Position numbers and translations under genes: made by a program. Below, in pieces: positions 1 through 45,898 of a DNA stretch of 45,898 nt. The notes beneath the pieces were generated by a model that saw nothing but the letters and a program-made list of their open reading frames with translations, was not told the origin of the DNA and ran no database searches. The first letter of the stretch is position 1; every line of letters begins with the position of its first letter. This stretch comes from Alphaproteobacteria bacterium (lineage in GTDB: Bacteria; Pseudomonadota; Alphaproteobacteria; UBA9219; RGZA01): the NCBI GenBank assembly GCA_028278105.1, contig JANQEX010000064.1:1-45898 (forward strand), in the 5' to 3' direction.

Positions 1-5
1 GGTAT

Positions 6-99
6 AAATTGGATTCCGGGTCGCGGTTGCTGCGCAACCTTGCCCGGAATGTTCATTTAGTCTTTTCAATGACTTGAGTTTAATTGTCCATTGAACCTA
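6..99 (-). repeat. 94-bp dispersed repeat, copy 1
   Basis: This 94-bp block is the reverse complement of 14460-14553, with only 3 mismatches by eye. It contains a short hairpin (GGTTGC / GCAACC around positions 25-39) and a second imperfect GC-rich pairing. It sits just downstream of the HemY stop codon. No ORF explains it, so it looks like a non-coding intergenic repeat family. Confidence 0.85.
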
Positions 100-130
100 G
101 CGCGTTTTCCGGGATGACGCGGACGGCGCC

Positions 131-1405
131 TTAAGACGCCGCGATCACCGCAAGCTGCTTTTCCCAGTCCAGCGTATTGAAAGCGTGGCAGTTCGTGCAA
201 AGCGCCTGCCAGTCCTTGTGCGGCTGGCGGCAGGAAGAACAAATCCACGCCTCGCCCGGCGGCGCCTCCACCGCCCGCGCCTGCCAAAGCTGGGAGGCCG
301 CGACATCATGCTCGGCCCCCGCGACGCGGGAGAGTAGCCGCGCCACGTCCCGTGAAGGATGGGTTTTCGCCAGTTCGGCCGCCCAATGGCGCGCCTGCGC
401 GTAAATTCCGGCGCGGAACAGCGCCTCGGCCCGCAAAAGGCGCGAGGCCGGATGCGACGCGGCGCGGCGCGTCATGTTTTCGACGGCCTCGGCCTTTTTC
501 AAGTCGTTTTTTCCGGTGTAGAGCGACAGATACAGCGCGCCAAGCTGCGGATGAGGGCTCGTGGCCCATGCGCGCGCAATCAGGCTTGCCGCTTCACGGG
601 GCTTGTTCTGCGCGGCCAGCGCCGCCGCAGCCAGATGAATGGCGGGCGCCCATTGCGGGCGCAAGCGGCCGGCGTGATGGGCGTATTCGAATGCGTCAAC
701 CGCATGCCCGCGCTCCAGGTCCAGCCGCGCGCGCTCGGCCAGAACAGCCGCCTGCATCCGGCGCGCTTCGCGCCGCGGCAGCGCGCCGATCTGGCGCAGA
801 TCATCAAGGAGTTGCCGGGCCTGATCCCAGCGCCCGCCGCGCGCATGGACATCGAACAACAGCTTTTTCGACAGCGCAAGATCGCCATGCCTGGCGGCGA
901 ATTTTTCAGCCAGAGCCTGCGCTTGGGCAAGCTTGCCGGCCTGAAGGCTGTTTTCCACCGCCTCGCGCCAGGCGAAGGGCGAGCCGTAATCGCCCTCGGC
1001 CCCCGAAAGGGCGGGCAACGCGCCCGCCTGCGTGCGCGCCAGGACCACGCCCGGCGTGGGGCCAAGAAGCTTTTCCGCCCGGCCGAGAAACAGCTTTGCC
1101 CGCGATTTTTTATCGTCCGCCAGGGCATAAACGGCGCGCGACAACAGCTTTTCGCCTTTTTTCCGCCGCGCCAACGCCCGGCGCATGCGAAGCCGGGACG
1201 GGATGCCCTGGATGCCCGAAACAAGCCGCGCGGCGGTATAACTGGCATAGGCAATCATGCCGACGCCCACAACAAGCGCCAGCGTCGATGTTTCGACGAG
1301 AACATCCCCCCACGCGATTGTCGCGCGGCCTGAGCGGTCGGCGACCCACACCACCGCCGCGATCAGCAGCCCAAGCTTGAGAAGAGACCCGATCAACCGG
1401 ATCAC
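131..1405 (-). CDS. hemY: HemY-like TPR membrane protein
   Basis: This is a 424-aa protein of the HemY family, inner-membrane TPR proteins encoded next to late haem-pathway genes. Two N-terminal membrane segments are visible (about residues 7-22 and 41-58), followed by an Ala-rich helical TPR region to about residue 375. The C-terminus carries a rubredoxin-like zinc ribbon with C389, C392, C403 and C406, reminiscent of LapB. The start is GTG, overlapping the stop of the upstream mitofilin-like gene (GTGA), so the two are probably translationally coupled. The family is linked to haem biosynthesis by gene context. Its exact biochemical role is not established, and nothing catalytic is seen here. 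Confidence 0.85.
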   Translation of the reverse strand: MIRLIGSLLKLGLLIAAVVWVADRSGRATIAWGDVLVETSTLALVVGVGMIAYASYTAARLVSGIQGIPSRLRMRRALARRKKGEKLLSRAVYALADDKKSRAKLFLGRAEKLLGPTPGVVLARTQAGALPALSGAEGDYGSPFAWREAVENSLQAGKLAQAQALAEKFAARHGDLALSKKLLFDVHARGGRWDQARQLLDDLRQIGALPRREARRMQAAVLAERARLDLERGHAVDAFEYAHHAGRLRPQWAPAIHLAAAALAAQNKPREAASLIARAWATSPHPQLGALYLSLYTGKNDLKKAEAVENMTRRAASHPASRLLRAEALFRAGIYAQARHWAAELAKTHPSRDVARLLSRVAGAEHDVAASQLWQARAVEAPPGEAWICSSCRQPHKDWQALCTNCHAFNTLDWEKQLAVIAAS

Positions 1406-2421
1406 GGCGCCGCCTCGCTGCCGGAAAACGGCGTGCCTTCATCTTCAGGCGGTAAGACTTCCATGACAGGCGGAGATGGCGGCGCAATCACCCCGCCGCG
1501 CAACCGGACCAGCAATGCGTCTTCCAGCCGGTCGAGCGCCTGCTCGCCTTCCGCCCGCGCGGAAAGACTGTTCCGCCATTCCGTGAAGCCGGGCGGCGCG
1601 CTTTCCTGAAGCTCTTCGGCGGTCTTCAGGGCGGCGGAAAAATCCCCTGCATCAAGCCGGGCCTGCAGCGCTTCCAGCGACTTCCCGGCGGGTGATTCCG
1701 GGCGCGCCATCCCGTCGCGCGGGCGGATGGTGACCAGCCCCTTCATGCGCAACCAGAGTTTTTGAAAAAAGCCCTCCGCATGAGCCATTTTTTCCCGCGC
1801 CACGAAACGCGGGCCCAGCGCCTGCAAGCCGGATATCAGCGCCGCATCAGATAAACCGGGCCCGCCCCTGACACTTCCGGCAAGCTTTGCCGCGGCGGGC
1901 GGATCGGGGAAAATGGGCGGGTCTTCGCCCAGCTTGCGCAATGCCCGTGAAAAATCGGAGCCGTCCCGCAGCTTGCCCCGGATGGTGCGCAGCAGTTCCA
2001 GCCCGGCCAGCACGCGCATGTTCCGGCCGAGCGTCGCGTGCAACTCATCCTTCAGGTCCTCAAGGTTCTTTTGCGTTTCGCCAAGCCTGTCGCGGAATTC
2101 TTCGGATGGCGCCGTAATGACCGTTGGGGGCAGCGGGCGTGAAGCCAGTACATCAACCCGTGCCGCAAGCCTTTCCATGTCCCGGCTTATGGCTTCATCG
2201 CGCGCCTGGTCAACGACAGGAATCGTCTGCGCCGTGGGACGAATGGCGGCAGCAAGAAAAGGCGGCAGGACCCCTTCCTTCTCCAGAAAGGGCATGGCCA
2301 CGCCAAAGGCGGAAACGGCCAGCGCCAGAACCGACAGGACCAGCGCCAGCGTGGCGCGTTTCGCGCCTTTCGGCGAGGGCGGGGCCGGCAGCGCGACAAT
2401 GGCTTTTTCGTCTTCATCCAT
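1402..2421 (-). CDS. Mitofilin-like inner-membrane protein
   Basis: This 339-aa protein has a short cytoplasmic N-terminus, one membrane anchor at about residues 22-44, and a long predicted periplasmic helical region with a likely coiled coil around 75-140. In alphaproteobacteria the gene between hemD and hemY usually encodes a mitofilin (Mic60)-related protein, also compared with HemX. Mic60 homologues shape inner membranes and contact outer-membrane partners. The assignment rests on position, topology and composition rather than a diagnostic motif. It lies 45 bp downstream of hemD and overlaps hemY, consistent with one operon. Confidence 0.72.
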   Translation of the reverse strand: MDEDEKAIVALPAPPSPKGAKRATLALVLSVLALAVSAFGVAMPFLEKEGVLPPFLAAAIRPTAQTIPVVDQARDEAISRDMERLAARVDVLASRPLPPTVITAPSEEFRDRLGETQKNLEDLKDELHATLGRNMRVLAGLELLRTIRGKLRDGSDFSRALRKLGEDPPIFPDPPAAAKLAGSVRGGPGLSDAALISGLQALGPRFVAREKMAHAEGFFQKLWLRMKGLVTIRPRDGMARPESPAGKSLEALQARLDAGDFSAALKTAEELQESAPPGFTEWRNSLSARAEGEQALDRLEDALLVRLRGGVIAPPSPPVMEVLPPEDEGTPFSGSEAAP

Positions 2422-2466
2422 GATGCGGCTCGTGGGTTTTCGTCATTATCTCTGGACTGCCCAGAA

Positions 2467-3192
2467 CTATGGGTTGATTGGCACGGCCTTGGCAAGACAA
2501 TCCATCAAGCTGTCCTGCGTGGGCTTGTGCGCGGCTTCCACTGATTTCCACAGCTTTTCGTTGCAGGCGGCGGCCACGGCCGGACTCAGGCAAAGGGCGC
2601 GGGTCTTTTTCAGGCCGGCGGCCGCGTTTTGCCTGTGCGTCAGGCCTTCAAATATTCGGACGGTCCGGGCGGAATAAAACAGGGCCGCGTCCACCCGCCC
2701 CTCCGCCAGCATCTCGGCGGCGGCCGCGCTGATCTGGTCCGATTCCTCGGCGCGGTAAACATGCCGCGCCGCGATGGGGTAGCCTTCGTCCCGCAGCGCC
2801 TGATAGAAATCATCATGGGCATGGGGCGAGGTCAGGTGAAGCAGCGTCCCCTCCTCCGGCCGGATTTGCAGACGCAGGGGATAGGGCAGGTCCTCCGATT
2901 TTTCCACCGTGCCCGTCACATGAATATAGCCGCGCGCGCGCAAACCGGAAGCGGTGCGCGCCCCGACGACAAAAAACATCCTGTCGCGCGGAACGGCATG
3001 CCCGTCGAAGCCCTGCAAGGCATTGTGACTGGTGATAATCACCGCCGGAATGCCGCTCCAGCCGGGTTCGACCCATTCCAGCGGGTGAATGCGCAGCAAA
3101 GGCTCGATCAGCGTCTGATAGCCGCGCGCCTCCACTTTTCTGGCGGTGGCGCGGGCGTCTTCAAGGGCGCGGGTGATGAATACCAGGGCCAT
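2467..3192 (-). CDS. hemD: Uroporphyrinogen-III synthase
   Basis: This 241-aa protein should close and invert ring D of hydroxymethylbilane to give uroporphyrinogen III in the cytoplasm. The N-terminus (an FITRALEDA motif) and the later segment containing FYSARTVRIFEGL are typical of the family, whose two alpha/beta domains are weakly conserved. The start is 6 bp downstream of the hemC stop, and product and substrate link the two enzymes directly. The length matches the family. The low sequence conservation of HemD is offset by the unambiguous context. Confidence 0.9.
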   Translation of the reverse strand: MALVFITRALEDARATARKVEARGYQTLIEPLLRIHPLEWVEPGWSGIPAVIITSHNALQGFDGHAVPRDRMFFVVGARTASGLRARGYIHVTGTVEKSEDLPYPLRLQIRPEEGTLLHLTSPHAHDDFYQALRDEGYPIAARHVYRAEESDQISAAAAEMLAEGRVDAALFYSARTVRIFEGLTHRQNAAAGLKKTRALCLSPAVAAACNEKLWKSVEAAHKPTQDSLMDCLAKAVPINP

Positions 3193-3198
3193 GACGCT

Positions 3199-4146
3199 CT
3201 ACCTTGGCAGGATGCCGGAGGGCGTTTTTGCGCGAAGTTCCTCGCCAATGCTTTTGCCAAGGAATTCGGCCTCGGCCGAAGAAGCGCTTCCTTCGCTTTC
3301 CCAAATCTCTTTCCCATCGGGGTGCAGCACCATGCCGCGCAGATGCAACGCATCTCCCTTGCGCCGCGCATGGGCGGCAATCGGCGTCTGGCAATCGCCG
3401 TCCAGCACGCGCAGCATGGCGCGTTCCGCCAGCAGCGCCGCGAACGTATCGGGACAGTTGACCGCGGCCAGCAACTCCGCCAGCCCCGCATGATCCTGCC
3501 GGATCTGGGCGCCGATGATGCCCTGCGCGGCGGCGGGCAAAAAAGCATCGATCTCCAGGACATGCATGGTGGATTCCAGCCGCCCCAGGCGCTTCAGCCC
3601 CGCATAGGCAAGAAAGGCTCCGTCGATCCTGCCGCTGGCCAGCCTGTTCAACCGCGTTTCCAGATTGCCACGCAAGGGCACGACCTCAAGATGCGGCCAT
3701 CGATGCATGATCTGCGCCCGCCGCCGGGGGCTGGACGTTCCGATGCGGGCGCGCCGGGGCATGCGCTCCGGCGATAGGTGATCCCTTGATACAAAAACAT
3801 CCCTTGCATCCTCGCGCGGAACGGCGGCGGCGATCACAAGCCCATCGGGATGAAAGGCGGGAAGGTCCTTCATGGAATGCACGGCAAGATCGATGCGCCC
3901 ATCCAGCAACGCCAGTTCCAACTCGCGCGTGAACAGGCCCTTGCCGCCGCAATGGTAAAGGGGCTCGTCACGCTTTGAGGCCGGGTCGTGATCCCCGGAG
4001 ACGCGGAGCGGAACGATTTCAATTGCCCCTTCGTTTTTCAATTCGGGATATTTGTTTTTCAGGTCATGGAGAAAAATTTCCGTCTGCTTTTGCGCAAGCG
4101 CGCTGGTCCGCGTTCCAACGCGCAATGGAAAATTCCGGAAAGACAA
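3199..4146 (-). CDS. hemC: Porphobilinogen deaminase (hydroxymethylbilane synthase)
   Basis: This 315-aa enzyme condenses four porphobilinogen units into hydroxymethylbilane. The N-terminal GTRTSALAQ segment, the HSMKDLP motif (about 90-96), the Arg-rich GTSSPRRRAQ segment (136-145) and the dipyrromethane-anchoring cysteine C252 in DGDCQTPIA are all present. The start appears to be TTG: a GAGGA Shine-Dalgarno lies about 8 nt upstream, no in-frame ATG precedes the conserved region, and the first residues fit the family. It heads the haem cluster hemC-hemD-mitofilin-like-hemY. Confidence 0.95.
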   Translation of the reverse strand: MSFRNFPLRVGTRTSALAQKQTEIFLHDLKNKYPELKNEGAIEIVPLRVSGDHDPASKRDEPLYHCGGKGLFTRELELALLDGRIDLAVHSMKDLPAFHPDGLVIAAAVPREDARDVFVSRDHLSPERMPRRARIGTSSPRRRAQIMHRWPHLEVVPLRGNLETRLNRLASGRIDGAFLAYAGLKRLGRLESTMHVLEIDAFLPAAAQGIIGAQIRQDHAGLAELLAAVNCPDTFAALLAERAMLRVLDGDCQTPIAAHARRKGDALHLRGMVLHPDGKEIWESEGSASSAEAEFLGKSIGEELRAKTPSGILPR

Positions 4147-4471
4147 GGGCGCATCCTCGAATCTGAAAGCGGAAAACAGATGATTCCATGCGGCGAAGCG
4201 ATTCTACCGCCACCGGCAAGCACCGGCGCAAACACCGGTTCATGGACGCGCATATAATCCGGCTTCCATCCCACACGAAATGGGATTCGGACCGGCCCGG
4301 CAAGACCCGCAAAAAGACCGCTCCGGTCTGAAAAATCATCTAAAAATGTAGATAAATTTCATTCAAATTTAGCCATAAATGTTGCGAAATTAATGCAACT
4401 TATTGCAAAATAAAGATTATTTTAATTATCGAGGCCGATAGTTATGAAACAAGCCTTAATAAGCTTGGAAT
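4147..4471. other. Divergent intergenic region, AT-rich on the right
   Basis: About 325 bp separate hemC from the divergent DUF2336 gene. The left half is GC-rich and contains repeated CACCGG units (about 4207-4240). The right half (about 4335-4440) is strikingly AT-rich for this genome and probably holds the promoter of the rightward gene. No convincing -35/-10 pair, operator or small gene could be fixed by eye. Confidence 0.5.
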
Positions 4472-5641
4472 TTGAATGCGCAACTATTGTTCTCGGACCG
4501 CAAGCGTAACATGAACGTAACTATGTCGGAAAAGCTGCCCGAAATCTTCTCGCTGGCGCGTGATCGCAGCGAGGCCGGGCGGCTGCGCCTTGCCACCATG
4601 CTGGCCGACATTTTCCGGGCAGGCGTTGATCTCAACGACCGGGAAAAAATCCTGCTCAACGAAATCATTGATGAGTTGATCGGCAATGCCAATCCCCGCG
4701 TGCGCGAGATGCTGGCGCAGCGCCTTGCGGACACGCCAGGCTCCTGTCAGGCGCCGCATCGCGTGTTGCTGACCCTTGCATGCGATCCGCAACCCGAAGT
4801 CGCCGGTCCCGTGCTGCGCACCGCGCCGTTGAAAGATGATGACCTGATTTTCGTGGTCGAGGCGCATGGAACGCCCCATGCGCTGGCGATTGCCGAACGC
4901 GCCCAGATCAGCGAAACCGTGGTCGACGCCCTGGTCGCCACCGGCGAAATTTCGGTGATGACGGCCGTGGCCGAAAACCTGGGCGCGAAGATTTCATCCC
5001 ATGCCATGAATGTTCTTGTGGAAGCCGCCCGCTTCACCCGCAAGCTTCAGGAAAACCTTGTTCAACGGCCCGAACTGACGCTGGACATGGGGATCCAGCT
5101 TTACTGGTGGCTGGAAACCGAGATGCGCCGCACGGTGGTGCGCCGCTTTGGCATCACCTCCGGGCAGGTTGAAGAGGCGCTGGAACATTCCATAAGCGAC
5201 CTTCTCAATTCCATATCCGGCGACCGGAACGAGCACGCCGCGCTTGAGAAGGTTGTCGAATGGTTTGCCGCGCGTGATGCGCTGAACCCGCGCGTTTATA
5301 TCCAGTGCCTGCGCATGGGATTCTTCAGGCTGTTCAGCGTGATGCTGGCGCACCAGACCGGCCTGGACCTGCCGCTGGTCGAAGGCATCGTGGCCGAGGA
5401 CGGCGGGCGGTCGCTGGCGGTGCTTTGCCGCTCCATAAATGTGGACAAGCCCAGCTTCGTGTCGATTTTCCTGCTCAGCCGCGGCGCGCGCCCCGGCGAG
5501 CAGATCGTCAACCCCCGCGAGTTGTCGCAAGCCATTACCGCCTTCGACCGGCTTTCAACAACCGACACACAGCGGGTCCTGGAAAGCTGGAGGCAGGATC
5601 CCAGCTATCTGACCGAGCGCCAGAAGGGCGCGATTCAATAG
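4472..5641 (+). CDS. DUF2336 domain protein
   Basis: This 389-aa protein is predicted to be soluble and helical, and matches the DUF2336 family widespread in alphaproteobacteria, where some members are linked to motility or signalling. The N-terminal half has HEAT-like helical repeats (about 50-250). No signal peptide, membrane segment or catalytic motif is seen. ATG codons at 4472, 4511 and 4523 are all possible starts. The first has a weak GGA about 8 nt upstream, and the third begins the part that looks conserved (MSEKLPEIF). It stands alone behind an AT-rich promoter region and converges on pyruvate kinase. Confidence 0.75.
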   Translation: MNAQLLFSDRKRNMNVTMSEKLPEIFSLARDRSEAGRLRLATMLADIFRAGVDLNDREKILLNEIIDELIGNANPRVREMLAQRLADTPGSCQAPHRVLLTLACDPQPEVAGPVLRTAPLKDDDLIFVVEAHGTPHALAIAERAQISETVVDALVATGEISVMTAVAENLGAKISSHAMNVLVEAARFTRKLQENLVQRPELTLDMGIQLYWWLETEMRRTVVRRFGITSGQVEEALEHSISDLLNSISGDRNEHAALEKVVEWFAARDALNPRVYIQCLRMGFFRLFSVMLAHQTGLDLPLVEGIVAEDGGRSLAVLCRSINVDKPSFVSIFLLSRGARPGEQIVNPRELSQAITAFDRLSTTDTQRVLESWRQDPSYLTERQKGAIQ

Positions 5642-5656
5642 AATACAGGGTCAAAA

Positions 5657-5687
5657 GGGGCACACGGGTCTACGGCCCTCCCGCCCC
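5657..5687. terminator. Possible bidirectional terminator between convergent genes
   Basis: A hairpin with GGGGC at 5657-5661 and GCCCC at 5683-5687 lies between the DUF2336 stop and the pyruvate kinase stop. It is flanked by AAAA on the left and by TCTTTT on the right, so it could stop transcription from both sides. An inner GGG/CCC pairing shortens the loop. Confidence 0.55.
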
Positions 5688-5691
5688 TCTT

Positions 5692-7125
5692 TTACGGCAT
5701 CCGCGCCACGCGCAGCACGTTCGTGCTTCCCGGCGTGCCGAAGGGTACGCCCGCGGTAATGACCAGATGGTCGCCTTTGCGGGCAAATCCATGCGCCGCC
5801 GCGACGCGGCAGGAAAGCTCCTCCATTTCGGCAAAGCTGGTGGCGTCCTGCGTAAAAACGGGATAAACGCCGTAAGACAGCGCCAGCCGCCGCGCCGTTT
5901 GTTCCCGCGCCGTCAGGCATAACACCGGCGCATGGGGCCGCTCGCGCGCGGCGCGTTCGGTGGTAAAGCCGGAAGTGGTGAAGGTCACGATGGCCGCCGC
6001 TTCCAGCGTGTCGGCCACCTGCCGCGCGGCGGCCGTAATGGCATCGGCGCCGGTATGCTGCAAGGGCGGGTTCCAGGCCGACATCTGGGCGCGATAGGCG
6101 CCATCCGCTTCCGCGCGGCTGATGATGCGATCCATCATCGCCACGGCCTCCGCCGCATAGCTGCCCGTGGCCGTCTCGGCCGACAGCATCACGGCATCCG
6201 CGCCGTCATAGACGGCGGTGGCGACATCGGACGCCTCGGCCCGCGTGGGCGTGGGCGCGCTGATCATGGATTCCAGCATCTGCGTGGCGACGATCACCGG
6301 CTTGCCCTGCACCCGCGCCTCCAGCACGATGCGCTTTTGCGCGGGCGGCACGTCCTCCGGCGGCATTTCCACGCCCAGATCGCCGCGCGCGACCATCAGC
6401 CCGTCGGCGGCTTCAACGATCTTTTGCAGATGCTGCACGGCGGAGGGTTTTTCAATTTTTGCCAGCAATGCCGCCTTGCCGCCGATCAGCTTGCGCGCCT
6501 CGGTCACGTCTTCGGGGCGCTGCACGAAAGACAGGGCGATCCAGTCCGCCCCCATGTCCAGCGCGACTTCCAGATCGGTCCGGTCCTTGGGCGTGAGCGC
6601 CGAAAGCGGCAGGATCACCCCCGGCACATTCACGCCCTTGCGGTCGGAAAGGGCCGTGCCCGCCTCCACCACCGCGTCGGCGAAATCCTTGCCGCATTTT
6701 TCGACGCGCAGGCGCACCTTGCCGTCATCCATCAGCAACTCGGCCTCCGGCGTCAGCGCCGAAAAAATTTCGGGATGCGGCAGGCCCACGCGCGTCGCGT
6801 CACCCGGCTCTTTCGACAGATCAAGGCGAAATTTCTGTCCGGCCTTCAGCGCGATCCCGCCATTGGCAAAAGTCCCGACGCGCAGTTTCGGACCCTGCAA
6901 GTCGGCCAGGACGGCAATCGGCTTTCCGCTTTCCTTTTCCAGCGCGCGGATCATGGCATGGCGCTGGCGGTGATCCTCATGCGCGCCATGGCTGAAATTC
7001 AGGCGGAACACATCGGCGCCCGCCTCGAACAGCGCGCGCAGCGCCTCCGGCGACGAACTGGCGGGGCCGAGCGTGGCGACAATCTTGGTCTGGCTGGGAA
7101 GCCGGGGAAGCGGCGGCGGGGTCAT
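5692..7125 (-). CDS. pyk: Pyruvate kinase
   Basis: This 477-aa glycolytic enzyme transfers phosphate from phosphoenolpyruvate to ADP. Visible motifs are RLNFSHG (41-47), VNVPG around 166-170, the catalytic-lysine and metal region KIEK (223-226), ARGDLGVEMP (246-255) and an ATQMLESM segment. The C-terminal regulatory domain is complete. The length is normal. It is transcribed alone on the minus strand, converging on the DUF2336 gene. The nearest upstream sequence is a palindromic repeat block. Confidence 0.97.
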   Translation of the reverse strand: MTPPPLPRLPSQTKIVATLGPASSSPEALRALFEAGADVFRLNFSHGAHEDHRQRHAMIRALEKESGKPIAVLADLQGPKLRVGTFANGGIALKAGQKFRLDLSKEPGDATRVGLPHPEIFSALTPEAELLMDDGKVRLRVEKCGKDFADAVVEAGTALSDRKGVNVPGVILPLSALTPKDRTDLEVALDMGADWIALSFVQRPEDVTEARKLIGGKAALLAKIEKPSAVQHLQKIVEAADGLMVARGDLGVEMPPEDVPPAQKRIVLEARVQGKPVIVATQMLESMISAPTPTRAEASDVATAVYDGADAVMLSAETATGSYAAEAVAMMDRIISRAEADGAYRAQMSAWNPPLQHTGADAITAAARQVADTLEAAAIVTFTTSGFTTERAARERPHAPVLCLTAREQTARRLALSYGVYPVFTQDATSFAEMEELSCRVAAAHGFARKGDHLVITAGVPFGTPGSTNVLRVARMP

Positions 7126-7212
7126 GAGGCCAGACTAACAAATGTCCAAAACAAGGCAAGCAGCCAGAACCCCTGCTTTCGGGAATAGGGGTGTGGGTCA
7201 GTCTGAGAAAAT

Positions 7213-7322
7213 CACCCCCGCGACGGCGGGGGTCCCATTTGATTAAAAACAATGGGATGCCCGCCGGAGCCTGTCCCCGCCCCCGCTTTCGCGGGGGTAA
7301 ACTCCAGCGGGGGCGGGCATGA
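7213..7322. repeat. GC-rich palindromic repeat block
   Basis: Several hairpins stand in series: a CCCCCGCGACGGCGGGGG palindrome at 7215-7232, a CCCATTT/AATGGG stem with an A/T-rich loop at about 7233-7256, and nested CCCGCC/GGCGGG and CCCCCGC/GCGGGGG stems to 7322. Related blocks occur at 26576-26654 and 39256-39367, with single hairpins at 37222-37243 and 37331-37353. It is an extragenic palindromic family, not coding sequence. Confidence 0.8.
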
Positions 7323-7398
7323 TGTTCTTTTAAACTGAGACACTACCCGCATATTCGAGCGTTTGACGTTTAGGCGTACATAATCTACCCTTGGCCCG

Positions 7399-7582
7399 AA
7401 ACATCGGAAAAGGATGTTTTGGGGCTTTAGAACCCCTTAGTGATCGGGCGCATCGACCGTCAAAGGATGCTGTCCCCGGCTTATGGCCGGAGGGCGGCGT
7501 TATGTCCAAGCCTCGCGGCCAAATGCGCCGCGCCGTTATCACTGACGGTTCTAAACCTCCGGCTACCAGCGGGAGGTTACTG
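7399..7582 (+). ncRNA. Candidate structured RNA / 5' leader
   Basis: Read on the plus strand, this stretch folds into a long rod by eye. TTTAGAACC (7426-7434) pairs with GGTTCTAAA (7547-7555), AGTGAT (7439-7444) with ATCACT (7538-7543), and GGCGCAT (7447-7453) with ATGCGCC (7523-7529). Inside is the hairpin CCGGC/GCCGG (7476-7490). A 5' hairpin AAACATC/GATGTTT (7399-7419) precedes the rod, and a 3' hairpin AACCTCC/GGAGGTT (7554-7578) follows it. That last hairpin contains the GGGAGG that would serve as Shine-Dalgarno of the next ORF. The family is unknown to me. A 6S-like RNA, a riboregulator, or a stand-alone HEARO/omega-type RNA are possibilities. Confidence 0.55.
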
Positions 7583-7583
7583 C

Positions 7584-7796
7584 GTGGAGATAATTAAACA
7601 TGTTGCCGTCTGTCCAAAATGCGCGGCAGAAAACCCCTGGGATCCTTTCAGCATAAAATTCACTTGCGAATTTTGCGGCTTCTCCCTGCCGCCAAAAAAG
7701 GAACCGCCGGCAAAAAGCATTTTCAAAAAGGCGGAACCTTCTTCGGAGGAGGTGGTGATATACAAGACATATCTAAAATCACCGCCTTCAAAATGA
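7584..7796 (+). CDS. Small zinc-ribbon protein
   Basis: This is a 70-aa ORF starting at GTG, with GGGAGG 7 nt upstream. It encodes two zinc-knuckle pairs, CPKC near residues 10-13 and CEFC near 29-32, followed by a Lys/Pro-rich tail. The spacing fits a treble-clef or zinc-ribbon fold that could bind nucleic acid or protein. No ATG start exists in this frame near the ribbon. The Shine-Dalgarno lies in the 3' hairpin of the structured RNA upstream, so translation may be controlled by RNA folding. It could instead be a fragment of a larger gene cut by insertion of the upstream element. Confidence 0.55.
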   Translation: MEIIKHVAVCPKCAAENPWDPFSIKFTCEFCGFSLPPKKEPPAKSIFKKAEPSSEEVVIYKTYLKSPPSK

Positions 7797-7832
7797 AGGG
7801 ATCGTCCTGCTTGTATCAAGGCGCTTGAAACG

Positions 7833-7909
7833 GCTCATAAACAATACTCACTGCCGCACCGCCCTGCCTTCGTGGGGACGGGAGTGACCGCGAGCGCAAG
7901 CTTATGAGC
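7833..7909. other. Long-range stem-loop before tRNA-Thr
   Basis: GCTCATAA (7833-7840) and TTATGAGC (7902-7909) are perfect 8-bp inverted arms enclosing about 60 nt. The enclosed sequence can form further CACT/AGTG and CCC/GGG pairs. It could be a structured 3' UTR of the zinc-ribbon gene or part of another small RNA. No poly-T tract follows directly. Confidence 0.3.
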
Positions 7910-7979
7910 ACTTCACAAGACTACTGGCATAAGGCACGGTTCGGAGCGTGAACGATTTGAAAAGCCATTGGCGCAAGGG

Positions 7980-8051
7980 TGCCGCAGGAGGGATTTGAAC
8001 CCCCGACCCTCTGATTACAAATCAGATGCACTACCCCTGTGCTACTGCGGC
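7980..8051 (-). tRNA. tRNA-Thr(UGU)
   Basis: The minus strand folds into a complete cloverleaf: acceptor stem GCCGCAG/CTGCGGC, D stem GCAC/GTGC, anticodon stem TCTGA/TCAGA with loop TTTGTAA (anticodon TGT, decoding ACA), and a T arm with TTCAAAT in the loop. The discriminator is A. The CCA end is not encoded (CCC follows), unlike the other two tRNAs in this window. Confidence 0.95.
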
Positions 8052-8176
8052 GCGGCTTCAGGATAGCAGGACGGGGTTGATTTGCAAAATCAGCCGTCTT
8101 TGTTACACTCACGAATCCCAAAGCGGCGGGCATCGCCTGCCTTCACCCCGCGCCCATTCTGTTCGGAGCCCCGCCC

Positions 8177-8623
8177 GTGCGCCACGCCTATCTCGACACC
8201 GTCCTTCTGATCGAGCGGCTTCACCGCTATTACCTCGAAGTGGTCAAGATCGACCTCGACCGCCGGGGCATTCAGGACATCAACAACGTCCAGGCCCTGA
8301 TCCTCTATAACATCGGCGAGGACGAGATGACCGTGGGCGAGTTGACCGCGCGCGGCTATTATCTCGGCTCGAACGTGTCCTACAACGTGAAGAAGATGAC
8401 CGAGAACGGCTACATCCTTCAGGAGAAATCGCCGCACGACAAACGCTCGATCCGCGTCAAGCTTTCCGAGAAGGGGCTTGTCCTGCACCGCCAGATGAAA
8501 GAGCAGTTCCAAAAGCAGATCGCGGCGCTGCCCACCGGCAATTTGAGCGAGCAGGAGCTTGCGGCGCTGAACGACCACCTGCGCAAGCTGGAACGCTTCT
8601 GGGCCGGGATGATGAAGTATTAG
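8177..8623 (+). CDS. MarR-family regulator, LdtR-like
   Basis: This 148-aa winged-helix protein starts at GTG. Residues about 35-110 form the MarR DNA-binding fold, including the recognition-helix segment GSNVSYNVKKMTENGY and the wing with SPHDKRSIRVKLS. The sequence resembles LdtR, the alphaproteobacterial MarR protein known to control an L,D-transpeptidase and osmotic tolerance genes. That specific equivalence is from memory of the family and is not proven here. It is a single gene, divergent from tRNA-Thr. No obvious palindromic operator was identified in the short upstream region. Confidence 0.82.
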   Translation: MRHAYLDTVLLIERLHRYYLEVVKIDLDRRGIQDINNVQALILYNIGEDEMTVGELTARGYYLGSNVSYNVKKMTENGYILQEKSPHDKRSIRVKLSEKGLVLHRQMKEQFQKQIAALPTGNLSEQELAALNDHLRKLERFWAGMMKY

Positions 8624-8796
8624 CCGGCATTTTACTCGAATTCCTTCTTCCCGGCGCCTTGCGCTTCATGGCGGCGGCCTTTCGCATCGGGGTTTCCGGC
8701 TTGCTTCGAATTTGAAAGCAATTGCCCATAAAATCCCCGTCATTCCTAAATAATCCTTAAAACGCGTCTGCTAGGCTGCGGGATGAAAGATCAGCC

Positions 8797-9384
8797 GTGA
8801 TGCAGTCCTTGCGAAAACTTTTCGCGCGCTTCCGGTCATGCCAGCGCGGCGTGAGCGCGGTGGAATTCGCCTTTGTTCTTCCCATTCTGATGTTCTTCAT
8901 GGTGGGCACGCTGGAATTTTCCACCATGTTCCTTGCGCAGAATATTCTGGAGAACGCCGTCAACAGCGCCGCGCGCACGGGCAAGACCGGCCATGTCGAA
9001 GACGGCTTCACGCGCGAGCAAACCCTTCTTCTGATGGTGCAACAGCGCATCGACCGGCTGATGGATCCTTCGCGGATCACCCTGTCTTCGGAAGTGTATA
9101 AATCGCTCGACGATATCGGCCAGTCCGAACCCTATACCGACCAGAACGGCGACGGCATGTATAACGAGGGCGAACCCTATACCGACAGCAATCTCAACGG
9201 CCAGTGGGATCCCGACATGGGCCTGGAAGGCATGGGCAACGCCGGCGAAACGGTGGTCTATACCATCCGTTATCCCTGGCAGGTGATGACGCCCTTCCTG
9301 CGCGAGATATTGGCTTCCGACGGTGTCGTCAACCTTTCGTCCCGGCTCGTGGTGAAAAACGAGCCCTATGGCAACGGCGTGTAG
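8797..9384 (+). CDS. TadE-like pilus assembly protein (first copy)
   Basis: This 195-aa pseudopilin-like minor protein belongs to the Tad (Flp) pilus system. A basic N-terminus is followed by RGVSAVEFAFVLP (about 17-29), the TadE-type signature with Gly18 and Glu23 placed like a prepilin peptidase site, and a membrane helix to about residue 43. The rest is predicted periplasmic and contains an Asp/Asn/Gly-rich stretch near 107-135, with repeated PYTD units that resemble a calcium-binding loop. GTG 8797 and ATG 8800 are adjacent possible starts. It is the first of three clustered tad genes. Confidence 0.85.
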   Translation: MMQSLRKLFARFRSCQRGVSAVEFAFVLPILMFFMVGTLEFSTMFLAQNILENAVNSAARTGKTGHVEDGFTREQTLLLMVQQRIDRLMDPSRITLSSEVYKSLDDIGQSEPYTDQNGDGMYNEGEPYTDSNLNGQWDPDMGLEGMGNAGETVVYTIRYPWQVMTPFLREILASDGVVNLSSRLVVKNEPYGNGV

Positions 9385-9392
9385 GAACAGGA

Positions 9393-9962
9393 ATGATTCG
9401 GACGTTTCGCAGATTCTGCCAGGACCGGGAAGGCATCGCCGCGCTGGAGTTGGCGATCATTCTGCCCTTCGCCATGACCCTTTTGCTGGGCGTGATGGAG
9501 ATCGCCGACTTCGTTCTGGCCAACCAGCGCACCGAAAAAATGGCCTATACCGTTGCCGACCTCGTCGCGCAGAATGAGGCCATCACGACCTCGCAACTCA
9601 ATTCCATTCTGGACGCCAGCGCCGAAATCATGAAACCCTTCCCCTTTGGCGAGCGGGGCCATGTGATTATCACTTCCGTCCACCGCAATGAAGGCGGCGA
9701 GCCTTATGTCGCCTGGCAATATGAAGGCGGCGGCACCTTGCATGAAGACGTGGAAAGCCAGTTTGGTACTGGCGTGGGCTTCGACAGTCCCCTTCCCGAA
9801 GGCTTTACGCTGAACGAGCGCGAGACCGTCATCATCGCCGAGGTTTTTTACGACTACCCGGCCTTTCTGACCGACATCATGAATTCCGAAAACACGCGAT
9901 TTTACAAATATGCCTTTTACAAGCCGCGGCTTGGCGCATTGGACAGCGTGCAAACGCAGTAG
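9393..9962 (+). CDS. TadE-like pilus assembly protein (second copy)
   Basis: This 189-aa protein starts at ATG 9393, with an AGGAACAGGA Shine-Dalgarno region immediately upstream, 8 bp after the first tadE-like gene. The N-terminal segment EGIAALELAIILPF (about 13-26) has Gly14 and Glu19 in the prepilin-like positions, followed by a membrane helix to about 40. The periplasmic part has no recognised catalytic motif. It is probably the TadF-type partner of the preceding TadE-like protein. Both would be exported as minor pilus components in the inner membrane. Confidence 0.85.
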   Translation: MIRTFRRFCQDREGIAALELAIILPFAMTLLLGVMEIADFVLANQRTEKMAYTVADLVAQNEAITTSQLNSILDASAEIMKPFPFGERGHVIITSVHRNEGGEPYVAWQYEGGGTLHEDVESQFGTGVGFDSPLPEGFTLNERETVIIAEVFYDYPAFLTDIMNSENTRFYKYAFYKPRLGALDSVQTQ

Positions 9963-9974
9963 GAGCACCGGATC

Positions 9975-11345
9975 ATGACCGTCTCGTTCCTTTCCCTCCT
10001 CCGCGATAACCGCGGCAGCGCCGCGCCCGTGATCGCCATCACGCTCGGCGCGCTGGTGGCCGCGGCCGGCGCCGCCACCGATTACGCCCGCGCCCAAATG
10101 GTGCAAACCAAGCTCGCCGACACGCTTGACGCGGCGGGACTCGCGGCGGGGGCCACGCAAAGCTCGCAAAACGTGCAGGATGTCGCCCAGAACTATTTCA
10201 ACGTCAACTTCCCCTCCAGCTACATGAATGCCCAGCCCCAGTTGCTGAGCGTGGTGGAAAACGACACGCAAACATCCGTAACCCTGACGGCCAGGGCCAC
10301 CGTGCCCACGGTTTTCATGAGCATGATGGGCGTCGAAAGCGTGACCGTGGAAGCCCAAACCGAGGTGGAGCGCAAATCCAGCGGGCTGGAGCTGGTGCTG
10401 GTGATGGACAACACCGGCTCCATGTCGGGCAGCAAGCTTTCCAGCCTCAAAAACGCCGCCAGCACCCTTGTCAATTTCCTGTTCGGCGACAAGGAAACGC
10501 AGGACAATCTGTGGATCGGCCTCGTGCCCTTTTCGCAGGCCGTGAACGTGAGTCCCCTCCACACCGGCTGGCTGAACATGGCCCATTACAACGGGCTGGA
10601 CTGGGGCCCCACCGAATGGGCCGGGTGCATGGATGCCCGCGCGGGCGGACTGGACGAAACCGACGATCCGCCGGCGGACGGGTGGTTCAACGCCTATTAC
10701 TGGCCCGACCACAACTATTACAACAACTGGATTTATACGAACTGGTGGGGACAAAAGAGATACTCCCGCAATATCGGGCCCACCCGTGGCCCCAACAAAT
10801 ACTGCCCGCAACCGGTCCAGCGCATGAGCAATGTCAAATCCACCGTGCTGGCCGGCATCGACACCATGGAGGCGCGCGGCAACACCCATATCAATCTGGG
10901 CGCGGTCTGGGGCTGGCGCATGCTGAGCCCGCGCTGGCGGGGCCTGTGGGGCGGCACGATGGACGCGAATGATCTGCCGCTTGATTACGGCACGCCCTAC
11001 ATGAGCAAGGCCATCGTGATCCTCTCGGACGGCGCGAACACCATGAGCAATTCGGTGCGCAGCGCCTACGGCTATCTGTGGGAAGGATTACTGGGCACCA
11101 CCAGCTCCAGTACCGCCAGGAACAAGCTGAACGCCAGGCTGGCCAATATCTGCACGGACATGAAAAGCCGCAACATCCGCGTTTACACCATCCTCTTTCA
11201 GGAGGATAACTGGACCGTCGTCGACCTGTTCAGGAACTGCGCGAGCCAACTGGATTTCTATTTCAACTCGCCTTCCTCCGAAGAACTGGAAACCGCCTTC
11301 CGCCAGATCGCGGACTCGCTCTCCAACCTGCGGATCAGCAAGTAG
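9975..11345 (+). CDS. TadG-like protein with VWA domain
   Basis: This 456-aa membrane-anchored protein has an N-terminal segment DNRGSAAPVIAITLGALVA (about 11-29), typical of TadG, then a periplasmic region and a von Willebrand A domain from about residue 138. The metal-ion site is visible as D145-x-T147-x-S149. Between about 215 and 290 there is an insertion unusually rich in Trp, Tyr and Asn. TadG proteins are envelope components of Tad pili and may connect to the outer membrane. The cluster lacks the ATPase, secretin and pilin genes, which must lie elsewhere if the system is complete. Confidence 0.85.
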   Translation: MTVSFLSLLRDNRGSAAPVIAITLGALVAAAGAATDYARAQMVQTKLADTLDAAGLAAGATQSSQNVQDVAQNYFNVNFPSSYMNAQPQLLSVVENDTQTSVTLTARATVPTVFMSMMGVESVTVEAQTEVERKSSGLELVLVMDNTGSMSGSKLSSLKNAASTLVNFLFGDKETQDNLWIGLVPFSQAVNVSPLHTGWLNMAHYNGLDWGPTEWAGCMDARAGGLDETDDPPADGWFNAYYWPDHNYYNNWIYTNWWGQKRYSRNIGPTRGPNKYCPQPVQRMSNVKSTVLAGIDTMEARGNTHINLGAVWGWRMLSPRWRGLWGGTMDANDLPLDYGTPYMSKAIVILSDGANTMSNSVRSAYGYLWEGLLGTTSSSTARNKLNARLANICTDMKSRNIRVYTILFQEDNWTVVDLFRNCASQLDFYFNSPSSEELETAFRQIADSLSNLRISK

Positions 11346-11351
11346 GAAGGG

Positions 11352-12404
11352 CTAGCCTTTTCCAAGAAGAAACGCGCCGAGCCAGCGGGCGAGGAAATAC
11401 ATTCCCCCCATCACGCCCGAAGCCACGCCGACAATCAGCACCCATTGGAGCAACGGGAGCCGTGCCTCCCCCTCGCCTTTCGCCAGGGCATCCTCAATCA
11501 CGTTGCGCCGCTTTTTCGGGTGGCTTGCCGTGGCGGACTTGGCGGCCAGCCGTTGCGGCTTTTTCGGCGGCGCGGAGGGAATGGCGACAACCGGCGCCTG
11601 CCTTTCCGCCTTCTCAATCTCCAGGGGCTTGAACAACGGCAAGGGATCGGCGGCAACAGGGCCGGCGTCCGGCTGAAAAAGGGCCGCGTCCGAGGCCTGC
11701 GGCGGGACTTCGGCAACCGGAGCCGCCGCCGCCTCGCGCAAATGCGTGACGGTCTCCTGCGCGCAAGTGCGGCGCGCCTCGGCTTCCGCCCTTATTTTGC
11801 CCGCGCGTTCGGCAAAAATCATTGAATTGTCGCTGTGACGTTCCAGGAAAGCGCAAAGCCGCTCAAATCCCTCCCGGAACTCGCGCAAATTCGGGCCATA
11901 GGCCGGCTCGCGGAACCGGCTGTCGAGGCGCGCGCGAAAGACCTGGGTGTTCAGGTCGTCGGCAAAGAGAAAGGCGGCCCTGGGCTGGTTGAATTCCACC
12001 CTTTGCGTGTCGGTGAAGACCACGACAAGGCCGCAGGGACAAATCTCCGCCGCGCGCGGCTCAAACGCCTGAAGCAATGCGCCAATGGATTCGGTTGCCG
12101 GCCTTACGGGATCGACAAGCCGGTAGGCCTGTGTTTGCGGGTTATACTGGCTGACCAGCCCGCCGGCCTCTTCCACGATCTCGCCCTGCTTCAGCACAAT
12201 GGCCAAAAGCCCCCGGACCGGGTGGGCAAGGATAAAATCCGCCGCGGGCTCCGAAGACCGCGCCTGCGCGTCCCGCGGAAGACCGGGCGCGCAATACAGG
12301 CGGTAATCCCGCGGCAGGGCGCGCAGAACATCCAGCACCGCGCGGCGGCTTTTTTGCCGCGCCTCGGATGGCAACCGCGCGGAACTTGTCCGGGAAGAAG
12401 GCAT
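11352..12404 (-). CDS. NERD-like protein with C-terminal membrane anchor
   Basis: This 350-aa protein has a segment at about 45-165 that resembles the nuclease-related (NERD) domain: a DFILAHP motif, then GLLAIVLKQGEI, and later a VVVFTD strand. The middle (about 225-315) is Ala/Pro-rich and likely disordered. A single membrane helix ends the protein (about 319-345), so the NERD-like domain is presumably cytoplasmic and tail-anchored. Some catalytic residues of true nucleases are not obvious, so enzymatic activity is uncertain. It converges on the tad cluster with only 6 bp between stops and lies downstream of lolD. Confidence 0.55.
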   Translation of the reverse strand: MPSSRTSSARLPSEARQKSRRAVLDVLRALPRDYRLYCAPGLPRDAQARSSEPAADFILAHPVRGLLAIVLKQGEIVEEAGGLVSQYNPQTQAYRLVDPVRPATESIGALLQAFEPRAAEICPCGLVVVFTDTQRVEFNQPRAAFLFADDLNTQVFRARLDSRFREPAYGPNLREFREGFERLCAFLERHSDNSMIFAERAGKIRAEAEARRTCAQETVTHLREAAAAPVAEVPPQASDAALFQPDAGPVAADPLPLFKPLEIEKAERQAPVVAIPSAPPKKPQRLAAKSATASHPKKRRNVIEDALAKGEGEARLPLLQWVLIVGVASGVMGGMYFLARWLGAFLLGKG

Positions 12405-12439
12405 GGCCCTGCATCGAATTTTTTAACAATGAAGCCGGT

Positions 12440-13111
12440 TTATTTCACCAAACCGTCCTGAATTTCAATAACACGCGAGAGAGCGCCCGCCAAAGCAAGA
12501 TTATGCGTGGCCACCAGAATCGCGGTTTTCTCGCGGCGGCAGATATCCAGCAAAAGGTCAAAAACGCGCTGCGCATTGTTCTGGTCAAGGTTCCCGGTCG
12601 GCTCGTCGGCAATCAAAAGCGCAGGCCCGTTCGCCAGCGCGCGCGCAATCGCCACGCGCTGCTGCTCGCCGCCCGAAAGCTCGGCCGGGCGGTGCGCCGC
12701 CCGCGGCGAAAGGCCCACGGCTTCGAGCAGTTCATGGGCGCGCTTTTTGGCCCGCCGCTTGCTTTTCCCCGCGATCATCTGCGGCAGAACAACGTTCTCC
12801 AGCGCCGAGAATTCCGGCAGCAGATGATGAAACTGATAGATGAACCCGATCCTGTTCCGGCGCAGCCGCGTGCGGGCGCTATCGCCGGCGCGGGCCATGT
12901 CCTGCCCCTCAACCGCAATCACGCCCCTGTCGGCCTGATCCAGCAACCCGCACAGATGCAAAAGCGTGGATTTGCCCGAACCCGAAGGGCCAAGCAGCGC
13001 CGCCATTTCCCCGCCCGCCAGCAAGAAGCTGACGCCGCGCAGCACCTCCAGCCGCCCCTTGCCCTCGCGGTAGCTTTTGTGAAGATCGTGGACGGAAAGC
13101 ACCTCACTCAT
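12440..13111 (-). CDS. lolD: Lipoprotein-releasing ABC transporter ATPase LolD
   Basis: This 223-aa ATPase powers extraction of outer-membrane lipoproteins from the inner membrane. Walker A is GPSGSGKST (41-49), the signature is LSGGEQQRVA (145-154), and Walker B is ALLIADE (164-170). The ATG at 13111 overlaps the lolC stop by 8 nt, the usual arrangement. A longer in-frame extension upstream lies inside lolC and is not family-like. It works with the LolC-type permease encoded immediately upstream. Confidence 0.95.
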   Translation of the reverse strand: MSEVLSVHDLHKSYREGKGRLEVLRGVSFLLAGGEMAALLGPSGSGKSTLLHLCGLLDQADRGVIAVEGQDMARAGDSARTRLRRNRIGFIYQFHHLLPEFSALENVVLPQMIAGKSKRRAKKRAHELLEAVGLSPRAAHRPAELSGGEQQRVAIARALANGPALLIADEPTGNLDQNNAQRVFDLLLDICRREKTAILVATHNLALAGALSRVIEIQDGLVK

Positions 13112-14357
13112 AGCGCAGCGCCTCCACCGGGTCGAGCCGCGCCGCGCGCCACGAAGGATAAAGCGTGGCGGCAAAAGAAAGCCCCAGCGCCATCAGCACA
13201 ACCTGCGCCACCTCGCCCCAGTCCAGACGGGCGGGAAGCTGCGACAGGAAATAGATTTCCGGCGAGAACAGGTTGGCGCCCGTCAGCCCCTGAAGGAACT
13301 GGCGTATTTCCTCAATGTTCAAGCTGAAGGCCACGCCGAGCGCCACGCCGGCCAGCGTGCCGGCCACGCCGATAAACGCGCCGGAAAGGAAGAAGATGCG
13401 CATCACCGCGCCGCGCGTGGCGCCCATGCTGCGCAGAATGGCAATGGCGGGGCCCTTGTCCTTCACCATCATGATCATGCCGGAGATGATATTAAACGCC
13501 GCCACCACGATCATCAGCGTCAGGATCAGGAACATCACGTTCCGCTCCACGTCCAGCGCGTTCACAAAACTGGCATGCGCCTGCCGCCAGGTCAAAAGCC
13601 GCAGGGGCTGGCGGCTGAGCCGGTCCGCCGCGGCCACCACGTCCGCATGCACGCCGCGCAGCGCCTGCGGGCGCGCCACGCGCATTTCCAGCGTCGAAAT
13701 GCCTTTTCCCATGCCGAAAAAGCCTTGCGCCGCGGAAAGCGGCATGAAGACAAAGCCGTTGTCGAACTCGTATATTCCCACATTATAAACGGCGGCCACG
13801 GTAAAGGCCTGCACACGCGGAATGGTGCCAAAGGCGGTTTGCATGCCGCGCGGACTGGTCAGGGTGATTTTTCCGCCGACCTTCAAATTCAACCGCTCGG
13901 CCATGCGCAGGCCAATCGCCACGCCCCGGCCCCCGTAATCATCCAGCGAGCCAAGAACCACCTTTGTGCTGAGAACCGACCGGTCTTTCAGGTCCGCCGG
14001 AGCCATGCCGCGCACCATCGCCCCGCCCACGCCCTGCGGACCGGAGACAAGCACCTGTCCCTCCACAAGGGGCGTAACGCGGACGACACCGGGGATGTTT
14101 TTCAGCGCGTCTTCCAGCCCGGCGTAGTGGGTGATCGATCCCTTCTGCGCGTAAAGATTGAGATGCCCGTTCAGGCCAAGGATGCGCGAAAAAAGCTCGG
14201 CCCGGAAACCGTTCATCACCGCCATCACGATAATCAGCGTGGCCACGCCCAGGGCAATGCCCAGCAGCGAAAACCAGCTGATGACCGAAATAAACCCCTC
14301 CCGCCTGCGGCTGCGCAGGTAACGGGACGCCACCATGATTTCGAAGGGAGAGAACAT
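13104..14357 (-). CDS. lolC: Lipoprotein-releasing ABC permease LolC/LolE
   Basis: This 417-aa inner-membrane permease of the LolC/E family has one N-terminal membrane helix (about 24-46), a large periplasmic domain (about 50-265) and three C-terminal helices (roughly 270-300, 315-345, 378-400). The N-terminal FEIMVASRYLRSRR and the GMI..VKDKGPAIAILRSMGAT region are characteristic. Only one permease gene is present, as in many alphaproteobacteria where a single LolF-like protein replaces LolC plus LolE. The start has an AGG about 6 nt upstream. Confidence 0.93.
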   Translation of the reverse strand: MFSPFEIMVASRYLRSRRREGFISVISWFSLLGIALGVATLIIVMAVMNGFRAELFSRILGLNGHLNLYAQKGSITHYAGLEDALKNIPGVVRVTPLVEGQVLVSGPQGVGGAMVRGMAPADLKDRSVLSTKVVLGSLDDYGGRGVAIGLRMAERLNLKVGGKITLTSPRGMQTAFGTIPRVQAFTVAAVYNVGIYEFDNGFVFMPLSAAQGFFGMGKGISTLEMRVARPQALRGVHADVVAAADRLSRQPLRLLTWRQAHASFVNALDVERNVMFLILTLMIVVAAFNIISGMIMMVKDKGPAIAILRSMGATRGAVMRIFFLSGAFIGVAGTLAGVALGVAFSLNIEEIRQFLQGLTGANLFSPEIYFLSQLPARLDWGEVAQVVLMALGLSFAATLYPSWRAARLDPVEALRYE

Positions 14358-14385
14358 ATTACCTGGCCCGGTGAAACCCCTATCA

Positions 14386-14696
14386 TCCCTCCCGCCGGGA
14401 GGGGCCGAGGGAGGGATCTTATGAAAGGGTCGAGAGGGTCATGAGGGTCAACAGGGTCTTAGGTTCAATGGACAATTAAACTCAAGCCATTGAAAAGATT
14501 AAATGAACATTCCGGGAAAGGTTGCGCAGCAACCGCGACCCGGAATCCAATTTGTTCCTGAAAACAAATGGGATTCCCGCTTTCGCGGGAATGTTCGTGT
14601 TGGTAATTGTCCGTTGAACCTAGACCCTTTATGACCCTTTCGCCCCTTGTGACCCCTTTGTTGTCCCTCCCCTTAATCCCCTCCCGGCGGGAGGGG
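14386..14696. repeat. Large imperfect palindrome with 9-bp tandem repeats
   Basis: The lolC-proS spacer is one large inverted element. The outer arms (about 14386-14404 and 14678-14696) share CCCTCCCGCC/GGCGGGAGGG. The next segments are four degenerate 9-bp units ending in AGGGTC (14423-14458), matched by an imperfect GACCC-rich stretch at about 14622-14660. The centre holds the 94-bp dispersed repeat and another small hairpin, CCCGCTTTCGCGGG. No gene is seen. Confidence 0.75.
14460..14553 (+). repeat. 94-bp dispersed repeat, copy 2
   Basis: This is the inverted counterpart of 6-99, with 3 mismatches in 94 bp. It starts at the TAGGTTCAATGGACAATTA border. A variant of that border recurs in inverted orientation at about 14611-14627 (AATTGTCCGTTGAACCT), so the element has its own terminal inverted sequence. 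It lies inside the larger palindrome between lolC and proS. Confidence 0.85.
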
Positions 14697-14705
14697 AAAT
14701 GTTAT

Positions 14706-16016
14706 TTATCCCGCCAGCTTCCGCAACGCGGATTCAATGGAGATTTCCTCGCGCGCGCCGGTCTTGCGGCATTTGACTTCCACCAACCCTTTTTCCAGCC
14801 CGCGCCCGCCGACAAGCTGCCAGGGCAGGCCGATCAGGTCCATATCGGCGAACTTGGCGCCGGGGCGTTCGTCGCGGTCGTCCAGCAACACCTCCACGCC
14901 CGCGTTTTGCAGCTTGCCGTAAATATCTTCCACCACCCCTGTGGCATGGGCGTCATTCGCTTTCAGGTTCAACAAGCCCACCTTGAAAGGCGCGACCGGC
15001 TCAGGCCACACGATGCCGTTCCCGTCATGGCCGGCTTCGATAATCGCGCCCACAAGACGCGACACGCCAATGCCGTAGGAACCCATCTCCAGCGTTGTTT
15101 CCGCTCCATCGGGCCCCTTGACCTTCGCGCCCAGGGGTTCGGAGTATTTGGCGCCGAAATAGAAAATATGCCCCACCTCAATGCCGCGGGCCCTGACCAC
15201 CTGCTCTTCGGGAATGCCCGCCTTGCCGGGCACATGCTTTTCATCCGTCGCGGCATAGAGCGCGGTGTATTTGCCGAAAAAGGAAGAAAGCTCCTCATCC
15301 GAAGTAATTCTTTCGCCCAGGGGATCCGCCTGCATCCAGTCGGGATGGCAGAAGGCGGCGCTTTCGCCCGTATCGGCGAGAATGACGAATTCATGGCTCA
15401 GGTCGCCGCCAATGGCGCCGCTGTCGGCCCGCATGGGAATGGCCTTCAGCCCCATGCGCGCGAAGGTGCGCAGATAGGCAAGGAACATCTTGCGGTAGGA
15501 GCGCTTGGCGCCTTCAAAATCCAGATCAAAGGAATAGGCGTCTTTCATCAGGAATTCGCGGCCGCGCATCACGCCGAAACGCGGACGGATTTCGTCGCGG
15601 AATTTCCACTGAATGTGGTACAGATTGCGCGGCAGATCGCGGTAGGTCCTGATTTCACGGCGGAAGAGGTCGGTAATCATCTCTTCATTGGTCGGGCCGT
15701 AGAGCATCTCGCGGTCATGCCGGTCGGTGATGCGCAGCATTTCCTTGCCATAGGCCTCGTAGCGCCCGCTCTGCCGCCACAAATCGGCCGGCTGAAGGGT
15801 GGGCATCAGCACCTCGATGGCGCCGGCCGCGTTCTGCTCCTCGCGCACGATGTTCTCGATCTTGCGCAGCACGCGCAGGCCCAAGGGCAGCCAGGCATAA
15901 ATTCCGGCGCTGGTCTGGCGGATCAGTCCCGCGCGCAGCATCAGGCGGTGTGAGGCAATCTGGGCCTCCGCCGGGGTTTCCTTCAATGTCGGGACAAAAT
16001 ATTGCGAAAGGCGCAT
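14706..16016 (-). CDS. proS: Prolyl-tRNA synthetase (short alphaproteobacterial type)
   Basis: This 436-aa class II aminoacyl-tRNA synthetase charges tRNA-Pro. It is the short form that lacks the internal editing insertion. Motif 2 is visible as RDEIRPRFG...[11 protein letters not shown], and motif 3 as [13 protein letters not shown]-terminal anticodon-binding domain follows. The start is placed at the ATG of [10 protein letters not shown] (16016), as in homologues, rather than an ATG 15 nt upstream. The neighbouring lolC-lolD pair downstream and RNase J cluster upstream match the alphaproteobacterial gene order. Confidence 0.96.
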
Positions 16017-16100
16017 GGCGTTCGGTTCCAAAAAAAGAAACCCTCTCCGCCGCCGTATTCGCGGGGACGCGGGGAGACCGTATTTGACCGGGGAGGCACT

Positions 16101-16571
16101 TTAGCGGCTTTCATGGCGCTTGCAAAGCGCCGCAAGCCCGGCCTCCGACGCGGGGGAAAGCGGCTTCCCGTTCAGAAAAGCCCGCCCCTTTTCCAGCGTG
16201 ACGTAGCCGATTTCCGTTTCGGCCTCGGCCAGGGGCACGCTGCCGTTGCCGGTATTCACCACAGGCAGGTCGAGACCGAAGACCTTCGCCGTCTGGTTGG
16301 TAAGCTTGATGACAATCCGGCGTTTCAAATCCTCATTGACCGGCGAGGCGTTGAGATCGGGCGGCACAACGGCATCGCCGCTTGCATCCACGCCGGGCCG
16401 ATAGGCCACATCGGCATCGGGCACATGGCGCATGACATATTCGCACGCCGCATGATCCACGCGGATTTCGGCGGCGAATGCCGGAAATGGCGGCAACAGC
16501 AGCAATACAACCAACCAGGAAAAAACTGGATTGCCGCGCGCGCTTCGCGCGCTCGCAATGACGCCTTGCAC
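16101..16571 (-). CDS. Small secreted hypothetical protein
   Basis: This ORF of about 156 aa has a signal peptide (hydrophobic core WLVVLLLLPPFPAFA, then AEIRVDHAACEYV). I do not recognise the mature part. It has one Cys and the predicted periplasmic domain reads as a compact alpha/beta protein. The start is uncertain. GTG 16571 gives a basic n-region but has no Shine-Dalgarno. ATG 16586 lies inside a palindromic repeat. TTG 16514 would start at the hydrophobic core. The 5' coding end overlaps repeat copies at 16527-16620, so the original start may have been displaced by repeat insertion. Confidence 0.6.
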   Translation of the reverse strand: MQGVIASARSARGNPVFSWLVVLLLLPPFPAFAAEIRVDHAACEYVMRHVPDADVAYRPGVDASGDAVVPPDLNASPVNEDLKRRIVIKLTNQTAKVFGLDLPVVNTGNGSVPLAEAETEIGYVTLEKGRAFLNGKPLSPASEAGLAALCKRHESR

Positions 16572-16620
16572 ATGACAAGACGTCATTGCGAGGAGGCCGC
16601 AAGGCCGACGAAGCAATCCA
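16527..16620. repeat. Paired palindromic repeats (GCAATGACG family)
   Basis: Two head-to-head copies form a BIME-like pair. One at 16527-16563 runs from TGGATTGC to GCAATGACG around a GCGCGC/GCGCGC hairpin. The other at 16581-16620 runs from CGTCATTGCGAGG to GACGAAGCAATCCA. The same family recurs at 34827-34905 and 37096-37134. Confidence 0.8.
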
Positions 16621-16627
16621 ATTCCAT

Positions 16628-17191
16628 TCATATATACCGGAACCCCTTCTTGCGCGCGGCCAGATGCGGGAGATCATAATCTTTTCTGATACGGCGGTGA
16701 ACCGGACAGTTGGGATGATGCGCGCCGGGCAGATAGGCGATGCTCATCAAAAACTCGTTCACGATCTCGCCGCCCATGAAAACAAAATGTTGCTTGAACA
16801 GCTTTACCCATTCGCCATGGGTCCGCGGGTGATGACGCGCGATGAATGTGGCAAAGCTTCCATATTCCTTGCGCAGCTTTCGCACCCGTTTGGCGTTTTC
16901 GATCACGGCCTCAATCTTGCGCCGGTTGCGGATGATGCTTTCATCCGCCATCAGCCGCCGGATGTCCAGCGCCTTATAGACCGCCACGCGGCTGACCCTG
17001 AAGCCGTGAAAGGCCTTCATCAACCCCTTGCGCTTTTTCAGCACAATTTCCCAGGAGAGTCCGGCCTGGAATATTTCAAGGCACAGACGCTCGAACAGCG
17101 CCGCTTCGCTTTTCAGCGGGAAGCCGTATTCATCGTCGTGATAGGGGCCATGAACGGGATGGTTCTTCGCGGCCTTGCAGTACCAGCTCAT
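16628..17191 (-). CDS. tag: DNA-3-methyladenine glycosylase I
   Basis: This 187-aa base-excision repair enzyme removes 3-methyladenine from alkylated DNA. The N-terminal pattern WYCKAA...YHDDEYG, the segment CLEIFQAGLSWEIVLKKR (about 38-55) with the active-site Glu, and the C-terminal HHPNC motif all match Tag. C5, H18 and the HxxxC pair near the C-terminus are the expected zinc ligands. The start overlaps the RNase J stop (ATGA), so it is co-translated with the upstream gene. The length is normal. Confidence 0.93.
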   Translation of the reverse strand: MSWYCKAAKNHPVHGPYHDDEYGFPLKSEAALFERLCLEIFQAGLSWEIVLKKRKGLMKAFHGFRVSRVAVYKALDIRRLMADESIIRNRRKIEAVIENAKRVRKLRKEYGSFATFIARHHPRTHGEWVKLFKQHFVFMGGEIVNEFLMSIAYLPGAHHPNCPVHRRIRKDYDLPHLAARKKGFRYI

Positions 17192-18864
17192 ACCCGCACC
17201 ACATGCACGTCGGTGACGGGTTTTTTGCCGTAGAGCGCGTTCAGCGTGCGGCGCGTCATCATGCGGGCCACATGCCGCACGGCCACATCGTCCAGCCTTT
17301 GCGATTTCGGCATTCCGTCAAACGCCTTTTGCACGGCGCGGCTCACGGCCTCCACCGCGTCTTCCCCTTCTTCGCCGCCGGAAAAGCCGATCAGGCTGAT
17401 CTTGGGATCAACCAGCATCTGCCCTTTTTCGTTCAGAACAAGACTGACCATCGCCGCTCCCGTGCCCATCATTTTCCGGCGGGCGTGAAGCGCTTCGGCA
17501 TCCAGCGGACGCAGCTTTTCGCCCGCCACCGCCCAGCGGCCCGTCTGAACCTCGCCAACCTTTTCAGGCGCGCCGGGGCCAAGATAGATCACGTCGCCGT
17601 TGGCGGGGATAATCGTGCGCGGCACCTGGCAGCCTGCCGCGATGCGGGCATTCTCGGCTTGATGCCGCGCCTCGCCATGCACGGGAACAGCCAGTTGGGG
17701 GCGCAACATCTGATACATGCGGGCCAGCTCGTCCTGACAGGGATGGCCGGACACATGGATGGGCTCATCATCGGCCGTGACGACCCGCAGGCCCCGCCGT
17801 ATCAGCGCGTTTTGCACCGAGGCAACGGCCTTCTCATTGCCCGGAATCTCGCGCGAGGAAAAAAGAACCGTATCCCCCGCTTCCAGCGTCAGTTCGGGAT
17901 GATCGCCATCGGCAAGCCGGGCAAGGGCCGAGCGTTTTTCGCCCTGGCTGCCGGTGCAGATATAAACCGCCTTGTCGCGCGGTAAAAACCCGGCCTCGTG
18001 CGGCTCAAGGAACATGACGTCTTCGGCGATATAACCGGTGTCGCGTCCCACCGCCTCGATCCGCCAGAGCGAACGGCCCACCAGCGCCGTCTCGCGCCCA
18101 TGCGCCCTGGCCGCCGCGTGAATCGACAACAGCCGCGCCACGTTGCTGGCAAAGCAGGTCACGATGATGCGTTGGTCGAAATGGCCGAAAACACGAATTA
18201 AATTTTCGCGCACTTCTTTCTCGGAGCCCGAATGGCCCGGCTCCAGCGCGTTGGTTGAATCCACAACCGCCGCCATCACTCCTTCGGCGCCAAGGGCGGT
18301 CAGCGCGGCCTCGTCGGCGGGCGGGCCGAGCATGGGCGTGGGGTCCAGCTTCCAGTCGCCCGTATGCAAAACCGTGCCGTGCCGCGTCTTGATGGATATG
18401 CAACAGGATTCCGGAATGGAATGGGTGATATGAATCCATTCGATCCCGAACGGGCCGATCTTGCGCCGCCCGCCGGGGCGCACGTCAATAATGCGCACAT
18501 CGCGCGGCGCATCGCGCCCCACCAGCTTGGCGCGCAGCAGCCCCGCCGTGAAAGGCGTTGCGTAAACGGGGCATTGCAGCATGGGCCACAGATACTCGAT
18601 GGCGCCCAGATGGTCCTCGTGCCCATGCGTCAGCACGATGCCGATCAGGTCATCGCGGCGTTCGGCGATAAAGCCGGGATCGGCCATGATGACATCAATG
18701 CCGGGCAGGGCATCGTCGCCGAAGGTCACGCCCAGATCGACCATCAGCCATTTGCCGTCGCAGCCGTAAAGGCTGAGATTCATGCCGATCTCGCCCGCCC
18801 CGCCCAGCGGCACGAAATACACCCCGTCCTTGCCGGGGAGGTTGCCCGCCGCGCCGTTTTTCAT
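17188..18864 (-). CDS. rnj: Ribonuclease J
   Basis: This 558-aa metallo-beta-lactamase/beta-CASP nuclease acts in RNA maturation and decay, with 5'-to-3' exonuclease and endonuclease activities known for the family. The metal motif HGHEDH is at 80-85, further family histidines follow (for example VPVHGEARH near 390), and a C-terminal domain is complete. The ATG overlaps the coaX stop (ATGA). The nuoN-birA-coaX-rnj order is the usual alphaproteobacterial arrangement. RNase J commonly accompanies RNase E in this class. Confidence 0.95.
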   Translation of the reverse strand: MKNGAAGNLPGKDGVYFVPLGGAGEIGMNLSLYGCDGKWLMVDLGVTFGDDALPGIDVIMADPGFIAERRDDLIGIVLTHGHEDHLGAIEYLWPMLQCPVYATPFTAGLLRAKLVGRDAPRDVRIIDVRPGGRRKIGPFGIEWIHITHSIPESCCISIKTRHGTVLHTGDWKLDPTPMLGPPADEAALTALGAEGVMAAVVDSTNALEPGHSGSEKEVRENLIRVFGHFDQRIIVTCFASNVARLLSIHAAARAHGRETALVGRSLWRIEAVGRDTGYIAEDVMFLEPHEAGFLPRDKAVYICTGSQGEKRSALARLADGDHPELTLEAGDTVLFSSREIPGNEKAVASVQNALIRRGLRVVTADDEPIHVSGHPCQDELARMYQMLRPQLAVPVHGEARHQAENARIAAGCQVPRTIIPANGDVIYLGPGAPEKVGEVQTGRWAVAGEKLRPLDAEALHARRKMMGTGAAMVSLVLNEKGQMLVDPKISLIGFSGGEEGEDAVEAVSRAVQKAFDGMPKSQRLDDVAVRHVARMMTRRTLNALYGKKPVTDVHVVRV

Positions 18865-19655
18865 GCCGCTTTGGCCTTTTTTTGGCTGCGGGCATGGATC
18901 AGGCGCAGTCCCGTGAGCGTCAGGTCGGGATCGGTCGCTTCAATGATGCGCGTTCCCGCCTGAAACAGCGGCGAGAGGCCGCCGGTGGCCACCACTTTCA
19001 TCCTTTCGGGCGCGATGCGGGCATATTCGTCACGAATACGGGCGACCAGCCCCTCAATCAGCCCGATATAACCGAAATAAATGCCCGACTGCATGGCCTG
19101 GGTGGTATTGCCGCCAATCACATGGGCGGGCCGGTCCACGTTCACGCGCGGCAGCTTGGCGGCGGCGCGGTGCAACGCCTCCAGCGACAGGCTGATGCCG
19201 GGAGCGATCACGCCGCCGCGATAGCCCGCCTCGTCCACCACGTCGAACGTGGTGGCGGTGCCGAAATCAACGATAATCAGCGGCGCGCCGTATGCGTGCC
19301 GCGCCGCGATGGCGTTCACCAGCCGGTCGGCTCCCACTTCATGTGGGCGGGGAAGAAGAATCTTGATGCCAGGATCCGCCATGTCCGGACCGGCGATCAG
19401 CGGCTCGCAGCCGAAATCCTGGCGGCAGAGGATCTTCAGGGTGAAGTCCAGATCCGGCGCCACGCTGGCGATGATGGCGCTTGAAATATCCCCGGCCTCC
19501 AGCCCTTCCTTTCGCAGGCAATGGGCAAGGAACATGGAAAATTCATCGCGCGTGCGCCGCGCGTCGGTCGCGGTGCGCCACGCGCCCATGAGCATCTCGC
19601 CGCTGAAAACGGCGAAGACGATGTTGGTGTTTCCGGCGTCGATGGCGAGAAGCAT
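18861..19655 (-). CDS. coaX: Type III pantothenate kinase
   Basis: This 264-aa enzyme phosphorylates pantothenate in the first step of coenzyme A synthesis. The ASKHA-fold motifs are present: DAGNTN (6-11) for phosphate binding, the GADRLVNAIAA segment near 107-117, and a DFGTATTFD motif near 127-135. The 3' end overlaps rnj and the gene lies 8 bp downstream of birA. The family needs a monovalent cation and is not inhibited by CoA. Those properties are from family knowledge, not from this sequence. Confidence 0.95.
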   Translation of the reverse strand: MLLAIDAGNTNIVFAVFSGEMLMGAWRTATDARRTRDEFSMFLAHCLRKEGLEAGDISSAIIASVAPDLDFTLKILCRQDFGCEPLIAGPDMADPGIKILLPRPHEVGADRLVNAIAARHAYGAPLIIVDFGTATTFDVVDEAGYRGGVIAPGISLSLEALHRAAAKLPRVNVDRPAHVIGGNTTQAMQSGIYFGYIGLIEGLVARIRDEYARIAPERMKVVATGGLSPLFQAGTRIIEATDPDLTLTGLRLIHARSQKKAKAA

Positions 19656-19663
19656 AAGCTTAT

Positions 19664-20440
19664 TTAAGCCTTTTTCGCCGCCGCACCAACGTCTTTTTCG
19701 GATGCGGGAAAATGGGCCTCGCCCGCCCGCAATCGCTCCACGGCGCCATCCGGCTTTTTCAGAATCATGGCCCCGTCGTCAAGGCCAAGACCGGTAAACA
19801 GGCCTTCGATGTCGCGGCCGCCAAAGCTCAACCTGACCGGCTTTCCCAATCCTTCGGCCAGCGCCAGCCAGCGCTCGCGTATATCCGCGAATCCGCGTTC
19901 GCCGAACAATTCGTCCATCTCCAGAAAGTTGCGGAGGACGCCGTTCAGAACGTCTTCGGGAGAGGCTTCCGCCCCCTCGGCGGCAAGGCTGGTGGCGGGA
20001 AAATCCGGAATTTGCGGATGGCTTTTGCAATTCACGCCAAAGCCGATGATCAACTCTTCCCCTCCTGGCCCCTGCGCGATTTCCAGCAATACGCCGGCGA
20101 TTTTTTTGCCGTCCACCCGCACGTCGTTCGGCCATTTCAGGCGTGGCGGATTTTTGTAGGTGAGAAATTTCGTCAGCGCCTCGCCAATCGCGGCCGCCAT
20201 CACAAAACCGTAAAGCGCCCGCTGCGCAACATCGCCCTTCGCCGTCACGATCAGGCTTGCGAACAGATTGCCCTTCTCCGACGCCCATGCGCGGCCATGG
20301 CGTCCGCGTCCGCCTGTCTGACGCGCGGCCGTCACAAGGACATAGGGCCTTGCGCCTTCGCGGACCAGCCTTGCGGCTTCGTCGTTGGTGCTGGCGACTT
20401 CCCCGAATTCTTCATGCCGGAAGCCGGACGGAAGCTTCAT
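19664..20440 (-). CDS. birA: Biotin-[acetyl-CoA-carboxylase] ligase
   Basis: This 258-aa biotin protein ligase attaches biotin to carboxyl carrier domains. The ATP/biotin-binding loop GGRGRHGRAW is at 43-52, and KWPNDVRVDGKKIAGVL is near 118-134. There is no N-terminal helix-turn-helix, so this is the monofunctional form without repressor activity. The ATG overlaps the nuoN stop (ATGA), which ties it to the end of the nuo operon, a common alphaproteobacterial arrangement. Confidence 0.93.
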   Translation of the reverse strand: MKLPSGFRHEEFGEVASTNDEAARLVREGARPYVLVTAARQTGGRGRHGRAWASEKGNLFASLIVTAKGDVAQRALYGFVMAAAIGEALTKFLTYKNPPRLKWPNDVRVDGKKIAGVLLEIAQGPGGEELIIGFGVNCKSHPQIPDFPATSLAAEGAEASPEDVLNGVLRNFLEMDELFGERGFADIRERWLALAEGLGKPVRLSFGGRDIEGLFTGLGLDDGAMILKKPDGAVERLRAGEAHFPASEKDVGAAAKKA

Positions 20441-21885
20441 GCCGCGCCCGCAAGCGTGGCGGTGGCGGCGCGAACGGCATTCGCCGCCAAATCAGGCTGC
20501 AAGGCGAAGCCAAGGATCAGGACCGCGGTTGACGCCAGCACCAGCCCCGTGCCCCAGCCGGGGACAGGATCGAACGCCGCGCCCCGCGGCGCGTCGAAAT
20601 ACATCAGCTTGATGACGCGCAGGTAATAAAAGGCTCCCACCACGCTCAGCAGCACGCCCGCGACGGCCAGCGGCAGCAACCCCGCCTGCAACGCCGCCAT
20701 GAACACATAGAACTTGCCGAAAAATCCCGCCAGAGGCGGCACGCCCGCCATGGAGAACATGAACAGCGCCATGGCCGCCGCAAGCGCCGGACGGGTCTTG
20801 GACAGGCCCGCGAAATCGGAAAGCTGTTCCAGCGCCACGCCGTTTTTCCGCGCGCAAAGGATGACGGCGAAGGCCCCCAGGGTCATCGGCAGATAGATGA
20901 CCAGATAAAGCAACGTGGCCTGCAAGCCCTCGGCCCCTCCCGCGGCAAGCCCGATCAGCGCATAGCCGATATGGCCGATGGCGCTGTAGGCCATCAGGCG
21001 CTTGATATGGCCCTGCGCCATGGCGGCGAACGCGCCCCAGGCCATCGAGGCCAGCGCCAGCACCATCAATATGGGCTGCGCCTGCGCGGCCAGGGCTCCA
21101 AACGGCTCGTACAAAACCTTTGCCAGCAGGGCGACGGCCGCCAGCTTCGGCGCGGAGGCGAAGAAAGCCGCCACGGGCGTCGGCGCGCCTTCATACACGT
21201 CGGGCGCCCACATATGGAAGGGCGCGGCCGCCAGCTTGAAGGCGAAACCCGCCAGAATGAACACCATGCCCAGCACCAGCCCCACCGGCGCGTCACCGCT
21301 CGCCAGCACCGTTTGCAGCTTGGCGAAAACCACGCTGCCCGTTGCGCCATATACGAGCGATATGCCATAAAGCAGCAACCCGGACGCCAATGCGCCCAGC
21401 ACAAAATACTTCAGCCCCGCCTCGCTGGAGCGGGTGTCGTTGCGCAAGAAGGCCGCCAGCACATAGAGCGACAGGCTTTGCAGTTCCAGCGCCACGTAAA
21501 GCCCAAGAAAGCTGCGGGCCGAGACCATCAGCATCATGCCAAGCGTGGCAAACAGCACCAGAACGGGGAACTCGAACCGCGCCGCCTCCGGCTTTTTCAA
21601 AAAATCATGGCTCAGCACCAGCGAAACCAGCGCCGCGGGCAGGAGCAGCATCTTGACAAACTGGCTGAATCCATCGGTTCCCACATGGCCGCCGGGCAGT
21701 TCCCCCGTGACGCCCGTGACAGGACAGACCACCAGGCCAAAGGCCACGGCCAGTGAAACTCCGGCCAGCACGTTCACGGCGCGCGCCATGCCGGCCCCGC
21801 CAAAAGTGCCGGCGACAAGCAGCAGCATCCCGGCGCAGGCCAGGAATATTTCGGGAGCAAGGGGAAGAAGATCGCTCAAGTTCAT
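20437..21885 (-). CDS. nuoN: NADH-quinone oxidoreductase subunit N
   Basis: This 482-aa antiporter-like membrane subunit belongs to the proton-pumping arm of complex I. It has about 14 hydrophobic helices. The conserved lysine/glutamate channel residues sit in the expected helices, for example the region with HIKRLMAYSAIGHIGY. The start overlaps the nuoM stop (ATGA) and the stop overlaps birA. The length is typical. Confidence 0.96.
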   Translation of the reverse strand: MNLSDLLPLAPEIFLACAGMLLLVAGTFGGAGMARAVNVLAGVSLAVAFGLVVCPVTGVTGELPGGHVGTDGFSQFVKMLLLPAALVSLVLSHDFLKKPEAARFEFPVLVLFATLGMMLMVSARSFLGLYVALELQSLSLYVLAAFLRNDTRSSEAGLKYFVLGALASGLLLYGISLVYGATGSVVFAKLQTVLASGDAPVGLVLGMVFILAGFAFKLAAAPFHMWAPDVYEGAPTPVAAFFASAPKLAAVALLAKVLYEPFGALAAQAQPILMVLALASMAWGAFAAMAQGHIKRLMAYSAIGHIGYALIGLAAGGAEGLQATLLYLVIYLPMTLGAFAVILCARKNGVALEQLSDFAGLSKTRPALAAAMALFMFSMAGVPPLAGFFGKFYVFMAALQAGLLPLAVAGVLLSVVGAFYYLRVIKLMYFDAPRGAAFDPVPGWGTGLVLASTAVLILGFALQPDLAANAVRAATATLAGAA

Positions 21886-23429
21886 GGCGCGCCTCCTCCC
21901 GTCAGCCGGTTCAATGCAAAGGGCGGCGGGACGTCCGGCGCGGGATTGGCGCGGGCCTTGGCCGTTTCGGCAATGTCCCGCATGGTGGGCGCAATGCTAT
22001 CCTTGAACAGGGAAGGCTGAACGCCCATCACCAGAACCAGAACGGCCAGCGGCGCAAGAGTGGCGTATTCCTTGAAGGTCAGGTCTTTCATCGCCGCCAC
22101 GCCGGGCTTGTCCAGCCTGCCGAAGAACACCCTGCGGTAAAGCCACAGCATATAGGCCGCCCCCAGTATCACGCCAAGACCGGCAACCGCCGCCATCCAT
22201 GTGCTGACAAGAAAGGCCCCCTGCATCGCAAGAAATTCGCCCACAAAGCCGCTGGTGCCCGGCAGGCCCACCGCGCCCAGGGTGAAGATCATGGCCAGGA
22301 AGGCGTAATGCGGCATGTTGCTGGCAAGGCCGCCATAGCGCGCGATCTCGCGGCTGTGCAGGCGGTCATAGATCACGCCCACGCACAGGAACAGGGCGGA
22401 GGAAACAAGCGCGTGCGACAACATCACCATCACCGCGCCCTCCAGCCCCTGCGGCGTGCGGCTGAAGGCGCCCATGGTCACGAAGCCCATATGCGCGACG
22501 GATGAATAGGCAATCAGCCGCTTCATGTCGGTTTGCACGAGAGCGGTAAGCGACGTGGCCACAATGGCGATGCCGCTCAGGACAAACATCAGGTCGGTAA
22601 AGGCGGCGGACGCGGCCGGCAGCATTTGCAGCGACACGCGGATAAAGCCATAGCCGCCCATCTTCAGCAGAATGCCGGCAAGGATCACCGAGCCCGCCGT
22701 CGGCGCCTCCACATGCGCGTAGGGCAGCCAGGTATGCACCGGCCACATGGGGGTTTTCACGGCGAAAGAGGCCAGGAAGGCCAGCCACAACCCGATCTGC
22801 CAACTCACCGGGAAATCGGCGCGCATCAGCGCCGTCATGTCGGTGGTGCCGGCATGGAGGCACATCGCCACCACCGCCAGAAGCATCAAAACCGATCCCA
22901 GCAGCGTGTAAAGGAAGAATTTATAGGCCGCATGAACGCGCCCCGGCCCGCCCCATACGCCGATGATGAGGAACATGGGCAGCAGCACGCCCTCGAAAAA
23001 CACGTAGAACAGGACGAAATCCAGCGCCGTGAAGGTGCCGATCATCATGGTTTCCAGCACCAGAAAGGCGATCATGAAGGAACGCGCCCGCTCCTTCACG
23101 CCGTCCCAGCAGGCCAGGATGCAAACGGGCGTCAGGAAGGCCGAGGCCACCACCAGCCACAGCGACAGGCCGTCGATGCCCTTTTTGTAAAAAAGCTCCA
23201 CGCCGCCGAAGCTCATCCATTTCGCTTCTTCCACGAACTGAAAGCCGCCATGGGGATCGAACCGCGCCACCATCCAGGCCGCCAACCCCAGCGCCAGCAT
23301 GCTGGTCCAGAAGGCAATCTGCTTGGCGACGCCGTCACTTGCTTTTTGCAACAGCAAAATCAGCACCACGCCCGCCAACGGCAAAAAGGTGAGGATGGAC
23401 AGCAAAGGCAGGGAAGATATGTCGACCAT
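21882..23429 (-). CDS. nuoM: NADH-quinone oxidoreductase subunit M
   Basis: This 515-aa antiporter-like subunit of the complex I membrane arm carries PMWPVHTWLPYAHVEAPTAGS and MKRLIAYSSVAHMGF, the diagnostic motifs around the proton channel. The ATG at 23429 shares its A with the nuoL stop (TGATG). A start 18 nt upstream would lie within nuoL and is less likely. Confidence 0.96.
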   Translation of the reverse strand: MVDISSLPLLSILTFLPLAGVVLILLLQKASDGVAKQIAFWTSMLALGLAAWMVARFDPHGGFQFVEEAKWMSFGGVELFYKKGIDGLSLWLVVASAFLTPVCILACWDGVKERARSFMIAFLVLETMMIGTFTALDFVLFYVFFEGVLLPMFLIIGVWGGPGRVHAAYKFFLYTLLGSVLMLLAVVAMCLHAGTTDMTALMRADFPVSWQIGLWLAFLASFAVKTPMWPVHTWLPYAHVEAPTAGSVILAGILLKMGGYGFIRVSLQMLPAASAAFTDLMFVLSGIAIVATSLTALVQTDMKRLIAYSSVAHMGFVTMGAFSRTPQGLEGAVMVMLSHALVSSALFLCVGVIYDRLHSREIARYGGLASNMPHYAFLAMIFTLGAVGLPGTSGFVGEFLAMQGAFLVSTWMAAVAGLGVILGAAYMLWLYRRVFFGRLDKPGVAAMKDLTFKEYATLAPLAVLVLVMGVQPSLFKDSIAPTMRDIAETAKARANPAPDVPPPFALNRLTGGGAP

Positions 23430-25366
23430 CACCACCTCCCCCACCACAGCAGCAGGACCACAAGCCCGATCACCACCGCGAAGGCGTAGTGATATATATA
23501 GCCGGTTTGCAGCGCCGCCACGCGCCGCGCCACGGCTTTTGAGATCATCGAGAAGCCGTCGGGGCCGTAGGCATCGATGGCGCGGTTGTCGCCCAGATCA
23601 TAGGTCATGCGGCCCAGCGCCCGCGCGCCGCGCACGAAGATGAAATTGTAGATTTCATCGAAATAGTATTTGTGGAACACAAGGCGGTAGACGGGACCGA
23701 GCGCCGCGGCGATTTTGCCTGGCATGGCCGTCCATTTGCCATAGAACAGCACGGCAAGGATCAGGCCCGAAAGCGCGGCCGCGAGCGGCAGCAGCCGGAC
23801 CCACAAGGGCAGCCCGTGCGCGTCATGGCCATGCAAGACGGTGATCGCGCCGCGCCAGAATTCGCTCAGGTTCTCCGGTCCCGTGAACCATTTCAGCGGC
23901 ATGATGCCCGCCAAAATCGCCCCGGCGGCCAGAACATAAAGCGGCAGCAGCATGACGGGCGGGGATTCATGCGCGTGGTCATAGGCATGAGGATCGCCCC
24001 GGAACGGGCCATGGAAGGTCATCATGATCAGCCGCCAGGAATAAAAGGCGGTCATGAAGGCGGCGGCGATGCCAAGCCAGAAGGCCATCAGCCCGGCCGT
24101 GGTCCCCGATGCGTAAGTGGCTTCCAGAATGGCGTCCTTCGAATAGAAACCGGCAAAGCCGAAAAAGCCCGGAATGCCGATGCCCGCCAAAGCCAGCGAG
24201 CCGATCCACATCAGCATATAGGTTTTCGGCGCCGCCTGCCGGACGCCGCCCATCTTGCGCATGTCCTGCTCGCCGGAAAGCGCGTGGATCACCGAGCCCG
24301 CGCCAAGGAACAGCAGCGCCTTGAAAAAGGCATGCGTCATCAGATGGAAGATCGAGGCGGAATAGGCCGACACCCCCGCCGCGAAGAACATATAGCCAAG
24401 CTGGCTCATGGTTGAATAGGCGATCACGCGCTTGATGTCGAATTGCGTGAGGCCGATGGTGGCGGCGATAAAGGCCGTGGCCGCGCCGGTAATCGTCACG
24501 AGGCTCAACGCGAACGGCGCATGCTCGAACAAGGGCGAAAGCCGCGCCAGCATGAACACGCCCGCCGTCACCATGGTCGCGGCGTGGATCAGGGCCGAGA
24601 CCGGCGTGGGCCCCTCCATGGCGTCGGGCAACCAGGTGTGCAGGAAAAGCTGGGCCGATTTGCCCATCGCCCCCACGAACAGCAGGAGCGCCAGCGTATC
24701 AAGGGCCGGCAGGCTCATGCCGAGGAACGGCATGGTCAGGGTGGAAAGGCTGGGAATAACGGCAAAAAGCGGCCCGAATTCCACCGTGCCAAACACGGCG
24801 AAACAGCCAAAGATGCCAAGGATAAAGCCGAAATCCCCCACCCGGTTCACCAGAAACGCCTTGATCGAGGCGCTGTTGGCGCTTTCCTTCCCGAACCAGA
24901 AGCCGATCAAAAGGTAGGAGCACAGCCCCACCCCTTCCCAGCCGAAGAACATCTGCACCAGATTGTCCGCCGTCACCAGCATCAGCATGCAGAAGGTGAA
25001 GAGACTGAGATAGGCCATGAAACGGGGAATGGACTTGTCGTGGCTCATGTAGCCAATCGAATAAACATGCACACAGGCCGACACCACCGCCACCACGGCC
25101 ACCATCACGGCCGACAGCGTGTCCCATTTCACGGCCCAGTCCGCCCTCAACGTGCCGCTGTCGATCCAGCGGGCAAGGGTTTCCACCCCGGCATGGCCCA
25201 GCACCGCCACGTCATAGAATTTCCAGCAGGCCACGGCGGCCAGAAACAGCATCAGCCCGCAGGTGACGTATTGCGACGCGCGGTCGCCCATGCGGCGGCC
25301 GAACAGGCCCGCGGCGGCGGCTCCCAAAAGCGGGGCGAACAGGCTGGCGGTGGCGATGGAGATCAA
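23429..25366 (-). CDS. nuoL: NADH-quinone oxidoreductase subunit L
   Basis: This 645-aa protein is the distal antiporter-like subunit of complex I, with about 16 helices including the long lateral helix at the C-terminus. FLHTWLPDAMEGPTPVSALI and KRVIAYSTMSQLGY are characteristic. The start is 4 bp from the nuoK stop and the stop overlaps nuoM. It is full length. Confidence 0.96.
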   Translation of the reverse strand: MISIATASLFAPLLGAAAAGLFGRRMGDRASQYVTCGLMLFLAAVACWKFYDVAVLGHAGVETLARWIDSGTLRADWAVKWDTLSAVMVAVVAVVSACVHVYSIGYMSHDKSIPRFMAYLSLFTFCMLMLVTADNLVQMFFGWEGVGLCSYLLIGFWFGKESANSASIKAFLVNRVGDFGFILGIFGCFAVFGTVEFGPLFAVIPSLSTLTMPFLGMSLPALDTLALLLFVGAMGKSAQLFLHTWLPDAMEGPTPVSALIHAATMVTAGVFMLARLSPLFEHAPFALSLVTITGAATAFIAATIGLTQFDIKRVIAYSTMSQLGYMFFAAGVSAYSASIFHLMTHAFFKALLFLGAGSVIHALSGEQDMRKMGGVRQAAPKTYMLMWIGSLALAGIGIPGFFGFAGFYSKDAILEATYASGTTAGLMAFWLGIAAAFMTAFYSWRLIMMTFHGPFRGDPHAYDHAHESPPVMLLPLYVLAAGAILAGIMPLKWFTGPENLSEFWRGAITVLHGHDAHGLPLWVRLLPLAAALSGLILAVLFYGKWTAMPGKIAAALGPVYRLVFHKYYFDEIYNFIFVRGARALGRMTYDLGDNRAIDAYGPDGFSMISKAVARRVAALQTGYIYHYAFAVVIGLVVLLLWWGRW

Positions 25367-25370
25367 GGAA

Positions 25371-25691
25371 TCAGCCTTTCATCATGTTGATGTCATCCAC
25401 CGCGATGCTGCCGCGATTGCGGAAATAGACGACAAGGATCGCAAGGCCAATCGCCGCTTCGGCCGCGGCGACGGTCAGGACAAAAAGCGTGAAAACCTGC
25501 CCGGTCAGATCGGCAAGCTGGGCCGAGAACGCCACGAAGTTGATATTGACGGCCAGCAGCAGAAGCTCGACCGACATCAGGATGACGATCACGTTCTTGC
25601 GGTTCAGGAAGATGCCGAACACGCCAATGGCAAACACGATGGCCGCCACGCAAAGAAAGTGATGAATGGTTATGTGCGTTAAAGCGTCCAT
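25371..25691 (-). CDS. nuoK: NADH-quinone oxidoreductase subunit K
   Basis: This 106-aa MrpC-like subunit has three membrane helices and the conserved glutamate in [15 protein letters not shown]. The ATG at 25691 overlaps the nuoJ stop as TGATG. A second in-frame ATG two codons upstream (25697) is also possible. The C-terminal DDINMMKG tail is typical. Confidence 0.95.
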
Positions 25692-26395
25692 CAGCATTCC
25701 ACACCTGTTCCGGTTTTCACCTGCCTGACGGCCACGCAATCCGACGGCTTGCGGCTGATCTGCCGGCCGATGTCCTGCGACTTGCGGCCGCGCCGCCCGC
25801 GAAGCGCCAGCGTGATGGCCCCGATCATCGCCACCAGCAGCACAAGCCCCGCCACCTGGAAGGCATAGATATAATCGGTGTACAGCACCCGTCCCAGCGC
25901 CTCGGTATTGGTCAGCGGCTTCGGCCCGTTCCGGGGTTGCTGAATGGCCTGCCGCTCGCCTTCGGGCGTGGTGACATAGGCTTTCAGCGCATTTTCGCGC
26001 GGCGCGGGCGACAGGATATTCGCTTGCGCGCCGGGAAGGCTCTGCCAGCTTGCCGCCGTCATCACAAGCTGCGCCACCAGCACGGCGCCCACCAAGAGGC
26101 CCACGGGCCAGACCTTCCACGCGCCGCGGCGAAGCTCAAGAAAGTCGATATCCAGCATCATCACCACGAAGAGGAACAGGACCGCCACCGCCCCGACATA
26201 GACAATCATCAGGATAAAGGCCGGGAACTCCGCTCCCAACATCAGGAAAAGTCCCGCCGCGTTGAAAAAGGCGAGGATGAGAAACAGCACCGAATGCACC
26301 GGGTTGCGCGCCACGACCACCATCAGCGAAGCCAGCACCAGGACGCCGGCGAAGCAATAAAACAGGGCGGGCGGAACAAGATCGACGACGTTCAT
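25691..26395 (-). CDS. nuoJ: NADH-quinone oxidoreductase subunit J
   Basis: This 234-aa membrane subunit has five predicted helices and the segment [21 protein letters not shown], containing the pi-bulge region of the family. The basic C-terminal tail (about 190-234) is longer than in enterobacteria but usual in alphaproteobacteria. Its ATG overlaps the stop of a small lipoprotein-like ORF upstream (ATGA). Confidence 0.95.
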
Positions 26396-26580
26396 GGCCG
26401 CACCCCCCCGCCTTCATGCACGGTGCAATGCCGCGGATTGTTGCGGCAGCCTTTTTCCAGTCCCGCCGCCACCGGCCATCGCGTCTCAGCACAGGCGCAG
26501 GCTGATAAGGAAATCGCTATTAGCGTAACCGTGAAAAACACCAACGGCCTTGCAGGCTTGCGCGCCTTTTTTCCCGTCAC
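26392..26580 (-). CDS. Possible small lipoprotein between nuoI and nuoJ
   Basis: This 62-aa ORF starts at GTG 26580. It has a basic n-region (KKARKPARP), a hydrophobic stretch VFFTVTLIAIS and a lipobox-like LSAC (about residues 25-28), giving a mature peptide of about 35 residues with three or four Cys. Its TGA overlaps the nuoJ ATG (ATGA), as for true operon neighbours. The GTG lies at the edge of a palindromic repeat and no clear Shine-Dalgarno is seen, so the ORF could be spurious. A GTG at 26541 would remove the basic region. Confidence 0.4.
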   Translation of the reverse strand: MTGKKARKPARPLVFFTVTLIAISLSACACAETRWPVAAGLEKGCRNNPRHCTVHEGGGVRP

Positions 26581-26654
26581 CCCCGCGAAGGCGGGGGTCC
26601 ACGCTTTGAATCTATGGACTTTAAAGCGTGGATGCCCACCTGCGCGGGCATGAC
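26576..26654. repeat. Palindromic repeat inside the nuo operon
   Basis: This is a double hairpin: CCCCCGCGAAGGCGGGGG (26580-26597), then CCACGCTTT/AAAGCGTGG with an A/T-rich loop (about 26599-26632), then a CCCGCG-type arm ending in GCATGAC. It belongs to the same family as 7213-7322 and 39256-39367. It separates nuoI from the small lipoprotein ORF and could attenuate or protect the operon transcript. Confidence 0.8.
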
Positions 26655-26689
26655 GTGTTTGCTTGATGGTCTCTTTCAGAAACATTCGG

Positions 26690-27169
26690 TTACCTGTATT
26701 TCGCATCCTGGGCGAGGTTGGCGGCGATTTCCGCTTCCCACCGGTCGCCATTGGCCAGAAGTTTTTCCTTGTTGTAGATCAGCTCCTCGCGCGTCAGCAT
26801 CGAATATTCAAAATTCGGCCCCTCCACGATGGCGTCCACCGGGCAGGCCTCCTGACACAGACCGCAGTAGATACATTTCAGCATGTCAAGATCATAGCGC
26901 GTGGTGCGGCGGCTGCCGTCGGCGCGCTCCTCCGCCTCAATGGTGATGGCCTGCGCCGGACAGATGGCCTCGCACAGCTTGCAGGCGATGCAGCGCTCTT
27001 CCCCGTTGGGATAGCGGCGCAGCGCGTGCTCGCCCTTGAAGCGCGGCGAGAGCGGGCCTTTTTCATAGGGATAATTGATCGTCACGCGCCGCCGGAACAT
27101 GTAGGACAAGGCAAGCAGCATGCCCTTGATGATGTCGACCAACAGGAAACGGCGAAAGGTCCCCGGCAT
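26690..27169 (-). CDS. nuoI: NADH-quinone oxidoreductase subunit I
   Basis: This 159-aa ferredoxin-like subunit carries two [4Fe-4S] clusters of the peripheral arm. Both motifs are intact: [12 protein letters not shown] and [12 protein letters not shown]. The ATG at 27169 overlaps the nuoH stop (TGATG). The longer reading frame upstream is inside nuoH and is not part of the protein. Confidence 0.97.
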
Positions 27170-28206
27170 CAGGCCCCCCCCGGAAACTTGCCGCTGTAAA
27201 CCAGCCAGCCCGCCACGCTCACGATGTAGACCAGCGAGAAAGGCAGGAAAACCTTCCAGCCCAGATGCATAAGCTGGTCGTAGCGGTAGCGCGGCAACGC
27301 GGCCCGCACCCAAAGGAACAGGAACAGGCAGAAGGCAATCTTGCCCGCAAACCAGATGATGCCCGGAACGGCGTTCAGCGGCGCGATATCCAGGGGCGGC
27401 AGCCAGCCGCCAAGGAACAGGATGGAAAGCAGCGCGCCCATCAGGATCATGTTGGCGTATTCGCCAAGAAAGAACAGGGCAAAGGCCATGGACGAATATT
27501 CAACATTGAACCCGCCCACCAGTTCGGATTCCCCTTCGGGAAGATCGAAGGGATTGCGGTTCATTTCGGCCAGGACCGAAATGAAAAACACCACCGCCAT
27601 GGGAAAAAGCGGCACGACAAACCACATATCCGCCTGCGCCCGGACGATCTGTGACAGGTTCAGCGAGCCCGCCAGAAGCAAAACGGTTATGATCACAAGG
27701 CCTGCGGAAACCTCGTACGAGACCATCTGCGCGGCGGAACGCAAGCCGCCCAGGAACGCCCATTTCGAGTTCGACGCCCAGCCGGCCATGATGATGCCGT
27801 AGACCGAAAGCGAGGATATGGCGAAAAGATACAGAACGCCCACATTCACATCGGCCAGAACCAACCTGTCCTGAAAGGGAATCACCGCCCAGGCCACAAG
27901 ACTGAGAAAGAAGCTGACCAGCGGCGCCAGCAGAAAGATCACCTTGTTCGCACCGGTGGGCAAGATGGTTTCCTTGCCCATCAGCTTCAGCGCGTCGGCG
28001 AAAGGCTGCAACAGGCCGAACGGCCCCACCACGTTCGGCCCCTTGCGAAGCTGCATGGCGGCCAGAACCTTGCGCTCGGCATAGATCAGATAGGCCACGC
28101 CCATCAAGACCGGCACGAGAATGAAAAAGATGCACGCCACCATCCATATCAGCGCGCCGATGGGTGTCTGGATGAAGGCGTTAAAGGCGGCAAGGAGTTC
28201 GGTCAC
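27169..28206 (-). CDS. nuoH: NADH-quinone oxidoreductase subunit H
   Basis: This 345-aa subunit has eight or nine helices and joins the peripheral and membrane arms at the quinone site. [20 protein letters not shown] and the acidic loop ending in [20 protein letters not shown] are diagnostic. The start is placed at GTG 28206 because a perfect GGAGG lies 6 nt upstream. The longer in-frame extension to 28311 is low-complexity, basic and overlaps nuoG. Confidence 0.95.
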
Positions 28207-28282
28207 GCCGCGCCTCCATGCAGTCCATCCGTCACGACGCGGCTTTTCCGACTTCCGGCTTCTGGCCTCTGATTTCTGACTC

Positions 28283-30337
28283 TCATTCCGCCGCCTCCCT
28301 TGCCGGGGCATTGAAGGCGGCCACGCATTCGGCCATCGTCACCGAGGCGCGGCTGATGACATCCGTTTGATGGAAATTGCGAACGGGCAGGGTGAAGGGC
28401 ACGGGATCCACCACCCCGTCGCGGCCAAACGCGGCCCAGGAAGCCACGGGCTTTTCATCCAGCCGCGCGAAATGCGGCACCATTTGCGTCAGCATCTTGC
28501 GAAGCTGGGCATGGCTGTCGAAAGCCAGCTTGCGGCCCACGCTTTCGGACAGCGCCCGCAGGATCTTCCAGTCTTCCCGCGCCTGGCCGGGCGGAAACAC
28601 GGCGCGGCGCGCGGCCTGCACGCGGCCTTCGGTGTTCACATAAAGCGCGTTTTTCTCGGTATAGGCGGCACCGGGCAAAATCACATCGGCACGCTCGGCT
28701 CCCTTGTCGCCATGATGCCCCTGATAAACCACGAAGGCGCGGCCAAGGCGCCCTGTATCAATCTCGTCCGCGCCCAGCAGATAAACAAGGCCGGTCTGCC
28801 CGGATTCCGCCGCCTTGTAGATATCGGCAAGCCCCTTGCCGCCCGCCGGAACAAAGCCAAGATCCAGCGCGCCGGCGCGGCCCGCCGCAAGCTGAAGCAC
28901 GTTGAATCCGTTCCATCCTTCGCGGACCAGCCCAAGGCTTTCGGCGAACTGGCGCATGCGGAAATGGATGGACGCGCCGTCCTTGCGCGCCAGCGCGCCC
29001 GCGCCGAGGATCATCATGGGGTTTTTCGCGCCGCGCAGCAACGCCGCGAAAGGGTTGCGGCCCTGCATGATGTCTTCCAGCGCGCGGGGACCCGCGCCGA
29101 GATGCTGAACGGGATAAGTCAGGTCAACCTTTTCCCCAACAAGCCCGATTTTCACGCCGCCCGCGCGCCAACGCTTGCGGATGCGGGCGTTGACCAGCGG
29201 CGCTTCATGGCGCGGATTGGTCCCCACCAGCAGGATCACGTCGGCCTGCCCGATGCCCGCGATGCCGCTGTTGAACAGATAGCCCGCGCGGACGCTCGCG
29301 TCATATTGCGCGCCGTCCTGCCGGCATTCGGTCCAGGGCGAGCCCAGCGACTGCATCAGGACCTTGAGGGCAAACACCTCTTCCACCGCGCACAGATCGC
29401 CCGCAATCGCCGCCAGCGCGGCGCCGGGCAGGCCCTGCATCTGCCGGGTGACGGCGGAAAGCGCTTCAGGCCACGCGCAGGGAACCAGCCGCCCCTCGGC
29501 ATTGCGCCGGTAGGGCTGGTCGAGCCGCTGGCGGCGCAGGCCATCGCAGGCGAAGCGTGTCTTGTCGCTGATCCATTCCTCGTTCACCTCTTCGTGCAGG
29601 CGGGGAAGCACGCGCAACACCTCCTGTCCGCGCGCATCCACGCGGATATTGCTGCCCACCGCGTCCATCACGTCGATGGTCTCGGTTTTGACAAGCTCCC
29701 ACGGCCGGGCGCGGAAAGCGTAAGGACGGCTGGTAAGCGCCCCCACCGGGCAGACATCAATCAGGTTGCCGGAAAGCTCGCTTGTCACGGCGCGGCTGAT
29801 ATAGGTGCCGATTTCCATGTTTTCGCCGCGGCCGAACGCGCCCAGTTCCGACGCGCCCGCAATTTCATCGGCGAAGCGGATGCAGCGCGTGCACTGGATG
29901 CAGCGCGTCATGACGGTTTTGATCAGCGGGCCAAGGTCCTTGTCCTTTACCGCGCGCTTGTCCTCTTCGTAGCGACCGCGGTCGAAGCCATAGGCCATCG
30001 CCTGATCCTGCAAATCGCACTCGCCGCCCTGGTCGCAAATGGGGCAATCCAGCGGATGGTTAATGAGCAGCATCTCCATCACGCCCCGGCGCGACTTTTG
30101 CACCGACGGCGTGTCGGTGCGCACCACCATGCCCTCGGCCGCCGGCAGGGCGCAACTGGCCATGGGCTTGGGCGATTTTTCGATCTCCACCAGGCACATG
30201 CGGCAATTGCCCGCCACGCTCAGCCTGTCATGATAGCAAAAGCGCGGGATTTCAATGCCCAACTGCTCGCAGGCCTGCAACACGCTGGCGCCGGGCGCGA
30301 CGTCAACCTCGATGCCATTGATCTTTAGCTTGGGCAT
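28283..30337 (-). CDS. nuoG: NADH-quinone oxidoreductase subunit G
   Basis: This 684-aa iron-sulfur subunit has an N-terminal [2Fe-2S] domain (C and CxxC around residues 33-48, then C at about 62), a His/Cys [4Fe-4S] site ([14 protein letters not shown]) and a further [4Fe-4S] motif CIQCTRC with a later C near 198. A molybdopterin-oxidoreductase-like domain without cofactor function follows. The ATG 30337 is one base from the stop of the MntA-like gene, so expression is probably coupled to the toxin-antitoxin pair inserted upstream. Confidence 0.96.
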
Positions 30338-30338
30338 G

Positions 30339-30644
30339 TCAGTTATGCCTTTCCTGCACGACTTCATTTTTTTCGGCAATAATCCTGCGAAAATCATCGG
30401 ACAGACCGCCCCAGGCCACAACGTCCACGGACACGGGAAGATAGGAGGCGCGGAAAATGTCCTTCAACTCCTGTGTGCTGTGCGGAAGCGCCTTTTCGTC
30501 GTTCATGATGCACAGGTCGAGATCGGAAAACTTGTGGGACGTTCCCCTTACGCGGGAACCATAGGCAACCACCTCCTGTCCTTCCGCGAACACGTCCAGT
30601 ATCTTGCGCACCAGCGCCAGGTCTTTTTCCGGAAGGTCAATCAT
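30339..30644 (-). CDS. MntA-like minimal nucleotidyltransferase (antitoxin)
   Basis: This 101-aa protein has the minimal nucleotidyltransferase signature GS-x10-DxD: G29, S30, then D41 and D43, with a third acidic residue D74 in VSVDVVAW. In HepT-MntA (type VII) systems such proteins transfer AMP to a tyrosine of the HEPN toxin and silence it. The ATG overlaps the end of the HEPN gene by 8 nt, and the stop is one base before nuoG. It is part of a foreign-looking pair within nuo, although MNT proteins with other targets also exist. Confidence 0.85.
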   Translation of the reverse strand: MIDLPEKDLALVRKILDVFAEGQEVVAYGSRVRGTSHKFSDLDLCIMNDEKALPHSTQELKDIFRASYLPVSVDVVAWGGLSDDFRRIIAEKNEVVQERHN

Positions 30645-31046
30645 TCCGCGCTATCCTTTGCCGCAGTTGACCAAGCATTTTCCCGCATTCTTCCGCAAAC
30701 AGGGGGATCATGGCATAGACTTCTTCCGCTATTTTCCGGTCATAAGCATGGCTTGTCTTGTTTCGCGCCTCCCGAAAATCCAGCCAAAGCTTCACCTCGG
30801 CGACAAGCCCCGCGGCCGCGCTTTTCCGGATGATCTCCGCGTAAGGAAAAGCATGGGCCTGCTCCGCGTCCATGAGCGGCTGGAGAGCGAGATAGCGGCG
30901 CATGGTTCTCACCGCCATTTCATAACAATATTCGAATCGCTGGATGCATCCATCGCGGGACGACAGAAGATGGGGGTTATCCCGGTACTCCCGAAGCGCC
31001 TGTTCCAGCGTTTCGAGGGCTTGCGAAAGAAAATCCGGATTAGGGT

Positions 31047-31050
<4 letters not shown>
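30637..31050 (-). CDS. HepT-like HEPN toxin (HI0074 family)
   Basis: This 137-aa all-helical protein resembles the HI0074 / nucleotidyltransferase substrate-binding family. The HEPN active-site motif Rx4HxY is intact as R96-NKTS-H101-A-Y103. In characterised HepT toxins R and H form the RNase site and Y is the residue AMPylated by MntA. The ATG 31050 overlaps the nuoF stop (ATGA), so the toxin is translated from the nuo mRNA. The longer reading frame upstream is a shadow of nuoF. Toxicity is inferred from family knowledge and has not been shown for this protein. Confidence 0.85.
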
Positions 31051-32307
<1,257 letters not shown>

Positions 32308-32318
<11 letters not shown>

Positions 32319-33027
32319 CAGGCGCTCCCCTCGTCAATTGATTCAGGATTTCGCGGAAAGGTGCGGCGCGCTCAGGGTGGTCTTCCCTGGTATAGTGATC
32401 GATACGCTGATAACATTGTGCGACCCCAACAACACAACCGTGCAAGCTATGAATGAACGTGCTTGTTAAATTTGCCGCGCGATCTGAATCACCTTCAATT
32501 GAATTAACATGAAAATGCCCATAAAAAATCTTGTCCATAAATTCCCTGTCCGCAATCACTTGCGAGTCAGACGCCTTGCGTCTTTCCATGAAGGCACGAA
32601 CAGACTTTCCAAGAAATGCGGAGAAAAAATTGTCATCCCTCGTACATGAAAAGCCTTTTACTTCTGGCGAAATGGTAAATCTGTAGCCACCCGCAGTTAT
32701 GTCTTTCTCATCAAGGCCCTGGGCCTGACGCAAAGCCATCCCGTCGCTGGCGTCAAGCACGCCTGCGCCAGTGATATGCACATCAATAACCGGGGCTTGA
32801 TTATTCTGGGCCATGACACTCCCCATTTTTCCAATGCGCACTAATCTTGCCGCGTTCGTCAACAGCCTGCCGGCGGCGGAGAAGCAATGGACAGCCGCAA
32901 TAACCCATGAAGGTTGAAGACTGACAACGCCTTCGGCACCAACCTGAAAATCCTTGGCAGCTTCCGCCATGGCACGGCGATAACCATCCATCGTGGCGGC
33001 CATGATGCTGTCGTTTACTCGAATCAT
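32308..33027 (-). CDS. Unknown 239-aa protein inserted between nuoE and nuoF
   Basis: I do not recognise this protein. It is predicted soluble, with no signal peptide, membrane helix or standard catalytic motif. Notable features are a helical N-terminus, a central beta-rich part ([23 protein letters not shown]) and several Cys and His residues in the last third. Its ATG overlaps the nuoE stop (ATGA) and its end overlaps nuoF by 11 nt, so it is translated with complex I subunits. The DNA is visibly AT-richer than the neighbouring nuo genes, which suggests recent acquisition. A complex I accessory role or an independent cargo gene are both possible. Confidence 0.7.
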
Positions 33028-33608
33028 CCCGTGGCCCCTTTCTTGGCGCTGCCCTGACGGCCAATCTGCGAGCCGGGCATGGGCTTTTGGCCATTGGCAA
33101 GGGCATCCAGAACCCTGCCCATGCTCTCCGGCGAAAGGTCTTCGTAATAGTCGTCATCGATCTGCGCCATGGGCGCGTTGACACAAGCGCCAAGACATTC
33201 CACTTCCGACAGCGTAAACGCGCCGTCTTTCGTGGTTTCGCCGGGATTGATACCCAGCTTCTCCCTGCAAGCCTGCACGATGCCGTCCGACCCGCTCAGG
33301 CAACAGGAGATGTTGGTGCAGACCTGCACGTGATGCCTGCCCACCGGCGCGCGGTTATACATGGTGTAGAAGCTGGCCACCTCGTAAACCTTCACGCGCG
33401 GCACCGAAAGCATGTCGGCCACATGGTCCATGGCGGCGATGGGCAGCCAGTTGTCATGCTGGCGCTGGGCAAGGTCCAGAAGCGGCATCACCGCGCTGCG
33501 CTCCCGCCCCTTAGGATAACACGCGATGATCCGTTTCGCCTTTTCCGCGTTTTCGGGCGTGAAGGCGAATTCTTTCGGCTGCTTGACGGGCGTGGCGGAG
33601 CTTTGCAT
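33024..33608 (-). CDS. nuoE: NADH-quinone oxidoreductase subunit E
   Basis: This 194-aa thioredoxin-like subunit carries a [2Fe-2S] cluster. The ligands are visible in CTNISCCLSGSD and in VECLGACVNAP. The last 30 residues are a basic, low-complexity tail often present in alphaproteobacterial homologues. The ATG shares a base with the nuoD stop (TGATG). The stop overlaps the unknown 239-aa gene rather than nuoF, which is unusual. Confidence 0.95.
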   Translation of the reverse strand: MQSSATPVKQPKEFAFTPENAEKAKRIIACYPKGRERSAVMPLLDLAQRQHDNWLPIAAMDHVADMLSVPRVKVYEVASFYTMYNRAPVGRHHVQVCTNISCCLSGSDGIVQACREKLGINPGETTKDGAFTLSEVECLGACVNAPMAQIDDDYYEDLSPESMGRVLDALANGQKPMPGSQIGRQGSAKKGATG

Positions 33609-34804
33609 CAGCGGTCAATCTCCCCGAACACGATATCAAGCGAGCCGATGATGGCCACCGTGTCGGCCAGCATGTGGCCGCGGCTCATCATGTCCAGCGC
33701 CTGCAGATGCGTGAAGCCGGGCGCGCGGATCTTGCAGCGGTAGGGCTGGTTGGTGCCGTCGGCCACCAGATAAACGCCGAATTCGCCCTTGGGCGCTTCC
33801 ACCGCCGCGTAGGTTTCGCCTGCGGGAACGTGATAGCCCTCGGTGTAAAGCTTGAAATGGTGGATGAGCGCTTCCATTGAGCGCTTCATCTCCGCGCGCG
33901 GCGGGGGCGACACTTTCCGGTCGTCGGTCTTGACGGGGCCTTCCGGCATCCGGTTCAGGCATTGGCGGATGATTTTCACCGACTGGCGCATTTCCTCCAC
34001 CCGCACCAGATAGCGGGCATAGCAATCGCCGGTGAGCCCCACCGGCACATCGAACTCCATGCGGTCATACACATCATAGGGCTGGGCCTTGCGCAGATCC
34101 CAGGCCACGTTGCTTCCGCGCAGCATGGGGCCGCTGAAGCCCCAGGCGATGGCGTCTTGCGCGCTGACCTTGCCGATGTCCACCGTGCGCTGCTTGAAGA
34201 TGGGGTTTTCGGTGAGCATCCCTTCCAGGTCGCCCAGGAATTTCGGGAACTGGTCAAGGAATTTGCCGATATCGTCCACCAGCCCGCCGGGCATATCGAT
34301 GGCCACGCCGCCGGGGCGGATGTAGTTGGCATGGAAGCGCGCGCCGGACACGCGCTCGCAGAACTCCAGAATCAATTCACGCTGCTCGAAGGCCCAGAGC
34401 GAGGGCGTGACCGCCCCCAGATCCAGCGCGAAGGTGGTGACGCCGAGCAGATGGTTCAAAAGCCGCGTCAGCTCCGCGAACATCACGCGGATATACTGCG
34501 CCCGAAGCGGCGGCGTGACGCCCAGAAGCCTTTCCACCGCCAGCGCGAAAGCATGCTCTGAAGCTATGGGCGCCACGTAATCCAGCCGGTCGAAATAAGG
34601 CGCGGCCTGCAAGTAGGTTTTGTATTCGATCAGCTTTTCGGTGCCGCGGTGAAGCATGCCGATATGCGGGTCGGCGCGCTCCACGATTTCGCCGTTCATC
34701 TCAAGGATCAGGCGCAGCACACCATGCGCCGCCGGATGCTGCGGCCCAAAGTTCACCGTAAAGGGCTGGATATCCACTTCCTTGCGGGCGGCTTGCTCAG
34801 TCAT
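33608..34804 (-). CDS. nuoD: NADH-quinone oxidoreductase subunit D
   Basis: This 398-aa 49-kDa-type subunit lines the quinone site. [15 protein letters not shown] (about 19-33) is diagnostic, and the C-terminal DIVFGEIDR matches the family. The gene is separated from nuoC by a 117-bp spacer occupied by palindromic repeats, so C and D are not fused or overlapping here. Confidence 0.97.
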
Positions 34805-34826
34805 GGGCCGCCCTTTCCTGTTTCAT

Positions 34827-34905
34827 CGTCATTGCGAGGAGGCCATCGGCCGACGAAGCAATCCAGCGTTTAATCCTGGATGGCTTCGCTTCGCTCGCAA
34901 TGACG
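34827..34905. repeat. Paired palindromic repeats in the nuoC-nuoD spacer
   Basis: Two inverted copies of the GCAATGACG family are present: 34827-34866 (CGTCATTGCGAGG to GAAGCAATCCAG) and 34876-34905 (CTGGATGGCTTCG to GCAATGACG). Together they form a long hairpin between nuoC and nuoD. It lies within the operon, so it could affect transcript processing or segmental stability. Confidence 0.8.
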
Positions 34906-34921
34906 CTATTTTTTCCGCCGC

Positions 34922-35572
34922 TCATCCCCTGCCCCCTGTTTTCGCGGCAATGGGAATGGCGGCCTTCCCGTCGCCGGGAAGCTGGATGCCGGTCAGGCCT
35001 TCCCAGGGACTGAGGTAATCGAAGCCGCGGAAATCCTGCGGCAGGCTGACGGGCTCGTAAACCACGCGCTTTTGCGCCTCGTCGTAGCGCACCTCGCTAA
35101 AGCCCGTCAGCGGAAAATCCTTGCGAAGCGGATGCCCCTCGAACCCGTAATCGCTAAGAATACGGCGCAAATCAGGGTGCCCGGCAAAAGGAACGCCGAA
35201 CATGTCGAAGGTCTCGCGCTCATGCCAGTTGGCGCAGGGAAAAACGGAGACGACGGAAGGCACCGGAACATTCTCGCCCACATGGATTTTCACCCGCAGC
35301 CGCCGGTTATGCTTCAGGCTGAGAAGGTGATAAACAACATCGAACCGCTCCTCGCGCTCCGGCCAGTCCGCCCCGCAAATGTCGACCAAAACATTAAAAC
35401 GGCAGGAAGGATCATCGCGCAACAGCGTCAACGCCTCCACAATGCCGCCAGGCGGCGCCCGAAGGCTCAACTCGCCGCGCGCGATGCCGGAATCCAGATG
35501 CAGCGCGCGCAGCACCGAAACCAGGCGCTGACGGAATTCCTCAAGCGGTGAGACGGGAGCCGTGTCGTTCAT
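34922..35572 (-). CDS. nuoC: NADH-quinone oxidoreductase subunit C
   Basis: This 216-aa peripheral-arm subunit has the family motif [24 protein letters not shown] (about 124-147) and the following [15 protein letters not shown]. The ATG overlaps the nuoB stop (ATGA). It is complete and of normal length. Confidence 0.96.
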
Positions 35573-36099
35573 GGGCGGTGGATCACCCTATCGCCTTGCC
35601 GGATCTTGCGGTGAAGCTGGAACAATCCGTAAAGCAGCGCCTCCGCCGTGGGCGGGCAGCCGGGAATAAAAATATCCACCGGCACGATACGGTCGCAGCC
35701 GCGCACCACCGAATAGGAATAATGGTAATAGCCACCGCCATTGGCGCAGCTTCCCATCGAGATCACCCAGCGGGGTTCCGGCATCTGGTCGTAAAGCCGA
35801 CGAAGCGCCGGGGCCATCTTGTTGGTCAGCGTGCCGGCGACGATCATCACGTCGGACTGCCGGGGGCTTGGACGCGGCATCATGCCGAAGCGGTCCATGT
35901 CGTAGCGGGCCATGTACACCTGCATCATCTCGATGCCGCAGCAGGCAAGGCCGAACGTCATCGGCCAGAGCGAGCCGGTGCGCGCCCAGTTCAGAAGGTC
36001 ATCCAGCTTCGTCAGCAAAAAGCCCTTCTTCCGCACCGTCTGCCCAAGGGCGGCGGGAAGGGCTTCGCGCGTGGAATCAACGGGTTGGATCACTCCCAT
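35569..36099 (-). CDS. nuoB: NADH-quinone oxidoreductase subunit B
   Basis: This 176-aa subunit binds cluster N2, the last electron donor before quinone. Ligands are visible in [20 protein letters not shown] and [14 protein letters not shown]. The start is set at ATG 36099 (MGVIQPVD), overlapping nuoA by 10 nt. An in-frame ATG at 36120 would extend the overlap to 31 nt and adds residues not typical of the family. Confidence 0.95.
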
Positions 36100-36458
36100 T
36101 CCAGTGCCCCCTTGCGCCATTCATAGATGAAGCCCACCGTCAGGACTCCAAGGAAAACCATCATCGAGACAAAGCCGTAAATCCCGATTGCGCCAAGGCT
36201 GATGGCCCAGGGAAAAAGAAAGGCCACTTCCAGGTCGAAAATGATGAAAAGGATCGACACCAGATAAAAGCGCACATCGAACTTGCGCCGCGCATCGCCG
36301 AAACTGCCGAAACCGCATTCATAGGCCGCGTTTTTGGCGGGATCGGGCCGGCGCTTCGCCAGCAGGAACGGCGCGCCCGCCATCCCCACGGCCATGCCGA
36401 CGGCAATGATGAGAAAAACAAGGACCGGGTAATAATTTTCGATAAGGGAGGATATCAT
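36090..36458 (-). CDS. nuoA: NADH-quinone oxidoreductase subunit A
   Basis: This 122-aa protein is the first gene of the operon, a three-helix subunit at the arm junction. [20 protein letters not shown] is the conserved cysteine-containing loop. The start at ATG 36458 ([11 protein letters not shown]) fits the family better than an upstream extension. A promoter lies 31-58 nt upstream. It is followed by nuoB-nuoN with inserted extra genes. Confidence 0.95.
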
Positions 36459-36488
36459 CGGCGGGGGCGACTCCTGACGTGCCGTCCA

Positions 36489-36516
36489 ACTATAACCCCC
36501 ACCCCTCAAATGGCAA
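36489..36516 (-). promoter_or_regulatory. Putative sigma-70 promoter of the nuo operon
   Basis: On the minus strand a TTGCCA (-35, 36511-36516) and TATAGT (-10, 36489-36494) are separated by 16 bp. Transcription would start about 24 nt before the nuoA ATG. The spacer is G-rich. No operator was identified. Confidence 0.55.
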
Positions 36517-37159
36517 ACGGATCAGCAACCACAAGAGGTTATGCATGAGCGCGACTCTTTCGAGCGCAAGGCTTTTCCAATATTATGTTTCGATTCTGTT
36601 ATAGGTTTGCGCGAACGGCCCGCCTTTTTTAAAGCCAACGACAACAAATCAGGGCAAGATTTTACAGTCATAATGCGTCATCCACCCTGTCGTGGTGCGG
36701 AGCAACAAAGTGGAGGAGCGCTGCGGAGTCTGGCGTTGAGGATGGTGATGAGCTTGCGCATGAGGGCGGTGAGGGCCGAGCCACGCAGGCATGGCGAAGC
36801 AATCCAGAGTATAACAGCCAGTCACGAGCCTGCTTTTGTGACGGACCTTTTCCCCTCCCCTTGCCCGCCATCGCTAAAGCTACGGCGAGGTCCTTGAAGG
36901 AAGCTCGTCCGCCGAAGCTCGCCGAGCGGAGGCGGAAGGGAGGGGATCAAGGGGTGGGGTCTGCCGGTTTCCAGTAGCGTAAACGGCGAGGCTTTAAGGA
37001 CCAACGCTCCACCCCACCCCCAACCCCTCCCTCAAGGGGAGGGGAGTTCGGTTATCCTTTTTCGTAAAAGCATTCTTGAAATTGGCCATAATATTCTGGA
37101 TTGCTTCGCCCCGTTTCGCGGGGCTCGCAATGACAGCGATAGAACAATGTTTTCTAAAA
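36517..37159. other. Gene-free repeat-rich spacer upstream of nuo
   Basis: No convincing gene is seen. The left part is ordinary sequence to about 36700. From about 36850 to 37045 there are purine/pyrimidine-biased arms (CCCCTCCCC, GGGGTGGGG, CCACCCCACCCCC, GGGGAGGGG) that form a large imperfect palindrome like the one at 14386-14696. A single copy of the GCAATGACG repeat with a CCCC/GGGG hairpin lies at 37096-37134. Confidence 0.6.
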
Positions 37160-37182
37160 TGGCGCGAGTGACGGGACTTGAA
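37160..37182 (-). repeat. Partial tRNA-Asp 3' end, copy 1 (att-like)
   Basis: These 23 bp are identical to the 3' end of tRNA-Asp at 37565-37587 (encoded CCA, acceptor strand and part of the T arm), in the same orientation. The rest of the tRNA is absent. It is followed by a TTAGCGAGCGCAGC-type hairpin and a palindromic repeat. Confidence 0.85.
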
Positions 37183-37244
37183 GAGCTTTTCTTAGCGAGC
37201 GCAGCAAGCTTAGAAAAACCTTCACCCCGGCGGAAGCCGGGGTC

Positions 37245-37289
37245 CAAGGGCGGTTTTATTGTAAATGGCGCGAGTGACGGGACTTGAAC
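37245..37289 (-). repeat. Partial tRNA-Asp 3' end with terminator half, copy 2 (att-like)
   Basis: These 45 bp are identical to 37544-37588, covering half of the tRNA-Asp terminator palindrome plus the last 24 nt of the tRNA gene. The copy is followed by nearly the same hairpin and GC-rich palindrome as copy 1, so copies 1 and 2 are tandem units of about 100 bp. Confidence 0.87.
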
Positions 37290-37362
37290 TGAAGGGCTTT
37301 CGTTAGCGAGCGCAGCGAGCTTACGAAAATCTTCACCCCCGCGAAAGCGGGGGCCTAAATCA

Positions 37363-37380
37363 TGGCGCGAGTGACGGGAA
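37363..37380 (-). repeat. Partial tRNA-Asp 3' end, copy 3 (att-like)
   Basis: This is a shorter copy. TGGCGCGAGTGACGGGA (17 bp) matches the tRNA-Asp 3' end exactly, then diverges. It lies 97 bp from copy 2 and 202 bp from the intact tRNA. All three copies are downstream of the tRNA and in the same orientation. Confidence 0.8.
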
Positions 37381-37523
37381 TTGGCTTCGCGACGCTGAAG
37401 CGTCGCTCGCCCTGACTTCGCAATACTCTATTATTTTTGCGCGCGGCGTGCACACCCGCCGCGCGTAAGGAATTGCTCGTCATGAACCCGCTTCTTTCGC
37501 GGGTTCAAGTCTCTCAAACCCGG

Positions 37524-37566
37524 CATTTACAATAAAACCGCCACAAGGGCGGTTTTATTGTAAATG
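37524..37566 (-). terminator. Terminator palindrome abutting tRNA-Asp
   Basis: A perfect 19-bp inverted repeat (37524-37542 with 37548-37566, arms CATTTACAATAAAACCGCC and its complement) surrounds a 5-nt loop. Its right arm runs into the encoded CCA of tRNA-Asp. Read leftward, the GC-rich ACCGCC/GGCGGT core is followed by TTTATTG, as expected of an intrinsic terminator. Confidence 0.8.
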
Positions 37567-37641
37567 GCGCGAGTGACGGGACTTGAACCCGCGACCTCCT
37601 GCGTGACAGGCAGGCGCTCTAACCAACTGAGCTACACCCGC
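37565..37641 (-). tRNA. tRNA-Asp(GUC)
   Basis: This is a complete cloverleaf on the minus strand: acceptor GCGGGTG/CACTCGC (with one G-T pair), anticodon loop CTGTCAC giving GUC, T loop TTCAAGT, discriminator G and an encoded CCA. Its 3' end is duplicated downstream three times, and its terminator is a long perfect palindrome. Confidence 0.97.
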
Positions 37642-37688
37642 GTAAGGGCTTTAAAAGCAGGTGTTTGTAGGGCTTTGGCGCGGGCAAG

Positions 37689-38210
37689 TCAAACCTTTCG
37701 CAAAAGCGGTTTAATTGGCCGCCGGACCTTTCGCCACGCGGGTGCTTCGCCCCTTGTCCAACCCGGATGCTCCCGGCCCCATTTCGCCGCCAGATAACGG
37801 CGATAGGCGGTGATGACCGGAAGGGAAGTAAAGTCCAGTCCAAGCGATGTGTTTCTTGCGCAATTGCAAAAGCGCCTTCGCCGGCCTTTCGGAATCAAAT
37901 GGCTGTATTGCGTGAACAAATCCAGCAGCGCGGCGCATTGATGCGAACGGCAAAAGCGGCGCGTGTACTCACGGCAGGCGGCGCGGAAATAGGCCAGCGT
38001 CCACGCATAATTGCCGCGCGTTTTCATCACCCACAATGTAACAGGATGGTCCTTATGCGTGGCGCGGTAAAGATGGCGCGCCCGGCAGCCATGATGCCGC
38101 AAGGCGGTTGACAGAATCTGCGCCGTCTCCAGCACCGACTTGACCAGCCGGCGGTCGTCCAGATCCCGCGCGCATTTTTTTGGATCGCTGGAGGTGATGA
38201 AGAGATTCAC
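37689..38210 (-). CDS. Phage-type conserved protein of unknown function
   Basis: This 173-aa basic protein starts at GTG 38210. It resembles a family common in tailed phages: an N-terminal MNxF...DP segment, KSVLETAQILSTALR (about 24-38), then YRATHKDHPVTLW and NYAWTLAYFRAACREYTRRF. Some database entries label relatives as pyrimidine-dimer-glycosylase-like, but I cannot see evidence for that activity here. The GTG overlaps the stop of the glycosyltransferase (GTGA), so the two form a small operon next to tRNA-Asp. The basic C-terminus would fit nucleic-acid binding. Confidence 0.6.
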   Translation of the reverse strand: MNLFITSSDPKKCARDLDDRRLVKSVLETAQILSTALRHHGCRARHLYRATHKDHPVTLWVMKTRGNYAWTLAYFRAACREYTRRFCRSHQCAALLDLFTQYSHLIPKGRRRRFCNCARNTSLGLDFTSLPVITAYRRYLAAKWGREHPGWTRGEAPAWRKVRRPIKPLLRKV

Positions 38211-39163
38211 TGTCCCACTCCCGGCAAAACATCCTTCAGCATGACCTTGACCCGGTGAACATATGTGTGTGCGGCAAGGGCGCGCTTGCGCGCCGCTTCG
38301 GCCATGCGGCGCGCGCGGGATTCATCGCGCAAAATGGCGCGGATTTTTTCGGGCATTTCTTCCCTGTTCCGCACGGTAATGATTTCCTTCTCCGGCTCGA
38401 AATACGCCTCGATTCCCTCGCGCCACTCGACGATTTGCGGGACTTCATAGCCCGCGCATTCGAACGTGCGCATGTTTGTTCCTTGCCGCACCACCCTTGC
38501 ATGGATATTCAGCGCAACACGGCGCCGGGCATATATGCCGCCCATCGCCTCGTTTGAAACGGCGGGACGAAACGCCCAGGGACGCCTCCAGAACAGGCGG
38601 CTTTGCAAAAAATAGTTGCCCACGATCAACGGGTGAAACCCGTCTTCAAACAGGCTTTCCAGCCAGGCATCGCGCTTTTCATCGCGGTTGCCGATGAAGC
38701 AGATGCCGCTCTTGCGCGCGGCGGGCGGCGTGGGCTTGTGAATGGAAGGATCAAGGCCAAAAGGCAGAACGCCGCCATAAGCGGCGCCGCCAGTCGCGGC
38801 GCGAAGATCATTCGCATAACCGGGGTCCGACAGAAACACCCTGCCGTACGGCGCGGCGTCGGCGGCCGTCAGGCGCGCATCGTCAACCAGGTAAAGCAGG
38901 TTGCGCGGGCTGGGCCTGATGCCCGCCAACTCCTTGCAGTGGCTTATAAAGATGGCGGCCGAACAGTTGGGCGCGTTGACGGCTTCCACCACCCTGCCCC
39001 ACCAGTCCGCGGGATCGCGGCGGAAACGGATTTGCTCTTCCCGGTTGCGCGGACGGGTCGGCAGCCATTCCACCTCAGCCGTGGGACAAACCTCCTGCAA
39101 GGCGCGATGAAAATACCGGCCCAACCCGCCTTTCCACGGCCTGGCGATGAGGAGAATTTTCAT
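38207..39163 (-). CDS. CgeB-like glycosyltransferase
   Basis: This 318-aa protein fits the GT-B-type glycosyltransferases annotated as CgeB/spore maturation-like. The N-terminal Rossmann-like half starts MKILLIARPWKGG. The C-terminal donor-binding half contains GTNMRTFECAGYEVPQIVEW, AYFEPEKEIITVRN and a long basic helix ending AAHTYVHRVKVML. No membrane segment is seen. The ATG has AGGAAAGG upstream. The acceptor is unknown; a surface polysaccharide or protein is likely. It is co-transcribed with the phage-type gene downstream. Confidence 0.78.
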   Translation of the reverse strand: MKILLIARPWKGGLGRYFHRALQEVCPTAEVEWLPTRPRNREEQIRFRRDPADWWGRVVEAVNAPNCSAAIFISHCKELAGIRPSPRNLLYLVDDARLTAADAAPYGRVFLSDPGYANDLRAATGGAAYGGVLPFGLDPSIHKPTPPAARKSGICFIGNRDEKRDAWLESLFEDGFHPLIVGNYFLQSRLFWRRPWAFRPAVSNEAMGGIYARRRVALNIHARVVRQGTNMRTFECAGYEVPQIVEWREGIEAYFEPEKEIITVRNREEMPEKIRAILRDESRARRMAEAARKRALAAHTYVHRVKVMLKDVLPGVGQ

Positions 39164-39255
39164 TCCCTTTCCTTTTGGCAGGAATGGTGTTTTTTATAGC
39201 GAAATCAAATAATACCAACGAACTTATGAACTGACACATGCCAAAAAGAAAACCC

Positions 39256-39367
39256 GTCATGCCCGCCCCCGCCTCCGCGGGGACAGGCTCCGGCGGGCAT
39301 CCACGCTTGAAATCCAAATAAATCAAAAGACTATAAGCGTGGCCCCCCGCCGGAGCCTGCCCCCGCA
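39256..39367. repeat. GC-rich palindromic repeat block
   Basis: A CATGCCCGCC/GGCGGGCAT outer stem contains CCCCGCCTCCGCGGGG. It is followed by CCACGCTT/AAGCGTGG around an A/T-rich loop and then a CCCCGCCGGAGCCTG arm. The same family is at 7213-7322 and 26576-26654. Its right end forms the last codons of the 39323-40186 ORF. Confidence 0.8.
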
Positions 39368-40186
39368 AAAGTTTAGGCGCGACGATGGAAATGAATGGGA
39401 ACGGCCATAAATGCGCGCCGGGCAACGGGGCGTGCGGTTTCCTGCCGCAAAGGACAGCCGGGGACGGCGCGGTATCGCCCCTTGTAAAACGCCGGGCAGG
39501 CCGTCCATCAGGTTCCTGACATGCTTTCGCGTATCTTCAAAACCGGGCCGCGGCGCGCTCCACAAAAACCGGATCCGGGTCTCGTCGTCCTGCCGGCAGA
39601 TGCTGATCTCCGTGGCTTCACGCCTGATTTTTTCCGCGATATCTCCAAGAACATCATTCGGAACATCAACGGCAAGCTCAAGCGTTCCGCCCTTGCCGCT
39701 AAGCCATGCGCCCTTATACCAGGCGTCGCGCTCTTTTTTGTTCCAGTCCCTGTCCAGAAAAGGGAGATCACTTTTATCCAGCCCCGCGATTTCCTTGAAC
39801 TTTCCGACTTCCGGACGCACCCAGCCCGCCTGCAATTCGGGGACGCTTTCTACAATGCCAACCATATCGTCCAGATCAATATCCCCCATAGCCCACATGG
39901 AAATAATGTCTCTCCGATCTTCCGTGCACATTTGCGGGACAGAATTGGCCAAATGTGAAACAGGCTCGTAATGGTCTTTTTGCGGAACTGACCGGATTTT
40001 GTGAACAATCTCCAGGTAGCGCCCGTCACCCGGAATAGGGCTATAGCGGAAAATCACATGAAACATCCTGTCGGTGGAACAGAAGCTAACGTGATTGACG
40101 GGACCGAATGGCGACGGATTCCTGAACGGCATCAATCCGGCGTCACGCGAATAACGCGCGCGCCGCCTTCTTTCTATAATGTGCAT
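39323..40186 (-). CDS. Hypothetical protein (287 aa)
   Basis: I do not recognise this protein. The start is placed at ATG 40186 (MHIIERRRR) because GGAAG lies about 6 nt upstream. A TTG four codons earlier is the only alternative seen. The N-terminus is Arg-rich, the middle (about 60-230) is mixed alpha/beta with many charged residues and a WNKKERDAWYKG motif, and there is no signal peptide or membrane helix. The last 15 or so codons fall in a palindromic repeat, so the natural C-terminus was probably replaced. It is divergent from the HExxH gene and belongs to the cargo between the two tRNAs. Confidence 0.55.
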   Translation of the reverse strand: MHIIERRRRARYSRDAGLMPFRNPSPFGPVNHVSFCSTDRMFHVIFRYSPIPGDGRYLEIVHKIRSVPQKDHYEPVSHLANSVPQMCTEDRRDIISMWAMGDIDLDDMVGIVESVPELQAGWVRPEVGKFKEIAGLDKSDLPFLDRDWNKKERDAWYKGAWLSGKGGTLELAVDVPNDVLGDIAEKIRREATEISICRQDDETRIRFLWSAPRPGFEDTRKHVRNLMDGLPGVLQGAIPRRPRLSFAAGNRTPRCPARIYGRSHSFPSSRLNFCGGRLRRGATLIVF

Positions 40187-40343
40187 AATGTCTTCCAAAT
40201 AGAATAACTAACGGGAGCCAGTTTTATCCTCTTTTTCATAAAGGCAACACCAATAGATTACAGGCAGGGTGTCCAGCTTTTCGGGAGGAAATTTGCCCAC
40301 AAAAAGCCCGCCATAAGAGGCGAAACCATATTAACCAAAAATC

Positions 40344-41387
40344 ATGTGCTATTGTTTATTTATGGTCCGCGTAATAAGGAACGGCAAAAGAACATATCCA
40401 CGCGCCGGGCGGCTACGCGAGCTTGCCATTATTGCCGGCATGATCTGCGGCTGGCGAAGGAACAATGCCCCCTCACCTCTTGAGCGCATCGGAAAATACT
40501 TGCCGTCTTGTCTTGATGAGCCCTCGCGCCGGTTTGGCATGTATCTGGCGCGGCGAAAGCTTGAAAGAGACCTCAATTTTCAAGAAGTTCCGGGATCCCA
40601 TACCCGTTTAAGTCCCGTTGTTGGGTCGCGCGCCCATGAGCTGGCATTGGTACGAAATGCCCTGGCGGAAAATCCGGTTCTTGAAGAATTCGAACGTCAA
40701 CTTTACCAAGCGCAAAACTGGCATATTTTGCGATACGATCAAAAAGCTGAAATCGACGCGCTCGCCGGGCATCTTTTTGCCAGCTACATCAACAAATACG
40801 GCAACTGCGGCCTTACCCCGGATAACGCGGTTGCCTTCCGGGAAAGCAAAGATCCCAATGCCCATTATTGCGGCGACGTCATCCCCTATGATGCCGAACA
40901 TATTCAAAATACCTGGCGCGTCTATGCGATCGTGTATCCGCACCCCAATCCGGGGGCTGCGTATGATTACGGGCGTTACCAGCCCGTTGATATCATCAAG
41001 TTTCACGAATTCATGCATGTAGAAGAAAGAACCAAAGAAGTTCCGGATCATCGTTGCTCGCCGGGCATTGAAATCATGACAATGCTGAAGTCCGTGATGC
41101 TGCTGGATGAAATTCACAAAAAGGTCAACGGCATCGCCTTGAACGGTGTGGTGGATTACGGCCGGTTTATCCGGATTGGCGACGTTGTTCAGCCCTTGGG
41201 ATGCGTAACAAATGTCTACCGGCTCCTGGAAAAAGAACATGGTTCACTCGGTGCAGCCGTAACCTGCCCGGAATCCCTTCACTATTTGAAACTAGGCGCC
41301 TTTCGTGATACGGCCTTTTCAATGCGCGGCGACAGCATGGCCGCATTTCAGCAGCGCCCTGTTCAACTTGTTCCATGTGCTGGCTGA
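40344..41387 (+). CDS. Orphan protein with HExxH motif (possible zinc peptidase)
   Basis: I do not recognise the family. The 347-aa protein (or 341 aa from ATG 40362) is predicted to be soluble. A helix carries H221-E-F-M-H225, matching the HExxH zinc-peptidase motif, and E243 in GIEIMTML could be a third ligand. Upstream, a region with HYCGDVIPYDAEH and YPHPNPGAAYDYG is rich in His, Asp and Tyr. No signal peptide is visible and neither ATG has a clear Shine-Dalgarno. The composition is AT-richer than the core genes. It ends 5 bp before a tRNA-like 3' fragment, consistent with cargo of an integrated element. Confidence 0.55.
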   Translation: MCYCLFMVRVIRNGKRTYPRAGRLRELAIIAGMICGWRRNNAPSPLERIGKYLPSCLDEPSRRFGMYLARRKLERDLNFQEVPGSHTRLSPVVGSRAHELALVRNALAENPVLEEFERQLYQAQNWHILRYDQKAEIDALAGHLFASYINKYGNCGLTPDNAVAFRESKDPNAHYCGDVIPYDAEHIQNTWRVYAIVYPHPNPGAAYDYGRYQPVDIIKFHEFMHVEERTKEVPDHRCSPGIEIMTMLKSVMLLDEIHKKVNGIALNGVVDYGRFIRIGDVVQPLGCVTNVYRLLEKEHGSLGAAVTCPESLHYLKLGAFRDTAFSMRGDSMAAFQQRPVQLVPCAG

Positions 41388-41391
41388 TGAC

Positions 41392-41412
41392 GGGCGATGA
41401 GGGGTTCGAACC
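41392..41412 (-). repeat. tRNA-Val-like 3' end fragment
   Basis: GGGCGATGA followed by GGGGTTCGAACC matches the acceptor/T-arm part of tRNA-Val (41577-41597) with 2 mismatches in 21, in the same orientation. It includes a canonical T-loop TTCGAA. The rest of a tRNA is missing. It may be a decayed attachment-site copy. Confidence 0.5.
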
Positions 41413-41541
41413 GGCATATTTTGAAGCGAAGCCAGAGGCGAGCGCGCAAAATAGCCGTCCCCGCGCAAGCGGATCCATACGCCTATAACATTGGCAAAAC
41501 AGGCATTAGCCCGCCTTCGCCCTTTCAGGGCTACGGCGCGG

Positions 41542-41574
41542 CATTCATTGCAAAGCAAGGCTTTGCAATGAATG
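41542..41574 (-). terminator. Palindrome abutting tRNA-Val
   Basis: This is a perfect 14-bp inverted repeat (CATTCATTGCAAAG at 41542-41555 and its complement at 41561-41574) with a 5-nt loop, whose right arm runs into the encoded CCA of tRNA-Val. It has the same design as the palindrome next to tRNA-Asp and is probably its terminator, although no T tract follows. Confidence 0.65.
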
Positions 41575-41647
41575 GTGGGCGATGAAGGGATCGAACCTCC
41601 GGCCCTCTCGGTGTAAACGAGATGCTCTACCGCTGAGCTAATCGCCC
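41573..41647 (-). tRNA. tRNA-Val(UAC)
   Basis: This is a complete cloverleaf on the minus strand: acceptor GGGCGAT/ATCGCCC, D arm with AGCTCAGCGGTAGAGC, anticodon loop TTTACAC (anticodon UAC), T loop TTCGATC, discriminator A, and CCA encoded. It lies between HU and the cargo block. Confidence 0.97.
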
Positions 41648-41688
41648 TTATCGTGATCGCGGCCGCATAATACCCGCTTCCCCTGCGC

Positions 41689-41973
41689 CTATTCCTGTTC
41701 ACCGTTCACTTCATCTTTCAGCGCCTTGCCGGCCTTGAAGCGCGGCAGGCGGGAAGCCTTGATCTTGATCGTTTCGCCGGTGCGGGGATTCCGGCCTTCG
41801 GATGCATCGCGCTGGCGCACTTCGAAAGTTCCAAAGCCGACCAGACGGACCTCTCCCCCGCTTTTGAGCTGGCGGGTCACCACGTTTATAAAGGCGTCCA
41901 CCGCGCGCTCGGCATCCGCCTTCGACAGGGCCGCCGCATCCGAAACCGCCGCTATAAATTCACTTTTGTTCAC
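41689..41973 (-). CDS. hupB: DNA-binding protein HU
   Basis: This 94-aa nucleoid protein begins at GTG 41973 with GGGGAG upstream (NKSEFIAAVSDAA follows). The DNA-binding beta arm contains the family signature GFGTFEVRQRDASEGRNPRTGE, and the C-terminus is KAGKALKD. A longer frame upstream is not HU-like. It sits directly downstream of lon, as in most alphaproteobacteria. HU is also a known Lon substrate in other bacteria. Confidence 0.95.
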   Translation of the reverse strand: MNKSEFIAAVSDAAALSKADAERAVDAFINVVTRQLKSGGEVRLVGFGTFEVRQRDASEGRNPRTGETIKIKASRLPRFKAGKALKDEVNGEQE

Positions 41974-42246
41974 AAGGCTCTCCCCTATTGACCTGGCCGT
42001 GATTTTGGCAGGTCTTATCTGGACGATTTTCTTCCGCCATGGCAATGGCAGGACTCGCAACAAGGAAAATAAAATTATTTTTTACCCCCGCGGGAAGGCA
42101 GGACCGGCAACCGTAAAACTGGCGGTTGCAACCGCGTTCATAAATGTCCTGGGGAAAACTTCTCCGCCGTCCGCCGCAACGAAGAATCAATCACCGCCTG
42201 CACCGCATGTGATTCTTTTCACGGAGATTACGCGCAAGGCCCAACC

Positions 42247-44670
42247 CTAATGGCGCACGACGTCCTCGTCCTCGCCATCGGCGGCGGGCGGCGCGTTTTC
42301 AGCGGCGGCTTTTTCTTCCGGCGTCCATTCCACCGGCACAAGCGGCGCGGCGAGCGCGTGATGCAATACCTCGTCCACCGTGGACGCGCAGATGATCTCC
42401 AGCCCCTTTTTCACGTTGTCGGGGATTTCGGCAAGGTCCTTTTCGTTTTCCTTGGGGATGACCACGGTTTTCAGGCCGCCGCGCAATGCCGCCAGCAGCT
42501 TCTCCTTCAGCCCGCCAATGGGCAGCACCCGTCCGCGCAGGGTGATTTCGCCGGTCATCGCCACGTCCTTGCGCACCGGAATGCCGGTCAGCACCGAGAC
42601 GATGGAGGTCGCCATCGCCACGCCGGCCGAGGGGCCGTCCTTGGGCGTGGCGCCTTCGGGGACGTGCACGTGGATGTCCCGCTTGTTGAACACGGGCGGC
42701 TTGATGCCGAAAGACAGGGCGCGCGCCTTCACGAAGCTTTCCGCGGCCTGCACCGACTCCTTCATGACGTCGCCCAGCTTGCCGGTGGTGGTGATGCGGC
42801 CCTTGCCCGGCAGCAACACGGCTTCGATCATCAATATATCACCGCCGACTTCCGTCCAGGCCAGGCCGGTGGCGACGCCCACCAGATCCTCCTTTTCGCT
42901 TTCGCCGAACTGGAAGCGCTTCACGCCCGCGTATTTGCCGAGATTGCGGCGGGAGATGTGGACCTTCTCCGAACCCTTCATCAGGATTTCCTTCACCGCC
43001 TTGCGGCAAAGATTGGCAAGCTCGCGCTCCAGGTTGCGCACGCCGGCCTCCCGCGTGTAATAGCGGATGATGTCGCGCAGGGCTTCATCGGAAATCGAGA
43101 ATTCGTTTTTCTTCAGCCCGTTGGCCTTTATCTGGCGGCCGATCAGGTGGCTGCGGGCGATTTCGATTTTTTCATCTTCCGTATAGCCGGAAAGCCGCAG
43201 GATTTCGAGGCGGTCCAGCAAGGGCGACGGCATGCGCATGGTGTTCGCCGTGCAGACGAACAGCACGTCCGACAGGTCGTAGTCGACTTCAAGATAATGG
43301 TCGCTGAAGGCCAGGTTCTGTTCGGGGTCCAGCACCTCCAGCAGGGCCGAGGACGGATCGCCGCGCCAGTCGGAGCCAAGCTTGTCCAGCTCGTCCAGCA
43401 GGAACAGCGGGTTCGACGATTTGGCCTTGCGCATGCCCTGAACCACCTTGCCGGGCATGGAGCCGATATAGGTGCGGCGATGGCCGCGGATTTCGGCCTC
43501 GTCGCGCACGCCGCCGAGGCTCACGCGCACGAAGTTGCGGCCCGTGGCGCGGGCGATGGACTTGCCAAGCGAGGTCTTGCCCACGCCGGGCGGGCCGACC
43601 AGGCACAGGATGGGCCCCTTCAGCTTCGAGGAACGCTGCTGCACGGCGAGATATTCGAGGATGCGCTCCTTGACCTTCTCCAGCCCATAATGGTCTTCGT
43701 TGAGGATCTTTTCCGCCACGGGCAGATTTTTCTTCACCTTGCTGCGCTTGTTCCACGGAATGTTGATCATCCAGTCAAGATAGTTGCGCACCACCGTGGC
43801 TTCCGCCGACATGGGCGACATGCTGCGCAGCTTCTTCACCTCGGCCAGCGCCTTTTCGCGCGCGTCCTTGGGCATTTTCAGGGCCTTGACCTTTTCCTCA
43901 AGGTCGGTGGCCTCGTCGCGGCCGTCCTCGCCCTCGCCCAACTCCTTCTGAATGGCCTTCATCTGCTCATTCAGGTAATATTCACGCTGGGTTTTCTCCA
44001 TCTGGCGCTTGACGCGGTTGCGGATTCGCTTTTCCACCTGCAACACGCCGATTTCGCCTTCCATATAGCCGAAAATCTTCTCCAGCCGCTCGTTGACGGA
44101 CGGAATTTCCAGCAGCGCCTGCTTTTCGGGAATTTTCAGCGACAGGTGCGAGGCGATGGTATCGGCCAGCTTGGCGGCATCCTCGATCTGGCCGACGGAA
44201 ACCAGAACTTCGGGCGGGATTTTCTTGTTGAGCTTCAGATACTGCTCGAACTGCGACATGACGGCCCGCACCATCGCTTCCAGCTCGGTCGGGCCTTCGA
44301 TTTTCTCGTCCAGCGGGCCGGCGAAGGCCTGAAAGAAATCCACCCGGTCGACGAAGCGGTTCACCCTGGAGCGGAAATTTCCCTCCACCAGAACTTTCAC
44401 CGTGCCGTCGGGCAGCTTGAGAAGCTGCAGCACCGTGCCCACCGTGCCGATGGTGTAGAGATCGGACGCGCCGGGATCGTCCTGGCCTGAGTTTTTTTGC
44501 GTCAGCAGCAGGATGTGCTTGTCGTCCTGCATCACGTCTTCCAGCGCGCGCACCGATTTCTCGCGCCCCACGAACAGGGGCACGATCATGTGCGGAAACA
44601 CGACGATATCCCGAAGGGGCAGGACGGGATAAAGGAGGTCGCCGGTGCCGGGTACGCCAGGGCTTTGCAT
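42247..44670 (-). CDS. lon: ATP-dependent protease Lon
   Basis: This 807-aa AAA+ serine protease degrades misfolded and regulatory proteins in the cytoplasm. An N-terminal substrate domain is followed by Walker A GPPGVGKT (359-366) and a C-terminal peptidase domain with Ser681 in [10 protein letters not shown] and the catalytic Lys near 724 in GGLKEKLLA. All parts are intact. An RpoH-type promoter lies 31-57 nt upstream of the ATG, which fits heat-shock control of lon. Confidence 0.98.
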
Positions 44671-44700
44671 GCGCGCCTTTCAGATGGGTATCGCGTGATG

Positions 44701-44727
44701 ATATGGGGAGAAAGTTAACAATTTCAA
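44701..44727 (-). promoter_or_regulatory. RpoH (sigma-32) type promoter of lon
   Basis: On the minus strand, TTGAAA (44722-44727, preceded by GG) and CCCCATAT (44701-44708) are separated by 13 bp, close to the sigma-32 consensus. Transcription would begin about 25 nt before the lon ATG. Confidence 0.75.
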
Positions 44728-44800
44728 CCTTCAGGGCCAAACCGCTTTTCCGCGCCGAACAAGGCTTTTTGACGCATTCTCAGGCAAGCGGCCGAAAAGC

Positions 44801-44816
44801 CACATAAGGTTATGTG
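44801..44816. promoter_or_regulatory. Palindromic operator candidate
   Basis: CACATAA-GG-TTATGTG is a perfect 7-bp inverted repeat with a 2-bp centre in the spacer between lon and the divergent unknown gene. A larger hairpin ATTGCGCG...CGCGCAAT follows at about 44857-44892. Neither can be tied to a regulator. No other gene is seen in the 303-bp spacer. Confidence 0.4.
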
Positions 44817-44973
44817 AAAGTATATACGGGAATTAGAATCCATCAGGTGGTTTTCATTGCGCGACGCCACAGCGGCAGGCCGCGCGCAATCCGCCTGGGA
44901 TCAGAACCCGTAACCCGTATGGGCTCTGAAAAACATTCTCTGTCTGTAGATTGGCCGTGAACATAATAATGAA

Positions 44974-45898
44974 ATGAAAAGTGACACGTTAAAAATACCG
45001 GATAGCCGTATTCCGGAAATCCGTCGCGTGGTCAAGAACGCGGAACGGGTCGCGCGCGCCTATGACGGAACGGGAAAAGGCGGCGACACGGTTCTTCGCG
45101 CCCTTCTGGCCTTCGCCGAATGCGCCGAAGAAGTTGCCGGCGCGGTATACAGCCCTGATGAACGCGAGAAAGCCCTGTCCCGGCGGGTTACGAACAGGAC
45201 CGTCAGCACGCAGCAACTTTTGAAACTGGCCATCAAATCCTTTGCCGAAAAAGTCCGGGCCGGCAACCACAGGATTGAAACAATCGACACCGGTTTTGTG
45301 ATGCTGCCCACGGAAAACATTCAAGCCCCTGACACCGGGAGCGGCACGGGCTTCGCGCCGGCGCGGGAAGAACCGAGGACGGCGCGCCTGATCGAATTGC
45401 TTGTTACGCATGATCCTCCTGTTTTTGTCGAGGACATTGTAATGTTCAAGGGAACCGTATCTCCCGCCATGATCCGGCGGCATCCCTATACGCTGATGCA
45501 ATTGCCAAAACTGGAACGCGAAGTTCTGGTGTGCGACGAGGTAGGGCAGGCCTGCTTTGTGGGGCGGGGCCTGCGTGGCCCGCTGTTCTGGGCCGCGTGT
45601 CATAAGCCGGAACTCAAAGCCGCGGAAGGAATCCTGCGCATCGCGCAAATGGGCGATTATGAGCCGAAACTGCTCGCCGCGCTGTTTGACGATACCCCCT
45701 TCCTGGCGGGAGACGTCCCGCCGCCCCATTATGCGGAGCGCTTTCCGCTCACTGCCGATATTATCCTGACCAAGGCCCTTGAATATGTGAATGAAAATGG
45801 CGGGCGGCTTCCAACCGAAAGAAGCGGCGAAGTTCCAGGCATGCCGGGGCAAAGCTGGAGGGCGTGGAACAGCGCGATTTCCCAGAAACTGCGTGGCT
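44974..45898 (+). CDS. Unknown protein, 5' part (runs off the window)
   Basis: An uninterrupted frame from ATG 44974 to the window end encodes at least 308 residues. I do not recognise it. The N-terminal third is helical and basic, and the middle contains VFVEDIVMFKG and RRHPYTLMQLPKLEREVLVCDEVGQACFVG. The visible C-terminal part has EYVNENGGRLPTERSGEVPG and SWRAWN, resembling helicase-associated or homeodomain-like DNA-binding repeats. No signal peptide or membrane helix is seen. It is divergent from lon. A DNA-related function is only a guess. Confidence 0.65.
   Translation, partial: MKSDTLKIPDSRIPEIRRVVKNAERVARAYDGTGKGGDTVLRALLAFAECAEEVAGAVYSPDEREKALSRRVTNRTVSTQQLLKLAIKSFAEKVRAGNHRIETIDTGFVMLPTENIQAPDTGSGTGFAPAREEPRTARLIELLVTHDPPVFVEDIVMFKGTVSPAMIRRHPYTLMQLPKLEREVLVCDEVGQACFVGRGLRGPLFWAACHKPELKAAEGILRIAQMGDYEPKLLAALFDDTPFLAGDVPPPHYAERFPLTADIILTKALEYVNENGGRLPTERSGEVPGMPGQSWRAWNSAISQKLRG

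Follow-up and report, generated by a model that had tools for sequence, protein, structure and literature searches.

What left a series of partial tRNA-Asp genes behind an intact one, and are they the scars of repeated integration? We examined this locus in the window (the whole 45,898-nt stretch of alphaproteobacterial DNA analysed here; all features described in it are on the minus strand). The source of the copies is the intact tRNA-Asp (GTC) gene (37565–37641; ARAGORN and Rfam RF00005, 73.8 bits), which is followed immediately after its CCA by a terminator-like hairpin, recognised by its sequence (ACAATAAAACCGCC..GGCGGTTTTATTGT; 37524–37564). A sequence-only reading of the locus had placed three same-direction copies of the tRNA 3' end farther downstream, at 37160, 37266 and 37363, and had interpreted them as integration scars. 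The three copies are where that reading put them, all downstream of the gene and all in the tRNA orientation. They are not a product of chance, since none of 957 trials with shuffled tRNA 3' ends matched the downstream sequence at the strength of the copies.

Next to the terminator-like hairpin is unit B (37363–37523), composed of an inverted T-arm, the direct 5' strand of the T-stem, a multi-hairpin core set in the T-loop, and a tRNA 3' end. The inverted copy of the tRNA-Asp T-arm (GACTTGAACCCGCGA in tRNA orientation; 37497–37511) is a 15/15-nt inverted repeat, and only 1% of other tRNAs match it as well. The direct T-stem 5' strand with the start of the T-loop (GCGGGTTCATG; 37481–37491) forms the left edge of the T-loop insertion. 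Two large hairpins make up the core, which lies between this strand and copy 3 of the tRNA-Asp 3' end (CAATTCCCGTCACTCGCGCCA; 37363–37383; 21 nt with one mismatch, 17 contiguous). RNA folding predicts a single closed multi-branch structure for the whole unit (–75.5 kcal/mol, z = –5.7 versus shuffles).

Two further units follow, each with a two-hairpin element that we call A-type. Elements A2 (37290–37355) and A1 (37179–37244) score 90.8 and 89.7 bits with model R1, which was built from six tRNA-associated A-type copies, these two sequences among them. A2 adjoins copy 2 of the 3' end (37266–37289; 24/24 nt), and A1 adjoins copy 1 (37160–37182; 23/23 nt). The first half of the tRNA terminator is duplicated behind copy 2 (37245–37265; 21 identical nt, family D1), and together they make the 45-bp perfect repeat (37245–37289) to which one copy had been said to extend. 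Copies 1 and 2 had also been assigned to duplicated units of about 100 bp, and they do have in common a 78-nt two-hairpin stretch that is 79% identical. No clear inverted T-arm was found in the A1 and A2 units, unlike unit B. Three different units, the trapped half-terminator, and copy-number differences among relatives support the proposal of serial events with a component of local duplication. Elsewhere in the window, a scan for own-end copies detected a diverged partial copy of the tRNA-Val(TAC) 3' end (41392–41412), and inspection and folding placed an A-like two-hairpin element ahead of it (41412–41476). This tRNA-Val unit (41392–41476), the inverted T-arm at 37497–37511, the multi-branch fold of unit B and the units at other tRNAs described below extend the sequence-only reading.

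The genome that contains the window (G000; a 2.05-Mb draft in 119 contigs) has related units at other tRNA genes. With the array as query, the same sequence was recovered next to tRNA-Gly(CCC), tRNA-Glu(CTC) and tRNA-Phe, and a scan of 40 tRNA genes added tRNA-Met and tRNA-Val. At Gly, Glu, Met and Val, the hairpins are each joined to that tRNA's own 3' end; the 3'-end copy at tRNA-Phe is too degenerate to call. Several different tRNAs thus have hairpin units joined to their 3' ends in a fixed register relative to the T-loop. Subtypes A1 and A2 are both present at Asp and at Gly, each with its own fixed T-loop junction. A-type hairpins are common to Asp, Gly, Thr and Phe, and the core of unit B recurs at tRNA-Glu and tRNA-Met. 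The exact B-core pattern gave only three copies across the whole order, all in this genome; a looser pattern for a second form of B, run on 385 alphaproteobacterial genomes, gave three further matches, none of which is a tRNA-associated unit. Two other kinds of repeat adjoin tRNA genes in this genome. Several of these genes are followed directly after the CCA by simple TTCAGAAATCAGAGGTCAGAAATCAG-type repeats, and just downstream of tRNA-Arg(acg) on contig C104 lie regular repeats (GTTGCGGTTTGACGCCGTTTTCTAATCAGCTATAAT) with unique spacers of about 30 nt, a probable CRISPR array.

The position of the copies is strictly polar. Among five genomes of the family (draft assemblies, with G001 incomplete and several counts small), 23 copies of tRNA 3' ends lie downstream of their gene and none upstream, and 14 copies of tRNA 5' ends lie upstream and none downstream, counts that include a few weak or att-like cases. 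The 3' copies start in the T-loop or T-stem, and the 5' copies mostly end in the D-loop. G002, from a different genus in the family, carries 3'-end copies behind Val, Lys-ttt (two perfect 75-bp units), Gly-tcc, Tyr (two units of 89 bp), Gly-gcc (likewise two of 89 bp) and Ser-cga. In G003 and G004, units lie behind Lys-ctt, Tyr, Lys-ttt and Gly-gcc. Unit length is about 75–200 bp, and the units of G002 and G003 have a common architecture and hardly any common sequence. In two other families of the order (G013, G010), 5'-end copies recur, and tRNA-Arg of G013 carries one B-like 3' unit. No partial 3' copy was found at 89 tRNAs of other, named Alphaproteobacteria (mostly Asp and Val near nuo), where whole-gene duplicates are present.

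The units also turn over. The nuoA/tRNA-Asp locus carries no units in G002, G003 or G004, so the array is most simply a gain in the lineage of the window. Copy number, which the sequence-only reading had proposed to compare between strains, differs between relatives and is 3 versus 0 at Asp, 2, 1 and 0 at Tyr, and 0, 2 and 0 at Lys-ctt. That reading had named two findings that would speak against integration, the same array in all relatives without any element at the site, or a unit dispersed as an ordinary repeat. The relatives lack the array at this locus, so the first does not speak against integration; but the unit occurs at many tRNA genes, and its A-type hairpin belongs to a dispersed repeat.

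Most units other than the A-type carry an inverted T-arm of their own tRNA ahead of the direct copy, a match equalled by no more than 3% of other tRNAs. Upstream of tRNA-fMet and tRNA-Ser the arrangement is mirrored: these units run from the tRNA 5' end to the D-loop and continue with a hairpin, a stretch rich in A and an inverted D-arm. In the direction from copied fragment to intact gene, 3' and 5' units agree in their order, with the outer end first, then the hairpin, the inverted arm and a spacer, and the intact tRNA last. Pieces of trailer and terminator are duplicated together with the 3' end. G004 has a second trailer with an inverted arm and hairpin and without a following 3' copy, so this part can exist alone. 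Changes in the inner hairpins of related units are compensatory and, with the exception of one hairpin, break no pair (few sequences). Two upstream arrays are in tandem. In locus L030 on contig C92 of G000 (1556–1905), 87-bp repeats upstream of tRNA-fMet form four units including the gene itself; with the tRNA 5' end, a hairpin and the inverted D-arm, they mirror the arrangement at tRNA-Asp. Upstream of tRNA-Ser-cga in G002, six 5'-end copies form a 79-bp tandem array with an inverted D-arm (TCGACCACTC).

The 178-bp repeats at tyrT/tyrV of E. coli (rtT RNA, RttR, RF00391) resemble the units described here in lying behind a tRNA and in ending with the stretch from T-loop to CCA. In E. coli K-12 the repeat runs from an inverted T-arm through a direct AAGGTTCGA and a hairpin core to the tRNA-Tyr 3' end. 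The inverted T-arm at tyrT is 22 nt long, none of 180 other tRNAs matches it as well, and in the predicted RNA fold it closes on the tRNA 3' end. The window array likewise lies downstream of its gene, with units that end in that tRNA's 3' stretch from T-loop to CCA; in unit B, as in E. coli, the core is preceded by an inverted T-arm and a direct T-stem 5' strand, which were not seen in A1 or A2. The units here differ from rtT in occurring at other tRNAs, in core sequence, in the stacking of several unit types at one tRNA, and in having 5' mirror forms. The RF00391 covariance model scores 133–138 bits at four places in E. coli but has no match at the window locus up to E = 10 or at five related loci searched with Rfam up to E = 5, and Rfam at permissive thresholds found no family for the units. 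The array is therefore built like rtT and is not a member of RF00391 by the model. Searches of an open-access library for rtT or tRNA 3'-end repeats yielded nothing directly on point, and to our knowledge the tyrT/rtT repeats of E. coli have so far been an isolated oddity. We also considered integron attC sites, whose core is GTTRRRY; the T-loop motif GTTCRA does not fit, and the idea was dropped.

The explanation that we favour, and hold to be reasonably probable, is that the window array is an rtT-type tRNA repeat array that arose by serial hairpin-associated fold-back duplication. The array would consist of three successive palindromic units, each with the tRNA-Asp 3' end from T-loop to CCA and each probably of local origin. 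Replication entering the tRNA gene from outside would stall or fold back at the first arm hairpin that it meets, which would be the T-arm from the 3' side and the D-arm from the 5' side. A template switch at this point could produce the inverted arm copy and the hairpin, and restart outside the gene would then regenerate the intact tRNA and leave the outer fragment behind. Later units may have formed, or been amplified, by tandem duplication. Observed are the anatomy, the strict polarity, the recurrence at many tRNAs, the turnover between relatives, the correspondence with E. coli rtT architecture and the lack of a recognisable integrase in the window; the template switch, the restart and the sequence of events are inferred from the anatomy. 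Template switching has been documented as a process that generates and maintains RNA hairpins (PMC8794818); such hairpins resemble the units in being inverted copies of nearby sequence with compensatory multi-base changes in their stems, and the units differ from them by the duplication of tRNA ends and the tandem arrangement. The middle hairpins, which are not derived from the tRNA, and the A1 and A2 units, with no clear inverted T-arm, weigh against this account. The B core is common to Asp, Glu and Met and the A-type hairpins to Asp, Gly, Thr and Phe; as purely local template switching moves no sequence between loci, the account also requires some exchange or mobility.

Mobility is the essence of an alternative in which the units are non-autonomous mobile palindromes. 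A small hairpin element would insert, by means of a transposase, at short TTCA/TGA-like targets (the T-loop TTCAA of tRNAs and the stop codons of protein genes), and insertion or repair would duplicate the tRNA end. Model R1 finds 28 places in G000 at E ≤ 0.01, with strong matches at Asp, Gly, Thr, Phe (the four that supplied training sequences), Lys and three protein loci. Palindromes of the A-type at the stop codons of protein genes number three in G000, two in G004 and three in G001. Seven of these eight strong non-tRNA copies start exactly at the stop codon and one lies 3 nt off, and on the far side their outer stem largely repeats the gene end in inverted form. These copies link the arrays to a wider behaviour of gene-end palindromes in the lineage, and it is mainly this position at gene ends that keeps the mobile-palindrome account under consideration; A-type elements at seven places in the tRNA flanks of G000, and others elsewhere, and the B core at three tRNA loci also favour it. 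A-type hairpins are, like REP-like and ERIC-like repeats, short imperfect palindromes dispersed outside genes. They differ from these in that many lie beside tRNA 3' ends and in their outer stems, which form no fixed terminus but copy, in inverted form, the gene end flanking each locus. The Y1/RAYT transposase (PF01797) has no match in G000, G002 or G003 and two in G004. The array matched no phage or plasmid record, and the B core and the tRNA-Asp core matched no viral contig; the likeness of G002 and G003 units in architecture and hardly in sequence also weighs against a mobile element, and we regard this account as unlikely. Two viral contigs match an A-hairpin pattern.

We give still less credence to the possibility that the units are functional structured RNAs, co-transcribed with the tRNA and selected, as rtT-like decoys of the tRNA or as trailer RNAs. 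The stability of the unit B fold relative to shuffles, the covariation of inner hairpins in related units, and the annotation of E. coli rtT as an RNA speak for it. A terminator-like hairpin, however, separates tRNA-Asp from the array, the arrays turn over quickly and are absent at the same tRNA in relatives, and template switching also preserves hairpin pairing (PMC8794818).

Integrative elements that target tRNA genes can leave partial tRNA genes as attL/attR remnants (PMC9897764). In the window array, as in such remnants, partial direct copies of a tRNA 3' end accompany the intact gene; the array differs from them in having no element or local integrase and in consisting of short palindromic units with inverted arms that are common to different tRNAs. 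No integrase was recognised in the window, as the sequence-only reading had stated, and neither an integrase nor element remnants were found between or beside the copies; the PF00589 matches of the genome sit on contigs C4 and C56, and among its tyrosine recombinases only XerC and XerD match well. One divergent tyrosine integrase gene (locus L030 on contig C92, 43–1362, minus strand) lies directly downstream of tRNA-fMet and probably marks an integrative element, which looks like an ordinary tRNA-targeted one. Integrase-like frames were seen by inspection within a few hundred bases downstream of Gly-gcc in G001 and of Gly-tcc and Ser-cga in G003, probably also ordinary tRNA-targeted elements. 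The 3' copy of tRNA-Ser-cga in G002, which starts in the anticodon arm and has no inverted T-arm, looks like a real att remnant in this family, in contrast to the other copies. We know of no integrase origin for the E. coli rtT repeats, which have the same architecture. Serial site-specific integration of phages or islands is very improbable, even though the copies run from T-loop to CCA as att cores often do, relatives have integrase genes and integrase-like frames beside some of their tRNAs, and G002 has the att-like tRNA-Ser copy. An att core needs no inverted T-arm and would be specific to one tRNA with flanks unrelated between tRNAs, whereas here the same hairpins sit at Asp, Gly, Thr and Phe, and the B core at Asp, Glu and Met, in fixed register and in short units. 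Mirror-image 5' arrays, the recombinases of the genome (XerC and XerD, and the divergent integrase at another tRNA) and the lack of a phage or plasmid match to the array, or of a viral-contig match to its cores, also count against integration.

Fold-back duplication at tRNA arms remains our preferred reading. With similar units at about ten other tRNAs in relatives and at tyrT of E. coli, the array looks like a recurring sprouting of palindromes from tRNA genes and not like a viral footprint. The rtT repeats of E. coli and the alphaproteobacterial arrays may, we suggest tentatively, belong to a general and unrecognised class of tRNA-arm palindromes, driven by a tRNA-gene-specific replication error or by a minimal mobile hairpin. 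Palindromes of this class would insert or form at the T-arm (downstream) or the D-arm (upstream) of any tRNA, with an inverted arm and regeneration of the intact tRNA. Not every partial tRNA copy, then, is to be taken as an integration scar. Now that the rtT architecture is seen on about ten tRNA species of a lineage far from E. coli, together with a 5' mirror form and strict polarity, the origin of these repeats becomes testable through close relatives.
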